A stretch of 64,000 nucleotides of DNA from Gemmatimonadota bacterium (lineage in GTDB: Bacteria > Gemmatimonadota > Gemmatimonadetes > Gemmatimonadales > Gemmatimonadaceae), in contig JAQBPX010000002.1 of the NCBI GenBank assembly GCA_028287305.1, forward strand, positions 310,001-374,000. The letters run 5' to 3'. The stretch's first letter is position 1; each line of letters begins with the position of its first letter. Positions 1 through 64,000 of the stretch are shown here, piece by piece. The position numbers and the translations under genes were made by a program. Under the pieces are notes generated by a model, which worked only from the letters and a program-made list of their open reading frames with translations, had not been told where the DNA came from and did no database searches.

Positions 1-676
1 TGAAGATCCCCGCTCCCGTCGTATAGTGCGGGTTCACGCGCAGGAAGTACTTCACGGTCTCCCGCTCCGAGCTGCGCCAGTACGCTTCCTCCTGCTCGAG
101 CGTCTTCGTGCCGATGTAGTAGCCGCGGACGAGCGGGTGCGCCGGGTCGTAGATCGACTCCGGGCTGGCATGCACGTCCGCGAGCTTGCGCATGAAGGCG
201 ACCTGCTCAGGCGGCGTCGGCTGGTCCCATCGTGGCCAGTACTCGATGGCGTACCGCGTGAAGAGCGAGTACGACGACGGATGCAGCAGCATGCCCACAT
301 AGAAGATGTCCCGGTTCGGATGCCGCAGCATCTCGGCCAGGAGTGTCTTCAATCCGAGTGTGATGGTGGACGAGCCGCCACGGTACGCGCGGAGGAAGCC
401 CGCGTGCGAGTTGAAGGCTGCGAACTTCCGGCCGTTCCGCTCGCCGTAGTCCACCGTGACCTTGAAGAAGCCGACGACCTGACCCGCCGCGTTGCGGAAG
501 ATGCGGATCTTCAGGACGTCGGGCTGGGCACGGGCGATGTTGTTGAAGAGCCGCTCGCGGTCCTTCACGAGGAACACCTGGCTGACGATGTCCACGTATT
601 CCTGTGCCAGGCGCGCGCGCGCTTCCGGCTCCATCGCCAGCGGTGAGTACTCCCGCGAGGCCAGGCGTGCGCTCAT
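1..676 (-). CDS. Unknown protein, C-terminus beyond the left edge
   Basis: The frame opens with ATG at 676 and runs off the window, giving about 225 residues without a stop. The start overlaps the stop of the upstream patatin gene as ATGA, so the two are translationally coupled. I do not recognise the family with confidence. The stretch VVGFFKVTVDYGERNGRKF, followed further on by RDIFYVGMLLHPSSYSLF, looks like a beta-strand/helix alternation of a GNAT-type acyltransferase core, but no acetyl-CoA loop is plain. No signal peptide or membrane segment is seen. The context suggests a partner of the cNMP-gated lipid hydrolase; an acyl-transfer role would be inference only. Confidence 0.7.
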   Translation of the reverse strand, partial: MSARLASREYSPLAMEPEARARLAQEYVDIVSQVFLVKDRERLFNNIARAQPDVLKIRIFRNAAGQVVGFFKVTVDYGERNGRKFAAFNSHAGFLRAYRGGSSTITLGLKTLLAEMLRHPNRDIFYVGMLLHPSSYSLFTRYAIEYWPRWDQPTPPEQVAFMRKLADVHASPESIYDPAHPLVRGYYIGTKTLEQEEAYWRSSERETVKYFLRVNPHYTTGAGIF

Positions 677-2439
677 CGGCTGAACGCCGAGAGGTCGGCG
701 TGCGCGAGTTGCTCCCTGGCGAGAAGGTAGCCCTTCTCGGCGATCGCCTCGATCGCACTGAATCGCGAGGGCGGGTACTCGGCGACGTCGAAGGAGAAGT
801 GGAGGTCCGCCTCGGCGCTGCGGCGGTCGCCGGAAACGCTTCCGACGGTCGCGGTGCGATAGAGGATGTCGACGATCGACGGCAGGCGCGCGCTCGTGCG
901 GAAGGGATTCAGGCGGTGCCAGAGCATCGACCAGCCGGAATCCACGCGATCGTTCCAGGAAAGGTCCACGGGCGCCATGCTCCGCACGCCGGCGTCCACG
1001 CTGATCACGCTGCCGGCATAATGCCGCATGAAGACGCCCATCGGTGAGTTGCTCAACACGCCCCCGTCCACAAGGAGGTCGCCATCCACGAACAGCGGCG
1101 GGCCGATCCCCGGGATCGTGCCGCTCGCCCTGACCGCACGCCACAATGATCCACTGCGATGAAACTCCTGTCGCGCGTGGGTGAGGTTGGTGGACGTGCA
1201 GGAGAAGGGAATGGGCAGGTCCTCGATATCCTGCTCGCCGAGCGCGTCGCGCACCAGCGTCTGCAGCTTTCGCCCGCGCACGAGGGCCATCGCGGGGAAG
1301 GTGAAGTCCGACAGCGGCTTTCCGTCCACCCAGATCCGGCGATTCTGCTCGATCATCTTCTCGCAGCTCAGCCCCATGCTGTGCTGCGCGGCGATCAGCG
1401 CGCCCATGCTGGTCCCACAGACACGGTCGATGGGGATCCCCGCCTCCTGCAGCGCACGGATCACGCCGATCTGGACGAAGCTGTGCGCCGCCCCTCCGCT
1501 CAGGACGAGATTGTTCGCCCTGCCGGTCACGATTCTCGACAGTCGCTGGAAGTCCGCGGGTTGGTCCTTCCGCACGTGATACACCTCGTGCAGTGCGAAG
1601 CGCTCCCGCCAGCGCGTGCTGAAGGTGTCGCGCCGGAACGAATGGCCGTGCAGGAGCACGAGGTCTGCAGGCGTGCGGCCCAGCACGGCACCCTGCGTCG
1701 CCGCGGCCGGGTTCTCTTCGGCATTCGCCAACAGCAACACCCGATCCCCCTGCCGGATGCAGCGCTCCTGCCACTCCTCCGACCCGAAGGGACAGACCAG
1801 CAGCACATGGGAGAATCGGTCTTCCTGCGCGTGCAGGTACGCGTTGAAGTCGGCGACGTTACTCTCCGACTGCCTGATGACGCCCACCGATCCGAGCAAC
1901 GTGAGCGCCGCCTCGAGCTTGCGCGACGCGGCGTCCAGGTCGACCGACGGCGTCGCGGCAGCCAGCACGATGGTGGACAGCTTCCTGTCAACCTTCGCGC
2001 CGTGCAGTGCGGCATCCAGCCGGTCGATGATGATGCGCGTGATGTTGAGCGCCGCCGACGGGCTCGTGCGCAGCAGGTCGGCGAACGTCTCGCTCGAGCA
2101 GCGGATGAGGTCCGAATCGCGCTCTGCCGTGACATTGGCGGAGACCGTGCGATGCCCGATGAGCGACATCTCTCCCACGCCCTGGCCCGCACTGACATGT
2201 CCCACCTGGCGCTCGGTGCCATCGGCATCGTCGACGGACACCTTCAAGCGGCCATGCACCAGCATGTAGAAGTGGGTGCCGACATCTCCCTGCTGGAGAA
2301 TGCGCTGGCCCCCTTCGACCGTCATCCACTCGAAGGGAGGATGGAGGTTCTCGAGGGTCGCTACATCGATGCCGGCGAACAGCGCCGACCCGAGCAGGTG
2401 CTCCACCAGGGACTGGCGTGTGTGCCCTGTGGTCGACAT
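673..2439 (-). CDS. Cyclic-nucleotide-binding patatin-like phospholipase (NTE type)
   Basis: This 588-residue protein probably hydrolyses phospholipid or lysophospholipid esters under control of a cyclic nucleotide. Residues about 15-140 form a cNMP-binding (Crp-type) domain with the GVGEMSLIG segment. A middle region (150-300) resembles the linker seen in neuropathy-target-esterase relatives. The patatin domain follows from about 310: an oxyanion-type turn (LSGGAAHS), the nucleophile elbow GTSMG with Ser344, and the DGG dyad motif with Asp458. I chose ATG at 2439 because it opens directly before the cNMP domain; an in-frame start at 2583 would add 48 low-complexity residues. Its stop overlaps the start of the next gene. 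Family and fold are clear; substrate and activating nucleotide are not. Confidence 0.9.
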   Translation of the reverse strand: MSTTGHTRQSLVEHLLGSALFAGIDVATLENLHPPFEWMTVEGGQRILQQGDVGTHFYMLVHGRLKVSVDDADGTERQVGHVSAGQGVGEMSLIGHRTVSANVTAERDSDLIRCSSETFADLLRTSPSAALNITRIIIDRLDAALHGAKVDRKLSTIVLAAATPSVDLDAASRKLEAALTLLGSVGVIRQSESNVADFNAYLHAQEDRFSHVLLVCPFGSEEWQERCIRQGDRVLLLANAEENPAAATQGAVLGRTPADLVLLHGHSFRRDTFSTRWRERFALHEVYHVRKDQPADFQRLSRIVTGRANNLVLSGGAAHSFVQIGVIRALQEAGIPIDRVCGTSMGALIAAQHSMGLSCEKMIEQNRRIWVDGKPLSDFTFPAMALVRGRKLQTLVRDALGEQDIEDLPIPFSCTSTNLTHARQEFHRSGSLWRAVRASGTIPGIGPPLFVDGDLLVDGGVLSNSPMGVFMRHYAGSVISVDAGVRSMAPVDLSWNDRVDSGWSMLWHRLNPFRTSARLPSIVDILYRTATVGSVSGDRRSAEADLHFSFDVAEYPPSRFSAIEAIAEKGYLLAREQLAHADLSAFSR

Positions 2440-2609
2440 CGGCTTCCAGGGCGCGGGAGGATGAATGGGGCACGATCGGCTTCCTGGCGCCGACGAAACT
2501 GGCAGTGTTGCCCGATGACCCGCCGTTCTCAAGGTAAGTGCTGGTGTCGGTGTGTGAATACGCCGTAACTTGGCGAACCGCACCGATTCAGACCCGAACC
2601 CACGCCTTC

Positions 2610-2984
2610 ATGTCCAGTCGCATCGCTCCCGCCGTGCTCAGTCTGGCCGCGCTGGCGCTCGCCGGCGCCCTCCTGCTGACTGCGGCACATGCCCACGCAT
2701 CGACCACGAACAAGGTCAGCTCCGCGCCGACAGGCACCTCCGGCACTGGTGCTGTTATCGTCAGGACGCAGACCAACAATGTGGGCGTTGCGGTCGCCAT
2801 GTGCCCTGCCAACATGAGCGTGACCGGTGGCGGCAGCAGCAGCGGCGTCGGCTATGTCATCGCCTCTTACCCGATTGACGCCGCCGGCGCCGAGGCCCAA
2901 ACCGGCGCGCACGCGAAGGGCTGGCGGGTGGTGAACTCTTCTGCGAGGAATCATGCCACCGCTTGGGTGATCTGCGCGCCCTAG
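2610..2984 (+). CDS. Small secreted protein, unknown function
   Basis: The 124-residue product starts at ATG 2610, giving a textbook signal peptide (SSRIAP, a long Ala/Leu core, cleavage near AHAHA). The mature part is about 95 residues with two cysteines, one in AMCPANM and one in WVICAP, separated by Gly/Ser-rich strands. The pattern C-P..., V-T-G-G-G, S-Y-P, G-W-R-V, N, A-W-V-I-C-A recalls one repeat unit of small beta-rich exported proteins seen in actinobacteria and others; this is a likeness from memory, not a family call. A longer upstream start (2538) would bury the signal peptide. It converges on queG and shares the CTAG at 2981-2984 with it for both stops. Confidence 0.75.
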   Translation: MSSRIAPAVLSLAALALAGALLLTAAHAHASTTNKVSSAPTGTSGTGAVIVRTQTNNVGVAVAMCPANMSVTGGGSSSGVGYVIASYPIDAAGAEAQTGAHAKGWRVVNSSARNHATAWVICAP

Positions 2985-3964
2985 GATTCCTCGGAGCCGA
3001 TGGTACCGAGCACCACTGCGGCGTTGCGTTTCAGTCCAGGTAATTTCGCCCGCTTCATCGGCGACCCCTTGAACTCCGCGCGAAATCGCTCGTCGTCCAG
3101 CTCCACCAGGTCATGCGCGAGCGTTCGCGCATCCTTGCCGGCGATGAATGGCCGCGGCGCGAACGCGGGCTCCTTGAGCTCGCGCGCGAAGCTCACGTTC
3201 CACGGGCACACGTCCTGGCAGATGTCGCAGCCGTACACCAGCTCGTTGCCGGCGATCGCCTCGCGAAATTCGTCGGGGATCTCCCCCTTCAGCTCGATCG
3301 TGAGATAGCTGATGCATCGCCGCGCATCCAGCTCGCGCGGCGCCACGATGGCCTGCGTGGGGCACGCGTCGATGCAGCGCATGCAGCTGCCGCAGCGGTC
3401 CGCCTCGAAAGGCGCATCGGGCACCAGCTCGAGGTTCAGCACCAGCGCGCCGAGGAAGAAGAACGAGCCTAGCGTCGGGTTCAGCAGGTTGGTGTTCTTG
3501 CCCTGCCAGCCGAGACCCGCGCGCTGCGCCAGGTCGCGCTCGAGGATCGGGCCGGTGTCCACGTACGACTTGCCGCTCACCTCGCGCCCAAGGTGCTCGC
3601 CGAGCAGCGCGCGCAGTCGGTCGAGTCGCTCGACCATCACGTCATGGTAATCGTCACCGCGGGCGTATCTCGCGACGGGACCAGTCGGCTCCTTGCCGCC
3701 GTAGTCGAGGGCGACCACGATCGCGCTCTGCGCGCCGGCGTAAGGGAGGCGAGTGTCGCGTCGCTTCTCGGCCCCACGCACCAGGTACGACATCTCGCCG
3801 GCGCGCCCCTCGGCCAGCCAGTGTTCGAACTCGGGGGCGGTGGCGGCGGGGCCCAGGGTGGTGATGCCCACCAGGTCGAAGCCGAGGGCGAGGGCCTGTG
3901 CCTTCAGCCATGGCTCAACGGCAACGGCAGATCCCTCGCTTCGCTCAGGATGACCCAGGGTCAT
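2981..3964 (-). CDS. queG: Epoxyqueuosine reductase QueG
   Basis: QueG carries out the last step of queuosine synthesis, reducing epoxyqueuosine in tRNA to queuosine with cobalamin and two [4Fe-4S] clusters. The 327 residues show the catalytic segment SYVDTGPILER (Asp136), a first ferredoxin cluster motif CGSCMRCIDAC (Cys191/194/197/201), Cys217, and the second motif CDICQDVCPW (Cys246/249/253). The ATG at 3964 overlaps the stop of the small upstream gene as ATGA, which supports this start, and no other start codon lies before the conserved region. Oddly, residues 4-13 are encoded by a dispersed intergenic repeat (3928-3954), so the N-terminus appears to be repeat-derived. The enzyme core is complete. 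Confidence 0.95.
   Translation of the reverse strand: MTLGHPERSEGSAVAVEPWLKAQALALGFDLVGITTLGPAATAPEFEHWLAEGRAGEMSYLVRGAEKRRDTRLPYAGAQSAIVVALDYGGKEPTGPVARYARGDDYHDVMVERLDRLRALLGEHLGREVSGKSYVDTGPILERDLAQRAGLGWQGKNTNLLNPTLGSFFFLGALVLNLELVPDAPFEADRCGSCMRCIDACPTQAIVAPRELDARRCISYLTIELKGEIPDEFREAIAGNELVYGCDICQDVCPWNVSFARELKEPAFAPRPFIAGKDARTLAHDLVELDDERFRAEFKGSPMKRAKLPGLKRNAAVVLGTIGSEES
3928..3954 (-). repeat. GTCATCCTGAGCGAAGC-type dispersed repeat inside queG
   Basis: Read on the minus strand this begins GTCATCCTGAGCGAAGC and continues GAGGGATCT, then CTGCCGTTGCCGTTG up to 3916. Near-identical copies lie at 45984-46009 and 60888-60913, and diverged ones at 28051-28080 and 28321-28348. Here it is translated as HPERSEGS near the QueG N-terminus. 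Directly before it, TGACCC-A-GGGTCA (3951-3963) is a perfect palindrome spanning the stop of the upstream gene and abutting the queG start. Confidence 0.85.
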
Positions 3965-4206
3965 TCCTTCACCGCCCAGCGCGCGTAGCGGATCACGTCC
4001 TCCGCAGGCGGAATGGCGTCGTAGGCGCCATAGGCGGTGTGCATGCGCCACCGGACGTACTCGCCACTGGGCACCGGCAGGAATGGCGGCTGCTTCCACC
4101 AGTCGCGTCTGCGGAAGCGCCATGCCACCCGGAGCAGGGAGGTCGCCACATGCGGACTGCGCAGTGAGCGCGCCACGAGCGTGAGGAGGAGCCGGGACCA
4201 GGACAC
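3961..4206 (-). CDS. Small basic protein of unknown function, coupled to queG
   Basis: An 81-residue product from a GTG start at 4206, ending in a TGA that overlaps the queG ATG by four bases. It is rich in Arg and Trp (FRRRDWWKQPPFLPVPSGEYVRWRMHTAYG) and ends with an acidic-basic segment (PPAEDVIRYARWAVKE). There is no signal peptide and no known motif. The pattern looks like a real, compact domain rather than a shadow frame, and the overlap with queG supports translation. A role linked to tRNA modification is only guilt by association. Confidence 0.65.
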   Translation of the reverse strand: MSWSRLLLTLVARSLRSPHVATSLLRVAWRFRRRDWWKQPPFLPVPSGEYVRWRMHTAYGAYDAIPPAEDVIRYARWAVKE

Positions 4207-4243
4207 CCCTCAATCTAGGCATTCCGGCTATGTTGAACGGAGT

Positions 4244-6217
4244 ATGCGCGCACCTCGCCCGGACGCGGACGCCCCAGTGGCGCCGACGCACGTCGACCGT
4301 CTGGGCGCCCTGGCGTCCCCGGTGATCGCTGCGCTCACGGAGGGCATCGTGGTGCTCGACGCGCAGGGAATCGTGCTTGCCGTGAACCTTGCCGGCGAGC
4401 AGATCCTCGGCGCTCCTGCCTCGATGATGGTCGGCGCGCCCCTGGTCGAGCTTCCCTGGACGGCGTTCGACATCCACGGTGCGCGGGTTCCGCGTGAGTC
4501 GCATCCGATCATGCTCGCGCTCACTTCGGGTGACGAGCAAGGCGAGCGACTGCTGCGCTATCCCCGTCCGGATGGAGACACTCGCTGGATTTCCACGTCA
4601 GCGCGGCCGCTCCGGGATGCCACCGGCGCGCTCGCCGGCGCCGTGGCTTCCTTCCGGGACGTGTCGATGCACCTGAGCGCGCAAACCCTGTTGCGCGAGA
4701 GTGAGGAACAGTATCGCGCGCTGTTCGAGCGAAACGGCGCGGTCCAGCTGATCACTGATGCCGCGACGGAGCGCATCCTGTCGGTGAACCCGGCAGCGCT
4801 CTCGTTCTACGGATTTTCTCGCGAAAAACTCGAGGGTGCGCACGTCAGCCTGCTGAACGGACTGGCGCCTGCCTCGTCGACCCCACTCATGAATGAAATC
4901 GTGGCGGGCCGGCTGACCATGGTCCGTCGCCGTCACATTCTCGCCTCCGGCGAGTCGCGTGAGGTCGAGATGTTCACGACTCCGCTCCACGTGGGCGGGC
5001 GAACCGTGATCCACTCGATCATCACCGACATCTCGCCGCGCCTCGAGGCGGAGGCCGCGCAGGCGCGGCTGGCGGCGATCCTCGATGCCACGCCTGACAT
5101 CGTGGGCATGTTCGACCCCAGCGGCCGGCTCTTCTACGCGAACCAGGCGGGGCGCCGCGCCATGGGCCTTCCCGACTCGCCGGATGCGGAGATCCCCGCC
5201 GACGCCATCCAGCGGGGCCACTCGAGCGAGGACGCTGCACTCGTACTGGTGAAGGCGACCGCCGTGGCCCGACGCGAGGGCACCTGGCGGGGCGAGACGA
5301 CACTCCTCAATGCCGACGGCACCAGCCGCGTGATGTCGCAAACGGTCATCGCCCATCATGACCAGGCGGGAGAGGTCAGCCACTTCTCGAGCATCCTGCA
5401 CGACGTGAGCGAGATGCGGAAGACCGAGGAGCTGCTCCGCGAGCAGGCCGAGGAGCTCGAGCACCAGTCCGAGGAACTGGCGCATCAAGCCGAGGAATTG
5501 CTGGAGGCACGCGACGCCGCGGAATCCGCCAATCACACCAAGTCGCGGTTCCTGGCGCAGATGAGCCACGAGCTGCGCACTCCGCTCACCGCCATCATCG
5601 GCTTCTCGCGCGTGCTGGAGTCGAACCGGGAGGCGCACCTCTCGGAAAAGGAGGTCCTCTACGCCAGCCGAATCTCGACGAATGCGCTGCGCCTGCTCAC
5701 GCTGATCAACGACCTGCTGGACCTCTCCAAGGTGGAGTCCGGTCACATGGAGATGGAATGGTCGGAGGTGGACGTGGCCGCCCTCGCGACCGAGGTCGTG
5801 GCGGACATGGACGCGCGCGCGCGGACCACCGGGGTCGAACTCCTGCTTCGTGCGGATCCATCCGCGCGAAGGTTGCGCGCCGACGAGCAGAAGCTCCGCC
5901 AGGTGCTGCTCAACCTGGTGGGCAATGCGCTCAAGTTCACCGCGCAGGGGTCCGTGACGGTCTCCCTGCACCTGGATGCCGACGGCAGGCCGGTCGCGCT
6001 CGACGTGGACGACACGGGGCTCGGCATCGACGCGGCCAACCTCCTCTCCGTCTTCGAGCCCTTTGCGCAAGAGGACGAGAGCATCTCGCGCCGATTCGGC
6101 GGCACGGGCCTGGGGCTCGCCATCTCGAGGCAGCTCTGCGAGATGATGGGATTCACCATCGAACTCACCAGCACGCTCGGCAAGGGGTCACGGTTCCGGG
6201 TGCGATTCGACGCATAG
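4244..6217 (+). CDS. Multi-PAS sensor histidine kinase
   Basis: A soluble sensor kinase of 657 residues without membrane segments. Three PAS-like domains are seen at roughly 15-140, 145-265 and 270-390, each with the N-box style ILDATPDIVGMFD or VNPAALSFYGFS features. A Glu-rich coiled coil (EELLREQAEELEHQ and on, about 390-430) leads to the HisKA dimerisation helix with phospho-acceptor His442 in SHELRTPL. The HATPase domain has the N box (GNALKF, Asn561), DDTGLGID and GGTGLGLAIS. There is no receiver domain and no response regulator next to it, so it is an orphan kinase here. ATG 4244 was chosen because the longer frame from 4037 begins in low-complexity sequence. It is divergent from the queG pair, 37 nt away. 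Confidence 0.93.
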   Translation: MRAPRPDADAPVAPTHVDRLGALASPVIAALTEGIVVLDAQGIVLAVNLAGEQILGAPASMMVGAPLVELPWTAFDIHGARVPRESHPIMLALTSGDEQGERLLRYPRPDGDTRWISTSARPLRDATGALAGAVASFRDVSMHLSAQTLLRESEEQYRALFERNGAVQLITDAATERILSVNPAALSFYGFSREKLEGAHVSLLNGLAPASSTPLMNEIVAGRLTMVRRRHILASGESREVEMFTTPLHVGGRTVIHSIITDISPRLEAEAAQARLAAILDATPDIVGMFDPSGRLFYANQAGRRAMGLPDSPDAEIPADAIQRGHSSEDAALVLVKATAVARREGTWRGETTLLNADGTSRVMSQTVIAHHDQAGEVSHFSSILHDVSEMRKTEELLREQAEELEHQSEELAHQAEELLEARDAAESANHTKSRFLAQMSHELRTPLTAIIGFSRVLESNREAHLSEKEVLYASRISTNALRLLTLINDLLDLSKVESGHMEMEWSEVDVAALATEVVADMDARARTTGVELLLRADPSARRLRADEQKLRQVLLNLVGNALKFTAQGSVTVSLHLDADGRPVALDVDDTGLGIDAANLLSVFEPFAQEDESISRRFGGTGLGLAISRQLCEMMGFTIELTSTLGKGSRFRVRFDA

Positions 6218-6382
6218 CGGCAGCCTGGCGCTCCTCCCCCGCGAAGGAGGCAACGCCAGCTCACTACCCGCCCGCTATCTTTCGAACCGCATGAACACAC
6301 CATTCCTCGCCCGGCGGGACTCCTGACGGACGTCGGCATCGATCCCGCCCAGCGCGTCCACCCGGCGCTGCAGTCCCGATTC

Positions 6383-8806
6383 GTGCCCCACGTTCGCGAG
6401 CGCGGCGCGCACTACCACCGCGAGGGACGCGTCCGCCTGGTGGAGGTGGAGGCCGACCGCATCGAGGCCGGGGTGCGTGGTGGGGTGCTCTACCTGGTGG
6501 TGCTGCAGCGTCGCGACGACGGCGCCCTCGAGATGACCTGCACCTGCCCGCACTACGCGCAGTACGGCGACGGGTGCAAGCACATCTGGGCCACGATCCT
6601 CTACGTCGCCGAGTTCGGGCACGTGCTCGTCACGTCCTCGCCCGATGCCGAGGTCCAGGCCGAGCTCCCTGACGGAATGCAGGCGTCGCACGTCACCGCG
6701 CGCCCGCGGCTGCAGATCGAGCCACGTCAGCACCGCTGGCAGGGCGACACCATGGAGGGGTTCCTGACGTTCGAGTATGGCGACCTCATTGTCGATCCTC
6801 GCACGCCGGGAAACGTGGTGCTGAGCGACGACGCGGGCGTCGCCATCCTGCGCGACCGAGAGCTGGAATTCTCGTCGGTCGCGCGACTCGCCCGCGCGGG
6901 CTTCCGCCGCGAGGGCGGGCATGGCGCGCAGCGCACGGTGTACCGCATCGCGCACTCGCGCATGATGCCGGCCGCGCTCGGCCTGGTGGCCGAGGGCTGG
7001 GACGTGCACATCGAGGGGCGCGCGGTGCGGCAGGGACGCTCGCTGTCGCTCAGGGTGCGTTCCGGAGTCGACTGGTTCGACGTGGACGCCGAGACGGACT
7101 TCGGCAACATGCACGTCAGCTTTCCCGAACTGCTCGTCGCGCTCCGCAAGGGACAGCGCTCGCTCACCCTGGCCGATGGCTCGCTCGCCATCCTGCCCGC
7201 AGAGTGGACCGCGCGACTCGCGCCGCTCGTGGGCTTCGGCACGGTCACGGCGAAGGGCGTTCGCTTCGGCACGCGGCAGGCGGCGCTGCTCGACGCCCTG
7301 CTCGCCGCCCTGCCTGATGTCGAGAGCGACGAGCTGTTCGAGCGCGCCCGGAAGGAGCTCCCGCGGTTCGCCGGCGTGGTTCCCCTTGATCCGCCCGCCC
7401 ACTTCGTGGGGCACCTTCGCCCCTACCAGCGCGAGGGACTCGGCTGGCTCGACTCACTGGGCCGCCTGGGATTCGGCGGCATCCTGGCCGACGACATGGG
7501 ACTCGGCAAGACGGTGCAGGCGCTGGCGCTGCTCGAGCGCCGTCGCGAGGCGGGAGCGGGGGCGTCGCTCGTGGTGGTGCCGCGCTCGCTCGTGTTCAAC
7601 TGGGAAGAGGAGGCAGCGCGCTTCACGCCGAAGCTGCGTGTGCTCGTACATCACGGCGCGCGCCGCAAGCTGCCGCCCGACCTGAGCGCGCACCACGACG
7701 TGGTGATCACGACGTATGCGACGCTGCGGCTGGACGTGCTCGCGATGCAGCGCGTCGAGTTCGACCACGTGATCCTGGATGAAGCACAGGCGATCAAGAA
7801 CCCCGCGACTGCCACCGCGAAGGCGACGCGACTGTTGCGCGCGAAGCACCGGCTGGCGATGAGCGGAACGCCGATCGAGAACCGGCTCTCTGAGCTCTGG
7901 AGCCTGTTCGAGTTCACGAACCCGGGCATGCTCGGCGCGTCGTCGGCCTTTCGCGCCGTGACGAAGACGGCGGATTCCGATGAGGACGGCGACGACCGCT
8001 CCACGGAGACGCGCGCCGCGATCGCGCGCGTGGTAGGCCCCTTCATCCTGCGCCGCACCAAGCTGCAGGTCGCGCCGGAGCTGCCGCCCCGCGAGGAGCA
8101 GACGCTGTGGGTGGACCTCAGCCGCACTGAGCGGAAGCTCTACGACGAGCTGCGCGACCACTATCGCGACTCGCTGCGGGGTCGCATCGAGCGCGGCGGG
8201 ATGAATCGTGCGCGGATGCACATCCTCGAGGCGATCCTGCGGCTGCGCCAGGCCGCCTGTCATCCGGGGCTCGTGGATCCCAGCCGCGTGTCGGAGCCGA
8301 GCAGCAAGCTCGACGTCCTGGTGTCGCGACTGATCGAGGCGCGGAGCGAGGGGCACAAGTCGCTGGTATTCTCGCAGTTCACGTCGCTGCTGGCGATCGT
8401 GCGCACGCAGCTGGACGCCGAGGGAATTCCCTACGAATACCTCGATGGCCGCACGAAGGATCGCAAGGCGCGCGTGGACCGCTTCCAGGAGGACGCGGAG
8501 ATCCCGGTGTTCCTGATCAGCCTCAAGGCGGGCGGACTGGGACTCAACCTCACGGCCGCGGACTACGTGTTCCTGCTCGATCCGTGGTGGAATCCGGCGG
8601 TGGAAGCACAGGCGATCGACCGCGCGCACCGCATCGGCCAGTCACGCCACGTCTTCGCCGCGCGACTCGTGTCGCGCGGTACGATCGAGGAGAAGGTGCT
8701 CGAGCTGCAGCGCGGCAAGCGCGAGCTGGCCGACGCCATCGTGCGCGCCGACGAGGGCGTCGTGTCGAAGCTCACGCGTGAGGACGTGGAGATGCTGCTG
8801 GGGTAG
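6383..8806 (+). CDS. SWIM zinc-finger SNF2-family helicase
   Basis: An ATP-dependent DNA translocase of 807 residues. It opens with a SWIM zinc motif (Cys53-x-Cys55 and Cys65-x-His67, in CTCPHYAQYGDGCKH), then a middle domain, then the SNF2 motor: motif I DDMGLGKT (370-377), motif II DEAQ (466-469), SGTPIENRL, and the helicase C lobe with FSQFTSLL, GGLGLNL and DRAHRIGQ. The GTG at 6383 is the only usual start in frame, but the frame upstream (for example TDVGIDPAQRVHPALQSRF) also reads like protein, so the true start may be upstream at a rare codon such as CTG 6323. A tiny open frame (6291-6326) precedes it. Probable role: chromatin or RNA-polymerase remodelling or repair; the partner is not known. 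Confidence 0.92.
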   Translation: MPHVRERGAHYHREGRVRLVEVEADRIEAGVRGGVLYLVVLQRRDDGALEMTCTCPHYAQYGDGCKHIWATILYVAEFGHVLVTSSPDAEVQAELPDGMQASHVTARPRLQIEPRQHRWQGDTMEGFLTFEYGDLIVDPRTPGNVVLSDDAGVAILRDRELEFSSVARLARAGFRREGGHGAQRTVYRIAHSRMMPAALGLVAEGWDVHIEGRAVRQGRSLSLRVRSGVDWFDVDAETDFGNMHVSFPELLVALRKGQRSLTLADGSLAILPAEWTARLAPLVGFGTVTAKGVRFGTRQAALLDALLAALPDVESDELFERARKELPRFAGVVPLDPPAHFVGHLRPYQREGLGWLDSLGRLGFGGILADDMGLGKTVQALALLERRREAGAGASLVVVPRSLVFNWEEEAARFTPKLRVLVHHGARRKLPPDLSAHHDVVITTYATLRLDVLAMQRVEFDHVILDEAQAIKNPATATAKATRLLRAKHRLAMSGTPIENRLSELWSLFEFTNPGMLGASSAFRAVTKTADSDEDGDDRSTETRAAIARVVGPFILRRTKLQVAPELPPREEQTLWVDLSRTERKLYDELRDHYRDSLRGRIERGGMNRARMHILEAILRLRQAACHPGLVDPSRVSEPSSKLDVLVSRLIEARSEGHKSLVFSQFTSLLAIVRTQLDAEGIPYEYLDGRTKDRKARVDRFQEDAEIPVFLISLKAGGLGLNLTAADYVFLLDPWWNPAVEAQAIDRAHRIGQSRHVFAARLVSRGTIEEKVLELQRGKRELADAIVRADEGVVSKLTREDVEMLLG

Positions 8807-8814
8807 CGCAGTCG

Positions 8815-11800
8815 TCAGTTGTGCCCACCGCCAGCCGGAGCGAGGGGCAACGCTTTCTTCGGATACGCCGGCACCGCCGGCACTGGCGTGGGATGCGCCT
8901 TGATTTCCTGCTGCAGGTAGGCGATCGCCGCATCCAGCTGCGCATCCTTGCCCTCGAAGGTGGCGTGCGGCTCGTTGTCCACCACCATGTCGGGGTCCAC
9001 TCCGTGTCCCTCGATCAGCCACTGGCTCTCGGGACCATACACGCCCGTCTCCGCCGCCGTCGCGATGCCGCGGTCCACCAGGATGTTGCTCGACGACAGC
9101 CAGATCTCGCCGCCCCAGGTGCGCGTGCCGATCACCTTGCCCAGCCCCAGCCGGCGGAATCCCTCGGCGAACGCCTCGCCATCCGACGCGGTGCTCTCGT
9201 CCGTGAGCACCACCACGTGCCCGCGGAAGGCGTACTGCATGTTCCACGTCTGGCCACCCACGCGGCCCTGGAAGTAGAACCACGCCTTGCGCATCAGCTT
9301 CTCGAGCACCCAGGAGTCGATGTTGCCGCCGTTGTTGTGGCGCACGTCCACGATCAGCCCGTCGCGGTCGAAGGCCGGATAGAAGTCGCGAGCCCACTGC
9401 GCGATGTCGCCGGTGGTCATCGCGCGCAGGTGCACGTAGCCGATGTTCCCCTGGCTGCGATCCTCCACGGCGAGCCTGCGGGTGTACTCCCACTCCGTAT
9501 ATCGCAGCGCCGACTCGCGCGCCTGCGTCACCGGCGTGACGATGACGTCGCGCGCCGTGCCGCCCTTCGCGTGCACCTTGAGCAGCACCTGCTTGTCCGC
9601 CTGGTCGCGCAGCAGGTCGCCGATGTCGGACACGGACAGGGTCGGCACCCCGTTCACCGCCTCGATGACGTCGCCCTCCGCAACGTTCACCCCGTAGCGC
9701 GCCAGCGGCGAGAGGTCCTTCGGCGCATCCGGATCGGACTGGTAGATGTGCTCCACCCGATAGCCACCGCCCTGCTGGTCCCGGGCGAGCCGTGCGCCGA
9801 GTGAGCCGGGAAGCACCGCGTCGGTGCCGCGACGCAGGTCACCTCCGCGAACGAAGATGTGCAGCGCCGAGAGCTCGCCGACCATCTGCGCGAGCACGTC
9901 GTTCACCTCGGCGCGATCGGTCGCACGCTCGATGAGCGGTGCGTAGTGGGCGCGCATTGCCACCCAGTCCACGCCGTTCATGCCGCGATCGTAGAAGTAG
10001 TCGCGCTCCAGGCGCCAGGCGTCGGCGAACATCTGCCGCCACTCCTCGCGCGGGTCGAAGTGCAGCACCCAGCTCTTCAGGTCCACCAGCGACTTCGAGA
10101 GGTCGGTGGGGGCCTTGGCGCCGACGTCGAGCACGTAGATGTCCGTCCCCTTGCGCACGAGCAGCTTCTTGCGGTTGGCGGACATCTCGTAGCTGCGAAT
10201 GTCGGCGAGGTACGTGTCGATCTCCGGCTTCTTGTTGTCGATCGGGAAGGTGCGCAGCTGCGTGCGCGCGCCCGAGGCCGACTCGATCGACTCGAAGAAG
10301 AGCCGCTTTCCATCCGTGGTGAGGTTCGAGTAGTTCCCGGCGGGCACGGGCACCTCGATCAGGCGTTGTGCAATTCCGTCGAGCACCAGCGCCGACTTGG
10401 GCGCCGCAGCCACGCCCTGCTTCGCCGGCGCTGGCGAAGGACGTCCGATCAGGGCGGTGTCCGTCGGGACCTTCGCGCTGTCTGCACGGGTGTTGCGCGG
10501 TGCGCCGAGCTCGTCGTCAGGCTGGAAGGGATCGCGCTCGCCCGGTACGAGCGCGATCGCGTAGACCATTGCCTGCTTGTCGAAGAACGGCTCCGGTGCG
10601 CGCGCGCCCCACGGGCTGCCCACCACGGATTCGAGGTGCCGGTCGGAGAGGAAGTACAGCCACTTGCCGTCGGGCGTGAAGGCAGGGCTGTAGCTGTCGT
10701 AGCGCTCGCTGGTGAGGGGCGTGCTCCTGCCGCTCTCCACGTTGTAGAGGTAGAGCTGGCCGAAGAGGTTGTGCGCCGGTGCGCTGTACGCCAGCCAGCT
10801 TCCGTCGGGCGACCAGCGCGTGTCGCCGTAGTCGCCCTGCTTGTTGGTGCCGACGAGCGTCGTCTTGCCGGTCGCAATGTTCGTGACCCACAGCTTCTGG
10901 TTCTTGTCGGTGTGGGCCAGCCACTTGCCGTCCGGGCTCGGCATTCCGCCCCAGCGCAGCACGTCGCCACCGTGCGTCACCTGTGACTGCTCTCGCGAGC
11001 CGTCGGCGTTCAGCGTCCAGAACTCGATCTCGCCGCTCGGGTCACCGAGCGCGAGGATGGTCTTGCCGTCCTGGAGGAACTGCGCGCTGCGCCAGCGTGC
11101 GCTCTTGCCCGGCGTCACCTCCACCAGGCGGCCCTGCTGCGTGGGCACCGAGAAGACCTGCCCACGCGCGGTGATCGCGACGCGATCGCCCGTGGGCGAA
11201 AGGCTCACGTCATTGATCCAGTCCACCGGGTTGCGGATCCATTTCTCCCGCACCTGCTCGAAGTCCGAGACGAGCGTGACCGGGACGACGGCATCGCGGT
11301 CCGCGGCGATGTCATACACATGGAGGTCGGCGCCGAGCTGGTAGGCGACCTTCCCATTCGACAGGCTGGGCGAGAGCAGGTCGAAGCTCGCATGATGCGT
11401 ATGCTGCTTCAGCTGCCTTCCGTCGAGGTCCATGGACCAGAGGTTCATGGTTCCGTCGCGGTCGCTGGCGAAGTAGAGCCGCCCCAGCCAGAGCAGCGGC
11501 GCCCGGCTCGTGCCCGCCCAGTCAGCGGTGAGCGGCACGGCGGCGTTCGCGCCCCGCGCATACTTCCAGATGTTCTGGGCCGTGCCGCCCTTGTATCGCT
11601 TGGTGTTGCTGCCCTGCCAGGCGAAGCGCGTGAAGTAAAGCGTGCCTCCCGCATCCATGCCCCCGTCGCTCGCCTGTGCGAGTGGCACCAGTGCCACCGC
11701 ACCGCTCTTAACGTCCACCGTCGCCAGCTGCGTGTTGGGAAGCGTGGCGAACTTGCGCGTGCTGTACAGAACCCTTCCGTCGGGTGTCCAGCCGACCACG

Positions 11801-12144
11801 TTCGCCACGCCGCCGTCGAATGTGCGACGCGTCGGCTGGCCCCCGTCGACCGGCATCGTGTACACCTCGGTCGGTCCCTCGTACGCCGCCGAGAAGGCGA
11901 TCGTCGCGCCGTCTGGTGAGATGGCTGCGCGCGTCTCCTCGGACGCATGCGTCGTCAGTCGCTGTGCGACGCCTCCCGCGATGGGCACGCGCCAGAGGTC
12001 ACCCTCGGCGGTGAAGACGATCGTGTTCGACGAGATGGCAGGGAAGCGGAAGTATCCCTTGACGGCAGGTGCCTGCGCGCTGGCGGTGCAGGCAGCGAAG
12101 AGGCACGCGGCAGCGGCGGCGCGCAGCACGGAGGGGAGGCGCAT
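8815..12144 (-). CDS. Secreted tricorn-like S41 protease with beta-propeller and PDZ
   Basis: The 1109-residue protein has a signal peptide (LRAAAAACLFAACTASAQ), an N-terminal TolB/WD-like beta-propeller region made of repeated ISPDG, WTPDG and SPDGKWLA blades (about 30-650), a PDZ domain near 830-920 (ARYGVNVAEGDVIEAVNG), and a C-terminal S41 catalytic domain. The nucleophile is Ser987 in ESTASDGEAF, and HNNGGNIDSW provides the substrate groove. This is the tricorn-protease plan, used to degrade oligopeptides in the periplasm. ATG 12144 places the signal peptide first; the frame extends 25 codons upstream without it. It converges on the SNF2 gene with 8 nt between. The Cys in the AACTAS segment could also be a lipobox, so lipid anchoring is possible. 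Confidence 0.92.
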   Translation of the reverse strand: MRLPSVLRAAAAACLFAACTASAQAPAVKGYFRFPAISSNTIVFTAEGDLWRVPIAGGVAQRLTTHASEETRAAISPDGATIAFSAAYEGPTEVYTMPVDGGQPTRRTFDGGVANVVGWTPDGRVLYSTRKFATLPNTQLATVDVKSGAVALVPLAQASDGGMDAGGTLYFTRFAWQGSNTKRYKGGTAQNIWKYARGANAAVPLTADWAGTSRAPLLWLGRLYFASDRDGTMNLWSMDLDGRQLKQHTHHASFDLLSPSLSNGKVAYQLGADLHVYDIAADRDAVVPVTLVSDFEQVREKWIRNPVDWINDVSLSPTGDRVAITARGQVFSVPTQQGRLVEVTPGKSARWRSAQFLQDGKTILALGDPSGEIEFWTLNADGSREQSQVTHGGDVLRWGGMPSPDGKWLAHTDKNQKLWVTNIATGKTTLVGTNKQGDYGDTRWSPDGSWLAYSAPAHNLFGQLYLYNVESGRSTPLTSERYDSYSPAFTPDGKWLYFLSDRHLESVVGSPWGARAPEPFFDKQAMVYAIALVPGERDPFQPDDELGAPRNTRADSAKVPTDTALIGRPSPAPAKQGVAAAPKSALVLDGIAQRLIEVPVPAGNYSNLTTDGKRLFFESIESASGARTQLRTFPIDNKKPEIDTYLADIRSYEMSANRKKLLVRKGTDIYVLDVGAKAPTDLSKSLVDLKSWVLHFDPREEWRQMFADAWRLERDYFYDRGMNGVDWVAMRAHYAPLIERATDRAEVNDVLAQMVGELSALHIFVRGGDLRRGTDAVLPGSLGARLARDQQGGGYRVEHIYQSDPDAPKDLSPLARYGVNVAEGDVIEAVNGVPTLSVSDIGDLLRDQADKQVLLKVHAKGGTARDVIVTPVTQARESALRYTEWEYTRRLAVEDRSQGNIGYVHLRAMTTGDIAQWARDFYPAFDRDGLIVDVRHNNGGNIDSWVLEKLMRKAWFYFQGRVGGQTWNMQYAFRGHVVVLTDESTASDGEAFAEGFRRLGLGKVIGTRTWGGEIWLSSSNILVDRGIATAAETGVYGPESQWLIEGHGVDPDMVVDNEPHATFEGKDAQLDAAIAYLQQEIKAHPTPVPAVPAYPKKALPLAPAGGGHN

Positions 12145-12268
12145 GTATCGGAGAGCGAAAGGGGCTGATCGGAGGTGGGCATGCGAGCATACGGCTGACC
12201 AGTGGCCCGGGCAAGGCACTTACAAAACCGAAACGCTCCGGGAATCGATCCTGGCAGCAGACCAACGA

Positions 12269-12392
12269 CAACAGCTTTCTAGCCGCGGACGAGCGCGGAC
12301 GAGCGCGAAAAAACGACAAGAAATCCTTTTTTCCTCCTCGCTCGTCCGCGCTCGTCCGCGGCTAAAGGCAGTTGCAGTTGCAGTTGCTGTTG
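12269..12392. repeat. Perfect 26-bp inverted repeat, likely terminator hairpin
   Basis: Arms 12280-12305 (TAGCCGCGGACGAGCG..., containing two GGACGAGCG units) and 12339-12364 are perfect reverse complements. The 33-nt loop starts with an A run and ends with a T run that can pair, so the stem can lengthen and offers a U tract in both directions. Outside the arms CAACAGC (12269-12275) pairs with GCTGTTG (12386-12392), and a GCAGTTGCAGTTGCAGTTGC run follows the right arm. It lies after the phosphodiesterase gene and before the tricorn gene, both on the minus strand, so it could terminate the former. The rest of 12145-12400 shows no gene. Confidence 0.85.
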
Positions 12393-12400
12393 ACCGTATC

Positions 12401-13828
12401 CTAGAGGAACGAAACGCCGTCCAGGATCGCCGGTGCAGCCAACCCCAACGCCGCGATCGCCGACGCAAAAACATCGGTGGTGCGCCTCGGCGCACGAGCA
12501 GGCGGCCGGCTGGTGAGCAGCGGCACGTTGATGTGATCCCGATGCAGCGCTCCGTGCGCGCTGCGATGCGGGATCGGCTCGTACTTCGAGCGGAAGTCCC
12601 ACCCGGGCGCGGCCGAGAGCACCAGGTCACCACTGCGCGAGCACGCGCCGAGTCGCGCGAGCTGCACGATCGAGTCCGGATAGTCGCTCGCCGCGCACGC
12701 GACGTGTGCCGCTTCGGCATCGAGCCCGCGCTGCGCCCCGCCCAGGCCGAGTGGGTCTCCCTCGAGCGGCTCGTAGGAAAAGCGGTCGCCCTTCACGCGC
12801 ACCGTCGCGAGCCCGCGCAACGACCGCACGCTGCACTCCTCGGCCGAGCGCGGCACGAGCATCAGGTCCACCGAGGGTCGCGCGAGCAGCGCGTCGGCAA
12901 ACGACTGCCAGCGCTTCGTGAGCGAGGGCCAGAAGGGACGCGTGCGTCGCTCCGGCTCGAGGTACAGGTGCGCCATCGCATTGCCGCTCACCATCACGGC
13001 CACATCCGGCGCCACGCCAACCACCCAGGGATGCGCGATCACGCGATGTCCCATCTCGACGATGATACCGGCCAGGTCCTCGTGCGTGTGCACCGGCGCG
13101 TGGCCGTGGTCACTGGTGATCCAGAGGTGCATGTCCTTCCATCGGCCGCTCGCCTCGGCGTCGTGCCGCAGCTTCGCGGCGGTGTCGTCCACGATCGCGA
13201 TCGCCTCCGTCACGGCATCGCTCTCGTGTCCTTCGGCGTGCGACGTCTTGTCGATCCCCGTGAACGCAGCGAACACGAACTTCGGGTCCTGCTCACGCAC
13301 GTGACGCACGACTTCCGCGCCCACCTCCCGGTCCACGCCGAGCCAGCCGCGCACGTCGCCGCGAAAATGGATGCTCGCCGCGCGCATCATGCGCGCCGCG
13401 GTGAGGCGCGTGAGCTGGCGTGACTTCGGCAGCCCGCGGCTGATGACGTTGAGCGCGCCGAGCGAGTCGGGCTCCAGCTCCCAGATGGTGGGCGCGTCAG
13501 GCGCGATGTCGCGATCCACCGTGCCCACCTGCCAGCCGACGTAGCTGCGGCTCCAGTCCGGGAAGCTGGTGTCGGCGCGCGAGCGGTCGTACCAGCGGAG
13601 TCCGGGCAGTCCGACGGAACCAGGGAAGCGCCCCATCAGGAAGGGGGTGTAGGCCGGCCCCGTGACCGAGGGAAACACCGAGGTCACCGTGGTCAGCGCT
13701 CCCTCCCGTCGAAGCCGGTCGAGGGCGGGAGCGACGCCCGCGTCGAGCGCTGCGGCGAGCGAGTCGGGGCGCGCGCCGTCAGCGAGCAGGACGACGACCG
13801 TCACGCGGCAGGGAGGGGCATGGCGCAA
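12401..13828 (-). CDS. Type I phosphodiesterase/nucleotide pyrophosphatase (alkaline phosphatase superfamily)
   Basis: A metal-dependent phosphodiesterase or pyrophosphatase of up to 475 residues. Metal and nucleophile motifs of the superfamily are visible: LLADGARPDSL (first Asp), the nucleophile region PSVTGPAYTPFLMG, FTGIDKTSHAEGH (Asp and His ligands) and WITSDHGHAPVHTH (Asp-His-His). No signal peptide is evident. The start is uncertain: TTG 13828 gives the longest product, while GTG 13804 begins just at the first strand (VTVVVLLADG). Neither has a good ribosome site. It is divergent from phzF. Substrate unknown; nucleotide sugars, phospholipid head groups or dinucleotides are all possible for the family. 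Confidence 0.85.
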   Translation of the reverse strand: MRHAPPCRVTVVVLLADGARPDSLAAALDAGVAPALDRLRREGALTTVTSVFPSVTGPAYTPFLMGRFPGSVGLPGLRWYDRSRADTSFPDWSRSYVGWQVGTVDRDIAPDAPTIWELEPDSLGALNVISRGLPKSRQLTRLTAARMMRAASIHFRGDVRGWLGVDREVGAEVVRHVREQDPKFVFAAFTGIDKTSHAEGHESDAVTEAIAIVDDTAAKLRHDAEASGRWKDMHLWITSDHGHAPVHTHEDLAGIIVEMGHRVIAHPWVVGVAPDVAVMVSGNAMAHLYLEPERRTRPFWPSLTKRWQSFADALLARPSVDLMLVPRSAEECSVRSLRGLATVRVKGDRFSYEPLEGDPLGLGGAQRGLDAEAAHVACAASDYPDSIVQLARLGACSRSGDLVLSAAPGWDFRSKYEPIPHRSAHGALHRDHINVPLLTSRPPARAPRRTTDVFASAIAALGLAAPAILDGVSFL

Positions 13829-13893
13829 TCTGCCGGGCGCGGGGGCTGATTGCCAGCGGTGCAGGGAAGCGGATCCGCCCCTAATTTCGCTGC

Positions 13894-14790
13894 ATGGCAG
13901 ATCGACGCTACCGCTACGTGACGCTGGACGTCTTCACCGACCGGCGCTTCGGCGGCAACCCACTGGCGGTGGTGCCCGATGCGCGCGGCCTCACCGACGC
14001 CGAGATGCAGTCGCTCGCCGCGGAGTTCAACTACAGCGAGACCACCTTCGTGCTGCCGCCCGCCGACCCGCGCAACTCGGCGCGCGTGCGGATCTTCAAC
14101 CGCACGGCCGAGATGGCGTTCGCCGGCCATCCAAATGTGGGCACGGCCTGCGTGCTGGCGTCGGAAGGGCGCGACGTCGGCGGCGTCCTGCGATTCGAGG
14201 AGCTGGCGGGGCTCGTGGAAGTGCGCGTCGAGAGCGATGCGCAGGGTGCGATCAGGGGCGCGGTGATCGACGCGCCGCAACCACTCTCGCTCGGCGTCGA
14301 GATACCCGCCGAAACGATTGCCGCGTGCGCGGGAGTGGCGACGAGTGACGTGATCGTGTCGAATCACCTGCCCACGTGGCTCACGATGGGCAACTCATAC
14401 GTGATGGCTGAGCTGACCGATGACGCGGTCTCGCGCGCCACGCCGTACGTGGAGGATTTTCGGCGTGCGCTGGCCGAGCATCCGATGCCCGACGGTCGAT
14501 TCTCCCTCTACGTCTATGCCCGCAACGCAGAACAGGTGCACGCGCGCATGTTTGCACCCCTGGCGGGCACGCACGAGGATCCGGCGACGGGCAGCGCCGC
14601 CGCGCCGCTGGCTGGCTTGCTGTTGTCGCTCTCGGGCGACGCCGAGGCGAATGTCATCATTCGCCAGGGCGCAGAGATGAGGCGGCCAAGCGTGCTGCAC
14701 GCCAGGGCGTGGCGCGCTCCCGAGGGTATCAGGGCGAGCGTGGGCGGTGGTTGTGTCACGGTGATGAAAGGGGAAATCCGACTCGGCTGA
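13894..14790 (+). CDS. PhzF-family isomerase
   Basis: The 298 residues match the PhzF/DAP-epimerase-like fold with two mirrored halves. Visible family marks are VFTDRRFGGNPLAVV at the N-terminus, the catalytic Glu49 in NYSETTFVLP, AFAGHPNVGTA, and EDPATGSAAAPLAG in the second half. In phenazine producers PhzF isomerises a dihydro-anthranilate intermediate, but most members stand alone in genomes without phenazine genes, as here, and their substrate is unknown. The start at 13894 is well placed before the first strand. The following gap holds the padR promoter. Confidence 0.9.
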   Translation: MADRRYRYVTLDVFTDRRFGGNPLAVVPDARGLTDAEMQSLAAEFNYSETTFVLPPADPRNSARVRIFNRTAEMAFAGHPNVGTACVLASEGRDVGGVLRFEELAGLVEVRVESDAQGAIRGAVIDAPQPLSLGVEIPAETIAACAGVATSDVIVSNHLPTWLTMGNSYVMAELTDDAVSRATPYVEDFRRALAEHPMPDGRFSLYVYARNAEQVHARMFAPLAGTHEDPATGSAAAPLAGLLLSLSGDAEANVIIRQGAEMRRPSVLHARAWRAPEGIRASVGGGCVTVMKGEIRLG

Positions 14791-14799
14791 GCCAACTAC

Positions 14800-14856
14800 T
14801 TGACGGAAGGCAAGGATGTAGGCATTCTACCCCCCCCCAGCATGTAGACGCCCTAC
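14800..14856 (+). promoter_or_regulatory. padR-permease promoter with two GTAG-N5-CTAC operators
   Basis: A -35 like TTGACG (14800-14805) is followed 17 nt later by a weak -10 (CATTCT, 14823-14828). Two copies of the inverted repeat GTAG-N5-CTAC lie at 14818-14830 (overlapping the -10) and 14844-14856, with 26 bp between centres. This fits autoregulation by the PadR protein encoded just downstream. PadR proteins are known to bind such short ATGTA/TAC-type dyads; the assignment to this protein is inferred. Confidence 0.6.
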
Positions 14857-14872
14857 TCCCTCCCTCCGATCG

Positions 14873-15238
14873 ATGGCCTCCGAGAAGCCCATGTCACGAA
14901 TCGAGCTGCTCCAGGGCACGCTCGACCTGCTCGTGCTCCAGACGTTGCGCTGGGGGCCGAGCCACGGCTACGGGATCACGCGCCAGATTCGCGCTGGATC
15001 GAGTGACGTGCTGCAGGTGGACACAGGCTCGCTATATCCCGCGCTTCACCGCCTGGAGCGGCAGGGATTCATTGCCGCGAGCTGGGAGAAGTCGGAGAAC
15101 AACCAGCGCGTGCGGTCGTACCGCCTCACGCCGGCGGGGCGCCGGCAGCTTAGTGCGGAACGCAGCAGGTGGGAGCAAATGAGTTCGGCCATCTCCCAAC
15201 TGTTGAATCCACCCCAGCTGGACGAGGCCGGCACATGA
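14873..15238 (+). CDS. PadR-family transcriptional repressor
   Basis: A 121-residue winged-helix regulator. The classic PadR opening ELLQGTLDLLVLQTL, the helix-turn-helix stretch GYGITRQI, the recognition segment DTGSLYPALHRLERQGFI and the wing (RVRSYRLTPAGRRQL) are all present. The C-terminal dimer helix is short, as in the PadR-s1 group. Start: ATG 14873 or ATG 14891 (MSRIELLQG); the second begins at the family's usual place. Its stop overlaps the next start as ATGA, so repressor and permease are co-translated. Likely signal: cell-envelope or drug stress, by analogy only. Confidence 0.9.
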   Translation: MASEKPMSRIELLQGTLDLLVLQTLRWGPSHGYGITRQIRAGSSDVLQVDTGSLYPALHRLERQGFIAASWEKSENNQRVRSYRLTPAGRRQLSAERSRWEQMSSAISQLLNPPQLDEAGT

Positions 15239-17910
15239 GGCGCCCGTTGTGGATGCGGAGCGCCCGGAAGGATGCTGAGCTTGACGAAGAGATCAACGCT
15301 CATCTCGCGATGGCCACCGCGGAACGCATGGCGAGAGGAGAATCCCCCGCATGGGCCGCAGATTCGGCGCGGCGCGAGTTCGGCAACGCGCTGCACGTGA
15401 AGGAAGTCACACGCGAGATGTGGGCCGGCGGTTGGATGGAGCGCCTGCTGCAGGACGTGCGCTACGCGGCGCGCGCGCTGGCGCGGGCGCGCGTATTTAC
15501 CGTGATCGTCTGCCTGATGCTCGCGATCGGCATCGGCGTGAACGGCGCGGTACTCAGCATCATGGACACCGCGTACCTCCGAAAGCTGGCGGTGCCGGAC
15601 CCCGACCGAATCATGACGGTGCACTCGGGTGACGCCCGCAACCGACCGGCCGTCGATCGGTTAGCGCATAACTCCTTCGATGACACGCATGACATCGCGT
15701 CGGCGCTGCAGGGCATGGCGCAGGTCGCTGCGTATTCGATGGCGGAGCTAAAGCTGGGGGGGGAGTTCGCAGGAACCACCACATGGAGCGCGCTCGTAAG
15801 CGGCAGCTACTTCTCCGTGCTCGGCGTTCGCGCGGCCCGCGGTCGCGCGATCGGGCTCGATGAGGAGCGGCCCGTTGGAGCGCACCCGGTGGTGGTCATC
15901 AGCGATCACCTGTGGCATGACCTGCTCGGAGCAGATCCCCAGGCGGTTGGCCGCGGCCTCGTCATCGGCAAGGAAAAGTTCACGATCATCGGGATCATGC
16001 CGCCGTCCTTCCTGGGAATTCATCCCGAAGGGCGGACCGAGATGTGGATCCCGTATACCATGGACTCCGTGGCCACCAGTCACGCGTCACTGCTGAGGGG
16101 GAGAGACGCACGCCGTGCGACGACGTTCGTCCGACTCGCGCCCGCGGTAACGATCTCGCAGTTGAAGGCGCGACTCGACGCCCTCGCCCCGGAGCTAGCG
16201 GCTCGATATCCGCGGGAGGACTCTCACCTGCGCTTCCTTGCGGAGCCGCATCCGCGCATGGTGACGACGACGGAACCCATGAATTCGCTTCCGGCCATGT
16301 TACTGGTCCTCGCGATGGTCGGGCTGCTCCATCTGGTGGCGTGCAGCAACGTGGCTGGGCTTATGATGGCGCGCGCGGCCTCTCGGCGGCGCGAGTTGGG
16401 TGTGCGCCTCTGCCTCGGTGCCTCCCAAGGACGAATCCTGCGCCTGTTGCTCACTGAGTCTCTATTACTGGCGGGTGTTGGATGCGCAGGAGGCATCATC
16501 ATCTCGCGCTGGCTCGTAGCGATGATTTGCCGGATGCGCTTTCTCTCGACCCTGGATGCCGGGCTGGACCTGCGGCTGGTGGCGATCGTCGTCGCGTTCT
16601 CGGCAGCCACCGCGATCCAGTTCGGGCTGCTGCCCGCGCGAGATGCGTCGAAACGCGATCCGCTCGAGATCATTCGTGGGCGCACGGATGGGGCCACGAC
16701 GACAGCTCATCCGGGGTTCCTTGTGGCGCAGGTGGCGTTCTCGCTGCTGCTGCTCGCGCTCGCGGCGTCGATGGCGAGTGGATTCAGCAGGCAAGTGAAG
16801 GACGACACCGGTTACGATGTGAGCCACGTGGTGTATGCGGCCGTGGCCTTGCAACTGCCTCAGTTCCCACAGCACGACGCGCCCGACCGAGTCGCGCGAA
16901 TACATCGGATTCACGTAGGGAGTGCTGCTCTTCGTTCATCGCTGCTCGACTCGGTGCTTGCTGTGCCTGGCGTGGAGCGTGCGGCCCTCACCCAGCGGGC
17001 GCCCCTCGCAGGCGGGGGCTTCGACAATGTTCGCGTGCACGATCACCAATACGGCCCAGACGAGTCCACGAAGCTGAGTACACAGCTCGTGGGGCCAGGC
17101 TACTTCGCGACAATCGGCGCAGCGCTCCTGCGGGGCCGCGAATTCGCCGAGTCCGATCGGTGGGACGGCGAGGGGCATCTGCGAGGCGTTGACGCAGTGA
17201 TCGTGAACGAGAGCATGGCGCGCAAATTCTGGCCGGGCGCGGATCCGATCGGGCGGCTCGTCACCTATCGGGAACAGGGCGCGGCCATGGTAATCGGTGT
17301 GGTGCGGGACATGCGCGACGTCAGCACGCTCGTCGCAATGCCTCGTGCGTACTTCCCGATTCTCGAGTTCCCACTCACCGACGGCGACATCGTCGTGAGG
17401 GCACGCGATCCCGAGGCGATGGTGCCCCTTCTGCGAGCCGCACTGACACGAGTGCCCGGTGTCATGCTGGATCGCGTGCGTACGCTCCAGGAGATCCGCT
17501 CGGACGCAACACTTCTCGGCCGCATCGCCAGCATCGCCCTCGCGACCTGCGCGGGGATCGCGCTCTTGCTCACCGGCATCGGGCTCTACGGCGTCGTCGC
17601 AATGTGGGCTACCGCCCGCCGCACCGAAATTGGGATTCGCATGGCGCTCGGCGCTCGAAGCGGCCACGTCCATCGCCTGCTACTGGGGCGCATGGGCGGG
17701 ATCGTGGCGATCGGCGCGTGCCTGGGAACAGCGCTCGCAGTAGCCGCCCTGCAGCTTACGCGAGCCTGGCTGGGGCCGATGATGACATTCGAGGTCGGCT
17801 CCATGGCGAGTGCCCTGCTCGTGTTGGCAGGAATGGCGGCGGTCGCGACATACCTGCCCTCGCGGCGCGCAACGAAGATCGCGCCGACGATCGCCATGCG
17901 CGCGGAATAG
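15235..17910 (+). CDS. ADOP-family duplicated FtsX/MacB permease
   Basis: An 891-residue inner-membrane protein. The N-terminal prefix (about 1-75, with ELDEEINAHLAMATAERMARG) is typical of acidobacterial duplicated orphan permeases. A first MacB-type periplasmic domain and FtsX triple-helix block (helices near 85-105 and about 360-480) are followed by a second copy (about 530-891, ending in the FtsX block with ATARRTEIGIRMALGARSG). No ATP-binding subunit lies nearby, which is normal for this group. ATG 15235 overlaps the padR stop. Such permeases are thought to act in export or envelope sensing with a partner encoded elsewhere; the substrate is unknown. Confidence 0.93.
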   Translation: MRRPLWMRSARKDAELDEEINAHLAMATAERMARGESPAWAADSARREFGNALHVKEVTREMWAGGWMERLLQDVRYAARALARARVFTVIVCLMLAIGIGVNGAVLSIMDTAYLRKLAVPDPDRIMTVHSGDARNRPAVDRLAHNSFDDTHDIASALQGMAQVAAYSMAELKLGGEFAGTTTWSALVSGSYFSVLGVRAARGRAIGLDEERPVGAHPVVVISDHLWHDLLGADPQAVGRGLVIGKEKFTIIGIMPPSFLGIHPEGRTEMWIPYTMDSVATSHASLLRGRDARRATTFVRLAPAVTISQLKARLDALAPELAARYPREDSHLRFLAEPHPRMVTTTEPMNSLPAMLLVLAMVGLLHLVACSNVAGLMMARAASRRRELGVRLCLGASQGRILRLLLTESLLLAGVGCAGGIIISRWLVAMICRMRFLSTLDAGLDLRLVAIVVAFSAATAIQFGLLPARDASKRDPLEIIRGRTDGATTTAHPGFLVAQVAFSLLLLALAASMASGFSRQVKDDTGYDVSHVVYAAVALQLPQFPQHDAPDRVARIHRIHVGSAALRSSLLDSVLAVPGVERAALTQRAPLAGGGFDNVRVHDHQYGPDESTKLSTQLVGPGYFATIGAALLRGREFAESDRWDGEGHLRGVDAVIVNESMARKFWPGADPIGRLVTYREQGAAMVIGVVRDMRDVSTLVAMPRAYFPILEFPLTDGDIVVRARDPEAMVPLLRAALTRVPGVMLDRVRTLQEIRSDATLLGRIASIALATCAGIALLLTGIGLYGVVAMWATARRTEIGIRMALGARSGHVHRLLLGRMGGIVAIGACLGTALAVAALQLTRAWLGPMMTFEVGSMASALLVLAGMAAVATYLPSRRATKIAPTIAMRAE

Positions 17911-17963
17911 TGATTTCCGCGGGACTCTTGCGGCATGTCACGGGCGGTACAGCTTCAGGCCTC

Positions 17964-19022
17964 ATGAAACACGTGATGCGAGCTGCCCTGGGTTTGTGTG
18001 TTCTCGCTGCGTGCGCTTCTGTAGTGAAGCCCGGTAACTCGCCATCGGGCGCCCGAGTCCACACGCTCATGCCGAGCCCCACCACGGTGGTCTACGGAGG
18101 CTACGACCCCCTCGCCACCCCAGCGCTCCGCATCGCGAGCGGCGACGAAGTCATAGTCGGCGCCGTCTCCACCTGCGGCGCGCGCCTGCTGCGCCCGGGC
18201 ACCGACACGGGTACCATCGAGCCCGCGTACCGCGCGATCGTGGCAGCGGTGCGCGACTCCACGCTGCGTCGCGGGCCCGGTGGCCACATCCTTACCGGCC
18301 CGATCTTCGTCGAGGGCGCCGACAGCGGCGACGTGCTCGAGATGCGCATCGAGCAGGTCGAAATCGCCATTCCATTCGCCTGCAATTCGTTCGGCCCTCG
18401 CAGCGGGTTCCTGCCGGAGGATTTCCCCGGCGTCTCGAAGTCGCGCATCGTGCCGCTCGACCGCGAGCAGATGATCGGGCACTTCTCCGACTCGCTCGGC
18501 GTCGAGATTCCGTTGCGCCCCTTCTTCGGAAGCATGGGCGTTGCGCCGGCGCCGAGTCGCGGCCGCATCAACAGCGCGCCGCCCGGAACGCACGGTGGCA
18601 ACATGGACAACCGCGAGCTCATCGCGGGCACCACGCTCTACCTGCCGGTGCAGGTGCGCGGTGCACTGCTGCTGGTCGGCGACGGACATGCCGCGCAGGG
18701 CGATGGCGAGGTCGACATCACCGCGCTCGAGACCGCGCTGCGCGGCCGCTTCCAGCTGGTCGTGCGGAAGGACATGCACCTCGCGTGGCCGCGCGCCGAG
18801 ACGCCCACGCACTGGATCGCGATGGGGGCGGACAGCAACCTCACGGTGGCCACCAAGATCGCCGTGCGCGAGGCCATCGCGCTGATCGTGGACGTGAAGC
18901 AGCTGTCGCGCGAGGACGCCTACATGCTCGTGAGCACGGGCTGCGACGTCCACGTCACGCAGCTGGTGGACGGCACCATGGGCGTGCACGTGATGATCCC
19001 GAAGCGGCTGTTCACGAAGTAG
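17964..19022 (+). CDS. Acetamidase/formamidase-family lipoprotein
   Basis: The 352-residue protein starts with a lipoprotein signal (MRAALGLCVLAACAS). The mature part has the FmdA/AmdA features: GPIFVEGADSGDVLEMRIEQVEI, the loop PPGTHGGNMDNREL, and GDGHAAQGDGEVDITALET with conserved Asp/His that bind the catalytic metal. Members hydrolyse short amides such as formamide or acetamide. ATG 17964 or ATG 17976 both precede the signal. It follows the permease by 53 nt and may be cotranscribed. It converges with the exporter gene with one base between stops. Export of this enzyme, normally cytoplasmic, is a known variant in this kind of bacterium but the substrate is untested. Confidence 0.88.
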   Translation: MKHVMRAALGLCVLAACASVVKPGNSPSGARVHTLMPSPTTVVYGGYDPLATPALRIASGDEVIVGAVSTCGARLLRPGTDTGTIEPAYRAIVAAVRDSTLRRGPGGHILTGPIFVEGADSGDVLEMRIEQVEIAIPFACNSFGPRSGFLPEDFPGVSKSRIVPLDREQMIGHFSDSLGVEIPLRPFFGSMGVAPAPSRGRINSAPPGTHGGNMDNRELIAGTTLYLPVQVRGALLLVGDGHAAQGDGEVDITALETALRGRFQLVVRKDMHLAWPRAETPTHWIAMGADSNLTVATKIAVREAIALIVDVKQLSREDAYMLVSTGCDVHVTQLVDGTMGVHVMIPKRLFTK

Positions 19023-19023
19023 C

Positions 19024-20310
19024 TCACGCCGGCGGCACGCTCACCGCGCGAAACTCGTCCGTCCGGATCCGGCCGCTGCCGGAGCCGCGCACGCGCCTCC
19101 GCCGGTCGGAAATGGACGTCGCCACCAGCAGCCCCGCCGAGATCGCGGTCGCGGCCAGCACCATCGCGAACGCGGTCTGCACGCCGTCGATCGTGTCGCG
19201 TTCCAGCAGGCTGCTCAGGCTGCGAAAGCCCACGCTCCCGGGTACGAGCATCAGCGTGGCCGGCACGAGCACCACGATCTGCGGACGGTTGCGCCAGCGC
19301 CCCCACATCGCCGCTGCCACGCCGTCGAATAGCGCCGCCATGAACAGTCCCAGCTCCGGACCCGTCACGCGCACCGACGTGCTGGCAAGCAGGTAGCTCA
19401 CGGCGCACGCGCCCACGATCCACCAGGTGTCCTTCGGCTCCGCCTTCAGCACCACCACGAAGCTGATCCCCGCGGCCACCAGCGCGATGGGAATCGTCCA
19501 CAGCGGAAGTGCCGCGGGCGCCACCTCGCGCACGGTGCCGAACAGCGCCGTGGCCGTGCGATCCCCGAGCGCCACGCCGAAGATCAGGCCGAGCAGGATC
19601 ATGGTGGCCCCGGCGAGCCGCGCAGTGCCGGACGCGAGATGCCGCTCCGCCAGCTCTCGAACGGCGTTGGTGAGCACGAGTCCCGGCAGCAGCACCACGA
19701 TACCGGCGAGGATCGCGGTGCTCGGCGCATATGGCCCGAGCAGCGCGGAGATGCTCGTGGCGATGAACGCCGCCGAGAATGCCGCGATGGGCTCGTACAC
19801 GCGCTCGAGGCTGCGACGTCGCTCGGCTGCTGCCTCGAGCACGCCGGTCAGCACGCCGAGCATCCCGCCCACCGCGATCTCCACCACGCCGCCGCCGAGG
19901 AATCGTGCGATGCCGGCTGAGCCGAGGCCGAACGCGAGGATGGTCGTGATGGCACCATAGGGCGGCGCCTCCCGCTCGATCGCCTCCACGCGTACCAGCG
20001 CCTCGCTGGTCGTGATGACTCCGTCGAGCAGGTCACTCACCACGCGATCGAGGCGCGAGAGCTTGCCGATGTTCGGGCCCGCGGGCGCGAGGCGGAGGAG
20101 GTGCGTGTCCTGCTCCTCCAGCTCGCCGAACGCGCACATGATCGACGTGGGCGTCGAGAAGAACTGCGAGTTGCGCAGGCCGAGCCCGCGCGCGAGCAGG
20201 TCGAGCGAATCCTCGAGGCGCTGCGCCGTGGTGCCCGCGGTGTGGAGGGCGCGGGCCATGGTGAGCAGGAATCGCACGTCATGGCGGGCACCGGCGGCGT
20301 TCTGGGGCAT
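19024..20310 (-). CDS. ThrE-like threonine/serine exporter family protein
   Basis: A 428-residue membrane protein. The first 120 residues form the soluble DUF1212-type N-terminal domain (RFLLTMARALHTAGTTAQRLEDSLDLLARGLG and the TSIMCAFGE strand), followed by about ten hydrophobic helices split in two blocks of five, the second corresponding to the DUF3815 half. This fused arrangement is that of ThrE, which exports threonine and serine by proton antiport. Start ATG 20310 fits the domain boundary; longer in-frame starts add Arg-rich sequence. It is divergent from the kinase gene, 63 nt away, so the two could share a control region. Confidence 0.88.
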   Translation of the reverse strand: MPQNAAGARHDVRFLLTMARALHTAGTTAQRLEDSLDLLARGLGLRNSQFFSTPTSIMCAFGELEEQDTHLLRLAPAGPNIGKLSRLDRVVSDLLDGVITTSEALVRVEAIEREAPPYGAITTILAFGLGSAGIARFLGGGVVEIAVGGMLGVLTGVLEAAAERRRSLERVYEPIAAFSAAFIATSISALLGPYAPSTAILAGIVVLLPGLVLTNAVRELAERHLASGTARLAGATMILLGLIFGVALGDRTATALFGTVREVAPAALPLWTIPIALVAAGISFVVVLKAEPKDTWWIVGACAVSYLLASTSVRVTGPELGLFMAALFDGVAAAMWGRWRNRPQIVVLVPATLMLVPGSVGFRSLSSLLERDTIDGVQTAFAMVLAATAISAGLLVATSISDRRRRVRGSGSGRIRTDEFRAVSVPPA

Positions 20311-20373
20311 GCGGGAAGGTGGGCGCCTCAAAGCGCGCGTGCAATTGGGGCGCCCCATTCCTACATTCTGGCC

Positions 20374-22788
20374 ATGGAAGAACTCCGGTCGGCACTCGGT
20401 GCGGCCTACGTGATCGAGCGGGAGCTGGGTGGCGGTGGCATGTCGCGGGTGTTCCTGGCCGAGGAGACGCGCTTCCACCGCAAGGTGGTGGTGAAGCTGC
20501 TCTCGCCGGAGCTCGCGGCAGGGCTGAGCGCCGAGCGCTTCGAGCGCGAGATCGGCCTGGCGGCGGGGTTGCAGCAGGCGAACATCGTCCCCGTGCTCAG
20601 TGCAGGAGAGGCCGGTGGACTGCCCTGGTACTCCATGCCGTTCGTCGAGGGCGAGACGCTGCGCGCGCGGCTGGATCGCGGTCGCGTGCCGCTGGAGGAA
20701 TGCGTCGCGATCCTGCGCGACGTCGGCCGCGCGCTCGCGTACGCGCACGAGCATGGCGTGGTGCATCGCGACATCAAGCCGGAGAACATCCTGCTGTCGG
20801 GAGGCGCGGCGGTGGTGACCGACTTCGGCATTGCGAAGGCGGTGACCGCCTCGCGAAAGGAAGCGCCCGGTGGAACGCTGACGGTGGTGGGGACCTCGGT
20901 CGGCACTCCCGCCTACATGGCGCCCGAGCAAGCGGCTGGCGACGACGTGGACCATCGCGCTGACATCTATTCGTGGAGCGTGCTCGCGTACGAGCTGCTG
21001 GCCGGCAGTCATCCCTTTGCGGGGAAGAAGGGCGCACAGCAGCTCATGGCGGCGCACATCGCGGAGCGTCCACGCGCGTTGCGCGAGGTGGCGCCGGGGG
21101 TTCCTGCGTCGCTGGCTGCAACGGTGATGCGCGGCCTGGAGAAGGATCGCGAGGCGCGCCCTGCGTCGGCGTCGCTGCTCGTCGAGCAGCTGGGCCGGGT
21201 CGGCACTGAGCCGCCACAACGGAAGGTGCGGTCGGTGTGGCCGTCAGTCACCGTGGCGGTCGTCCTTGGCGTGGCGTTAGTGGCGTGGGTCGTGAGGCGA
21301 GAGCGTGCGCCGAAGTCAGGCGAGGGCGCCACTCCGGGTTCCGTGTCCACGCTCGCGGTGCTCCCCTTCGTGAACACCGGTGGGGACGCGAAGGACGAAT
21401 ACTTCTCCGACGGCATGACGGACGAGCTCGCGAACGCGCTCGGCAAGGTGGACGGGCTGCGCATCGCGGGTCGCTCGTCGAGCTTCGCCTTCAAGGGCAA
21501 GTCGATGACGGCGGTGGAGATCGGCAAGGCGCTCGACGTCCAGGCGCTCGTGGAGGGCACCGTGCGTCGCGCAGGCAATCGCCTGCGCATCACCGCGCAG
21601 CTGACGAGCGCCACGGACGGCAAGGCGATCTGGACGAACAGCTATGAGCGAGCAGCCACGGAAGGCTTCGAGGTCCAGGACGAGCTCACCGCGGCGATCA
21701 TGTCTGCGCTGGCCCCCGCGCTGCGCGGCGGTGCGGCGAAGAGCATGGCAAGCGAGAGCCGCGGCACAGCGAACGCCGACGCTTACGACCTCTACCTGCG
21801 AGGCAGGTACTTCTTCGCGAAGCGCGGAGTGGAGAACCTGGTGCGCGCCGTGGGTTACTTCCGGCAGTCGGTGACGAAGGACCCGGCGTTCGCGCGAGCG
21901 CATGCCGCGCTCGCCATGACGTACGGTGTGATGCCCTTCTGGATGGACGATCCTGCAGACACCCTCTTCGGGTTGGCAGTCGCCAGCGCGCAACGGGCGC
22001 TCTCGCTCGACTCCTTGCTCGCCGATGCACACATGGGGATGTCCGTCGCGCTCTCGACGCATGGCCAGCCGCTGGAAGCACTGCCGCACGAGCGCGCCGC
22101 GCTCATGCTCGCGCCCGAGAACGCCACGGCACACCAGTGGCACGGGGTGAACCTTCTCGAACTGGGGCGCGCGGACTCCGCGGTGGCGGAGTTGCAGCGC
22201 GCGGTTCAGCTGGATCCCCTGTCCACGGTGATGCACGACGACCTCGCCAGCGCGCTTGGCGCCGCGCGCCGGTTCGAGGAGGCCAACGCGGTGGTCTCGC
22301 GTGTGCTGGAGCTGAATGGTCACCCTCTCGCTTCGGCCGAAGCCGTTCCGCTCCTCTTCGGCGGAAATCCGGATGGCGCAGTGGCCCTGATGAGGAGCTT
22401 TGCCAGCCAGGATCCCCACAGTCCCGGCCTCGCCGGGCTGCTCGCGCTGGCATTCGCGGCGAAGGGCGATTGGCAGTCGGTCGACTCACTCGAGCGCCTG
22501 GTGCGGGAGCGTCCGCAGGGCCGATCACGCGAGACCGATATGGCCGTGATCCGGCTGGCCTCGGGCGAAACCGAGCCGCTGCTGCGACTCTTCGAGACTC
22601 CGGAGGGCCGCCGGCTCTGGGTGACCTGGTTCTACTCCGTGTCGTGCGGGCCTATCCTCGACCCGCTGCAGGCCAACCCGAAGTTCATCGCGCTGATGGA
22701 CGGCCTCGCGCTGCGACGCTGTCCCGCCACCACACCCTGGCCAATCAAGCCGCGCCCACCTTCGAGTCCGAGAACACCGGCGCCATGA
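20374..22788 (+). CDS. Membrane Ser/Thr protein kinase with FlgO-like and TPR-type C-terminal domains
   Basis: An 804-residue kinase. The catalytic domain (about 10-270) has the glycine loop GGGGMSRVF, Lys41, the loop HRDIKPEN (Asp133), DFG (Asp150) and APEQ. One membrane helix follows at about 288-309. The outer part begins with a domain (AVLPFVNTGGDAKDEYFSDGMTDELANAL) typical of TolB/FlgO-like partners fused to such kinases, then TPR-like helices to the end. This layout suggests that the outer part senses and the inner kinase signals. Start ATG 20374 precedes the first kinase strand. Its last 44 bases overlap the tail of the convergent KAS III gene. Confidence 0.92.
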   Translation: MEELRSALGAAYVIERELGGGGMSRVFLAEETRFHRKVVVKLLSPELAAGLSAERFEREIGLAAGLQQANIVPVLSAGEAGGLPWYSMPFVEGETLRARLDRGRVPLEECVAILRDVGRALAYAHEHGVVHRDIKPENILLSGGAAVVTDFGIAKAVTASRKEAPGGTLTVVGTSVGTPAYMAPEQAAGDDVDHRADIYSWSVLAYELLAGSHPFAGKKGAQQLMAAHIAERPRALREVAPGVPASLAATVMRGLEKDREARPASASLLVEQLGRVGTEPPQRKVRSVWPSVTVAVVLGVALVAWVVRRERAPKSGEGATPGSVSTLAVLPFVNTGGDAKDEYFSDGMTDELANALGKVDGLRIAGRSSSFAFKGKSMTAVEIGKALDVQALVEGTVRRAGNRLRITAQLTSATDGKAIWTNSYERAATEGFEVQDELTAAIMSALAPALRGGAAKSMASESRGTANADAYDLYLRGRYFFAKRGVENLVRAVGYFRQSVTKDPAFARAHAALAMTYGVMPFWMDDPADTLFGLAVASAQRALSLDSLLADAHMGMSVALSTHGQPLEALPHERAALMLAPENATAHQWHGVNLLELGRADSAVAELQRAVQLDPLSTVMHDDLASALGAARRFEEANAVVSRVLELNGHPLASAEAVPLLFGGNPDGAVALMRSFASQDPHSPGLAGLLALAFAAKGDWQSVDSLERLVRERPQGRSRETDMAVIRLASGETEPLLRLFETPEGRRLWVTWFYSVSCGPILDPLQANPKFIALMDGLALRRCPATTPWPIKPRPPSSPRTPAP

Positions 22789-23878
22789 GCCCCTCGCGCG
22801 ACCGGCCATGCGGGTCCTGCTTCGAGCGGATCTCGTTCACCATCTCGAGCGCGGTCTTCGTCGCCGGGCGCAGTTCACGGTCACTCGTGCCGAGCGGCGT
22901 GACGCGCTGCCCCCAGCGCACGAGCAGCGAGCAGTAGGTCAGCCCGCCGCCGAAACCGGGCATGAGCATCAGGCTACCGGGCTTGACGCGTCCCTGTTCC
23001 AGCGCCTCGACCAGCGCAACGGGCACGGTGGCCGCGCTCATGTTGCCGTACTTCTGCACGGTGACGATCACCTTCTCCATCGGGATGCCGGCATGCTTCG
23101 CCACGCTCTCGAGGATGCGGAGGTTCGCCTGGTGCGGGATGCAGAGGTCGATGTCGTCGGCCGTCACGCCTGCCTCGCGCATCACCTTGTCGCTCGCCTC
23201 GGCCATCCCCCGCACGGCGCGCTTGAAGATGTTGGGACCGTCGAAGTCCCAGATCATGTCGCCGTAGGTCACGCCGAATCCGGTGTAACCAGCCCCCATC
23301 CCGCGCACGCGAAGGGTGTCGCGCGCCTCGGCGTCGCAGCCGAGTGAGGTGCCGATCACGCCGCCGGGTTCATCGGAGGCCTGCAGCACCACCGCGGCGG
23401 CTCCGTCGCCGAACAGCACCGCCACGTTGCGGTTGCTCCAGTCCATGTAGCGGCTGATCAGCTCCACGCCGACCACCACGGCGACCTTCGACATCCCCGA
23501 CTGGATCATGGCGGACGCCGACGCGAGCCCGTAGAGGAAGCTCGTGCACGCGGTGTTGATGTCGACCGACGCGGCCTTCGTCGCGCCGAGCAACAGTTGC
23601 ACGCCGCTCGCGCTGTTGGGCACGACTTCCTCGTTGCTGCAGCCACCGTACATGATGAGGTCGACGTCCTGCACGTCGAGTCCCGCGCAGGCGATCGCGC
23701 GGGCCGCCGAGACGGCGCCCAGTTCCTGGGCGGAGACGTGCGAGATGCGTCGCTCGCTCATCCCGGTGCGCGACGTGATCCACTCGTCGTTGGTGTCGAG
23801 GAAGGTGGAGAGGTCGGCGTTGGTGAGCACGGCGGGCGGCATGCACGCGCCCCAGCCGGTGATGGCAGCGTTGGTCAT
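22745..23878 (-). CDS. 3-oxoacyl-[ACP] synthase III (KAS III)
   Basis: A beta-ketoacyl-ACP synthase III type condensing enzyme of 377 residues. The thiolase-fold active site is complete: Cys111 in NTACTSFLYG, His249 in CIPHQANLRI, and Asn279 in KYGNMSAATVP. FabH itself starts fatty-acid synthesis by joining acetyl-CoA and malonyl-ACP. A C-terminal extension of about 50 residues after the last strand is longer than usual for FabH (about 320), and no other fab genes are near, so it could serve a different acyl chain or a secondary pathway. Start ATG 23878 begins the first strand (TNAAITGWGA). The tail overlaps the kinase gene. Confidence 0.9.
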   Translation of the reverse strand: MTNAAITGWGACMPPAVLTNADLSTFLDTNDEWITSRTGMSERRISHVSAQELGAVSAARAIACAGLDVQDVDLIMYGGCSNEEVVPNSASGVQLLLGATKAASVDINTACTSFLYGLASASAMIQSGMSKVAVVVGVELISRYMDWSNRNVAVLFGDGAAAVVLQASDEPGGVIGTSLGCDAEARDTLRVRGMGAGYTGFGVTYGDMIWDFDGPNIFKRAVRGMAEASDKVMREAGVTADDIDLCIPHQANLRILESVAKHAGIPMEKVIVTVQKYGNMSAATVPVALVEALEQGRVKPGSLMLMPGFGGGLTYCSLLVRWGQRVTPLGTSDRELRPATKTALEMVNEIRSKQDPHGRSREGLMAPVFSDSKVGAA

Positions 23879-23973
23879 GTCGAATCATGCCTATGGCGAT
23901 GCCGCGGTGCCAGTCGCAGGGAAATGATCACGCCCGCTCGCGACAGGACGGCAACACTATTGCCAAGTCTCAG

Positions 23974-24001
23974 GTTAGCTAGCTACTATGATATAGCTAA
24001 C
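23974..24001 (+). promoter_or_regulatory. Probable autoregulatory operator/promoter of the toxin-antitoxin pair
   Basis: GTTAGCTA (23974-23981) and TAGCTAAC (23994-24001) form an 8-bp dyad with a 12-nt spacer; TAGCTAGCTA inside it is a second small palindrome. A good -10 box, TATGAT (23987-23992), lies within the dyad, so binding would block transcription. A ribosome site AGGAGA (24004-24009) follows seven bases before the antitoxin ATG. The stretch is AT-rich against the window average. Repression by the Phd-type antitoxin is expected from the family. Confidence 0.6.
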
Positions 24002-24016
24002 ATAGGAGACGCTCTC

Positions 24017-24265
24017 ATGTCCATTCACAACATGCACGCCGCCAAGACGAACCTCTCCGAGCTGGTCCGCCGCGCGGAGCGCGGTGAGGAGATCCTGCTT
24101 GCGCGTCACGGCACGCCCGTGGCGCGCCTGGTGCCGCTCTCGGCGGCGCCTGCAGGACGCCGCTTCGGCGCGCTGAAGGGTCTCGTCTTGCTCGGGCCGG
24201 AGTTCTTCGATCCGCTTCCCGACGATGAGCTCGACCGCTGGTCCGAGGGAGCACCGTCGGAGTGA
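24017..24265 (+). CDS. Phd/YefM-family antitoxin
   Basis: An 82-residue antitoxin. The N-terminal part (MHAAKTNLSELVRRAERGEEILLARHGTPVARLVPL) is the typical Phd/YefM DNA-binding fold; the C-terminal 40 residues, ending acidic (DPLPDDELDRWSEG), would wrap the toxin. ATG 24017 has a clear AGGAGA site. The gene overlaps the toxin start as GTGA, the usual coupling for such pairs. It should repress its own promoter at the dyad just upstream. Confidence 0.92.
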   Translation: MSIHNMHAAKTNLSELVRRAERGEEILLARHGTPVARLVPLSAAPAGRRFGALKGLVLLGPEFFDPLPDDELDRWSEGAPSE

Positions 24266-24648
24266 AGCTCCTCCTGGACACGCACGCGCTGTTGTGGTGG
24301 CTGGCTGGCGATGCTCGCCGGCTGTCACGCCGCGCGCGCGCCGCGATCGCGGAGCCGCACCATGTGGCGCACGTGAGCGCCGCGTCCGCCTGGGAGATCG
24401 CGACCAAGCAGCGGCTCGGCAAGCTCGATGCGTCGGCGCTGGAGGGGCGCCTGATGCAGGTCGTCGCGGAGCAGGAGTTCGAGGAGCTTCCGATCTCGAT
24501 CGAGCACGCCGAGCGCGCGGGTTTACTGCCGGGCGAGCACCGAGATCCGTTCGATCGAATGCTCATTGCGCAGGCGCAGGCGGAGCGCCTCGTCCTCGTC
24601 TCCAATGAGGAAGTGTTCGATGAGTTCGGGATTCAGCGGCTCTGGTAG
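24262..24648 (+). CDS. VapC-type PIN-domain toxin
   Basis: A 128-residue PIN ribonuclease. The acidic metal-binding set shows Asp6 (LLLDTHALLWW), Glu45 (SAWEIATK) and Asp98 (DPFDRMLIAQA). The usual fourth acid in the T-x-D segment is replaced by SNEE (around 115), as happens in this subgroup. Members cut tRNA or rRNA when the antitoxin is degraded. The GTG start overlaps the antitoxin stop. Pairing of a Phd-like antitoxin with a PIN toxin is common. Confidence 0.92.
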   Translation: MKLLLDTHALLWWLAGDARRLSRRARAAIAEPHHVAHVSAASAWEIATKQRLGKLDASALEGRLMQVVAEQEFEELPISIEHAERAGLLPGEHRDPFDRMLIAQAQAERLVLVSNEEVFDEFGIQRLW

Positions 24649-24662
24649 ATAAGGATTACGAG

Positions 24663-24920
24663 CTACAACCCTTCCATCAACTGCTGCAACCCGTCCGCCG
24701 AGAGCGAGTGCCAGGACGACGGATACGACCACACCCGGCGCACGATTCCATCCGCGAAGAAGAGCAGGCATCGATCCGAGTGCGCACCGGGCTGGTGTGC
24801 TACCAGGCGCTCGAATACGGTCCACGTGATCCAGCCCGTTCCCGAGCTGACGAACTTCACGCCCTGGTCCGCCTGTTCAGCGGTGTCCCCAGGGGACTCG
24901 AAGGAAGGATGTGGACTCAT
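24663..24920 (-). CDS. Hypothetical protein, 85 residues
   Basis: The frame opens at ATG 24920 and gives a compact sequence with an aromatic strand pattern: GVKFVSSGTGWITWTVFERL, CLLFFADGIVRRVWSYPSSWHSLSADGLQQL. It looks like a small alpha/beta fold and the codon use is like that of its neighbours. I do not recognise the family. The longer frame up to 25388 crosses a hairpin and low-quality sequence and is rejected. It converges with the toxin gene, 14 nt apart. Confidence 0.65.
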   Translation of the reverse strand: MSPHPSFESPGDTAEQADQGVKFVSSGTGWITWTVFERLVAHQPGAHSDRCLLFFADGIVRRVWSYPSSWHSLSADGLQQLMEGL

Positions 24921-24941
24921 TGCAGCGCTCCGGGACCGGAA

Positions 24942-24964
24942 GCCGCGGGCAGGATGCCTGCGGC
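24942..24964. repeat. REP-like hairpin
   Basis: GCCGCGGGCA and TGCCTGCGGC form a ten-pair stem (one G-T) around the loop GGA. It stands upstream of the unknown 85-residue gene. The rest of 24965-25127 is AT-richer than the window and may hold a promoter (TTGTACCATAACGTAC near 25060), but no clear -35/-10 pair is seen. Confidence 0.5.
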
Positions 24965-25127
24965 CGGCGAGCACTGACGGGAAACGCGATCGGGGAGGTC
25001 TCGGCGCCATCTCGCGATGGTGATCCGACCGCGTGGACGGCGGCTGCGTCAGCCATATTTGTACCATAACGTACAGACGCATGTTTTTATCCGCCAGTGT
25101 ACGATTAGTACTCAAGAGATCGGTTAG

Positions 25128-25730
25128 TTGGCTCACTCCACCTCCCCCTGCCCGAAGGTCGTGGCGCTGCATTGGCGACGGATTGCCAAGCCGGTGAATG
25201 CAGCAGGAAGGAAACACGCGGCATTCCCACGGCGATCTCGAAGAAAACCCGCCCCTATACGGGTTGCTGGCCTTGGTCGACGCGCTCAGGATAGGACGAA
25301 CCAGGGAACGAGAACAGGCCGAAAAAATTCTCCGGAATCGAATCGCCCACAACTTGGCAAGTACACACCCGAACGGAACATCGATCATCCGATCCAGCTA
25401 GAGCTGGAGCCCGGTCTCCCTGTGCGTATCGCTTCAGGGCCAGCCTTTCTCGCTACCAAGTGGGAGGCCTTCAGGGATCGAGGCAGTCAGGATGATCTCT
25501 GGGGGAGTTCGGACATTGAGGACATCATCACGGTAGTCGCTGGACGCCCGGAGTTGCGGTCCGAACTTCCGAACGTGTCCGACGAGATGCGTACCTTTAT
25601 CGCCCAGGAGGCCGCCCGCTTTCTGGCGCACGAGGATTCGCGTGAGGCCATTTCCGGCGCGCTTCCCGATGCGAAGGATTTCCCTGGCCTGATCGACGAA
25701 GTGATCGCGCGATTTCGCAGCTTCACTTAG
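25128..25730 (+). pseudogene. Decayed locus: C-terminal remnant of a nucleotidyltransferase-like protein
   Basis: The frame is open for 200 codons, but only the last 105 or so look like protein: LPVRIASGPAFLATKWEAFRD, then DIEDIITVVAGRPEL and an all-helical end. This resembles the C-terminal part of AbiEii-like or MNT-like nucleotidyltransferase proteins, from memory. The expected N-terminal catalytic part (GSxxxxDxD) is absent; the first 75 codons are Arg-rich nonsense. In another frame, 25243-25341 reads PLYGLLALVDALRIGRTREREQAEKILRNRI, which looks like the C-terminal end of the gene that usually precedes it. I infer an internal deletion plus frameshift that joined two neighbouring genes. 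A real orphan small protein cannot be excluded. Confidence 0.5.
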
Positions 25731-25739
25731 ACTCCAGCC

Positions 25740-26753
25740 ATGCCCCCACGCAAAGCGAAGCCCGCCGCGAAGAAGCCCGCCGCCAGGAAGCCTGCCGCCA
25801 AAAAAGCCCCCGCGAAGAAGTCCGTCGCCAAGGCGGTCTCCCGCGCCGTGAAGCACGGCAAGACGCCCCGCACCGCCACCGGCAAGAAGTCCCACCCCGC
25901 GCAGATGGCCGAGGCGGCCGAGGCCTCGCGCAAGGGATTCAAGGAGCGCACGGAGGCGGGCCACCGCGCCGCTGGTCGCACGCCTCCTTCGCAGAAGTCC
26001 GGCATCAAGACCAAGGGCGCCGCCCGCGTGATCGACGACGCCATCCGCGACGACTTCATGGCCACGGAGGACAGCAAGCTCCTCCAGACGGAATCGTCGC
26101 ACGCCGACTTCACGCGCTCCGACCCCTGGCGCGTCCTCCGCATCATGGGCGAGTTCATCGAGGGCTTCGACAACCTCGCCACCGTGAAGAAGGGCGTCTC
26201 GATCTTCGGCTCGGCGCGCACCGACCCCGCTGACCCGCAGTATCAGGCTGCCGTCGAGACCGCGAAGCTCCTGGCGGAGGCTGGATTCTCCATCATCACC
26301 GGCGCCGGACCGGGCATCATGGAAGCCGCGAACAAGGGCGCGAAGCTCGGCGGCGGACTCTCGGTGGGCTGCAACATCGAGCTGCCCTTCGAGCAGGGCG
26401 CCAATCCCTACGTCGACCGGCTGGTGAACTTCCGCTACTTCTTCGTGCGGAAGACGATGTTCATCAAGTACTCCAACGCCTTCATTATTTTTCCGGGCGG
26501 CTTCGGCACGCTCGACGAGGCGTTCGAGGCGCTGACGCTCATCCAGACGGGGAAGATCTACCAGTTTCCCGTGATCCTGTTCGGGCGGCATTACTGGGCG
26601 GGACTCATCCGCTGGTTCCAGTCGCGCGTGCTGGTCGAGAAGAAGATCTCCCCGGGGGACATGGACCTCATGTTGCTCACGGACGATCCGGCCGAGGCGG
26701 CCAACGCAGTGATCCAGGCGTGGTCCGCGCAACAGAGTTCGCCCAACATCTGA
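25740..26753 (+). CDS. LOG-family protein with Lys/Ala-rich N-terminal tail
   Basis: A 337-residue protein of the LOG (TIGR00730) group, whose members remove ribose 5-phosphate from nucleotide monophosphates such as cytokinin precursors. The catalytic core (about 140-330) shows [24 protein letters not shown] and the signature PGGFGTLDE (252-260). Before it stands a tail of about 90 residues that looks like histone H1 (repeats such as [10 protein letters not shown] and [11 protein letters not shown]). Such a tail should bind nucleic acid. ATG 25740 is the only plausible start. The gene runs into the next with 8 nt between. Family certain; substrate and tail role unknown. Confidence 0.9.
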
Positions 26754-26761
26754 GAACAGAA

Positions 26762-28045
26762 ATGGCAAGCAAGAAGAAGGTGAAGCCCGACGGGCGCGAG
26801 CGCGGCGGGTTCAAGAGCTCCCGTCACGGCAAGGCCACCGCCTCCGGCAGCAAGTCCGAGCAGAAGAAGGCCGCCGAGGCCCGTGAGAAGTCAGGCAAGC
26901 AGCATACGTCGCACGAGGCGAGTCGCTTCCTCAAGGGCGCGCGCATCGCGCCGAAGCGCATCACCGGCAAGGAGACGGCGGCCGACCTGATCGACGGCAC
27001 CTTCCAGGCGTACAACGCCGCGCGCCTGCGCGAGGCATGCCAGCTGTTCACGAACAAGATGCTGGAAAAGGACGTCACCGTCGGGATGACGCTCACGGGC
27101 GCCCTCACCCCCGCGGGCATCGGCATGTCCACGCTCATCCCGCTCATGGAAGCCGGGTTCGTGGACTGGATCATCTCCACCGGCGCGAACCTCTACCACG
27201 ACGCGCACTTCGGGCTCGGCCTCGCGATGCATCGCGGCAACCCGCAGGAGAGCGACGTGGTGCTCCGTGAGGAGGGCGTCGTCCGCATCTACGACATCTT
27301 CTTCGACTACGACGTGCTGCTCAGCACCGACGCGTTCTTCCGGAAGATCATCACCGGCAAGGAATTCCAGCGCAGCATGTCGAGCGCCGAGTTCCACAAC
27401 CTCTGCGGCAAGTACATCCGCGAGCGCGAGAAGGCGCTCGGCATCGGCAACCAGTCGCTGCTGGGCGTCGCGTACGAGTGCGGCGTGCCCATTTACACGT
27501 CGAGCCCCGGCGATTCATCCATCGGCATGAACATCGCCGCGCTGGCGCTCGAGGGAAACCTGTGCGTGATCGACCCGAACGCCGACGTGAACGAGACGGC
27601 GAGCATCGTGCTCGACGCGAAGCGCAGCGGCGGCAGGAGCGGGATCTTCATCTGCGGCGGCGGCAGCCCCAAGAACTTCGCGCTGCAGACCGAGCCGCAG
27701 ATCCAGGAAGTGCTCGGCATCGACGAGAAGGGGCACGACTACTTCCTCCAGGTCACCGATGCGCGCCCCGACACGGGTGGGCTATCGGGCGCTACTCCGG
27801 CTGAGGCGGTGAGCTGGGGCAAGATCGATCCGGACCGGCTGCCGGATGCCGTGGTGTGCTACCTCGACTCGACCGTCGCGCTGCCGCTGCTCACGAGCTA
27901 CGCCTTCGCGCGCCACAAGCCGCGCAAGCTCAAGCGCCTCTACGCGCGCCGCGAGAAGATGATGGATGCGCTGCGTTCCGAGTTCCGGAAGGCGAACGAC
28001 ATCCCGCACGAGCCGCCAGCGTCGAAGCTGGAGCGGCATCGGTAA
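26762..28045 (+). CDS. Deoxyhypusine-synthase-like protein with Lys-rich N-terminal tail
   Basis: The 427-residue product has the NAD-dependent deoxyhypusine/homospermidine synthase fold: [38 protein letters not shown], and the loop CGGGSPKNF with Lys304, which matches the lysine that forms the enzyme-imine in deoxyhypusine synthase. Bacteria lack eIF5A, so bacterial members are thought to make homospermidine or modify other amines. The first 50-60 residues are a Lys/Ser/Gly tail ([18 protein letters not shown]...) rather like the tail of the LOG protein upstream. ATG 26762 follows that gene by 8 nt: an operon of two. Polyamine or nucleotide metabolism close to DNA is one reading. Confidence 0.88.
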
Positions 28046-28050
28046 CTGCC

Positions 28051-28348
28051 GTCGTCCTGGGCGAAGCGAGGGACCTATCGTTGCAGTTCGGCCCCTCTAT
28101 CGGTGCTGCAGGTCCGTGGTCTGTGGTCTGTGGCATGAGCAGGGAGTCGGTAGCGGCGGCATTTGCCGCCGCCTCGTCATCAGTTCGCAGTGAACATGTT
28201 GAACCACACGCTCATGACAAAGGCGGGCGCCTTCAGGCGCCCGCCTTCCTCATCATGTCGGAGCCACAGACTCACAGACCACAGACCTGCGTACCGGTAG
28301 GGCGGCCGACTGCAACTGCAGATCCTTCGCTGCGCTCTGGATGACGAC
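28051..28348. repeat. Large palindromic element with cloverleaf plan (copy 1)
   Basis: This fills the gap of about 300 nt between two convergent genes. Outside, GTCGTCCTGGGCGAAGC (from 28051) faces a reverse copy ending at 28348. Next come TTGCAGTT and AACTGCA. Stem P1: 28108-28134 (two GGTCTGTG-type units) pairs with 28263-28290, with one bulge and one G-T. Inside are hairpin P2 GCGGCGGC/GCCGCCGC (28153-28172, loop ATTT), stem P3 GTCAT/ATGAC (28176-28180 and 28214-28218) with inner GTTC/GAAC, and hairpin P4, 12 perfect pairs with loop TTCA (28220-28247). The same order is found at 45964-46227. No protein gene is seen here. Confidence 0.85.
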
Positions 28349-28349
28349 C

Positions 28350-29132
28350 CTACAACACCCTCTTCGCCACCGCCAATACCACGCTCCGTCGCGAGTACTC
28401 CCCCAGCGACGCATAGCCCGTGAGCTCCTCGCCCCCCATCACGGTGCGCAATATCGACCGCACCGAGTCCCCCGCCCGCAGCCGCGTCTCGATCGCGCCC
28501 AGCATCTCCTCCCAGAACGCGCGCTTCGCGTCGAGCGCCTTCACGGGATCCTTCACGAGCCCGCGATGCGCGTCGAACATCCGCTCCGGCGCGAGCGCCG
28601 CTGCGCGCTGCAGGCTCGCGACCAGCACATACGGATCCTCGCGCTCGTGCATCATCTTCGCGCGCACGCCGAGCCACAGGTCACCCCCGAACAGCGTGCC
28701 CGTGCTCGCGTCCCACAGCACCTGGTGATCGTGCGAATGACCCGGCGTGTGCACGGGCTCCAGCTCGGGCACGAATCGCTCGCGCGGCGCGATCCACTCC
28801 GCCGGCCTGCCCCAGGTGAGCAACCGGTACGCCCGCAATCCCGGCCGCTTCACGAGCATCTCTTCCGTCGCCGGATCGAGCCACACGGGAATCCCGCGCG
28901 AAACCGCAAGCGCCGCATTGCCGGCATGATCCTCGTGCCAGTGCGTGAGCATCAGCGCACGCGGCTTCAGCCGCTCGAGTAGCGCCCCGACCTCCGCCGA
29001 CGCATTCGGAAAGCCGGCATCTACGAGGATGCCGCGAACCAGGTACACGCTCACGTGCATCCCGACCGCGCGGCTCGGTGCGTTCCAGAGCCGCACCCGC
29101 GTGACGTCGCCGTATGCTTCGACCTCATGCAT
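28350..29132 (-). CDS. Metallo-beta-lactamase-fold hydrolase
   Basis: A 260-residue MBL-fold enzyme. The metal motif is HWHEDH (His64, His66, Asp68, His69), followed by TPGHSHDHQ and FGGDLWLG, which give the other ligands. No signal peptide. Members with this length and a helical C-terminal part hydrolyse thioesters or lactones; nothing in the sequence tells which. ATG 29132 (MHEVEAYG) is the natural start. Its stop directly abuts the palindromic element. Divergent from greA. Confidence 0.9.
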   Translation of the reverse strand: MHEVEAYGDVTRVRLWNAPSRAVGMHVSVYLVRGILVDAGFPNASAEVGALLERLKPRALMLTHWHEDHAGNAALAVSRGIPVWLDPATEEMLVKRPGLRAYRLLTWGRPAEWIAPRERFVPELEPVHTPGHSHDHQVLWDASTGTLFGGDLWLGVRAKMMHEREDPYVLVASLQRAAALAPERMFDAHRGLVKDPVKALDAKRAFWEEMLGAIETRLRAGDSVRSILRTVMGGEELTGYASLGEYSRRSVVLAVAKRVL

Positions 29133-29157
29133 GCGCGTATCCTAACCCGGCCCGGCA

Positions 29158-29186
29158 TTGCCCGCGCCCCCGGACTCTCCTACCTT
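29158..29186 (+). promoter_or_regulatory. Probable greA promoter
   Basis: TTGCCC (29158-29163) and TACCTT (29181-29186) are spaced by 17 nt and point to greA. Transcription would start near 29193, so the mRNA would enter the terminator-like hairpin within about six bases. The call rests on box likeness and position only. Confidence 0.4.
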
Positions 29187-29197
29187 CCAAGGGTGTG

Positions 29198-29232
29198 AAC
29201 GCCCGGCCCATGGCGGCCGGGCGTTGCGTTTT
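29198..29232 (+). terminator. Terminator-like hairpin in the greA leader
   Basis: AACGCCCGGCC (29198-29208) pairs perfectly with GGCCGGGCGTT (29215-29225) around a 6-nt loop, followed by GCGTTTT. It lies upstream of greA in the sense direction, and the gene on the other side reads away from it. It therefore would work as a leader attenuator. E. coli greA also has a leader terminator (giving the short RNA GraL); here the parallel is structural only. Confidence 0.7.
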
Positions 29233-29250
29233 CCCCGAAGTCCGCCACCC

Positions 29251-29739
29251 ATGATCGAAGAACTCAAGGCGAAGCTCGGCGCCGAAGTCGAGAAGCTGCA
29301 GCACGAGCTCAACGTCATCCTCCCGGAAGAGATCCGGAAGGCCGTCGAGCTCGGCGACCTGCGCGAGAACAGCGAGTACAAGGCCGCCCTCGAGCGCCAG
29401 GCCTTCGTCCGCGCGCGCCTCAACCAGCTGCACGGCCGCCTCAGCACGCTCTCTTCCATCGACATGACCCAGATCCCCTCCGACAAGGTGGGGCTCGGTT
29501 CACGCGTGGTGGTGGAGGACCAGAAGTCGAAGGAGAAGGAGGTCTACCACATGGTCTTCGGCGACGCGATGGAGCTCGAGGACGGGCACGTCACCATGTC
29601 GAGCCCCATCGGTCGCGCGCTCCTCGGCAAGGCCGTGGGCGACCCGATCCTGCTCAAGCTTCCCAACGTCACGCGCAACCTGAAGCTGGTCGAGCTGAAG
29701 ACCATTCACGACACCACGCCAGACGCCTTCGACGTCTAG
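29251..29739 (+). CDS. greA: Transcription elongation factor GreA
   Basis: GreA enters the secondary channel of paused RNA polymerase and triggers cleavage of backtracked RNA. The 162 residues show the N-terminal coiled coil with the acidic tip (LGDLRENSEYKAALERQ, carrying the catalytic Asp and Glu) and the C-terminal FKBP-like domain (YHMVFGDAMELEDGHVTMSSPIGRALLGKAVGD). Length is near the usual 158. ATG 29251 matches the coiled-coil start. The leader holds a strong terminator-like hairpin, suggesting feedback control of its own readthrough. Confidence 0.96.
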   Translation: MIEELKAKLGAEVEKLQHELNVILPEEIRKAVELGDLRENSEYKAALERQAFVRARLNQLHGRLSTLSSIDMTQIPSDKVGLGSRVVVEDQKSKEKEVYHMVFGDAMELEDGHVTMSSPIGRALLGKAVGDPILLKLPNVTRNLKLVELKTIHDTTPDAFDV

Positions 29740-29747
29740 CTCGCGCG

Positions 29748-31538
29748 CTAGTGATGCCGCTCGGGCGGCATGAAGTCCCCTTCCGGCGACGACGGCCCCT
29801 CGGCCTCGTCGCCGGATTCCGTATCGGGCACATCGAAGTCAGCCTCGACGGACGCCGAAGCCGACTTCTTCCGCGGTGCCCGTCGCCTCTTCACCTTCGC
29901 TCCCTCAATCGTGAAGATCCGGTCCACCTCGCCCACATACGCCGCGAGCTGCCGCACGCACTCCTCCTCGCTCCACCCGAGCAGCGGCGCGACCACCTTC
30001 ACGATCTTCGCCGCCGCGACCACGCCGTGGTCCGCCGTCTCGAACGCCACGTGCGTGCGACGAATGAGCAGGTCGCCGAGCGTCTCGGCCATCTCGCGCT
30101 CCACGCACCACGCCATCTCGCCCATCTGGTAGCCGAGCCCCGCGGCGACGCGCGCGCTGAGCGCCTTGCTGCTCCGGCAGAGCGCATCCACCTCGCGCCA
30201 GCGCGACCCGTACGCGTGCACGAGCTGCTCCGCGCGCGTGGCGTCATCGTCGAGCGCGATGCGCGCGATCGCCAGCTCGTCGTCGAGCGTGCCGTTCAGC
30301 TCCCCGCCGGGAAGGGGCTGCGCCCCCGTGGTCGAAGGCAGGGGACGCAACCCGAGCTGCCGCTGCACCTGGTCCACCACCTCGGCCGCCATGCGACGAT
30401 ACGTGGTGAGCTTGCCGCCGGTGATCGTGATGGTGCCGTTGTCGCTGCGCACGATCGCATGCTCGCGGCTCGCCGAGCCGGGCCCGTCTCCCGCGCTCGG
30501 CAGCAGCGGGCGAATGCCCGCCCACGCGCTCAGAACGTCCGCCTTCTCGAGTGCCGCAGCCGGGAAGTAATGGTTCGCGGCCACGAGCAGGTAGCGCACG
30601 TCGTCGTCGGTCGCGCGCACCACGTCGGCGGGGACATCGGTGAACGTGTCGGTGGTTCCTATGATTGCCGCGGTGCCGGCCGGCAGTACGAAGAAGACGC
30701 GTCCGTCTTCGGGGTGCAGCAGCGTGAGTGCGCGCCGATTGCCGATGCGCCCGCGCGGCACGGCGATGTGCGCGCCCTTGCTCCCCTGCACGGCGCTCTT
30801 TGCGATCGCCTCGCCGGCCATGCGTCGCACCGAGTCGCTCCACGGGCCCGCGGCGTTCACGATCACGCGCGCCCTGATCTCGACCGGCTCGCCGGTGAGG
30901 ACGTCCACGCCGCGCCCACTCGCGGCCGATGAATCCATGGCGGTGATGAGGTCGAGTCGCACGTGATTGACGACCGTCGCCCCTGCCTCGCTCGCGGAGA
31001 TTGCGTTCGCGAGCGTGAGGCGCGCGTCATCGGTGGCGGCGTCGAAGTAGCGCATGCCGCCGGTGAGCCCCTCGCGCAGCAATGTACGTTCGCGACGCGC
31101 GACCTTCTCGCGCCCCATCTGGCGGTGCATGCCCACGTTCCGGAAGAGCGACAGCGCGTCATACAAGGCGAGCCCAGCCGAGACCTTCCAGCGGGGCAGC
31201 CGCGCGCCCTCGTAGATCGGCCAGAGGAACTCGAGGGGGCGCACCAGGTGCGGGGCGATTCTCAGGAGCGTGCGTCGCTCGCTGCTGGACTCGAACACCA
31301 GGTGCAGGTACCCGTGCTCCAGGTACCGCAGGCCGCCGTGGATCAGGCGGCTCGACCGGCTCGAGGTGCCGCTGGCGAAGTCGTCCTTGTCGATCAGGGC
31401 CACGCTATGGCCACGGAGGGCGGCGTCGCGGGCGATTCCGCAGCCGGTGATCCCGCCGCCCACGACCAGGAGGTCGAAGTAGGTGGACCGGAGCGCCGAG
31501 AGGCGCGCAGCTCGGCGGGAAGGATTCGGCAGCGGCAC
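29748..31538 (-). CDS. glpD: Glycerol-3-phosphate dehydrogenase (FAD)
   Basis: Oxidises sn-glycerol 3-phosphate to dihydroxyacetone phosphate and passes electrons to the quinone pool at the inner membrane. The 596 residues carry the FAD-binding GGGITGCGIARDAALRG, the substrate region SSRSSRLIHGGLRYLEHG, and the second FAD signature GTTDTFTD...ITGGKLTTYR. The C-terminal DAO_C domain ends near 545; after it comes a tail of about 50 residues with a basic patch (KVKRRRAPRKKSAS) and an acidic end, not usual for GlpD. GTG 31538 is the start. It is divergent from fadI by 47 nt. No glpF/glpK is near. Confidence 0.95.
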   Translation of the reverse strand: MPLPNPSRRAARLSALRSTYFDLLVVGGGITGCGIARDAALRGHSVALIDKDDFASGTSSRSSRLIHGGLRYLEHGYLHLVFESSSERRTLLRIAPHLVRPLEFLWPIYEGARLPRWKVSAGLALYDALSLFRNVGMHRQMGREKVARRERTLLREGLTGGMRYFDAATDDARLTLANAISASEAGATVVNHVRLDLITAMDSSAASGRGVDVLTGEPVEIRARVIVNAAGPWSDSVRRMAGEAIAKSAVQGSKGAHIAVPRGRIGNRRALTLLHPEDGRVFFVLPAGTAAIIGTTDTFTDVPADVVRATDDDVRYLLVAANHYFPAAALEKADVLSAWAGIRPLLPSAGDGPGSASREHAIVRSDNGTITITGGKLTTYRRMAAEVVDQVQRQLGLRPLPSTTGAQPLPGGELNGTLDDELAIARIALDDDATRAEQLVHAYGSRWREVDALCRSSKALSARVAAGLGYQMGEMAWCVEREMAETLGDLLIRRTHVAFETADHGVVAAAKIVKVVAPLLGWSEEECVRQLAAYVGEVDRIFTIEGAKVKRRRAPRKKSASASVEADFDVPDTESGDEAEGPSSPEGDFMPPERHH

Positions 31539-31585
31539 GAGGCAAAGTAGCGTCCCTCGTATCGGTCGCCTAGCTTCCCCTTCCT

Positions 31586-32878
31586 ATGGCACTTTCGACC
31601 CCACGCCGCGTCGCCATCGTCGCCGGCGTCCGTACCCCGTTTGCCCGGTCGGGGACGGTGCTCAAGTCGCTGTCGGCCATCGAGCTCGGCAAGCTGTCGG
31701 TCGCGGAGCTGATCCAGCGGACCAACCTCAGCGGAAAGCTCGTCGAGGCGGTCATCTATGGAACGGTCGTGCCGAACGTGGTCGCGCCCAACATCGCGCG
31801 CGAGGTGTCGCTGCTGCCGCTGCTGCCCAGGGGCGTGCAGGCGTTCACGGTCTCGCGCGCATGCGCGAGTGCCAACCAGGCCATCACCGACGCCGCCGAC
31901 CAGATCGCGCTCGGCCACGCCGACGTGATCATCGCCGGCGGCGCCGAGTCGCTCTCGCAGGTGCCGATCCTCCACTCGCGCACCATGGCCGACAAGCTCG
32001 TCGCGCTCTCGCGCGCGAAGACCATCGGCCAGCGACTCGGCGTCATGGGCTCGGTGCGCCCCAAGGACCTCGTGCCGATCACGCCGGCCATCGCAGAGCC
32101 GAGCACCGGCGAGACCATGGGGCAGTCGGCCGAGAAGATGGCGAAGATCAACGACATCTCTCGCGAGGAGCAGGACCAGTTCGCGCTGCGCTCGCACCGC
32201 CTGGCCGCGGTCGGCACGCAGGACGGCCGCCTCACCGCCGAGATCTCGCCGCTCTACGTGCCGCCGAAGTTCGAGACGGTGGTCACGAGCGACAACGGCA
32301 TTCGCGCCGACAGCTCCATCGAGGCGCTGCGGGCGCTCAAGCCGGTGTTCGACAAGCGCTACGGCAGCGTGACGGCTGGCAACGCGTCGCCACTCACTGA
32401 CGGTGGAAGCGCCGTGCTGCTGATGAGCGAGGAGGCTGCGGGCGCACTAGGCTATGCGCCACTCGCGTACATCCGGTCTTATGCCTACGCCGCGCTGGAC
32501 CCGGGCGAGCAGCTGCTCATGGGTCCCGTGCTCGCCGCGCCGGTCGCACTCAAGCGCGCGGGACTCACGCTCGACGACATGGACCTCATCGAGATGCACG
32601 AGGCGTTCGCGGCGCAGGTGCTCTGCAACCTGAAGGGCTTCGAGAGCCGCGAGTGGGCGCAGCGCGCCGGCTTCGAGAACCCGGTGGGCGAGGTGGATCG
32701 CTCGAAGCTCAACGTGATGGGCGGCTCGCTCTCGATCGGCCATCCCTTCGGCGCGACGGGCGGGCGCATCCTCACCACCCTCGCGAATGAGTTGCAGCGT
32801 CGCGGCGGGCAGTTCGGCCTGATGACCGTCTGCGCCGCCGGCGGCATGGGCCACGCCATGGTCATCGAACGCGCATGA
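31586..32878 (+). CDS. fadI: Acetyl-CoA acyltransferase (thiolase), FadI type
   Basis: The last step of beta-oxidation: splits 3-ketoacyl-CoA with CoA into acetyl-CoA and a shortened acyl-CoA. The 430 residues have the thiolase nucleophile Cys93 (SRACASANQAI), the MHEAFAAQ segment, GHPFGATG with the active His, and the second Cys in CAAGGMGHAM. Length and order match FadI rather than the shorter PhaA/AtoB. The stop overlaps the fadJ start as ATGA, so the two subunits of the trifunctional complex are coupled. Confidence 0.95.
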   Translation: MALSTPRRVAIVAGVRTPFARSGTVLKSLSAIELGKLSVAELIQRTNLSGKLVEAVIYGTVVPNVVAPNIAREVSLLPLLPRGVQAFTVSRACASANQAITDAADQIALGHADVIIAGGAESLSQVPILHSRTMADKLVALSRAKTIGQRLGVMGSVRPKDLVPITPAIAEPSTGETMGQSAEKMAKINDISREEQDQFALRSHRLAAVGTQDGRLTAEISPLYVPPKFETVVTSDNGIRADSSIEALRALKPVFDKRYGSVTAGNASPLTDGGSAVLLMSEEAAGALGYAPLAYIRSYAYAALDPGEQLLMGPVLAAPVALKRAGLTLDDMDLIEMHEAFAAQVLCNLKGFESREWAQRAGFENPVGEVDRSKLNVMGGSLSIGHPFGATGGRILTTLANELQRRGGQFGLMTVCAAGGMGHAMVIERA

Positions 32879-35046
32879 CGACCAACGCCCACGTGGATCC
32901 GCTCACGATGGTGGTGGAGGACGGCGTCGCGATCATCACCTTCGACGCGCCCGGCAGCGCGGTGAACACGGTGGATCGCGCGCTCGGCGCCTCGCTCGAG
33001 CGGATGTTGAAAATTATCGAGGCGACGCCGACGATCGCGGCAGCAGTGCTGATCTCCGGAAAGCCGGACATCTTCATCGCCGGCGCCGACATCGAGCAGT
33101 TCACCGAATTTCGAACGCCGCAGGACGCGCGCACTGCGAGCGCCCTCGGGCAGGAGCTGCTCGACAAGGTGGAGGGATTGCGCGTGCCGGTCGTCGCGGC
33201 GATCCACGGCGCGTGCCTGGGCGCGGGACTCGAGACGGCGCTCGCCTGCGCGTGGCGCGTCTGCAGCGACCATCCGAAGACGGTGCTCGGCCTTCCCGAG
33301 GTGCAGCTCGGCATCATCCCGGGAGCGGGCGGGACGCAGCGCCTGCCGAGGCTCATCGGCCTGCAGCGCGCGCTCGACATGATCCTCACGGGCAGGAACA
33401 TCCGCGCGAAGAAGGCGCTGCAGATGGGGCTCGTGGACGACATGGTCCATCCCGCCATCCTGCGCGAGATCGCCGTGAAGCGCGCGCACGAGCTCGCGTC
33501 GAAGCTCATCCTGCCGAGCCGCAGCCCCAGGGATCGCGGGGCCGCGGGCGTGATCCTCGAGGACAACCCGATCGGCCGATCGCTCGTGTTCCGCAAGGCG
33601 CGCGAGGGCGTGATGGCGAAGACGCACGGCCACTATCCGGCGCCGCTCGCGGCGATCGACGTGGTGCGTTGCGGCTATGACAAGGGCTTCAAGACGGGGT
33701 TGAACGAGGAGGCCAAGCAGTTCGGCGAGCTCGCCCTCACCGAAGTGTCGCGTCAGCTCGTGTTCCTCTTCTTCGCCACCACCGCGCTCAAGAAGGATCC
33801 GGGCGTCGATGAGCCCGCGCCGAAGGCGGCGCGCGTCGAGAAGCTGGGAATCCTCGGCGCCGGCTTCATGGGCGCGGGCATCGCCTCCGTCGCCGTGCAG
33901 CAGGGAACCACCGTGCGCCTGAAGGACGCCGAGCACGCGCGCGTGGGGAAGGGACTGGCTTCCGTTCGCGCGGTGTTGATGGAGCGCGTGAAGCGCAAGC
34001 AGGTCACGCGCGCCCAGTACGACGACATGATGACGCTCGCCGGCGGCACCATCGAGTACACGGGCTTCGCGGGCCTCGACATGGTGATCGAGGCGGTGTT
34101 CGAGGACTTGTCGCTCAAGCACACGGTGTTGCGAGAGGTCGAGCCGCTCATCCATGACGACGCGGTCTACGCCTCGAACACGAGCACCATCCCGATCACG
34201 CGTATCGCCGAGGCCGCCGAGCGCCCGGAGCGAGTGCTGGGGATGCACTTCTTCTCGCCCGTGCACAAGATGCCGCTGCTCGAGGTGATCCGCGGCGAGC
34301 AGACGAGCAGCGAGGCGGTGGTCACCGCGGTCGCGTACGGCAAGCGCCTCGGGAAGACGGTGATCGTCGTCAACGACGGTCCGGGCTTCTATACCACGCG
34401 CACGCTCGGCGCCTACATGAACGAGGCCGGCATGCTCCTCGACGCGGGCGCGGAGATTGCCGCCCTCGACGAGGCGCTGGTGAACTTCGGCTTCCCCGTG
34501 GGTCCCGTCACCCTCCTCGACGAAGTCGGACTCGACGTGGGGGGAAAGGTGGGGCAGGTGTTGTTCGATGCATTCGGGGCTCGCATGCACCCCAGCGAGG
34601 CCATGCGCCGCGTGGTCGAGAGCGGCCGCACCGGTCGCAAGGGCAAGTCGGGCTTCTACAAGTACGGCGAAGATGGCAAGAAGGGGGAAGTCGACCCCTC
34701 CGTCTACGAATTCCTCGGCACGCGTGAGCGCTCCGTGATCCCCGCGGGGGACGTGGTGCGCCGCTGTGTGCTGGCGATGGTGAACGAGGCGGCGCGCTGC
34801 CTCGAGGAAGGGATCCTGCGATCGGCGCGGGACGGGGACATCGGTGCCGTGTTCGGCATCGGCTTCCCACCCTTCCGGGGAGGTCCGTTCCGGTACGTGG
34901 ACACCATCGGCGCCGACGCCGTGGTTCGTGAGCTCGAGGAGCTGCAGGGCCGCTTCGGCGCCCGCTTCGAGCCCGCGTCGCTCCTGGTCGAGATGGCTCG
35001 CAGCCGCCGCCGCTTCTACCCGGCCGAAGGCAAGCCGCTCGGCTGA
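32875..35046 (+). CDS. fadJ: Fatty-acid oxidation alpha subunit: enoyl-CoA hydratase / 3-hydroxyacyl-CoA dehydrogenase
   Basis: Two steps in one 723-residue chain. Residues 1-190 are the crotonase domain (oxyanion loop AGADIEQF and GACLGAGLE, catalytic Glu in LPEVQLGIIPGAGG). From about 320 the NAD-binding fold starts (LGILGAGFMGAGIASVAVQQG), with GMHFFSPVHKMPLLEVI around the active His, and two C-terminal HCDH domains follow. It works with FadI next to it to shorten acyl-CoAs. The 26-nt gap to the M14 gene suggests that the operon goes on. Confidence 0.95.
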   Translation: MTTNAHVDPLTMVVEDGVAIITFDAPGSAVNTVDRALGASLERMLKIIEATPTIAAAVLISGKPDIFIAGADIEQFTEFRTPQDARTASALGQELLDKVEGLRVPVVAAIHGACLGAGLETALACAWRVCSDHPKTVLGLPEVQLGIIPGAGGTQRLPRLIGLQRALDMILTGRNIRAKKALQMGLVDDMVHPAILREIAVKRAHELASKLILPSRSPRDRGAAGVILEDNPIGRSLVFRKAREGVMAKTHGHYPAPLAAIDVVRCGYDKGFKTGLNEEAKQFGELALTEVSRQLVFLFFATTALKKDPGVDEPAPKAARVEKLGILGAGFMGAGIASVAVQQGTTVRLKDAEHARVGKGLASVRAVLMERVKRKQVTRAQYDDMMTLAGGTIEYTGFAGLDMVIEAVFEDLSLKHTVLREVEPLIHDDAVYASNTSTIPITRIAEAAERPERVLGMHFFSPVHKMPLLEVIRGEQTSSEAVVTAVAYGKRLGKTVIVVNDGPGFYTTRTLGAYMNEAGMLLDAGAEIAALDEALVNFGFPVGPVTLLDEVGLDVGGKVGQVLFDAFGARMHPSEAMRRVVESGRTGRKGKSGFYKYGEDGKKGEVDPSVYEFLGTRERSVIPAGDVVRRCVLAMVNEAARCLEEGILRSARDGDIGAVFGIGFPPFRGGPFRYVDTIGADAVVRELEELQGRFGARFEPASLLVEMARSRRRFYPAEGKPLG

Positions 35047-35072
35047 TCCAGCTTTCCCTTTCGAGACCCAAG

Positions 35073-36803
35073 ATGCCCATCGCATTCCGTGCGCGTTCCC
35101 GCGTGACCCTGGCCGCAAAGGCGTTGCTCCTCGCCGCGGCGGCCGCGTGCGCGAGTGGCCGGCAGACCACGTCGAAGACCGAGGCGAACCTCGTCACCGG
35201 GCGCGGCGTGTATCCGCGCGACTTCGCGGTGCGCAAGCCGCAGACGCGCGCCGAGCGCAGCGGCTTCACCGAGACCAGCCTGCACGCCGACGTGATGATG
35301 TTCCTCGACTCGCTCCAGAAGACCGGCGCGAAGATCAACATCACGACGATGGGCACCACGAGCATGGGCAAGCCGATCCCGCTCGTCATCGCCAGCCGCC
35401 CGCTGGTCAAGACGGCGACCGAGGCGAAGCGCCTCAATCGCCCGATCGTGTACATCCAGGGCAACATCCACGGCGGCGAGGTGGAGGGAAAGGAAGCGGT
35501 GCTCGCACTGCTGCGTGAGCTCACGATGGACAAGAAGCCCAACGTGCTCGACTCGATCGTGCTGCTCGTGGCGCCGATCTACAATGCGGACGGCAACGAC
35601 AAGCTCGGGCCGCAGGCGAGGAATCGCGGTGAGCAGAACGGCCCTGCGATGGTCGGCGAGCGCGCCAACGGACAGGGCCTCGACCTGAACCGCGATTACA
35701 TCAAGGCGGAGGCGCCGGAGACGCGCGCGTCGCTCGCGATGTTCCAGGCGTGGGACCCCGACCTGCTCGTGGACCTGCACACCACCGACGGCAGCTATCA
35801 CGGGTATGCGCTCACCTACTCGCCGCCGCTCAACCCGGCAGCGAAGGTCACGGGACCGTTCCTGCGCGACACTGTGCTGCCCGCGGTGAAGGACCTGGTA
35901 AAGCGCCGCTACAACATGGACATCTTCGACTACGGCAACTTCGAGCCGAACCAGGCCGACCCGAAGAGCTGGAATACCTACGAGGACTACCCGCGCTACG
36001 GCACCAACTATTACGGCGTGCGCGGTCGCGCGGCGATCCTCAGCGAGGCGTACTCCCACGACCCATTCCGCACGCGCGTTGCCGCGACCTACACCTTCCT
36101 CTGGGAGGTGCTGAATGTCGTCGCGTCGAATCCCGAGGACTTCGTGGACGGCTCGCATGAGTCGGACCGTCGCGTGACTGCGTGGGGCACCACGCCGGCG
36201 ACGTCGCCCACCGTTGCGCTGCGTTCGGTGATCGCCTCCAAGCGCAGCCAGGACGTGATCATCGAGGACATCGCCTGCACGCCGGGCGACACCAACATCC
36301 TCGAGCCCGGGACTCGAAGGGGCTGCCGCCGGCAGGGGAAGTTCCGCACGGTGCACATCCCCGTGTACGACCGCTTCAACGCCACGCGCGAGCGGCGCCT
36401 GCCCTACGCCTGGACCTTCGACGCTTCACAGGTGGGACTCGTCGCGCTCCTCGAGCAGCACGGCGTGTTCCTCGAGAAGCTGGATGAGGGCACCTCGCTG
36501 CGGAGCGAGCGCTTCACCATCGATTCGCTGGTGAAGGGACAGGCGTTCCAGAAGCACACTCTCATGCGCCTCGAGGGGCGCTGGCTCGAGACCACTCCGC
36601 CCCTCCCCGGCGGCACGATCGTCGTGCGGGCCGGACAGCCGCTCGGCGTGCTCGCGCAGTACATCCTGGACCCGGAGAGCGATGACGGTGCGGCCAACTG
36701 GAACGTGCTCGACGCCTCGCTCACCCAGGGCGGCATCTACCCGGTGACGCGCGTGCTCGAACCGATTCGCGCTTCCCTCACTCCCCTGCGCCCCATTCGC
36801 TGA
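35073..36803 (+). CDS. M14-family zinc carboxypeptidase, lipoprotein
   Basis: A 576-residue exported metallopeptidase. A lipoprotein signal ends at Cys26 (LAAAAACASG). The M14 zinc site is complete: His133 and Glu136 in NIHGGEVEGKEA and His236 in DLHTTDG; the general base is probably Glu325 in ILSEAYSHD. A beta-sandwich-like C-terminal domain (about 400-576) follows. It likely removes C-terminal residues from peptides in the periplasm. It sits 4 nt before the proline dehydrogenase gene, so released amino acids such as proline might feed that enzyme; this is inference. Confidence 0.9.
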   Translation: MPIAFRARSRVTLAAKALLLAAAAACASGRQTTSKTEANLVTGRGVYPRDFAVRKPQTRAERSGFTETSLHADVMMFLDSLQKTGAKINITTMGTTSMGKPIPLVIASRPLVKTATEAKRLNRPIVYIQGNIHGGEVEGKEAVLALLRELTMDKKPNVLDSIVLLVAPIYNADGNDKLGPQARNRGEQNGPAMVGERANGQGLDLNRDYIKAEAPETRASLAMFQAWDPDLLVDLHTTDGSYHGYALTYSPPLNPAAKVTGPFLRDTVLPAVKDLVKRRYNMDIFDYGNFEPNQADPKSWNTYEDYPRYGTNYYGVRGRAAILSEAYSHDPFRTRVAATYTFLWEVLNVVASNPEDFVDGSHESDRRVTAWGTTPATSPTVALRSVIASKRSQDVIIEDIACTPGDTNILEPGTRRGCRRQGKFRTVHIPVYDRFNATRERRLPYAWTFDASQVGLVALLEQHGVFLEKLDEGTSLRSERFTIDSLVKGQAFQKHTLMRLEGRWLETTPPLPGGTIVVRAGQPLGVLAQYILDPESDDGAANWNVLDASLTQGGIYPVTRVLEPIRASLTPLRPIR

Positions 36804-36807
36804 ACCG

Positions 36808-37743
36808 ATGCTCCGTAACGCGCTCCTGTATCTGTCGAACCAGCCGAAGGTCTTCGCCTTCGTCCGCAACAACAAGCTCGCGAAGTCGTTCGCCAACCGC
36901 TTCGTGGCAGGGGAGACCCTCGCCACGGCGCTCCCGGCGGTGAAGGCGCTCAACCAGAAGGGAATCACCGCCTCACTGGACCTGCTGGGCGAGAGCGTCA
37001 CCAACGAGCAGGAGGCGCGCGAGGCGCGTGACGCCTACCTCGAGATCCTCGACCGCATCCACGCCGAGGGGCTCGACGCGAACGTCAGCGTGAAGCTCAC
37101 GGCCATGGGGATGGACATCTCCGAGGAGCTCTGCATCAGCATCATGCAGGACGTGCTCGGCCGCGCGCAGCAGTACGACACCTTCGTGCGCCTGGACATG
37201 GAGTCGAGCGCGTACACGGACAACACGCTGCGGCTGTTCGAGGACCGGCTCTACCCCTCGTTCAAGAAGAACGTGGGGATCGTGCTGCAGAGCTACCTCT
37301 ATCGCACGCTCGAGGACGTGAAGCGCGCCAACGAGCTGCAGGCGCGCGTGCGCATCTGCAAGGGCGCGTACAAGTAGCCGGCCGCGGTGGAGTATCCCGA
37401 CAAGTAGGACGTGGACGCCAACTACGTGAAGTGCATGCACGAGCTGATGCTGCGCGGCAACTATCCCGGCATCGCTACGCATGACCCGCGCATCATCGCG
37501 GAGGCGAAGCGATTCGCGAAGGAGAACGGGATTTCGCCGGATCGCTACGAGTTCCAGATGCTGTACGGCGTGCGGCGTGACTTGCAGGAGCAGTTGGTGA
37601 AGGAGGGGTACCGGATGCGCGTGTACGTGCCGTATGGCACGCAGTGGTATCCCTACCTGATGCGCCGGCTGGCGGAGCGCCCGGCCAACGTCGCCTTCAT
37701 CACCGGCAACGTGGTGAAGGAGATGGTCGGCGGGCGCCGTTGA
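36808..37743 (+). pseudogene. Proline dehydrogenase (PutA/ProDH barrel) with two in-frame TAG codons
   Basis: The family is clear: FAD-dependent proline oxidation to pyrroline-5-carboxylate on a TIM barrel. The reading frame 36808-37743 holds 309 sense codons plus TAG at 37375-37377 and at 37405-37407. Around them the text reads RVRICKGAYK-TAG-PAAVEYPDK-TAG-DVDANYVKCMHEL, while relatives have Glu at the first place. After the stops the barrel end is well kept (FQMLYGVRRDLQ, GYRMRVYVPYG, WYPYLMRRLAERPANV). Both TAG codons sit in the same eight bases, ACAAGTAG. Possible readings are fresh nonsense mutations, a sequence error, or readthrough. If the stops are real, only a 189-residue fragment is made. 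Confidence 0.8.
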
Positions 37744-37745
37744 TC

Positions 37746-38150
37746 ATGGCAGGCCAGCATCGCCCCGCTGACCATTCGAAGGGCGACGCCAACACCATTG
37801 GCGGCTATCGCGCGGTGCACGACCGGCCGGCGACGTTCGAGGGCAGCGACGGCATGTCGTACTCGGTGGAGCTGATGGTGGACCCGAGCGAGGACGAGGC
37901 GTACGACGGCTACCTGCTGTTCGTGCGCTGGGCGCGCATCGGCGCGGCGAGTCCGGAGGGGCACATCGAGTCGCCGTACCTGGTGCGCGGCGCGAGCGAG
38001 GAAGAGGCGCTGGCGAGACTGGGGTCGCTGCCGCTGTCGGCGGTGCACGAGCAGCTGGAGGAATTGATCATGATGGGCCGTTCGCCTGGCGCGCGCGGCA
38101 CCCGTCGCTGGTTCGATGTCATGAAGGACGAGAAGGACGAGAGTGAATAG
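37746..38150 (+). CDS. Conserved-looking hypothetical protein
   Basis: A 134-residue acidic protein starting at ATG 37746, two bases after the proline dehydrogenase stop. The middle (DGMSYSVELMVDPSEDEAYDGYLLFVRWARIG) looks like a small beta domain, then helices (SEEEALARLGSLPLSAVHEQLEELIMMGR). No motif or signal peptide. It overlaps the rsgA start by 8 bases, so it is part of the same transcript. I do not recognise the family. Confidence 0.75.
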   Translation: MAGQHRPADHSKGDANTIGGYRAVHDRPATFEGSDGMSYSVELMVDPSEDEAYDGYLLFVRWARIGAASPEGHIESPYLVRGASEEEALARLGSLPLSAVHEQLEELIMMGRSPGARGTRRWFDVMKDEKDESE

Positions 38151-39144
38151 CGATAACGAAGTACGGTTGCTGGGCACCTGCCTCTCGGGAACCGGCGGCA
38201 TATGGTCCGTGAAGACCGATGGTGGCGATCGCATCGAGGCGTCACTCGCCGGCCGGCTGAAAAAGAGTGGGTCGGGGCGCAGGCCGGATGGCTCCATCCG
38301 TCGCGACACCATGAGCGCAGCCAGCCAGAAGCTCAAGCTCGCGGTGGGCGATCGCGTGGTGCTCGAGCGCGACGAGGACAACGGATCGTGGCGCATCAAC
38401 GAGGTGCTGCCGCGCCGCTCCAAGCTGGCGCGCCGTGCACCGGGTGGCGGGCATGGCGAGCGCGTGCTCGCGGCGAACGTGGACCAGGTGCTGATCGTGT
38501 TCGCGGCCGCGAAGCCGGAGCCGCACCCGCGGATGCTCGACCGCTTCTTGGTGATCGCCGAGGCGAACGAGCTCACCGCGCGCATCGTGATCAACAAGGT
38601 GGACCTGGTGGGCGAGCGCGAGGCGCGCGAGCGCTTCGACGTGTACTCCCGCGCCGGGTATGTCGTGCACTACACGAGCGTGAAGAAGGAGATCGGCATC
38701 GCGGAGCTCAAGGATGCGCTCGCGGGCAACGTCAGCGTGCTCACGGGCCCGAGCGGCGTGGGCAAGTCGTCGCTTGTGAATGGGCTGTTCCCTGGGCTCA
38801 ACCTGCGCGTGGGCGAGATCAGCGAGTCGGTGAACAAGGGGCGTCACACCACGGTTGGGGCGCTCGCGCATCCGCTGCCCGACGACCAGGGCGGCGGTTT
38901 CGTGGTGGACACGCCGGGCCTGCGCGAGATCGGCATGTGGGCGCTGGCGCTCCGCGAGCTGGACGACTGCTTCCCGGAGTTCCGCCCCCATCGCGGCGAG
39001 TGCCGATTCCAGGACTGCGCGCACGTGTCGGAGCCCGGATGCAAGATTCGCGAGGCGCTCCAGAAGGGAGAGGTCGCCGCGGCGCGGTACGACAGCTACC
39101 TCAAGATCCGGGAGGAGATTTCGTCGGAGGATCCTTCCTGGTAG
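38143..39144 (+). CDS. rsgA: Ribosome small-subunit-dependent GTPase A
   Basis: RsgA tests maturation of the 30S subunit and releases RbfA. The 333 residues show an N-terminal OB domain (about 1-105), a circularly permuted GTPase with NKVD (G4) before the P loop GPSGVGKSS (202-210), KGRHTT (G2) and DTPG (G3), and a C-terminal zinc site (CRFQDCAHVSEPGC). Start is a GTG at 38143 within the end of the previous gene; a run GACGAGAAGGACGAGA before it can act as ribosome site. The hairpin element after it may end the operon. Confidence 0.95.
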   Translation: MNSDNEVRLLGTCLSGTGGIWSVKTDGGDRIEASLAGRLKKSGSGRRPDGSIRRDTMSAASQKLKLAVGDRVVLERDEDNGSWRINEVLPRRSKLARRAPGGGHGERVLAANVDQVLIVFAAAKPEPHPRMLDRFLVIAEANELTARIVINKVDLVGEREARERFDVYSRAGYVVHYTSVKKEIGIAELKDALAGNVSVLTGPSGVGKSSLVNGLFPGLNLRVGEISESVNKGRHTTVGALAHPLPDDQGGGFVVDTPGLREIGMWALALRELDDCFPEFRPHRGECRFQDCAHVSEPGCKIREALQKGEVAAARYDSYLKIREEISSEDPSW

Positions 39145-39179
39145 GGGAGAGGTCGTAGCGCCAGGGCAATTCAACTGCT

Positions 39180-39276
39180 TGAACAGGACAACGGCGGACA
39201 GATACTGGACAGGGCGGTAGAACAACAAGGATTGTTTTTGCAGTTGTCCTGCCCGTCTCCGCCGTTGTCCTGTTCA
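39180..39276. repeat. Long inverted repeat of the TGAACAGGACAACGGCGGA family (copy 1), probable terminator
   Basis: TGAACAGGACAACGGCGGA (39180-39198) pairs perfectly over 19 bases with 39258-39276. The inside can fold again: AACAA-GGA-TTGTT followed by TTTG gives a small terminator shape. AACTGC stands before the left arm. The left arm is nearly repeated at 54663-54683. It lies after rsgA and before the DUF2277 gene, so it could end the six-gene run. Confidence 0.8.
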
Positions 39277-39313
39277 GGCTTTGGCAGTGCTTTTTGTGAG
39301 GGATGTCCAGAAT

Positions 39314-39583
39314 ATGTGTCGCAACATTCGCACGCTCGCCAACTTCGAGCCTGCCGCCACCGAGGACGAGATTCGCGCCTCGGCGCTGCAGTTCGTCCGC
39401 AAGCTGAGCGGGATGAACCAGCCGGCGAAGCACAATGAAAAGGCGTTCGACCGCGCGGTGGATGAGGTCACGGCAGCCGCGCGGCGCCTGATCGAGCACC
39501 TCGAGGTCAAGGCACCCCCGCGCAACCGCGAAGAGGAAGCGCGTAAGGCGAAGGAGCGTTCGGCCGCCCGCTTCGCGGACTGA
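39314..39583 (+). CDS. DUF2277 family protein
   Basis: An 89-residue protein. The opening MCRNIRTLANFEPAATEDEIRASALQFVRKLSG is the constant part of DUF2277, and FDRAVDEVTAAARRLIEHL continues it; the end is charged and helical. ATG 39314 fits the family start; the frame before it includes the repeat's tail. Function unknown; the Cys-Arg-Asn-Ile start is strictly kept in the family and is likely important. Confidence 0.9.
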   Translation: MCRNIRTLANFEPAATEDEIRASALQFVRKLSGMNQPAKHNEKAFDRAVDEVTAAARRLIEHLEVKAPPRNREEEARKAKERSAARFAD

Positions 39584-39801
39584 CCGGCGCTTCGCGTCAC
39601 TCCGACACGGCGGCGTCCTCCAGGGGCGACGCCCGTATGGGAACGGAAAAGTCGAGTTCTCGTCTCTGGCGCGGCCAAGCCATGCGGTGACATGGTGTTG
39701 CAGGACTCGCGCGGCCCAGGCGCGCGCCGGGCATCATCCTTTCCTTGGGTGTGGTCGCGCGCACCCCCAGCGCGGTCCTTCGACCCCTCCCCCCAGGTCC
39801 G

Positions 39802-40806
39802 ATGAACATCACGCTGCAGACCATCCAGCGACTCTGTCGGGCGCTCGCCCTGCTTCCGCTGCTGCTATCGAGTGCGCGCGGGCAGGTGGCGCAACAGGGC
39901 GCGAAGTCGCCCGGCGTCGCACTGTTCGAGGCACGCAGGTATGACGATGCCAAGCGCGATTTTGCGCTGCGCATCCAGCGCAACGCGAATGACCGCGAGG
40001 CCATGTACTACCTGGGTCGCGTGGCCGCCGCGCAGAGCGCCACCGACGAGTCGGTGAAGTGGTTCGAGAAGGCCGTGGAAGCTGATCCGCAGAACGCCGA
40101 CTATCACTACTGGCTGGGCAATGCCTACGGCGACGCCGCGCAGCATGCGTCGAAGTTTCGGCAGCCCTTCCTCGCCCGGAAGGTGAAGGCCGAGTTCGAG
40201 CGCGCCGTGCAGCTCGACCCCCGGCAGCTGGAGGGGCGCCTTGGCCTCATCGAGTTCTACGTGCAGGCGCCGGGCTTCATGGGCGGGAGCATCCCGAAGG
40301 CGAAGGAGCAGGCCGCGGAGATCATGAAGCTCAACCGCATGCGCGGCGGCCTCGCGATTGCCTCGATCGCCGAGCGCGAGAAGAACCTGGTGGATGCCGA
40401 GCGTGGCTATCGCGTTGCCTATGACGCCGCGCCGGACAGCCTGCCGGCGTTCGCGTCGCTCACGAACTTCCTGCTGCGCCAGAGCCGCGCGGAGGAGCTG
40501 TTCGCGCTGGCCGAGCGCTACGAGAAGACGCACCCCGACGAGCAGTGGGGCCAGCTCGTGTACGGTCGTGCCGCGGCGGCTACGGGCAGGAACATGGAGC
40601 GCGGTGAGCGCCTGTTGCGGGCGTTCATCGCGTCACCGCCGAAGGAAGCCAGCCCCCAGCAGCTGAGCGGCGCGCACTACCGGCTGGGGATGATCCTCGA
40701 GAGAACGGCGCGCCGCGAGCTGGCGAAGGGCGAGTATCAGGTCGCGATCAAGCTGAATGACCGGAACGAGGATGCGAAGAAGGCCCTCGAAAAAGTGATG
40801 CAGTAG
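39802..40806 (+). CDS. Exported TPR protein
   Basis: A 334-residue protein with a signal peptide (LALLPLLLSSARGQ) and tetratricopeptide helices: ALFEARRYDDAKRDFALRIQRNANDREAMYYLGRVAAAQ, then SVKWFEKAVEADPQNADYHYWLGNAYGDAAQ and more up to the end. It is probably a periplasmic scaffold. The start ATG 39802 puts the signal first. 39584-39801 holds no gene that I can support. It converges on the coiled-coil lipoprotein with 9 nt between. Confidence 0.85.
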   Translation: MNITLQTIQRLCRALALLPLLLSSARGQVAQQGAKSPGVALFEARRYDDAKRDFALRIQRNANDREAMYYLGRVAAAQSATDESVKWFEKAVEADPQNADYHYWLGNAYGDAAQHASKFRQPFLARKVKAEFERAVQLDPRQLEGRLGLIEFYVQAPGFMGGSIPKAKEQAAEIMKLNRMRGGLAIASIAEREKNLVDAERGYRVAYDAAPDSLPAFASLTNFLLRQSRAEELFALAERYEKTHPDEQWGQLVYGRAAAATGRNMERGERLLRAFIASPPKEASPQQLSGAHYRLGMILERTARRELAKGEYQVAIKLNDRNEDAKKALEKVMQ

Positions 40807-40815
40807 CCTCCTGAA

Positions 40816-41742
40816 TCACTTCTTCAGCAGGATCAGGTACTTCCCACTCGCCCAGAATTGCTCCGGCTGGTCGATCCGCAGTCCACCCGTGATGTGCCCG
40901 TCCTTGGTGCCATAGGGCGTCGCAAAGGCGCCATCATGGCGCGAGGCGATCGTGTACTCCCCCTCGGGAATCGCGATCTGGCGATCCCGCAGGCGATCCA
41001 CCTGCGTGAACTTCGAAGGGTCCATCTGCCGCGCGGGCGCGGTGTGGCGATCGCCGACGATCAGGAATGGCTTGCGCCCCTCCTCCACCAGCACGCCGCG
41101 CTTCACGAGCTCGTCGCGCGTGCCACTCGTCCAGTAGACGGTGTTCAACTGGCGCGTGAGGTCCGACACGGTGTCCGTGAGCGCCGCGCGCTGGCCGGCG
41201 AGGGTCACGTTCGCCTTCGTCACCGTGTCGACCTTGCCCTTGAGCCCCGCGATCTGGACGCCCTGCTCGTCGATGATTCCCTGCATCTCGGCGCGCTGGC
41301 GCTCGGCCGTCGCGCGGAACTCGCCGATGGTCTTCTCGTAGGCGGTGATCTGCGCGAGGAGGGCATCGTCCTTCTTCGCCAGGCTCGCCGCGCGCGAGCG
41401 CGTGGTGGCCAGGCGCGACTCCGTGGAATCCAGGCGCGCGACCAGCTCATGGATGCGGCTCATCACGCTGTCGCGCTCCGCCTTGAGGTCGGCGGTCTCG
41501 CTGGCGCGCTGGAGCTTCGGCTTGCTCGACGCGAGCGAGCGGGCCTTCGCGATCTCGGCGTTGATGTCGTTCACGAACTGCGTGGACATCAGCATGTCGT
41601 TCAGCAGCTCGTTCTTGACCGCCATCAGCGAGTCGCGCCGGAGCGAATCGGAATGCTGGAGCGAGGACAGCTGCTCCTTGGCCTTGGTGTCGCAGGAAAC
41701 CAGGGAGAATGCCGCTAATGCGCCGAGAAGGAGTTTCCGCAT
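40816..41742 (-). CDS. Coiled-coil lipoprotein with C-terminal globular domain
   Basis: The 308 residues start with a lipoprotein signal ending in LVSC (Cys17). Residues about 20-200 are a long coiled coil rich in Ala, Arg, Asp and Leu. The end (GTRDELVKRGVLVEEG ... FTQVDRL ... IPEGEYTIASRHDG ... EQFWASGKYLILLKK) resembles the C-terminal domain found in Bacteroidetes proteins named Cbp1-like adhesins; the likeness is from memory. It may span the periplasm as a structural element. Right upstream begins the GGGGCTGA tandem repeat. Confidence 0.8.
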   Translation of the reverse strand: MRKLLLGALAAFSLVSCDTKAKEQLSSLQHSDSLRRDSLMAVKNELLNDMLMSTQFVNDINAEIAKARSLASSKPKLQRASETADLKAERDSVMSRIHELVARLDSTESRLATTRSRAASLAKKDDALLAQITAYEKTIGEFRATAERQRAEMQGIIDEQGVQIAGLKGKVDTVTKANVTLAGQRAALTDTVSDLTRQLNTVYWTSGTRDELVKRGVLVEEGRKPFLIVGDRHTAPARQMDPSKFTQVDRLRDRQIAIPEGEYTIASRHDGAFATPYGTKDGHITGGLRIDQPEQFWASGKYLILLKK

Positions 41743-41892
41743 GGGGCTGAGGGGCTGAGGGGCTGAGGACTGCGTGGGGAAGGAACCGCTTCGGTACTGA
41801 TGAGCTGACTAGACCTACCCGGGCCGGCGGCGAGGGGTTCCGCAGGAGGCTGTTCCCCAGCCCCCCAGCTCCCGACAACCCGAACTCCCGCC
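41743..41892. repeat. GGGGCTGA tandem repeat and C-rich partner (copy 1)
   Basis: Three tandem GGGGCTGA units (41743-41766) start at the base next to the lipoprotein start codon. At 41857-41890 a C-rich part (CCAGCCCCCCAGCTCCCG, then CCCGAACTCCCGCC) is partly complementary to it. The same two parts occur at 63657-63755. The G-rich strand could form a hairpin or a quadruplex-like fold. No gene is seen between the lipoprotein start and the GntR stop. Confidence 0.6.
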
Positions 41893-42741
41893 CTACCAGG
41901 CCCCCCGCTCCCCCGCCACCGCGATCACCTTGCCCAGCCGCTCCGCGGCATGGCGCCAGTTGACCTCGATCGCGCGCTGCGCATCGTCGGCACGGCCTTC
42001 CTCGATCGCGTCCACGATCGTCTCGTGCTCGTCCACCGAGGCGCGGATGTCGCTGGTGAGCATGCTGATGTACATGCGGATGTAGCGCTCCGCCTGCGGC
42101 TTCACCGCATCGTGCAGGGCGAGCAGCCGCGGGCCCGCGCACGCTTCCACGATGCGACGGTGCAGGCGCTCGTCGGCCTCATACAGCTTCGAGTGATCCA
42201 CCGGCGCGGCGCGGCCTGCCTTGTGGAACTCGGCGTTCAGGGCGCGGAGTTCGCGAGCGAGCGTCTTGCGATCGGCGGCGTCGAGCCGCGCGGCGCCCGA
42301 GCCGCCCAGCCCCTCGAGCGCGCCGACCACCGTGAGCAGCTCGTGCACGTCCGCCTGCGTGAGCGGCGCCACCGTGAGGCGCGACTGCTGTGCCCCCGGC
42401 GCGCCCATCACGTAGCCCTCCTGCTGCAGCCGCTGCAGCGCCTCGCGGACCGGCGTCCGGCTCACGCCCAGGCGGCTGGCGATCTCGGTCTCCACGATGC
42501 GACTGCCCGGCGCCAGCGAGCCCACCACGATCAGGTCGCGGAGTCGCGCATACACCTGGTCGGGACGCGAGCCATGGGGCGCGTCGGCCGCGCTCGGCAG
42601 CGCCGTCACCACGCTCTTCCGCCCCGAGGCTGCCCCGCGCGCCTTCACCGCGCCCCTCGCGTCGGGCTTCGACACGGCAGGGCGCGATGCGGCCGGCGTG
42701 CGGCGCGCGGGCGAGTCTACGGGCTTGCGGGAGGAGGCCAT
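41893..42741 (-). CDS. GntR-family regulator, FadR/FCD subfamily
   Basis: A 282-residue regulator. After a 55-residue basic, low-complexity start comes the winged helix (VYARLRDLIVVGSLAPGSRIVETEIASRLGVSRTPVREALQRLQQEGYV), then an all-helical FCD domain with Asp and His residues that could hold a metal or an organic acid (FHKAGRA, DERLHRRIVEACAG, HDAVKPQAERYIRMY, DEHETIVDAIEEG). Such regulators answer to small acids. ATG 42741 is used. A perfect TTGTATACAA palindrome lies 100 bp upstream in the divergent gap and is its likely site. Confidence 0.9.
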   Translation of the reverse strand: MASSRKPVDSPARRTPAASRPAVSKPDARGAVKARGAASGRKSVVTALPSAADAPHGSRPDQVYARLRDLIVVGSLAPGSRIVETEIASRLGVSRTPVREALQRLQQEGYVMGAPGAQQSRLTVAPLTQADVHELLTVVGALEGLGGSGAARLDAADRKTLARELRALNAEFHKAGRAAPVDHSKLYEADERLHRRIVEACAGPRLLALHDAVKPQAERYIRMYISMLTSDIRASVDEHETIVDAIEEGRADDAQRAIEVNWRHAAERLGKVIAVAGERGAW

Positions 42742-42805
42742 GGCGGAGTGAGCGATACGGTGGTGAAATATACGGGGGCCAGGGTGTACGGCGCGGTGCG
42801 CTCCC

Positions 42806-42851
42806 TTGCGGGCAGCGGGCGAATCTATATTATGTGCAGAATTGTATACAA
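42806..42851 (+). promoter_or_regulatory. Promoter with TTGTATACAA operator in the GntR divergent gap
   Basis: A weak -35 TTGCGG (42806-42811) and a good -10 TATTAT (42828-42833) are 16 nt apart and point to the 446-residue gene. Just after the -10 stands the 10-bp perfect palindrome TTGTATACAA (42842-42851). FCD-type GntR proteins are known to bind TTGTATACAA-like sites, so repression by roadblock is likely. The region is AT-rich against its surroundings. Confidence 0.6.
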
Positions 42852-42919
42852 AACGTGACGCGGCCCACATCCGCGCCTCGCGCCCTTGCCAGCCGGCGCG
42901 ACACCTCCTGATTTCGGCC

Positions 42920-44260
42920 ATGCCCACAATGCGACTCATCCCGCTTTTCCTGCTCCTGGCCATCGCGGCCCCCGCCCTGGCCCAGCAGCCCGACGGCATC
43001 GCCGTGAGCGGCGTGGTGTGGGACAGCATCAGCCGACATCCGCTCGCGCATGCGGCGGTGCAGCTCGCCGCACCGGGGAGCGTGGACGTCCTGTACTCGG
43101 CCGAGTCGGACGAGGCCGGGCGCTTCGAGCTCCCGGCCGTGAAGCCGGGCAAGTACCTCGCGACGTTCTACCACTACGCCGTCGACACACTCGGCCTCGT
43201 CCCGCCGGTGCGCGCGATCGAGATCGACGCGCGACGCAACGCCTTCACGCTCTCGACGCCCTCGGCGAAATCGGTGACGAAGGCCATCTGCGGGCGCGCC
43301 GTGGGCGATTCCCTGGGCGCGATCTACGTGAGGGCCCTGGACGCGAGCACCGGGGTGCCACTCGTGGGCGCCGTGGTGGTCGCGAGCTGGTCCGAGATCG
43401 TCATTCGCGGGCGACGCATTGCGCAGGAGGATCCGCAGACGCAGGCGCTGACCACCGAGGACGGCTGGGCGTCGCTCTGTGGCCTGCCGGCCGACGCCGA
43501 GATCGCGCTGCAGATGATGCGCGGCACCGACAGCACTGGCCAGGTGGTGGTGCGGGTTCCGGCCAGCGGCTTCGTCAGGCGCGACCTTCGCATCGGCGGG
43601 GTCGCGCGGGTGACGGGATTCGTGCACGATGAGCGCGGCCTGGTGGTGCCGAACGCCGACGTACGACTCGGGAACGCGATGCACTTCATGCGGACCGACA
43701 CGACCGGACACTTCTCGATCGGCGAGGCGCCCGCCGGCACGCAGCGCCTGGAAGCGCGCGCCATCGGTTACGTCATCGAGCGTCGCACCGTGGAGCTGGC
43801 GGCGAACACGCCTGCCGACTTCGACGTATTGCTCCCCAGCCGCAAGTCGGTGCTGGACACGATCAAGGTGGTCGCGCAGCGGATCTACGACCGCGACTTT
43901 TCCGGTTTCGAGGAGCGCCGCAGGGGCACCACGAATGGAAAGTTCGTCACCGCGTCCGACATCGACCGGCTTCGCCCCAACTACATCACGGACCTGCTGC
44001 GCGGGGTCTCCGGTGCGCGCATCGAGTCTCACGGCGGCTCCAAGATGGTGTCGTTCCGCGGCGTGTGGGGGCGCTGCAGCCCTCCAGTGTGGCTGGACGG
44101 CACGCGCGTGCCGCTCGACGAGACCTTCGAGCTGGACATGGCCGCGGTTCCCGAGCAACTGCGCGCGGTGGAGATCTACCCCGCCGGCGCCTTCCTGCCG
44201 CCACAGTTCATGTGGGGCTCGAACGAGTGTGGCGCCATCGTCCTGTGGAGCAAGAAGTAG
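42920..44260 (+). CDS. Exported carboxypeptidase-regulatory-like / TonB-plug-like protein
   Basis: A 446-residue protein with a signal peptide (RLIPLFLLLAIAAPALAQ). Two or three beta-sandwich domains of the carboxypeptidase regulatory type follow (SGVVWDSISRHPLAHAAVQL, ESDEAGRFELPAVKPGKY; VTGFVHDERGLVVPNADVRL, TDTTGHFSIGEAPAGTQRLEARAIGY). The end (DIDRLRPNYITDLLRGVSGARI ... AVEIYPAGAFLPPQF) looks like a TonB receptor plug without any barrel. Such plug-only proteins are common in Gemmatimonadota-like genomes and have no known role. ATG 42920 was chosen as the signal start. Probably controlled from the GntR operator. Confidence 0.85.
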   Translation: MPTMRLIPLFLLLAIAAPALAQQPDGIAVSGVVWDSISRHPLAHAAVQLAAPGSVDVLYSAESDEAGRFELPAVKPGKYLATFYHYAVDTLGLVPPVRAIEIDARRNAFTLSTPSAKSVTKAICGRAVGDSLGAIYVRALDASTGVPLVGAVVVASWSEIVIRGRRIAQEDPQTQALTTEDGWASLCGLPADAEIALQMMRGTDSTGQVVVRVPASGFVRRDLRIGGVARVTGFVHDERGLVVPNADVRLGNAMHFMRTDTTGHFSIGEAPAGTQRLEARAIGYVIERRTVELAANTPADFDVLLPSRKSVLDTIKVVAQRIYDRDFSGFEERRRGTTNGKFVTASDIDRLRPNYITDLLRGVSGARIESHGGSKMVSFRGVWGRCSPPVWLDGTRVPLDETFELDMAAVPEQLRAVEIYPAGAFLPPQFMWGSNECGAIVLWSKK

Positions 44261-44268
44261 CTTTCAGC

Positions 44269-44670
44269 ATGCGCCGACTCGCCCCGTTCCTCGCGTTCCT
44301 CCTTCTTTCCTCCTGCTGGCCCGAGGCGCCAGGAGAGATCGGCGTGCGCGTGTCCACCTCGACAGGCGCCCCAGGACGCTTCCGCATGAAGGTGGACGGG
44401 GGCCTCATCATCGGCATGCGCGCGCCCGAGTTCGCGATGCAGAAGGACAGCACGCTCGTGCTCGCAACGCCGGCGGACCTCGTGGTGCAGAAGGGCGAGG
44501 GCCAGGCGCTGATCACGTCAATCGACGGCTGGCCCTCCCTCGTGATCGCCTCCCTCGACAGTACGCACACCCCTCGCCCGCGCGCCGAGGGTCGCGCGAT
44601 CCGCTTCGCGCACACGGAGCACGTGGGCCACGTGACGCTCACCGCCGTCGCCGACTCCGCGTCGCACTGA
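44269..44670 (+). CDS. Small lipoprotein, unknown
   Basis: The 133-residue product has a lipoprotein signal (APFLAFLLLSSC, Cys20) and a small beta-rich mature part (IGVRVSTSTGAPGRFRMKVDGG, STLVLATPADLVVQKGEGQALITSID). No known family. It follows the plug-like gene by 8 nt and precedes dinB by 10 nt, so the three may be cotranscribed. Confidence 0.75.
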   Translation: MRRLAPFLAFLLLSSCWPEAPGEIGVRVSTSTGAPGRFRMKVDGGLIIGMRAPEFAMQKDSTLVLATPADLVVQKGEGQALITSIDGWPSLVIASLDSTHTPRPRAEGRAIRFAHTEHVGHVTLTAVADSASH

Positions 44671-44680
44671 GCGGTACAGC

Positions 44681-45973
44681 GTGAACGCCGACGTCATCGT
44701 TCCGCGCCGCATCCTGCTTGCCGACGCCGACGCATTCTTCGTCGCCGTCGCGCGCATGGTGGACCCCGACGGCGCGGGACGCGAGCCACTGCTGATCGTC
44801 GGCGGCACGGCCGAGAGTCGCGGCGTGGTCTGCTCGGCGTCGTACGAGACGCGTCGCTACGGCGTCCGCTCCGGCATGCCGATCTCGCGTGCACTGCGGC
44901 TGTGTCCCGAGGCGGTCTGCGTCCCCGTGCCGCGACGCGCCTGCACCGACATGAGCCACGGCATTCGCGAGACGCTCGGCAAGTTCTCGCCGCTGGTGGA
45001 GGCCGCGAGCATCGATGAGTGGTACATGGACCTCGGCGGCACCGAGGTGTTGTACGACAACGAGACGTTGGCGGAGACGGCGCACCTTATCCGCACGGCC
45101 GTGATTCGCGACACGGGGCTGTCGGTGTCGATCGGCGGCGGCACGTCCAAGCTGGTCGCGAAGCTCGCGGTGGAGCATGCCAAGCCGAAGGCGCACAACT
45201 CGGCGACCGGCGTGTTCGTGGTGCCGCCAGGTAGCGAGGCCGGATTTCTCGCGACGCTCGAGCTGGCGGAGATCCCGATGATCGGCCCGCGTTTCCAGGA
45301 GCGCCTCGCCTCGCTGGGGATGAAGCAGGTGGCGGACGTGCTCCCGCATTCGGCCGCCGAGCTGATGCGCATGCTCGGCGAGCGTGAGGGCGAGTGGCTG
45401 TGGGAGCGCGTGCGCGGCATTCATGACGGGGCGGTGGAGCCCCATGCCGACGCGAAGAGCCTCAGTCGCGACGAGACCTTCGCAGTGGACATTGCGGACG
45501 ATGCGGGACTGGCGCACGAGCTGGCGTCGCTTGCCCAGCGCGTGTCGTCCGACCTGCGTGGCGAGGGACTCGCCGCGCGCACGATCACCGTGCGCATTCG
45601 CGACCATGATTTTCGCACACGGTCAGCGTCGCGAACGCTCGACGCGGCGGTGATGTCGGACCGCGTCATTCACGCGGTGGCGCGCCAGCTCCTCACCAAG
45701 CTGCGCGCGGCGCGGCGCGTGCCGGCGCGGTTGCTGAGCGTGGCGCTCACGTCGCTGTCGTCACATGCCGGCGCCGACCAGCTGGCGCTGTTCGAGGCGC
45801 AGGCGGGAAGGGAAGTGGAGACGGAGAAGGACCGCGCGGTGGCGCGCACGATCGACCGGGTGCGCGAGAAGTTCGGGAGCGAGGGGATCGTGATGGGCGG
45901 GGCGCTGGGCAGGACGGAGGAGAACGGGAAGGGGGCGGACAGTCACCGGCGGCGCGGAACGCAGTCGTCCTGA
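44681..45973 (+). CDS. dinB: DNA polymerase IV (Y family)
   Basis: An error-prone lesion-bypass polymerase of 430 residues. Catalytic acids: the first motif reads LLADADAFF and the second SIDEWYMDL (Asp-Glu). The fingers, the thumb helix-hairpin-helix (LAEIPMIGPRFQERLASLG) and the little-finger domain (RDHDFRTRSASRTL) are in place; a QLALFEAQ segment near the end may be a clamp-binding remnant. The Ala in place of Met/Val in the first motif is slightly unusual. GTG 44681 is the start. The last three residues and the TGA stop lie in a dispersed repeat (from 45964), so the gene end was set by the repeat. Confidence 0.9.
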   Translation: MNADVIVPRRILLADADAFFVAVARMVDPDGAGREPLLIVGGTAESRGVVCSASYETRRYGVRSGMPISRALRLCPEAVCVPVPRRACTDMSHGIRETLGKFSPLVEAASIDEWYMDLGGTEVLYDNETLAETAHLIRTAVIRDTGLSVSIGGGTSKLVAKLAVEHAKPKAHNSATGVFVVPPGSEAGFLATLELAEIPMIGPRFQERLASLGMKQVADVLPHSAAELMRMLGEREGEWLWERVRGIHDGAVEPHADAKSLSRDETFAVDIADDAGLAHELASLAQRVSSDLRGEGLAARTITVRIRDHDFRTRSASRTLDAAVMSDRVIHAVARQLLTKLRAARRVPARLLSVALTSLSSHAGADQLALFEAQAGREVETEKDRAVARTIDRVREKFGSEGIVMGGALGRTEENGKGADSHRRRGTQSS

Positions 45974-46227
45974 GCGAAGCGCCGTCATCCTGAGCGAAGC
46001 GAGGGATCTGGCGTTGTCGTCGGCCGCTCTGTCTTACTGCAGGCCGGTAGGCCCGTGGGCCCGTAGGCTCGAGCACTGACACGGTATGCGGCGGCCCGCG
46101 GCCGCCGCTTCGTCATCCGTTCAAGGTTGACTGCGTTGCCTGCGAACTCATGACGAAGCGCGCAGCGCTTCCTTGTCCCTGCTCGAGCCCACGGGCCTAC
46201 GGGCCTACGGGCCTGTAGTTCGAACTA
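45964..46227. repeat. Large palindromic element with cloverleaf plan (copy 2)
   Basis: Starts with two GTCRTCCTGAGCGAAGC units (45964-45980, 45984-46000), the first giving the dinB stop. Stem P1: 46040-46075 pairs with 46180-46215, 33 of 36 bases, made from GGGCCTAC-type units. Inside: hairpin P2 GCGGCGGC/GCCGCCGC (46088-46108), stem P3 TTCGTCAT/ATGACGAA (46109-46116, 46150-46157) with inner GTTC/GAAC, and hairpin P4 GAAGCGC/GCGCTTC (46155-46171). The right end is the palindrome TAGTTCGAACTA, which holds the M23 stop codon. P2 and P3 match the copy at 28051; P1 and P4 differ in sequence but pair. Confidence 0.85.
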
Positions 46228-47166
46228 ACGATGCCCAATCTCCGGCGGCTCCCCGACCGGCGCCGAAGTCAGCGGCAACCCAGAGCCGCCGTTTGCACCG
46301 ACGGGAACCGGCGAGGTAACGACGGCCCCCGCCCGCCCCGCGGAATCGTGCGCGCCCACCAGGTACTTCAACGGATCCACCGCCGTCCCATTCACCAGCA
46401 CCTCGAAGTGCAGGTGCGGACCCGTCGCGAGCCCAGTCGACCCCACCGTCGCAATCAGCGCCCCTGCCTCCACCTGCTGCCCCGTGTGCACCCTGAGCAC
46501 CCTGCAGTGCAGGTAGCGCGTCACCACGCCGTTGCCGTGGTCGATCTCCACCAGGTTACCCGTGCCGAACCGGCGCCCGGCAAACCGTACGCGCCCCGCC
46601 GCCGGCGTCACGATGCCGGTGCCACTCGGCGCCGACAGGTCCACTCCCTTGTGCGCCCGGAAGATTCCGAGGATCGGATGGAAGCGTGATCCGCTGAATC
46701 GGCTGGTGATCGTGCCGAGCACCGGGAGCACCACGCCCTCGAACATCCGGCTCGAGAGCGGCGCGATGGGCGGCGTCAAGGCATTGGAGCCAAGTCGCCC
46801 CGCGAAGGGCCTTGGGCGAGAGACGAGGTGCGTCGTCACGGGCACGCGCCTGATGGGCGCCGGCGACGGAACTGCACCCGCGTCCCCGCCTGCCACCGAG
46901 TCGCCCGCATCCGCCAGCGTCCGCACGCTGTCACTCAGCACGAGGATCGCCTGCTCTGCCGCCACCAGTTGCTGCTCCGTCGCACTCACCTCGGCCACGC
47001 GTTGCGCCCGCATCGAGAGCAGCGCGAGCGCGCCGAGCACGCAGAACGCGCCGGCCGCGCGCAGGTGCCGCGAGTGCACTCGCAGCGCGCGCGTCTTGCC
47101 TGCGGGATGCGGCGGGACGAGGAGGATCGTCCACCCGCGCGACTCGGGCGCCGAGGGTCGCGCCAT
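46225..47166 (-). CDS. M23-family (LytM) peptidoglycan endopeptidase
   Basis: A 313-residue protein with one N-terminal membrane helix (about 37-52), a short coiled coil, a Pro-rich linker and a C-terminal M23 domain. Zinc ligands and active His are visible: His172 and Asp176 in AHKGVDLSAP, His251 and His253 in GPHLHFEV. It should cut peptide crosslinks in the cell wall. It follows the bactofilin gene by two bases; bactofilin and M23 peptidase pairs shape the cell in several bacteria, the bactofilin placing the enzyme. Confidence 0.92.
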   Translation of the reverse strand: MARPSAPESRGWTILLVPPHPAGKTRALRVHSRHLRAAGAFCVLGALALLSMRAQRVAEVSATEQQLVAAEQAILVLSDSVRTLADAGDSVAGGDAGAVPSPAPIRRVPVTTHLVSRPRPFAGRLGSNALTPPIAPLSSRMFEGVVLPVLGTITSRFSGSRFHPILGIFRAHKGVDLSAPSGTGIVTPAAGRVRFAGRRFGTGNLVEIDHGNGVVTRYLHCRVLRVHTGQQVEAGALIATVGSTGLATGPHLHFEVLVNGTAVDPLKYLVGAHDSAGRAGAVVTSPVPVGANGGSGLPLTSAPVGEPPEIGHR

Positions 47167-47168
47167 CG

Positions 47169-47606
47169 CTATCCGAGCGGCTCCGCCGCGTAACTCGGCG
47201 CGAGACGCTGGCGTTGCGTGCCCGCGTCCAGCCGCTCGGCGCTTCCCTGCGGACGGATGGCGAGTCGCCCCTGCACCGCGCCGCCTTCCTGCACCAGGAT
47301 CGCGGCGGAGTCGATGTCGCCCGCCACCACGCCGCTGGACTGCAGCTCCACGCGCTCCGTCGCCGAGATGTTGCCGTGCACGGTGCCGCCCACGATCACC
47401 TCGCGGGCGTTCACGTCGCCGACCACCGTGGCGCCGACGCCGATGATCACGGTGTCGGCCTGGTGGATGGTGCCCTGCAGCTGGCCATCGACGCGCAGCG
47501 TGCCCTCGGTGGTCACGTCACCATGCACGGTGAGGCGCGCGTCGAAGACGGAATACGCCGATGCGGGCGGCACGGTGGCGGAGGAGCTGCGCTGGAACAG
47601 GGACAT
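47169..47606 (-). CDS. Bactofilin
   Basis: A 145-residue polymer-forming protein of the cytoskeleton. The central right-handed beta-helix is clear: LTVHGDVTTEGTLRVDGQLQGTIHQADTVIIGVGATVVGDVNAREVIVGGTVHGNISATERVEL and on, with short disordered ends. ATG 47606 (MSLFQRSS) is the normal start; the longer frame is Arg-rich leader. Together with the M23 gene it forms a morphogenesis operon. The 222-nt divergent gap to the next gene has no further gene. Confidence 0.93.
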   Translation of the reverse strand: MSLFQRSSSATVPPASAYSVFDARLTVHGDVTTEGTLRVDGQLQGTIHQADTVIIGVGATVVGDVNAREVIVGGTVHGNISATERVELQSSGVVAGDIDSAAILVQEGGAVQGRLAIRPQGSAERLDAGTQRQRLAPSYAAEPLG

Positions 47607-47828
47607 CGTCAGCGGGGGGCTGCGGAAAAAGTGCTGCGCCCGGGTGCGGGAGGGATCAGGAACATTAGATATCCCCCGCCGGTGCGCCAGACCGTGACGG
47701 GGGCCACGGATCAATCGTGCCATGCGGGTGCCCGAAGATGACCGAAAGAGGCGAAAAACGCCTGATCCGCACACTTTGGGGCCGCCGCGCACGAGGCGCG
47801 GCGCCGACCCTTACAGGACGGATCGAGC

Positions 47829-49085
47829 ATGAGTGAAGCAACGCTTCCAGCCACCGCCCCCGCGTTTGGCGCGTACGAGCCCCCGCGCGCCGCGCGCCGC
47901 CTCGAGAGCATAGACATGCTGCGTGGCATCGTGATGGTCGTGATGCTGCTCGACCACACGCGCGACTTCGTTCACATCGCAGCACTTGGTGATCCCACGA
48001 ACCTCACCACCACCAGCTGGGCGCTCTTCCTCACGCGATGGGTGACGCACTTCTGCGCGCCGGCCTTCGTGTTCCTCAGTGGTGTCTCGATACAGCTCCA
48101 GGAGCAGCGCGGCAAGCCGAAGTCCGTGCTCTCCAGGTTCCTGATCACTCGCGGACTCTGGCTGATATTCCTGGAAATAGTGGTCATCCGGGCGCTGGCG
48201 GCATGGACGCTGGATCCGGTGGCGGTGATCCAGGTCATCGGGGCAATCGGCTTCTCGATGGTGGTGATGGCCGGCGCGATCAGGCTGCCGTGGAAAGTGG
48301 TCGGAGCCGTTGGCGCCACGATCGTACTGGGACACAACGCGCTGGATCGCATGCACGTGAACGTGTGGCACGGACCGCCGGCGCCCGTTCCCGGAGTGGC
48401 GGACCAGCTCATGACGTTCGTGCACGTGCAGGGCGTCATCACGCCCTTCGGCTTCCCGGCGCCCGTGATCTTCGTGATGTACCCCGTGCTTGCGTGGATC
48501 GGCGTCATGATGCTCGGCTATGCAGCGGGACAGCTCTGGACGCTCGACTCACCGCGCCGGCGCACGCTGCTGCTGCAGCTTGGCGGGGCGGTCACCGCCG
48601 GATTCATCGCCCTGCGCGCAACGAATGTCTACGGCGACGCATCACACTGGGCGGTGCAGCGCACGGCGGTATTCACGGCGCTCTCGTTCATCAACACGAG
48701 CAAGTATCCGCCGTCGCTCCTCTACCTGATGATGACGCTCGGCCCCGCCCTGCTGTTCATGGGACTGATGGAGGGACGTGCGGTGCCGGACCGGCTGCGC
48801 GCCTTCTCGGTGTACGGAAAGGTTCCGCTCTTCTTCTACCTGCTGCAGTGGCTGTATGCGCACGCCACGGGGCTCGTGCTCGACCTTGCGTTCGGCCGTT
48901 CGACTCGACTGACCCTCGGCTCCTTCCTCGATACCTCGGCAGCCCCCGCGTCACCACCGTTGGGCTTCCGCCTCTGGGTGGTGTACCTGGTGTGGATCAC
49001 CGGCGCGCTCCTGCTCTATCCGCTCTGCCGGTGGTACGCAGGAGTGAAGGCGCGACGCACCGACTGGTGGCTCAGCTACCTCTAG
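47829..49085 (+). CDS. DUF1624/HGSNAT-like membrane protein
   Basis: A 418-residue protein with about ten membrane helices. The beginning RLESIDMLRGIVMVVMLLDHTRDFVH is the signature of the heparan-alpha-glucosaminide N-acetyltransferase-like (DUF1624) group, with an invariant His-Thr-Arg-Asp cluster in or near the first helix that probably moves an acyl group across the membrane. The sugar acceptor is unknown. ATG 47829 has AGGA at a usable distance. The stop shares the CTAG at 49082-49085 with the next, opposite gene. Confidence 0.88.
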   Translation: MSEATLPATAPAFGAYEPPRAARRLESIDMLRGIVMVVMLLDHTRDFVHIAALGDPTNLTTTSWALFLTRWVTHFCAPAFVFLSGVSIQLQEQRGKPKSVLSRFLITRGLWLIFLEIVVIRALAAWTLDPVAVIQVIGAIGFSMVVMAGAIRLPWKVVGAVGATIVLGHNALDRMHVNVWHGPPAPVPGVADQLMTFVHVQGVITPFGFPAPVIFVMYPVLAWIGVMMLGYAAGQLWTLDSPRRRTLLLQLGGAVTAGFIALRATNVYGDASHWAVQRTAVFTALSFINTSKYPPSLLYLMMTLGPALLFMGLMEGRAVPDRLRAFSVYGKVPLFFYLLQWLYAHATGLVLDLAFGRSTRLTLGSFLDTSAAPASPPLGFRLWVVYLVWITGALLLYPLCRWYAGVKARRTDWWLSYL

Positions 49086-50065
49086 CCGTCCTGGTCGGCG
49101 TCGGCCATCCTGAGCGCCTTTGCAATCGAACGCGGCTTCGCGATCGCGGCCTTCCAGAGGTCACCCACCTCCGCTACGCGATCGGGCACCGTGACGATCG
49201 TGAAGTCGCGCGGGTCGAGGTCGGGCAGCAGCTCGTCCCACGCGAGTGGCGTGGACACCGTGGCGCCCGGCTTCTCGCGCACGCTGTACGCGCACGCCAC
49301 CGTCTTGCCGCGCGCATTCTGCAGGTAGTCCACGTACACGGTCCCTTTCGGGCGCTTCTTGATCGAGCGCTCGATGGTCGCGATCGCGGGGTGATGGCCG
49401 GCCACGCGGCGCGCAATCACCTCGGCCAGCTGCGCGGCGTCGCCCCATGTGGTCTCACCGGGCAGCGGCACGAAGATGTGCAGGCCGCGCGATCCCGACG
49501 TCTTCAGTGCGCCCTTGAGCTTGAGCGAGGCGAGCACTTCGCCCACTGCATCCGCCACCTCCACCACGCGCGTGAACTTCACCCCCTCACCCGGGTCGAG
49601 GTCGAGCACCAGGGCATCCGGATGCTCCAGTGAGTCGGCGCGCGACAGCCAGGGATGCACCGCGATGGTCCCCAGCTGCACGGTGTAGAGGAAGGTGAAG
49701 AGGTCGCGAGCCACGTAGCGCGGGCCGCTCTGCTCCGCGCTGATGGTCTCGATGTGGACGCCGTCCACCTTCGTCGTCGCCTTCTGCTGGTAGAAGCTCG
49801 GTCCCGTGATGCCCCCGGGAAATCGCTTCAGCGCGAGCGGACGATCGGCGATGACCGGGAAGATCACCGGCGCCACCTGCACGTAGTAGCGCAGCAGGTC
49901 GCCCTTTGTGTAGCGCTCCTTCGGGAAGTATGTCTTGCCCAGCGAGCTCACCGGCAGCTCGCGTCCATCGGCGAATTGCAGCGTGCCATCGCCGTTCCCC
50001 TCCTCGATCTCCTCGAGTTGTGAGAGGAGTGACGTCACCTCCCGCTTCGTGATCCGTGATGCCAT
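49082..50065 (-). CDS. Stand-alone LigD-type polymerase/primase
   Basis: The 327 residues form the NHEJ polymerase domain of LigD (archaeo-eukaryotic primase fold). Marks: GKTYFPKERYTKGDLLRYY, the metal-binding Asp pair in LVLDLDPGEG, KTSGSRGLHIFVPL, and DYLQNARGKTVACAYSVR. In complete LigD it fills gaps at double-strand breaks; here no Ku, ligase or phosphoesterase domain is fused or adjacent. ATG 50065 is the start; the longer frame to 51316 is antisense to the M61 gene. It may work with a ligase encoded elsewhere. Confidence 0.93.
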   Translation of the reverse strand: MASRITKREVTSLLSQLEEIEEGNGDGTLQFADGRELPVSSLGKTYFPKERYTKGDLLRYYVQVAPVIFPVIADRPLALKRFPGGITGPSFYQQKATTKVDGVHIETISAEQSGPRYVARDLFTFLYTVQLGTIAVHPWLSRADSLEHPDALVLDLDPGEGVKFTRVVEVADAVGEVLASLKLKGALKTSGSRGLHIFVPLPGETTWGDAAQLAEVIARRVAGHHPAIATIERSIKKRPKGTVYVDYLQNARGKTVACAYSVREKPGATVSTPLAWDELLPDLDPRDFTIVTVPDRVAEVGDLWKAAIAKPRSIAKALRMADADQDG

Positions 50066-50158
50066 GCGAGCTCCGTGAAATGGCGTTGCCGCGGGGGATG
50101 CGCGAACCATGCCGCCGCCCGAGATTATCGTGACGGCCCACTTCCCACAATTCCCGCC

Positions 50159-51748
50159 ATGCGCCCGCTGATCGTCGTTGCCGCCGCCCTGCTGCTCACC
50201 CCGCCCGCGCATGCGCAGGCCGCGCCGCCCGCGATGGACATCGCCTATCGCGTGTCGCTCGCCGACCCGGCGATGCACCTCTACGACGTCACCATCGACC
50301 TCGCGCGCCTCAGTGGCGGCAGCGTCGACCTGCAGATGCCGGTCTGGTCGCCGGGCCGCTATGCGCGCGCCGACTTCGCGCGCAACGTGCAGGAGGTTTC
50401 GGTCACCGGCGCGAAGGGCGACACGCTTGCCGCCGAGAAGCTCAACGGTTCGCTCTGGCGTGTTGCGCTCGGCAGGCAGAAGGCGGCGCGCGTGCACTAT
50501 CGTGTCTTCGCGAACGCCCCCATGTCCGGCACCTTCTCGGTGCTCGACACCAATCACGCCAACTGGAACGGCCCCTCGCTGTTCATGTACGTGGTGGGGC
50601 ACAAGCAGGATGCGGTCACGCTTCACGTCGACGCGCCCCCCGCCGCGCTGCTCATGAATGGCGACGCGAGCCTCACGTCGCAGCGCGACTTCCGCTTCGA
50701 GAACTATGACCGCCTGGTGGACACGCCCACCGAGGTGGCGGGCAACCTCCTGCTCGACAGCACGCGCGTCGACGGCCGCACCTATCGCGTGATGGTCCAC
50801 CACAACGGCCCCGTGCCCGAGGGTGGCTTCGCGAAGTTCGTGCGTGACGTCGGCAAGCTCGTGAAGTACGAGAACAGTGTCTTCGACGCGCCTCCCCTGA
50901 CGCGCTACACCTTCCTCGTGCACCTCGGCTTCCCCGGCGGCGACGGCATGGAGCACTTGTTCTCCACCCAGGTGCAGACGCCGCAGAAGTGGGCCGACAC
51001 CAACGGCGTGATGCCCGCCACCGACATCGTGGCTCACGAGTACTTCCACGTGTGGAACGTGAAGCGCGTGCGCCCCGCGGCGCTCGGCCCCTTCGATTAC
51101 ACGGTGGAGCAGTACCAGCCCTCCCTCTGGGTGGCCGAGGGATGGACGCAGTACTACGGCACGGTGGCCATGCATCGTGCCGGCATCACCGACGAGGCCG
51201 AGATGCTCGCGTCGGTCGCAGGCATCGCGCGCGCGAACCTCACGGCGCCCGGTCGCAAGCTGGCCTCGGCGCGCATGGCGAGCTTTCATGCGCCCTTCTG
51301 GGACGGCGCCGCGCAATCGCAGCCGACGAACCGCGGTAACGTCTGGATCTCGTACTACACCAAGGGCGCGGGACTCGCGCTCTACCTGGACTTGATGGTG
51401 CGTTCGAAGACGAACGACAGGAAGTCACTCGACGACGTGTTCCGCGCGCTCCGCAAGCGCTCGTGGGAGCAGCGCAGCGCGTCGTACTACCTGCAGGGCC
51501 GTGGCTACACCGAGCGCGACGTCGAACTCGCCGTGCAGGACGTGACCGGCGAGGACATGCACGGCTGGTTCGACACGCACGTGGGCGGCACGGTGGATCC
51601 GGACTTCGACGCCGCCCTCGCGGGCGCCGGACTCAAGCTCGTTCGCGGAGACCAGCGCTGGTCGATCGAGCCCCTTCCGGAGGCGACGGAGGCGCAGCGT
51701 CGCGTGAGGGCTGGGTGGCTGTCCGGCTCGCACTCCCCGCCAGGGTGA
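50159..51748 (+). CDS. M61-family glycyl aminopeptidase without PDZ domain
   Basis: A 529-residue exported peptidase. Signal peptide: LIVVAAALLLTPPAHAQA. The N-terminal beta domain leads to the zinc site HEYFHVWN (His293, Glu294, His297) and VAEGWTQYYG with the third ligand. The family usually has a PDZ domain before the last stretch. Here GAGLKLVRGDQ (from about 491) passes directly into the usual end, PEATEAQRRVRAGWLSG, so the PDZ part appears to be missing in a clean way. The tail overlaps the EamA gene by 116 bases. Start ATG 50159 is set by the signal. Confidence 0.9.
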   Translation: MRPLIVVAAALLLTPPAHAQAAPPAMDIAYRVSLADPAMHLYDVTIDLARLSGGSVDLQMPVWSPGRYARADFARNVQEVSVTGAKGDTLAAEKLNGSLWRVALGRQKAARVHYRVFANAPMSGTFSVLDTNHANWNGPSLFMYVVGHKQDAVTLHVDAPPAALLMNGDASLTSQRDFRFENYDRLVDTPTEVAGNLLLDSTRVDGRTYRVMVHHNGPVPEGGFAKFVRDVGKLVKYENSVFDAPPLTRYTFLVHLGFPGGDGMEHLFSTQVQTPQKWADTNGVMPATDIVAHEYFHVWNVKRVRPAALGPFDYTVEQYQPSLWVAEGWTQYYGTVAMHRAGITDEAEMLASVAGIARANLTAPGRKLASARMASFHAPFWDGAAQSQPTNRGNVWISYYTKGAGLALYLDLMVRSKTNDRKSLDDVFRALRKRSWEQRSASYYLQGRGYTERDVELAVQDVTGEDMHGWFDTHVGGTVDPDFDAALAGAGLKLVRGDQRWSIEPLPEATEAQRRVRAGWLSGSHSPPG

Positions 51749-52640
51749 TCGTCGCCACGCCCACGAGGATGACCGCCGCGGCCACGAGCGTGCGCGCGGT
51801 GATCGGCTCGTGCGCGAACAGCCAGCCGAGCAGCACGGCGACCACGGGGTTCACGTATGCATACGTCGAGACCCGCGCGGCCGTGGTGGCCCCGAGCAGG
51901 TACACGTAGGCGGTGTATCCCACCAGTGAGCCGAACACCACAAGGTAGGCGTAGCTGAGCAGCGACCGCAGCGAGATCGCCGCCAGGTTCACCTGCGCCG
52001 CCTCGCCGCTCACGAGTCCCGCAATCACGAGCGCGGCCCCGCCACAGAGCATCTGGATGGCCGTGGCGAGCAGCGGTGACGACGGGCGCTCGCTCTGCCG
52101 CGCCACGATCGAGCCGATCGCCCACGAGAGTGACCCGACCACGAGCACACCCGCGCCGCCCAGGTCGATGCCGCCACCGTGGCCGGCCAGCGCCGCAGGG
52201 CCCACGAGGATAAGCAGTCCTCCCAGGCCGATCGCGATGCCGACGCCGGTGAGCAGCCGGGGACGCACCCCTCCCGGTCGCAGCCAGTCCACCAGCACCA
52301 TCCAGAGCGGCACCATCGCCACCAGCAGGGACGTGATGCCGCTCGCGACGCGCTGCTCGGCCCACACCACCGCCCCGTTCCCGCCGAGCAGGAGCAGCGG
52401 GCCCGTGATCATCGCGGTGCGCCACGCACCGCGAGTGGGCGCCGGGGTCCCGCGTATGCGCACCCAGCCGTACAAAAGCGCGCCTGCCAGTGCGAACCGG
52501 GTGCCCGCCATCAGCCACGGCGGCATCGTCTCGATCGCGTATTTTATGAACAGGTACGTGGAGCCCCAGATCACGTACACGGCCGCGAAGGCGGCGATCA
52601 CCGTGGCTCGATTGTGTGGGCGCTGTTCGGACTTGGTCAC
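51633..52640 (-). CDS. EamA/DMT-family transporter
   Basis: A 335-residue exporter of the drug/metabolite type with ten membrane helices in two EamA halves (VYVIWGSTYLFIKYAIETMPP in the first; ILVVGSLSWAIGSIVA in the second). The last 35 residues are polar and lie antisense to the tail of the M61 gene, so the true family part ends near 51740. GTG 52640 gives the longest form; GTG 52601 is another choice. The start is only 14 bases from cysK; members of this group export amino acids, and cysteine is a tempting but unproven guess. Confidence 0.88.
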   Translation of the reverse strand: MTKSEQRPHNRATVIAAFAAVYVIWGSTYLFIKYAIETMPPWLMAGTRFALAGALLYGWVRIRGTPAPTRGAWRTAMITGPLLLLGGNGAVVWAEQRVASGITSLLVAMVPLWMVLVDWLRPGGVRPRLLTGVGIAIGLGGLLILVGPAALAGHGGGIDLGGAGVLVVGSLSWAIGSIVARQSERPSSPLLATAIQMLCGGAALVIAGLVSGEAAQVNLAAISLRSLLSYAYLVVFGSLVGYTAYVYLLGATTAARVSTYAYVNPVVAVLLGWLFAHEPITARTLVAAAVILVGVATITLAGSASRTATQPSRDAAPPSPPEGARSTSAGLRERA

Positions 52641-52654
52641 CCGGGAAAGATATC

Positions 52655-53617
52655 ATGAAGATTCATGAGAACGTCGCGTCCACTGTCGGCAACACGCCGC
52701 TCATCCAGCTGAACCGCATGACGCAGGGCCTCGGGGCTCGCGTCGCGATCAAGCACGAGGGATTCAACCCGTTCAACTCGGTCAAGGACCGCATCGGCGC
52801 GGCAATGATCGATGACGCGATCACGCGCGGCGCGCTGACGCCGGGGATGATCATCGTGGAGCCCACGAGCGGGAACACGGGCATCGGCATCGCCTACGCG
52901 GCGGTGGCGAAGGGCTATCGCTGCATCTTCGTGATGCCCGAGACCATGACCGTGGAGCGACGCCACCTCCTCCGCGCGCTCGGCTGCCGGGTGGTGCTCA
53001 CCGAGGGCCCCAAGGGAATGAAGGGCGCCATTGCGAAGGCGGAGGAAGTGCTCGCCACGCTCGGCGCTCGCGGATGGATGCCGCGGCAGTTCGACAACCC
53101 CGCGAATCCCGCCATTCACTATCACACCACGGGTCCCGAGATCTGGAAGGACACCGATGGCGGCGTCGACATCTTCGTCTCCGGTGTGGGCACTGGCGGC
53201 ACCATCACCGGCACGGGACGCTTCCTGCGCGAGCAGAAGCCCGGGCTCACGATCGTGGCCGTGGAGCCGAACGAGAGCCCCGTGCTGTCGGGCGGCGCGC
53301 CGTCGCCGCACAAGCAGCAGGGCATTGGCGCGGGGTTCATCCCCGGCAACCTCGACACGAAGATCTACGACGAGGTCATCCGGGTCACGAATGAGGACGC
53401 GATCGCGACCGCGCGCCGGCTCGCGCGCGAGGAGGCGATCTTCGCGGGGATCTCGTCGGGATCGATCACCTGGGCCGCGCTGCAGCTCGCCGCGCGCCCG
53501 GAGAACAAGGGCAAGCTGATCGTGTCGATCGTCTGCGACTTCGGTGAGCGCTACCTCTCCAATCCCGTCTACGCCGAAGTGGCGGAGCCGACCGACGAGG
53601 AGCTGGGACTCTCCTAG
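52655..53617 (+). CDS. cysK: Cysteine synthase A (O-acetylserine sulfhydrylase)
   Basis: Joins O-acetylserine and sulfide to make cysteine with pyridoxal phosphate. The 320 residues show Lys44 in NSVKDRIG, the substrate loop PTSGNTGIG, the phosphate-binding [10 protein letters not shown], and [12 protein letters not shown]. Start ATG 52655 has GGGAAAG eight bases before it. Divergent from the EamA gene with 14 nt between. The stop shares the CTAG at 53614-53617 with the aldo/keto reductase. Confidence 0.96.
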
Positions 53618-54594
53618 CGGTTCACCAGGCTCATGTCCGGATAGCGATCGCCGGCCGTCGCGCCCTTCGGTGCGATGGCATCGAGCTCCTGCAGCTCGGC
53701 GTCGCTGAGCTCGATGTCGGCGGCTGCCGCGTTCTCCTCGAGCCGGGAGCGCGACTTGGTCCCCGGGATCGGGACGATGTCGTCGCCCTGCTCCATGACC
53801 CAGGCGAGTGCGAGCTGCGCGGGCGTCGCCTGCTTCTCGGCGGCCATCTGCTCGATGCGCTTCACCAGGTCGAGGTTTTTCTGGAAGTTCTCCCCCTGGA
53901 AGCGCGCACTTCGGCTGCGGTAGTCATCCGCAGAAAAGTCGGATGGCGTCTGGAAGCGCCCGGTGAGGAACCCGCGGCCCAGCGGACTGTACGCCACGAA
54001 GCCGATGCCGAGCTCGCGCACCGTGGACAGGATCCCGTCCTCGGGGTCGCGCGTCCACAGTGAGTACTCGGTCTGGAGCGCGGAGATGGGGTGGACCGCG
54101 TGTGCCCTGCGAATGGTGGCCGCTCCCGCCTCGGAAAGGCCGAGATATTTCACCTTGCCGGCGGTCACGAGCTCCTTCATGGCGCCCACCGTGTCCTCGA
54201 TCGGCACCGTGTTGTCCATGCGATGCTGGTAGTAGAGGTCGATGACGTCCACGTTCAGGCGCTTGAGGCTGGCCTCGCACGCTGACCGTACGTACTCGGG
54301 TCGCCCGTTCACTCCCAGGAACTCGCCCTTGTCCCCGCGCATGTTGCCGAACTTCGTGGCGAGTTGCACCTCACCGCGCCGGTTCCGGATGGCCTTGCCG
54401 ACCAGCTCCTCGTTCTTGAACGGACCGTACATGTCGGCCGTATCCAGGAAGGTGATGCCGACGTCGAGGGCTCGGTGGATCGTCTCGATGGACTCGGCGT
54501 CGTTGGTGGCGCCGTAGAACTCGGACATGCCCATGCAGCCGAGGCCCATGCGAGAGACGGTCAGGCCCTGCGAGCCGAGGGGGACGGTGCGCAT
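53614..54594 (-). CDS. Aldo/keto reductase
   Basis: An NADPH-dependent carbonyl reductase of 326 residues with the TIM-barrel AKR tetrad Asp51, Tyr56, Lys81 and His124 ([23 protein letters not shown]). The NADPH site shows [14 protein letters not shown]. It matches the AKR11/AKR13 group (general aldehydes and ketones). ATG 54594 was chosen; the longer start at 54651 adds 19 residues. It is divergent from the TonB receptor with a repeat in the gap. Confidence 0.93.
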
Positions 54595-54662
54595 TCTGTT
54601 TCCGGAAAAAGGGGTGTGCGTTGGGGATGCGAGTTTCGCGCCGGGCTGCAACTGCTGAACAG

Positions 54663-54739
54663 CTTGAACAGGACGACGGCGGACAACTTTGGACCAACGC
54701 TCCGCCCCTGTCCAGTGGTTCTCCGGCGTGGTCCTGTTC
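54663..54739. repeat. Inverted repeat of the GAACAGGACRACGGCGGA family (copy 2)
   Basis: The left arm CTTGAACAGGACGACGGC (from 54663, on to GGA at 54683) is almost the same as that at 39178-39198. GAACAGGAC (54666-54674) pairs with GTCCTGTTC (54731-54739); the inner pairing is imperfect. AACTGC (54650) stands before it, as in copy 1. It lies in the divergent gap between the reductase and the TonB receptor. Confidence 0.7.
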
Positions 54740-54794
54740 TGCTTTTGTTGTGCCGGTGCGAAGTGCCAAACAATGTGCGATGTTACCGGACCTC

Positions 54795-56825
54795 ATGCGA
54801 ATTGCACTCATCCTCGCCTGCGTTGCACCGATGTCGCAGGCGTTCGCGCAGCAGCCAACCGACACGGCGCATCTCGCGCCCACCGTGGTCACGGTGACGC
54901 GAGCACCCTCGACCATGAACGCCACCGCCGCGGCGCTCTCGGCGGTGCGCCTTACGGAGTCGGCTCGCCACTCGACGGGCATCGCACTCGACGACGCACT
55001 CCGCGCCGTGCCTGGCGTGCAGGTGGACAACAGCTTCAACTGGGCGCTGGGCGAGCGCATCTCGATCCGCGGATTCGGTGGGCGCGCGCAGTTCGGCGTG
55101 CGAGGGGTCCGCGTGATCGTGGATGGCGTGCCTGCCACGATGCCCGATGGACAGACGACGCTCAACCACGTGGAGACGAGTGACCTGGAGCGGGCCGAGG
55201 TGATCCGCGGTCCGGCGGCGTCGCTCTATGGCAATGCGGCAGGTGGCGTGATCCAGCTCGAGGGGCGCACCGCGCCCGCGCAGCCTTTCGCGCCACAGCT
55301 GCGGATGCTGAGCGGCGACGACGGGCTGCGTCGCGCCGAGGGTGGCGCGGGTGGAACGGTCGAGCGGTTCGACTACAGCGCGCTGGCCACGCGCTCTGCC
55401 TGGGGCGGCTCGCGCGGATGGAACGATGCGTCGAGCGATCGCGTCACGGCGCGCGCCGGCTGGAACGCAGGGGCCGCCGGCACGCTGCGCCTGAGCCTGG
55501 CCGGCGTGGACTACGCCGCGAACAACCCGGGCGGGCTGAGCGACTCGGCAATGCACGTGGATCCCACGCAGGCATTCGCCAACAACGTGAAGCAGCATGC
55601 GGGGGAGAGTGGCCGGCACCGGCAGGCGGGGTTGCGCTGGGGCCTGTCGCGCGGCGTCACCGACGTGGAGGTCGCGGGCTACACGCTCACGCGGGCGCTC
55701 GACAACCCGATTCCCGTGCGCATCATCGCGCTCGATCGCGACGCGAGCGGAGGTCGTGCGTTGCTGTCCACGCAGGTGCTCGGCGCGCGACTGACCGCGG
55801 GCGCCGAGGTGCAGGGGCTGCACGACGACCGGAAGAACTGGGCGAACAACTCAGGTGCGCGGGGCGCGATCTCCCTCGACCAGCTCGAGCGCGTCAACTC
55901 GACGGGAGTCTTCGGCCAGTTAGTGCGCCCATTCGGGCGCCTCGGCCTGTCGGCCGGTGTGCGTGGCGACGCGATCAGGTTCGGCGTGAGTGACCGCCTG
56001 GTGACCGCCACGAATCCCGACGACTCGGGCGAGCGCACGCTGCACGCGGTGAGCCCGTCGGCCGGCGCCACCTTCGCCCTCACGCGATCCATGGCTGTCT
56101 ATGCAAACGTTGCGACCGCCTTCGAGACACCGACCACCACGGAGCTGGCGAACCGCCCAACGGAGGCGGGTGGGTTCAACCCCGACCTGCAGCCACAGCG
56201 CACGCGATCGGGGGAGCTCGGCATCCGCGCGACCACTGTCACCACGCACGTGATCGCGCAGTGGAGCGCCACGCTCTACCGCGCGCACATCCGCGACGCG
56301 CTGGTGCCCTTCGAGGTGCCGAGCGCGCCGGGCAGGCAGTTCTTCCGCAATGCGGCAACGGCCACGCACCAGGGTGCCGAGCTGGGGGCGCAGCTCGCAC
56401 TGGGCGCTGCGGCCACGCTCGACGCGGCCTACACGATCACCGACGCGAAGTTCGATCGCTACTCCACCGCGACCGCGACGTACGACGGCAACCGCGTGCC
56501 GGGTGTCGCGCCCCGCCACCTGGATGCGACGCTGGGGCTCACGCGCGGCTGGCTGTTCGCGCAGCTCGCCGTGCGCGCGCAGTCGTCCATGGCGGTGGAT
56601 GATGCCAACCAGGACCACGTGGCGGGCTACGCCGTATGGGACCTGCGGTCGAGCGCGCGGTCGAGGGCGTTCGGCGGAGTCGCACTCTCTCCCATGGTGG
56701 GGATCTCCAACCTCTTCGACGCGACCTACGTCTCGAGCGTCGTGATCAACGCCACCGGTCGCCGCTACTACGAGCCCGCGCCGAAGCGGTTGCTCTACGC
56801 CGGAGTGTCGCTCGGCGCGCGCTGA
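54795..56825 (+). CDS. TonB-dependent outer-membrane receptor
   Basis: A 676-residue barrel receptor. Signal peptide RIALILACVAPMSQAFAQ; then a TonB-box-like stretch (TVVTVTRAPS), the plug (ALRAVPGVQVDNSFNWALGERISIRGFGGRAQFGVRGVRVIVDGVPA, DLERAEVIRGPAASLYGNAAGGVI) and a 22-strand-type barrel ending in RRYYEPAPKRLLYAGVSLGAR with the usual aromatic-rich end. Length and plug type fit siderophore or vitamin receptors; the ligand is unknown. The end overlaps the kinase gene by 31 bases. Confidence 0.93.
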   Translation: MRIALILACVAPMSQAFAQQPTDTAHLAPTVVTVTRAPSTMNATAAALSAVRLTESARHSTGIALDDALRAVPGVQVDNSFNWALGERISIRGFGGRAQFGVRGVRVIVDGVPATMPDGQTTLNHVETSDLERAEVIRGPAASLYGNAAGGVIQLEGRTAPAQPFAPQLRMLSGDDGLRRAEGGAGGTVERFDYSALATRSAWGGSRGWNDASSDRVTARAGWNAGAAGTLRLSLAGVDYAANNPGGLSDSAMHVDPTQAFANNVKQHAGESGRHRQAGLRWGLSRGVTDVEVAGYTLTRALDNPIPVRIIALDRDASGGRALLSTQVLGARLTAGAEVQGLHDDRKNWANNSGARGAISLDQLERVNSTGVFGQLVRPFGRLGLSAGVRGDAIRFGVSDRLVTATNPDDSGERTLHAVSPSAGATFALTRSMAVYANVATAFETPTTTELANRPTEAGGFNPDLQPQRTRSGELGIRATTVTTHVIAQWSATLYRAHIRDALVPFEVPSAPGRQFFRNAATATHQGAELGAQLALGAAATLDAAYTITDAKFDRYSTATATYDGNRVPGVAPRHLDATLGLTRGWLFAQLAVRAQSSMAVDDANQDHVAGYAVWDLRSSARSRAFGGVALSPMVGISNLFDATYVSSVVINATGRRYYEPAPKRLLYAGVSLGAR

Positions 56826-58795
56826 GTGAGCAGGGTGCGCACATCGTGCTCGGCGCGCACGTGCGCATCGATGCCGCTGCAGATCGCGCGGATCCTGCCC
56901 GTGATCTCCTCGCGCTGCGAGGGCTCGAGCTCGCGCGCGGCCCTGAGGGAGGCGAGCTGCAGCCAGAGCGTGCGTAGCATCTCCTCCACGCGCTGGCGTC
57001 GGTCGATCAGCGCGGCGCGACGCTCGGCGAGGGTGCGCAGGAGCTGAAGCTGGTCGAGCAACAGGGGGCGCATCTCGGAAGCGGGAGCGAGCGCGGCCAG
57101 TCGCGCCTCGAGGCGCGCGAGCTCGGCGGGGTCCGCCTCGAGTGCGAGTGAGGCGATGGACGAGTCGAGCGCCTCGATCTCGGCTACCGCCTCGCCTGCG
57201 GCGTTACGGGACTCGGACGCGAGGCGAGGATCGGCTGCTTCGACGTCGCCTGCCAACTGGGCGATGGAGAGCGCAAGCTCGGCGGGCGACTGCGGTTCGC
57301 CGGGAAGCCTCGTGCCTGCGTGCAGCGGGGACAGGATGGCCTGCGCCTCCGGGCGCAGCCAGTAGCGCGATCGAGACGGCGTCGTGAGCAGCTTGGCGCT
57401 GTGGTCGGCACTCAGTCCCATCCGGCGACCGAGGAAGATGGCCGCGGCCAGGCCGCCGTATATCGTCACTGCCGAGGCGACGACACCCAGGAGCAGCCAC
57501 ATCCGGTAGGGAGCGTTGTGTGGGTCTGGAGAGCCAATGAGGACCGCGGCCATTTCCATCACCGCGAGGATGCTCACGCTCGTGGACAGTTGCACCACTC
57601 GCCGCGCGCGCTGGAAGCCCACCGGCAGTCGCCGCGTGGGGTCGTCACCCGCATGCCAGCTGGCGGGCCAGGGAAAGTTCCACCACCGCGGCGTCATCAG
57701 CGCCAGGCGCCGGATCTCCCTCCATGAGTGCCCACCGCGGCGCGCGAACAGCACGACGATCGCGCTGCCGATCGGAGAGGCGACAGTCACTCCCCATACA
57801 AGTGTCATCCAGTCCTGCCCCATCTCGCTTCCCAGGCCCCAGCGCATCTGGATGGCCGTGAGTACCGGAACAAGGAAGGCGGCGCAGAGCGCGTACTGAG
57901 GCACCATCCCCCGCAGCGTGCGGAGTCGGGGCGGGAGGTCCTCGATGTCATCCGAGTCCCCGCGACGCAGGCCCTCACGCATTGCGTGGCCGTCCTTCGG
58001 TCTCCGCGCGGGATCCTTCTCCAGGCAGCCGGCGATCATTTGCAGGAGGTCGTCCGGGGCATCGGGCACCAGCGTGGCCAGGGGCGCCGGCATCCGCGTC
58101 ACGTGCTGCGCCAGCACCTCCTGCGCGAGCAGTCCCGCAAACGGCGGCCGCCCGCTCAACATCTCGTAGCCCATCACGCCGAGCGAGTAGAGGTCGCTTC
58201 GCCCGTCGAGCGTGCGCGCTCCGCTCGCCTGCTCTGGACTCATGTACGTGGGCGTGCCCACGATGATCCCCGTCTGCGTGAGCGACGCCGATGCCTCGCC
58301 GCGCGCGATGCCGAAGTCGGCGAGCATCGCGCGCCCGCTGCCGCGCTCGATCAGCACGTTGTCGGGCTTGATGTCGCGATGCACGATCCCCTTCTCGTGC
58401 GCGTAGTGCAGCGCGTCGGCCAGCTGCGCGAGAATCTCCTTCGCCACCTCGGGCGCGATCCGCCCCTCGCGCCGCAGCTTGTCCGCCAGCGACTCGCCGT
58501 TCACGAACCCCATGATGAAGAAGGTGACGGCGGGCGTCTCGCCGAAGGTGTAGAGGGGCACGATGTTCGAGTGCGAGAGCTGCGCGGCCAGTCGTGCCTC
58601 GCGCAGGAAGCGCTCGCGTCCATCGCCGATGGCTGCGCCCTCGGGAGGCAGCACCTTGATCGCCACCTCACGCTCGAGCGCGCGCTCCCGGCCGTGATAC
58701 ACCGCGCCCATGCCGCCCCGCCCGAGCAGGCGCCCGATGTCGTACTGCGCACCAAGCGCAGTGACGAGCGAGTCCCGGAGCGGGTCGGCGCTCAC
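56795..58795 (-). CDS. Ser/Thr protein kinase with four membrane helices and C-terminal coiled coil
   Basis: A 666-residue kinase. The catalytic part (about 15-280) has GRGGMGAVY, Lys47, HRDIKPDN (Asp141), DFG (Asp160) and SPEQ. Four membrane helices lie at about 297-317, 331-352, 400-420 and 435-460. The last 200 residues are mostly helical and Leu/Ala/Glu-rich, probably a cytoplasmic coiled coil. GTG 58795 begins one base after the S9 peptidase stop (TGACGTG), so both are translated together. Start and operon are clear; signal unknown. Confidence 0.92.
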   Translation of the reverse strand: MSADPLRDSLVTALGAQYDIGRLLGRGGMGAVYHGRERALEREVAIKVLPPEGAAIGDGRERFLREARLAAQLSHSNIVPLYTFGETPAVTFFIMGFVNGESLADKLRREGRIAPEVAKEILAQLADALHYAHEKGIVHRDIKPDNVLIERGSGRAMLADFGIARGEASASLTQTGIIVGTPTYMSPEQASGARTLDGRSDLYSLGVMGYEMLSGRPPFAGLLAQEVLAQHVTRMPAPLATLVPDAPDDLLQMIAGCLEKDPARRPKDGHAMREGLRRGDSDDIEDLPPRLRTLRGMVPQYALCAAFLVPVLTAIQMRWGLGSEMGQDWMTLVWGVTVASPIGSAIVVLFARRGGHSWREIRRLALMTPRWWNFPWPASWHAGDDPTRRLPVGFQRARRVVQLSTSVSILAVMEMAAVLIGSPDPHNAPYRMWLLLGVVASAVTIYGGLAAAIFLGRRMGLSADHSAKLLTTPSRSRYWLRPEAQAILSPLHAGTRLPGEPQSPAELALSIAQLAGDVEAADPRLASESRNAAGEAVAEIEALDSSIASLALEADPAELARLEARLAALAPASEMRPLLLDQLQLLRTLAERRAALIDRRQRVEEMLRTLWLQLASLRAARELEPSQREEITGRIRAICSGIDAHVRAEHDVRTLLTQRAPSDTPA

Positions 58796-58796
58796 G

Positions 58797-60863
58797 TCAG
58801 GTCAGCGGCTTGGGAAACAGGTACTTCCCGAGCCAGCCCTGCACTTCCTTCCACCAGAGCTGCGCGTTCTGCGGCTTGAGGATCCAGTGGCCCTCGTCGG
58901 GGAACACCAGCAGCCGGCTCGGCACGTTCTGCTTCTGCAGCGCGGTGAAGAGCGACAACCCCTCGGAGTACGGAATGCGATAGTCGAGCTCCCCGTGGAT
59001 CACGAGCTGCGGCGTGGTGAAGTTGCCTGCGAACAGGTGCGGCGACCACTTCCGGTATTGCTGCTCCATCTGCGCGTTCTTCCAGTACGGGCCGCCGTAC
59101 TCCCACTCGGGAAACCAGATCTCCTCGGTGGCGCCGTACATCGTCTCCAGGTTGAACACGCCGGCATGCGTGATCAGCGCCTTGAATCGCTTCGTGTGCC
59201 CGGCGATCCAGTTCACCATGTATCCGCCATACGAGCCGCCCGCGGCGGCAGTCGCGTTGCGATCCATCCACTTGTTGCGGGCGAGCGCGGTGTCGAGGCC
59301 CATCATGAGGTCCTTGTAGGCCTTGCCGCCCCAATCCTTCGAGACTTCATCCACCAGCTTCTGGCCGTAGCCGATCGAGCCGCGCGGGTTGATCGCCACC
59401 ACGGCCACGCCGGTGGACGCGTACATCTGGAAGCTCCAGCGGCCGCCCCAGTTGTCGAGCCATTCACCCTGGGGGCCGCCGTGAATCAGCAGCACCACCG
59501 GGGTCTTTCGCGACGGGTCGAAGTTCGGCGGCTTCACCACGAAGCCCTGCAGCCGCGCGCCACTCGCCCCGGTGAACCAGTAATCCTCCGCCGGATGCAG
59601 GTCGAGCTGCGCCACGAGCGCGTCGTTCTCGTGCGTGAGCGCGCGCTGCGTGGAGACCATGCCGTTGGTGAGCGTGGCGAGCCACACTTCGCCCGGCGCG
59701 TCGATCGCGTCGCGCGCCCACACCGCGCTGGATCCGTCCGCCGACAGTGACAACCCCGCGTTGTTCCTCTCGCCGACCACCAGCTTTGGCGCCATTGCCA
59801 CGCCGGTCTTCGCGTCGAACGCCACGCGATAGAACTTGGTGCGCCCTGCATCCACGCCCTGCACGTAGATCGCATCGCCGGTGCGCGTCACCGAATACGC
59901 ATCCGCGTTGCGGTCCCATGCGGGCAGCAGCTCGCGTGAGCGGCCGCTGGTGCGATCGTACGCCATCAGCCGCCAGCGATCGCTCTCGAATCCCGCGCGG
60001 CGCTGCGACGCGTAGAAGATCCAGCGCCCGTCCGGCGAGTACACCGGGTTCTGGTCCGCACCCTTGTTGCTCGCGGTGATCACCTGCGCCGCGCCACCAT
60101 CGGCGCTCACTGTGTAGACGTTGAGGTCCGTGGTCCACGCGTCCGCACGCCCCTGGTCCTTGGCGGTATACGCCAGCGCGCGACCATCGTTGCTCCACGA
60201 GTAGCCTTCGCTGCCGCCGAACGGCCCGGGAGGCACGTCGTAGCGAGCACCCTGCGTGATGTCGCGTGGCGCGCCGCCGGCGATCGCCACGGTGAACAGG
60301 TGCGAGCGCGTGCCCTCGTCCCACGCGTTCCAGTGGCGGTACATCAACTCGTCGCTCACGTGCGCCTTCACCTTGCTGGCCGACTTCACGCTGTCCTTCG
60401 TCACGTTGCACGCGTCGGTGGTGCAGTCCGGCCAGGCACCACTCACGAACGCGACGCGATCGCTGGTCGGCGCCCACACGGGCCCGCTCGCGCCTCCATT
60501 CAGTTGCGACAGCTGTCGTGCGCTTCCTCCATCCGCCTCGGCCACCCACAGCTGCCCGCCTGCGACGTAGGCGACATGTCGCCCGTCCGGCGACCAGCGC
60601 GCCTCACTGGCCGCCACCGCACCGGAGGGGAAGCGCGACGGCGCTCCTCCCGATACCGGCACCATATACGTGACCGTCGTGCGCTTGTTGGCCGCGATAT
60701 CGGTGGTGCGCACGGCGTAGAGCACCTGTCGCCCATCGGGCGAGAGCTGCGGGTCGCTCACCCCCCTGATGGCCGAGAAGTCCTCGAACGTCATCGCGCG
60801 CTTCTGCGCGGCGAGCGGCGTGGCAACGAGGGCCACGAGAGCGAGTGAGCGAAGAATTCTCAT
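58797..60863 (-). CDS. Secreted S9-family peptidase (acylaminoacyl/prolyl oligopeptidase type)
   Basis: The 688-residue protein has a signal peptide (RILRSLALVALVATPLAAQ), a seven-bladed beta-propeller (repeats with QLSPDGRQVLYAV and WSPDGRHVAYV) and a C-terminal alpha/beta hydrolase domain. The triad is Ser544 (GGSYGGYM), Asp627 (GELDYRIP) and His659 (DEGHWIL). It should cut short peptides in the periplasm. ATG 60863 is set by the signal; the upstream frame is the dispersed repeat. Coupled to the kinase gene downstream. Confidence 0.94.
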   Translation of the reverse strand: MRILRSLALVALVATPLAAQKRAMTFEDFSAIRGVSDPQLSPDGRQVLYAVRTTDIAANKRTTVTYMVPVSGGAPSRFPSGAVAASEARWSPDGRHVAYVAGGQLWVAEADGGSARQLSQLNGGASGPVWAPTSDRVAFVSGAWPDCTTDACNVTKDSVKSASKVKAHVSDELMYRHWNAWDEGTRSHLFTVAIAGGAPRDITQGARYDVPPGPFGGSEGYSWSNDGRALAYTAKDQGRADAWTTDLNVYTVSADGGAAQVITASNKGADQNPVYSPDGRWIFYASQRRAGFESDRWRLMAYDRTSGRSRELLPAWDRNADAYSVTRTGDAIYVQGVDAGRTKFYRVAFDAKTGVAMAPKLVVGERNNAGLSLSADGSSAVWARDAIDAPGEVWLATLTNGMVSTQRALTHENDALVAQLDLHPAEDYWFTGASGARLQGFVVKPPNFDPSRKTPVVLLIHGGPQGEWLDNWGGRWSFQMYASTGVAVVAINPRGSIGYGQKLVDEVSKDWGGKAYKDLMMGLDTALARNKWMDRNATAAAGGSYGGYMVNWIAGHTKRFKALITHAGVFNLETMYGATEEIWFPEWEYGGPYWKNAQMEQQYRKWSPHLFAGNFTTPQLVIHGELDYRIPYSEGLSLFTALQKQNVPSRLLVFPDEGHWILKPQNAQLWWKEVQGWLGKYLFPKPLT

Positions 60864-60866
60864 GTA

Positions 60867-60913
60867 GTCATCCTGAGCGAAGCCGTAGTCATCCTGAGTG
60901 AAGCGAGGGATCT
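60867..60913 (+). repeat. Double GTCATCCTGAGCGAAGC-type repeat upstream of the S9 gene
   Basis: Two units in tandem: 60867-60883 and 60888-60913, the second with GAGTGAAGCGAGGGATCT, followed by CTGCCGTTTGCCGTGG. The double unit is like that at 45964-46009, both with a spacer of three to four bases. It sits three bases upstream of the S9 start codon, so it forms part of its leader. Confidence 0.8.
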
Positions 60914-60930
60914 GCCGTTTGCCGTGGCCG

Positions 60931-61374
60931 TCAGTGCCCAACCGTCTGTATCACCGATGCCTGTGAAGCGCCGTTCACCACCAGCGTGGTCTCCACCACG
61001 ATGTCCTCGTGCAGCGACCCCGCCACCGAGCAGTAGCGCTCCCACGCGAGCTGGATCGCCCGCTCCGCGTGCACCGCCTCGATGCCGGCGCCGACCACCC
61101 GATACGTCACGAACAGGTGCGTAAAGCGCCGCGGATGCTCGGCCTTGCGCTCGCCACGCGACTCCAGCGTGAAAGACTCGACCGGCGTGCGACGCTTCGC
61201 AAGGATGTCCACCACGTCGATCGCGCCGCAGACGGTCACGGCGCTCAGCAGGATGTCCACGGGACTCTGCCCCGCCTTCGCGCTGCCGTCCATCAGGGTC
61301 ATGATACCCTCGCGGCCCGCCGAGAAGCGATGCTCGCCCTCCCAGCGCGCCACGACGTGATTCACGGGTCCCAT
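60931..61374 (-). CDS. OsmC-family protein
   Basis: A 147-residue OsmC/Ohr-fold protein. The central helix carries one conserved Cys (LLSAVTVCGAIDVVDIL); the second Cys (RYCSVAGSLHEDI) is at the family's usual place. Members reduce organic hydroperoxides or are of YhfA type. ATG 61374 has GGAG six bases before it and follows the sulfurtransferase stop by 26 nt, so I prefer it to ATG 61386 or the longer frame. Same operon as sulfurtransferase and csaA. Confidence 0.9.
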   Translation of the reverse strand: MGPVNHVVARWEGEHRFSAGREGIMTLMDGSAKAGQSPVDILLSAVTVCGAIDVVDILAKRRTPVESFTLESRGERKAEHPRRFTHLFVTYRVVGAGIEAVHAERAIQLAWERYCSVAGSLHEDIVVETTLVVNGASQASVIQTVGH

Positions 61375-61400
61375 CGCCGGCTCCATCACCGCCGCGTCGC

Positions 61401-62288
61401 TCACCGCTCGATCGGCGCGCGCACCGCATTGCCCCACTCAGTCCACGATCCGTCGTAGTTCCGCACCTTCTCATAGCCGAGCAGGTAGTGCAGCACGAAC
61501 CAGGTATGCGAGGATCGTTCGCCGATGCGGCAGTACGCCACTACATCATCCGAGGACTTGAGCCCAGCCTCCCCCTCATAGATCGCGCGCAGCTCGTCCG
61601 CCGCCTTGAAGGTTCCGTCCGGGTTCGCGGCACGCGCCCACGGCACGCTCGCCGCGCCGGGAATGTGCCCGCCGCGCATCGCGCCTTCCTGCGGATAGTC
61701 TGGCATGTGCAGCTTGACGCCGCTGAACTCGTCGGGGGAACGGACATCCACCAGGCGTCCCTTCCCCTCGACGTGCGTGCGGACGTCGGCCATGAAGGCG
61801 CGGATCGGCGCGTCGTCGCGCTCCTTCGCCGTGTATTTCGACGGGGTGTAGCGCGGCCGCTCGGTGACCATCGGCCGTCCCTCGGCCTCCCACTTGGCGC
61901 GGCCGCCGTCGAGCAGCACTGCGTTGTCGAAGCCGAACAGCTGGAACACCCAGAACGCATAGGCAGCCCACCAGTTGTTCTTGTCGCCGTAGAACACCAC
62001 GAGCGTGCCGTCATCGACGCCGAGCCGCTGCAGCAGCTCCTGGAATTGCGCGCGCGACACGTAGTCGCGCATCACCGCGTCATTGAGGTCCACGTGCCAG
62101 TCCACCTTCTGCGCGCCCGGCACGTGGCCGATGTCGTAGAGCAGCACGTCCTCGTCGCTCTCGATCACCCGGACGTTCGCGTCGTGCATGTGCGCCGCCA
62201 GCCACTCGGTGCTGACGAGCCGCTCGGGATGTGCATAGCCCTTCTTCGCGACGGTCGCGTCGGCGGGAAGGGAAGTCGGTCCGGCCAT
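61401..62288 (-). CDS. Two-domain sulfurtransferase (thiosulfate/mercaptopyruvate)
   Basis: A 295-residue rhodanese with an inactive N-terminal half ([21 protein letters not shown]) and an active C-terminal half whose loop is [11 protein letters not shown] with Cys253. It moves sulfur from thiosulfate or mercaptopyruvate to cyanide or thiols. The CRIGERS loop is of the thiosulfate type. ATG 62288 was chosen over the longer start at 62345. Between csaA (22 nt) and the OsmC gene. Confidence 0.93.
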
Positions 62289-62310
62289 GATGTTCGTCTC
62301 GGGACTGGGG

Positions 62311-62643
62311 TCAGCCGATGCGCGTGCCGTTGGGCACCGGGGCATCGACGTGGAGCAGGATTACGTTGTCGGGCGCCGGCATGCCGCCGAGCACGAGCAC
62401 TTCGCTGGTGAAGCCGGCAATGCGCCGGGTGCCGAGGTTCACGGCCGCCACCACCTGCCGGCCGATCAGCGACTCCGGGGTGTAGTGCATGGTAAGCTGG
62501 GCGCTCGAGCGCTTCGCTCCCAGCTCGCTGCCGAAGTCGATCGTCAGCTTGATGGCCGGCTTGCGCGCCTCGGGAAAGGGTTCCGCGGCAGTCACGGTTC
62601 CCACGCGCATGTCGATCGCGAAGAACTCCTCGGGCGTCGCCAT
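62311..62643 (-). CDS. csaA: CsaA-type tRNA-binding protein
   Basis: The 110 residues match CsaA, a homodimeric OB-fold protein with a tRNA-binding domain and chaperone-like activity in export. Marks: [54 protein letters not shown] and the end [13 protein letters not shown]. Full length. ATG 62643. First gene of the three-gene minus-strand run; divergent from the ferredoxin-like gene. Confidence 0.93.
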
Positions 62644-62708
62644 GCGGAAAGCTACGCCCTTGCGACCACTCGCCGCGAGTCGCCCCCACGGGCGGCTATT
62701 TTCCCCGG

Positions 62709-63065
62709 GTGACCCTTTCCGCCGAGCAGCTGCAGCCCCTCATGGAGTCCTACGCCCATCATGTGCTGGTGTGCACGGGCTCGTATTGCAGCCCGGAGCG
62801 GGCTGGCCGGCGACTGTACGCCCTGCTGCCGACCCTCCTGCAACGGGAGGGGCTGCTCTTCGGACCTCGGCGCGTGAAGCGTGGCGAGACGCCCTGCCTG
62901 GGCGTGTGCGCGGGGGGGCCGATCGTGGTCGTGTACCCGGAAGGCGTGTGGTATGCCGGCGTGACGCCTGAGCTCCTCGAGCGGATCGTGGTCGAGCACC
63001 TCCGCGATGGCCGGGTGGTGCAGGAGGCGGTCTTCCATCATCTTCCACCGTCACCCTCCGACTAG
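62709..63065 (+). CDS. Thioredoxin-fold [2Fe-2S] ferredoxin-like protein
   Basis: A 118-residue protein with Cys22 and Cys27 (VCTGSYCSPE) and Cys63 and Cys67 (TPCLGVCAGGP), the ligand pattern of thioredoxin-like [2Fe-2S] ferredoxins, and a strand-helix order of the same fold. Such small proteins pass electrons to partners not known here. GTG 62709 starts it. The next gene follows by 9 nt. Confidence 0.9.
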   Translation: MTLSAEQLQPLMESYAHHVLVCTGSYCSPERAGRRLYALLPTLLQREGLLFGPRRVKRGETPCLGVCAGGPIVVVYPEGVWYAGVTPELLERIVVEHLRDGRVVQEAVFHHLPPSPSD

Positions 63066-63074
63066 CCGCGGGAC

Positions 63075-63341
63075 ATGTCCGACATCCTCTACGAGCGCTT
63101 CCTCCCGGCCGGGCCGGCCGTCCGCATCCGTCGTACCAGCGAGGAAGGGCGCACGCCCGTGATCGCCGTGCTGGAAGTCGACCGCCGCGCCGGCACGCCG
63201 CGCGAGAAGGAGGGAGGCTACCCGCCCGCGCTCATGCGCTGCGAGTCCGACTCCGAGGAGGAGGCACGCCTCACGCTCGAGCCGCACGCGAAGGATGACC
63301 GCATGCTGGCGCAGTTGATGCGCGAGAAGGGCCTGCGCTGA
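63075..63341 (+). CDS. Hypothetical protein, 88 residues
   Basis: A short charged protein (DILYERFLPAGPAVRIRRTSEEGRTPVIAVLEVDRRAG), beta-rich at first, helical at the end (EEARLTLEPHAKDDRMLAQLMREKG). No motif recognised. The position between two close genes in the same direction supports it. Confidence 0.7.
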   Translation: MSDILYERFLPAGPAVRIRRTSEEGRTPVIAVLEVDRRAGTPREKEGGYPPALMRCESDSEEEARLTLEPHAKDDRMLAQLMREKGLR

Positions 63342-63345
63342 CCTG

Positions 63346-63657
63346 ATGACGCCCGACCTTCCGCGCCGGCAGATGCTCGACGTCGCCCGGCGCTTCCTGC
63401 TGGACCGCGACGACGACGGGCGCACGCCCGACGAGGCACCGCCGCGGTTGACCCCACAGATCCTGGAGAGCTCCCGTATGTCCCGTGCACGCGATCGCAT
63501 CCTCGCAAACCTCGACGACATGTACCGCGAGGCCTTCGAGCGCGCCAAGGCGAGCGGCGATGCCGGCCAGATGGCGACGCTCGACTTCGCCTACCGCCGC
63601 GAGCAGCTCTACTTCGAGATCCTGCTGGACGTTCGGGACGCGATGGAGCGACGGTAG
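63346..63657 (+). CDS. Hypothetical helical protein, 103 residues
   Basis: All-helical, basic and acidic by turns; the second half (SRARDRILANLDDMYREAFERAKASGDAGQMATLDFAYRREQLYFEILLDVRDAMERR) looks like a compact domain, so a start at 63478 is an option besides ATG 63346. Four bases after the previous stop. Family not recognised. Confidence 0.7.
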   Translation: MTPDLPRRQMLDVARRFLLDRDDDGRTPDEAPPRLTPQILESSRMSRARDRILANLDDMYREAFERAKASGDAGQMATLDFAYRREQLYFEILLDVRDAMERR

Positions 63658-63755
63658 GCTGAGGGGCTGAGGGGCTGAGGGCTGAGGAAGGGCTAGTTCC
63701 CGAAGATCGAGCCGCTCTTCCCGTCGTCCCGAGCCCCCGAGCTCCCGTGCTCCCG
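63657..63755. repeat. GGGGCTGA tandem repeat and C-rich partner (copy 2)
   Basis: The tandem GGCTGA-GGGGCTGA-GGGGCTGA-GGGCTGA begins at the last base of the stop codon of the previous gene. The C-rich partner (GAGCCCCCGAGCTCCCG, then TGCTCCCGCC; 63730-63756) lies inside the TerC frame and encodes its tail. The same pair of parts is found at 41743-41892. Confidence 0.6.
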
Positions 63756-64000
63756 CCATAAAAGCGACGCTCCAATCGCCGCCGCCAGCACTCCCAGCAC
63801 CACCAGGAGCGACACGCCGATCCCGATGTGGAACCAGGGCTCGCCCACCATCTTCACCCCGATGAACGTGAGGATCACCGCGAGCCCGTACTTGAGCAGC
63901 CAGAAGCGCTCGACCACGTGGTTCAGCAGGAAGAACAGCGAGCGCAGCCCCATCACCGCGAAGATGTTCGAGGTGAACACCAGGAATGGGTCGCGCGTGA
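63693..64000 (-). CDS. TerC-family membrane protein, N-terminus beyond the right edge
   Basis: Only the last 101 residues are in the window. They read TRDPFLVFTSNIFAVMGLRSLFFLLNHVVERFWLLKYGLAVILTFIGVKM, the constant C-terminal part of TerC/Alx proteins, with three membrane helices and then a polar tail (HGSSGARDDGKSGSIFGN). Family members are linked to tellurite resistance and manganese export. The tail is encoded by the repeat's C-rich part. Start not visible. Confidence 0.92.
   Translation of the reverse strand, partial: TRDPFLVFTSNIFAVMGLRSLFFLLNHVVERFWLLKYGLAVILTFIGVKMVGEPWFHIGIGVSLLVVLGVLAAAIGASLLWREHGSSGARDDGKSGSIFGN

Follow-up and report, generated by a model that had tools for sequence, protein, structure and literature searches.

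The 64,000-nt stretch of Gemmatimonadota DNA analyzed here (the window) contains a composite palindrome between two convergent genes, which is probably one copy of a dispersed, non-coding foldback repeat of the REP/MITE type, spread as a non-autonomous DNA element and placed at shared gene 3' ends. The structure is real and well above chance: the minimum free energy (MFE) of the palindrome folded as RNA was −196.2 kcal/mol, against a shuffled mean of −118.6 (z −14.7), and none of 200 shuffled sequences folded as well. One nested structure across the whole gap had been described by a sequence-only reading at 28051-28348; we located it at 28050-28346, 4 and 3 bp from the stop codons, which end at 28045 and 28350. 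Its arms (28050-28134 and 28263-28346) are ~80% complementary. The features of the locus, with that of a second copy in the window, are as follows.

26720-28045, + strand: left neighbor, an ordinary gene, presumably for a deoxyhypusine-synthase-like protein (named by sequence reading)
28050-28346, no strand: whole composite palindrome, from inverted arms and fold
28051-28076, + strand: left REP-like unit GTCGTCCTGGGCGAAGCGAGGGACCT, by comparison with other copies of the unit
28077-28107, + strand: left middle arm, from REP unit to heptamer stem
about 28108-28134, + strand: left heptamer-repeat arm, (GGTCTGT)n
28134-28263, no strand: cloverleaf core, with 14 genomic copies aligned
28153-28172, no strand: core hairpin A, GCGGCGGC/GCCGCCGC
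28176-28218, no strand: core central stem-loop, GTCAT...ATGAC, by comparison of copies
28220-28247, no strand: core hairpin B, 12 pairs with a TTCA loop; other copies have different perfect hairpins instead
about 28263-28290, − strand: right heptamer-repeat arm
28291-28319, − strand: right middle arm
28320-28345, − strand: right REP-like unit GTCATCCAGAGCGCAGCGAAGGATCT, head-to-head with the left unit
28350-29132, − strand: right neighbor, an ordinary gene, which we take to encode a metallo-beta-lactamase-fold-like protein (named by sequence reading)
45984-46219, no strand: second copy, with the left REP unit only, an octamer stem (GGCCCGTR)n and the same core

Several parts named from the letters alone were found again, namely hairpin A (GCGGCGGC-ATTT-GCCGCCGC), the inner pair GTTC (28183-28186)/GAAC (28192-28195) and the 12-pair hairpin with the TTCA loop. 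The proposed stem of 27 pairs exists as the heptamer-repeat stem (28108-28134/28263-28290), but has one mismatch and one bulge. As for GTCAT (28176-28180)/ATGAC (28214-28218), the letters are present and the comparison of 14 copies backs the stem, but it is absent from the MFE fold of the single window copy, which pairs CATGAG with CTCATG in its place.

The outermost layer consists of two REP-like units of 26 nt, each with a GTC tag and a hairpin closed by a GNA loop, standing head-to-head at the ends of the palindrome. The unit GTCATCCTGAGCGAAGCGAAGGATCT has 100 copies in the host genome (at most 3 mismatches), whereas its reversed control has 0. A degenerate form was found in 32 of 249 Gemmatimonadota genomes, often as inverted pairs, with controls at 0 throughout; in some relatives the inverted units lie ~57 bp apart, resembling CGTC-type REP dimers. 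The hairpin comprises five pairs beginning with A-T and T-A, the mismatches G-A/A-G, two further pairs and a 3-nt loop; in the left window unit GTCGTCCTGGGCGAAGCGAGGGACCT, the first pair is G-C instead of A-T, a compensated change. Across 83 contexts the unit is nearly invariant; the exceptions are the central GNA-loop nucleotide (A 48, C 30, T 3, G 2) and stem positions that covary. The GTC tag is fixed in at least 81 of these contexts and is preceded by C in 19. Among 40 distinct hairpin variants, a set restricted to those close to the consensus, 94.6% of the cells pair, with 14 double changes versus 3.9 in shuffles and 0-2 when the alignment was slid. The tip, GCGAAGC, forms an exceptionally stable DNA mini-hairpin. 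Mini-hairpins of this type have been put to use (PMC4686876). As the loop base is the only free position, we infer that the pattern fits selection on a single-stranded hairpin. In addition, REP-like units in direct tandem, spaced by 36-39 bp, were observed in the host at C4:332561-332664, C1:310-407 and C32:148867-148928, indicating that the units amplify locally too.

The second layer is the stem, which in the window element is built of (GGTCTGT)n. The heptamer GGTCTGTGGTCTGTGG has 50 matches in the host genome versus 1 in 58 relatives (at most 1 mismatch). The second copy, which had been placed near 45964, was confirmed, although of the two REP units it retains just the left one, and its stem is built of the octamer GGCCCGTR, with 25 host matches versus 1 in the 58 relatives. 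The stem repeats are genome-specific; other genomes use other repeats. When the arms of 16 copies were paired with their own partners and with those of other copies, the difference was of only modest significance (p 0.006), because stems are common within the family, and our reading gives it no weight.

The third layer, the cloverleaf core, aligns over 115-136 nt in 14 host-genome copies, some of them free-standing and some inner levels. In 12-14 of the 14 cores, nearly every pair of GTCAT/ATGAC and hairpin A is conserved, while hairpin B is swapped among unrelated perfect hairpins of the GGCGGGCGCC, CGCGCAGCGC and CGGGGCCGCG types. RNAalifold detected few double changes in these cores, because the hairpins are exchanged as whole units. 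Such whole-hairpin exchange is stronger support for the cloverleaf than individual double changes are.

The structure is not confined to this gap. In the host genome (4.37 Mb in 39 contigs, the sole member of its genus in the genome collection compared), the window element gave 97 BLAST matches, distributed over about 40 places, which disposes of a lack of further copies, the outcome that the sequence-only reading had named as fatal to its claim. The copies fall into size classes of about 120, 200-300 and 540 bp, plus gene-enclosing forms. The ~120-nt copies are single hairpins (C8:37333-37456, C12:218495-218605); those of 200-300 nt include the window copy, C24:224226, C24:280600, C12:214839, C10:97007 and C4:18225; and the ~540-nt copies (C4:595828-596365, C4:100057-100595, C29:9885-10426, C12:82571-83110) have two levels, in which another stem, bearing two hairpins of its own, is nested in the center of the first. 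At C4:219430-220897, two arms of 216 nt, 83% complementary and of the same type as those of the window element, surround a gene that we assume from its sequence to be rhodanese-like, possibly through gene capture or because a gene inserted into the central loop. With a similarity of 70-88% among the copies, no recent jump is apparent, which counts against spread by insertion.

Other foldbacks were also observed. A second family of palindromes in the host combines REP-like ends with a GAGCCACGGGTTTCACTG-containing core (C10:87004-87188, 91275-91462 and 93594-93789; C16:37375-37606), and the host also has a longer palindrome with TGAACAGGACAA (C16:246779-246899); the window itself has a perfect 19-nt inverted repeat, TGAACAGGACAACGGCGGA, at 39180-39276.

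In an 800-kb sample of the host genome, we found 21 long inverted pairs versus 1 in the mirror control. Nine of 18 sampled palindromes lie between convergent genes, compared with 20% of gene pairs as called by a simple gene caller, and the only "divergent" palindrome among the 18 overlaps a doubtful ORF. This 3'-end bias, the convergent site with its stop codons 4 and 3 bp away, and the strong GC hairpins would all suit a palindrome that serves mainly as a two-way terminator or mRNA 3'-end stabilizer, selected at its site. We consider this unlikely, since ten relatives, none of the host's genus, do with only about 14-70 bp in the gap, as delimited by tblastn match ends. In addition, T-runs are missing, so that the window element has no site with a GC hairpin followed by a T-run and an intrinsic terminator is rejected; the sequence-only remark that such nested order is more than a terminator needs was apt, as the structure far exceeds that requirement.

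For the left-neighbor protein (441 aa), the nearest relatives come from assemblies of Gemmatimonadaceae and other Gemmatimonadota, mostly 73-86% identical, and both neighbors share one locus in 34 relatives. Apart from the ten with the short gap, other relatives hold different foldbacks there, with GAACCGT arms (L070), 9-mer arms (L107), CGTGGAT-like arms (L090) or GATTAGG arms around a REP-like pair (L077), which suggests that the gap was filled more than once. The convergent gap thus seems, from these comparisons, to be a repeatedly filled landing site. Unrelated foldbacks with short tandem-repeat arms were observed in the orthologous gap of L070, L077, L084, L090, L107 and L124. Separately, a partial second deoxyhypusine-synthase-like gene, 81% identical, lies near a contig end of the host (C24:366317-366979, L187), just downstream of a REP unit; it is either a paralog or a contaminant.

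The sequence-only reading had also offered a structured RNA, and a non-coding RNA of defined structure, conserved for a function of its own, would account for the very stable fold, the compensatory changes and the core hairpins conserved in 14 copies. Nevertheless, no Rfam 15 family matched at the gathering score, so an Rfam RNA family is rejected; the sub-threshold matches resemble generic long hairpins. A promoter-like site was not found, and matches in the relatives are confined to short pieces, chiefly the terminal REP unit, with no long match to the interior. Moreover, template switching can keep palindromes paired at the DNA level (PMC8794818). We regard this explanation as highly improbable, and the window feature is best classed among REP/MITE-type repeats, not as a previously unknown RNA family.

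The dispersed copies, head-to-head REP-like ends, compensatory changes and position at gene 3' ends agree with the other possibility raised from the letters, a mobile non-coding element of the REP/BIME type. The accompanying proposal of a RAYT substrate found no support: Y1_Tnp (PF01797) had no match in the host genome, although five control genomes did match, and the tag is GTC, not GTAG. We therefore rejected a RAYT-driven REP or REPIN. The earlier statement that no named family has this plan holds for the whole as far as we found, although at its outer ends the element is similar to REPs of the CGTC-type superfamily (Di Nocera et al. 2013, PMC3733652). Those CGTC-tagged REPs are short hairpins with a terminal GTC tag and a stem starting with A-T pairs, mostly arranged as intergenic head-to-head dimers without a dedicated transposase, and they adjoin the 3' ends of convergent or same-direction genes, in convergent gaps at most 20 bp from both 3' ends (PMC3733652). 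The window units are likewise head-to-head, intergenic and near gene 3' ends, their distances of 4 and 3 bp falling within those 20 bp. They differ in that the position preceding GTC is not restricted to C, in having an internal G-A/A-G mismatch and a 3-nt GNA loop where CGTC-type REPs have an 8-9 bp stem and a 4-5 nt loop, and in a dimer spacer of ~240-480 nt of nested palindrome.

Like MITEs and BIMEs (ERIC, NEMIS, RUP, E. coli BIME; PMC3733652), the element is non-coding, dispersed, strongly folding and intergenic, with terminal inverted repeats and no coding capacity. Unlike them, it showed no target-site duplication at six full copies and no parent transposase in the Y1_Tnp search, its modules are exchanged and nested, and its stem repeats are genome-specific. 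The lack of a target-site duplication and of a linked transposase in these searches also counts against spread by insertion. In the open-licence literature, we found no paper on the element, and its whole plan, including the two-level nested form, is undescribed in the papers we found.

The L090 gap apparently holds a small gene inside heptamer-type arms, which prompted a test of S23p/23S_rRNA_IVP (PF05635). This family was found in 26 of 31 genomes, with 8 matches in the host, none of which lies inside the window element. Complementary arms (score at least 32) flank 64 of 69 Gemmatimonadota IVP genes, with a best arm period of 7 in 24 and 8 in 6, and these arms are somewhat more alike within than between genomes (permutation p 0.001). 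In a first set, 27 of 33 exceeded the 99th percentile of 347 ordinary genes, all taken from the host genome alone (p 5e-13). In Acidobacteriota, 12 of 18 IVP genes lie in complementary arms, most with period 7, and the pattern may be far more widespread; among the arm repeats observed there (L317-L333) are GGTAGAC, AAGGATG and CAAAAGG. The arms locate the IVP genes but say nothing about the function of the protein.

Two host IVP genes have stems in common with the window palindromes: one is perfectly flanked by the GGTCTGT stem found in the window element (C10:89604-89630/90085-90111), and the other is bordered by the GGCCCGTR stem of the second copy (C27:166352-166926). Genus g25 (G024, G039) shows the same sharing, with GGTGTCT-type repeats around IVP genes as well as in small hairpins that enclose no gene. 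Both host stems are nearly absent from the 58 relatives, and their presence around IVP genes makes the IVP elements plausible coding relatives of the window element. A tentative alternative, which we do not favor, is that the window element is a gene-less, non-autonomous relative of S23p/IVP elements, a foldback with heptamer arms in whose loop an S23p gene may lie; the S23p four-helix-bundle protein would aid spread or RNA excision in trans, with the REP units as an added outer layer. In addition to the arms around IVP genes in both phyla and the shared stems, this draws on the Coxiella intervening sequence, in which a terminal stem, heptamer repeats and an S23p gene likewise occur together, although its protein was argued to be probably not made (PMC4990558). 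Against it, only the heptamer stem is common to both, the IVP loci having neither REP ends nor cloverleaf core, and S23p has no known biochemical activity. Tandem-repeat stems may also be mere insertion hot spots, and one palindrome holds the presumed rhodanese-like gene.

The window element does resemble the 23S rRNA intervening sequences of Coxiella and Leptospira (PMC4990558) in its long terminal inverted-repeat stem and heptamer tandem repeats, but it has no S23p gene, lies outside an rRNA gene and carries REP units and a cloverleaf core. A broader proposal, which we consider rather doubtful, is that heptamer-arm palindromes form one foldback mobile class in at least Gemmatimonadota and Acidobacteriota, with S23p/IVP as its trans-acting protein, gene-less copies as non-autonomous members and the 23S rRNA intervening sequences as a subgroup that landed in rRNA genes.

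The composite REP/MITE-type repeat, with two head-to-head REP-like units enclosing heptamer-repeat arms and a cloverleaf core, most likely spread as a non-autonomous DNA element, presumably by transposition. Here it would have landed where two convergent genes meet at their 3' ends, a position in which it would do little harm; its effect at the site is probably mild. Arm complementarity may be upheld by template switching between the arms at replication, together with selection. Such switching can rewrite palindrome arms to match (PMC8794818, PMC7202029), and would explain why stems are unlike between loci yet matched within a locus. If transcribed, the element could act as a two-way 3'-end structure, through mRNA protection, RNase III processing or pausing, and a role in 3'-end processing is possible.

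Stems that differ wholly between loci yet match within each offer a natural test of arm-to-arm template switching. The stem vocabulary in common with S23p/IVP genes, which is suggestive, lifts the element above an ordinary REP or MITE and hints at a common, previously undescribed way of spreading. The shared stems provide a concrete, testable lead on the role of S23p, a puzzle since its discovery in 23S rRNA intervening sequences.

Follow-up and report, generated by a model that had tools for sequence, protein, structure and literature searches.

In this Gemmatimonadaceae-like genome of a soil-type bacterium, the two in-frame TAG codons in the proline dehydrogenase gene (PRODH) most likely reflect either an error in the local sequence or a mutation of very recent origin, not a new reading of the code. 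Together with one further severe change, the stops fall within about 31 nt of a gene that is otherwise as well conserved as its intact relatives. The genome lacks amber-decoding machinery, and breaks of this kind are rare in the part of the assembly that was scanned.

A single-copy proline dehydrogenase frame with two internal stops

The window (the whole stretch of 64,000 nucleotides that was analysed) contains a PRODH frame at 36808-37743 on the forward strand in which there are exactly two internal stops, one TAG at codon 190 (37375-37377) and another at codon 200 (37405-37407). The frame is unbroken before the first TAG, between the two and after the second, and no frameshift was seen. Its translation matches the Pro_dh domain (PF01619) over most of the protein (residues 42-298, E = 1.1e-42, 147 bits against a cut-off of 27) and falls below the cut-off of the Thermus-type NCBIfam equivalog NF045947 (321 vs 500). 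The closest solved relatives are 4h6q and 2ekg, and the protein aligns to 4h6q over nearly its full length (4h6q residues 8-311, 266 bits). The alignment and the PF01619 match are common to the window protein and the monofunctional, PutB-type enzymes (solved structures 4h6q/4h6r and 2ekg/2g37), whereas two internal TAG codons and a Glu in place of Ala, all within 11 codons, set the window gene apart.

This is the single PRODH match in the whole genome (4.37 Mb; completeness 100 and contamination 3 as listed). The original prediction had named a second intact copy, combined with drift in this one, as the outcome that would speak against it; a search of the 4.37 Mb found no second PRODH, and the gene shows no drift outside the affected patch. 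P5C dehydrogenase, the next enzyme, is intact and scores 750 bits on TIGR01236 (cut-off 613.6; contig C24). In 80 related loci RsgA lies near PRODH in 78 and an M14 peptidase in 57, and a 134-aa open reading frame located here between PRODH and RsgA (37747-38150, forward strand) is found in one of the 80.

Codons 190, 195 and 200 in related genes

PRODH was compared with 109 related loci (29 plus 80, the 80 records being nearly all titled Gemmatimonadota). One locus with a gap (L098) was left out of the counts and identical loci were merged, the 109 ungapped loci giving 97 distinct sequences including the window for codon counts, and 96 including the window where sequences had to be complete up to codon 305. 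Codon 190 encodes Glu (GAG or GAA) in all 96 distinct relatives. Between the two stops, codon 195 (37390-37392) is GAG (Glu) in the window and Ala in 96/96 relatives, a third anomaly that had been missed previously. Codon 200 is a variable position, with Lys in 44 of the 96 relatives, Ala in 20, Arg in 18 and other residues in the remainder; Glu occurs in none, and 75 of the 96 have Lys, Arg, Gln, His, Thr or Ser, encoded by a codon that does not start with G. The suggestion of two fresh G-to-T changes is thus at best half right: it suits codon 190, it does not suit codon 200, and it falls short of the change at codon 195.

None of the 96 relatives has a stop at codon 190 or 200, which answers the original call for a comparison with homologues, and PRODH is intact in all four genomes of the genus that matches best (77-79% identity). 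Six relatives flagged for stops (G017, G095, G118, G112, G097 and G108) have none before codon 306 among the matches listed. A separate search flagged nine matches, seven with a stop at codon 305 or later or past the end of the alignment, one a decayed remnant (G049) and one comprising 26 residues only (G040:C126). A stop-bearing PRODH as a feature shared with relatives was rejected: among the matches listed other than G040:C126, the stops are terminal or belong to the G049 remnant. One metagenome-assembled locus (L083, DHJO01000186.1) seemingly loses the PRODH frame near codon 292 (about 292-305), perhaps through sequence error.

The damage is confined to an 11-codon patch

All three anomalies lie in codons 190-200 (37375-37407). 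Across 146 alignment columns conserved at a level of at least 90%, three differ in the window PRODH, codons 190, 195 and 276; its residues at codons 190 and 195 are absent from all 95 relatives, and its Tyr at codon 276 is shared with eight of them. When the 96 sequences were ranked from the least conserved by mean identity to relatives, the window PRODH was 75th over codons 1-189, third from the lowest over codons 190-200 and 96th over codons 201-305, a segment in which dN/dS is about 0.09-0.21 against seven close relatives. Outside the patch, conservation is at least at the level of intact relatives, so selection on PRODH has held to the present there. The earlier description of an intact, well-conserved frame free of old-pseudogene drift therefore stands, and an old pseudogene was rejected given the top rank of codons 201-305, the lack of a frameshift and the absence of scattered stops.

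The clustering of the anomalies was noticed after the fact: three of six unseen residues fall within 11 codons (P = 0.05 under random placement), and six of 95 relatives, L083 among them, likewise reach three or more unseen residues within 11 codons. Four neighbouring genes show no comparable patch, their departures being scattered and mostly mild, and the tightest pair consists of two departures in the thiolase, 8 codons apart. The window PRODH has premature stops and intact relatives in common with ordinary nonsense pseudogenes and with genes carrying consensus errors in draft assemblies, but differs from them in having no further decay and all of its damage in about 31 nt.

The context shared by the two stops is inherited

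As originally noted, both TAG codons sit in an identical context, ACAAGTAG, at 37370-37377 and 37400-37407, and in 400 kb of the contig this sequence is present at these two places only. Among 95 relatives, ACAAG.AG occurs at the first site in 53, at the second in 32 and at both in 25. Because 25 of the 95 carry it at both sites, the repeated context is no extra evidence; it is inherited and offers no clue to mechanism. A systematic miscall of ACAAG.AG was rejected, since ACAAGGAG, ACAAGAAG and ACAAGCAG occur unharmed 10, 10 and 17 times, respectively, in 400 kb. Within the window (1-64000) AAGTAG is found 16 times where shuffles predict 3; despite this excess, AAG is outside the eight commonest codons preceding TAG in the 167 TAG-ended open reading frames described below.

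No machinery for amber decoding and no signal for readthrough

The original prediction had raised programmed readthrough or amber decoding and had proposed looking for a suppressor tRNA and the pyrrolysine machinery. Neither mark of pyrrolysine recoding was found: all 47 tRNA genes (Rfam) are in loci read by ARAGORN and none in the whole genome has a CUA anticodon, and PylS is absent from the genome, the best match reaching 23.8 bits where the cut-off is 178, and a match appears in 13 of 14 control genomes too. An intact RF1 is encoded (477 bits). The 521 non-overlapping open reading frames of 250 aa or more in 1.11 Mb use TAG as terminator in 167 cases, TGA in 299 and TAA in 55, in agreement with the earlier remark that TAG serves as an ordinary stop codon here, and no other gene with an internal TAG was found in the 1.11 Mb scanned. 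A common terminator, a retained RF1 and the lack of recurrent internal TAG codons in that 1.11 Mb all argue against a genome-wide reassignment of the amber codon. The window PRODH resembles pyrrolysine-containing and other amber-recoded genes in having an in-frame TAG with the frame intact on either side, the one feature favouring dedicated decoding; unlike theirs, its genome has no CUA tRNA, no PylS and no other recoded gene that we found, and has RF1. We know of no PRODH described as a pyrrolysine protein. Dedicated amber decoding, by pyrrolysine or a suppressor tRNA, is therefore strongly disfavoured, with a probability that we regard as negligible.

Programmed readthrough fared no better, with a stop in none of the 96 relatives and no stimulatory structure downstream: folding z-scores were +1.61 across the first stop, +1.65 after it and -0.17 after the second, no better than shuffles. 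No promoter- or terminator-like site was found in 36700-37850.

A scan for internal stops identifies a likely UGA-recoded peroxiredoxin

A coding-potential scan for in-gene stops covered 1.11 Mb (400 kb of contig C16, 440 kb of C4 and 271 kb of C27), with a sensitivity of 577/1563 when one stop is placed at a random internal position. In most candidates an ATG follows shortly after the stop, and these were presumed to be a gene end followed by the next gene start; six without a nearby ATG were translated and judged by eye, five being ordinary-looking gene ends and one a PrxQ/BCP-like peroxiredoxin. Besides PRODH this was the one convincing gene with an internal stop, and at the above sensitivity no other broken-looking gene was found in the 1.11 Mb.

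The peroxiredoxin (L251; G000:C4:397299-397763, reverse strand) carries TGA in frame at the site of the catalytic Cys (FFYPKDDTSG-TGA-TIEACEFRD). A tRNA-Sec (C30:9680-9771, 73.8 bits, anticodon TCA) and SelB (C32) are encoded in the genome, and in nine compared relatives the site is TGA in two (L253 and L256) and Cys in seven. On these sequence features L251 is likely a selenoprotein. A more distant peroxiredoxin relative at G000:C37:1868-2263 (forward strand) has one TGA inside the match, as do many relatives; it is perhaps a second selenoprotein, or the TGA may simply be a terminal stop. In L251, then, likely recoding comes with the machinery present, a codon common to relatives and a catalytic position, and PRODH has none of these.

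Discussion

We consider it somewhat better than an even chance that the wrong-looking bases, confined as they are to about 31 nt, represent a local consensus error in the assembly. Purifying selection would have maintained PRODH in the lineage up to the present, and the damage would be limited to about 31 nt in which two places make TAG and one replaces an invariant Ala, the cause being a local burst of consensus errors, for example at a thinly covered spot set by one poor read. That the burst was technical rather than biological is what we infer from several features: departures at codons 190 and 195 that no relative shows in a gene otherwise as conserved as intact ones, an intact P5C dehydrogenase partner, no second PRODH to take over, neighbouring genes free of a comparable patch, and no stop in any relative orthologue examined among the matches listed. 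This reading has to contend with an assembly that looks clean wherever it was scanned (no other broken gene in 1.11 Mb, at a sensitivity of 577/1563), with the unharmed copies of ACAAGGAG and ACAAGAAG, which exclude a systematic miscall of the motif, and with the modest and after-the-fact statistics of the cluster. The clean assembly speaks instead for a genuine, very recent inactivation by clustered or few independent mutations, which would make PRODH a fresh pseudogene; we give this a substantial chance, short of even. It is helped by the dispensability of PRODH in the group, but independent neutral hits that follow a first stop should scatter and reach the 3′ part of the gene as well, where in codons 201-305 the window PRODH is instead closest to consensus of all 96 sequences. 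The packing of three severe changes into about 31 nt points to a single complex event, for which a donor was not found. The 39-nt pattern of the patch, allowing up to 3 mismatches, matches only itself in the genome, and no templated match within 1 kb that spans a changed base exceeds 8 nt, the longest in 400 kb being 13 nt; import of the patch from another locus was rejected on these grounds. Weighting a consensus error over a lesion is a judgement, made because three packed severe changes, with none elsewhere, fit one burst better.

PRODH might alternatively be functional, with near-cognate tRNAs decoding its TAG codons inefficiently and little full-length enzyme being made, possibly as regulation. 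We regard this as improbable. The first TAG is followed by C, and TAG followed by C is a leaky stop context. Constraint also persists 3′ of the stops, a pattern that PMC7918605 takes as a sign of readthrough of in-frame stops in many bacterial genes. However, new or false stops predict a low dN/dS on a long branch just as well, and two serial stops multiply the loss of product. Codon 190 is universally Glu, the invariant codon 195 is changed as well, no examined orthologue shares a stop among the matches listed, and RNA structure at the stops is lacking. A specific version, in which both UAG codons are real, fixed in the species and inefficiently translated, so that serial amber readthrough would throttle PRODH and Glu195 would adapt the loop to the residues inserted at positions 190 and 200, seems to us very improbable.

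A pair of in-frame stops in a gene under selection can thus mimic recoding, and it was comparison with relatives that exposed the inherited context and the small size of the patch. The UGA-containing peroxiredoxin from the same scan, with its tRNA-Sec and SelB, shows what support for recoding should look like. Among the papers listed in a literature search, titles and abstract openings contain no report of stops in this gene, and the main text of PMC8629427 does not contain the string 'Gemmatimon'. Proline dehydrogenase (putB) is present in over half of Gemmatimonadota genomes according to PMC9426454.

Among 179 genomes of the family, four have no PRODH match, two of which are at least 90% complete (G024 and G182). 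In G049, a more distant relative, the gene is a remnant (L192; G049:C77:29659-29913) in which the start and end are joined, about 220 codons have been lost and a TAG is present, and this genome retains a distant paralogue elsewhere. PRODH can therefore be lost in this group. A fresh loss is plausible because some family genomes have no match and G049 has a remnant only; an intact gene with a local error is plausible too. The product up to the first stop comprises 189 residues and is without the conserved C-terminal third, including a YGVRR stretch that we take to be part of the substrate site. If the lesion is real and fresh, the cell would make this truncated protein and its proline catabolism would be off; if the stops are a consensus error, the living cell would have an intact proline dehydrogenase.
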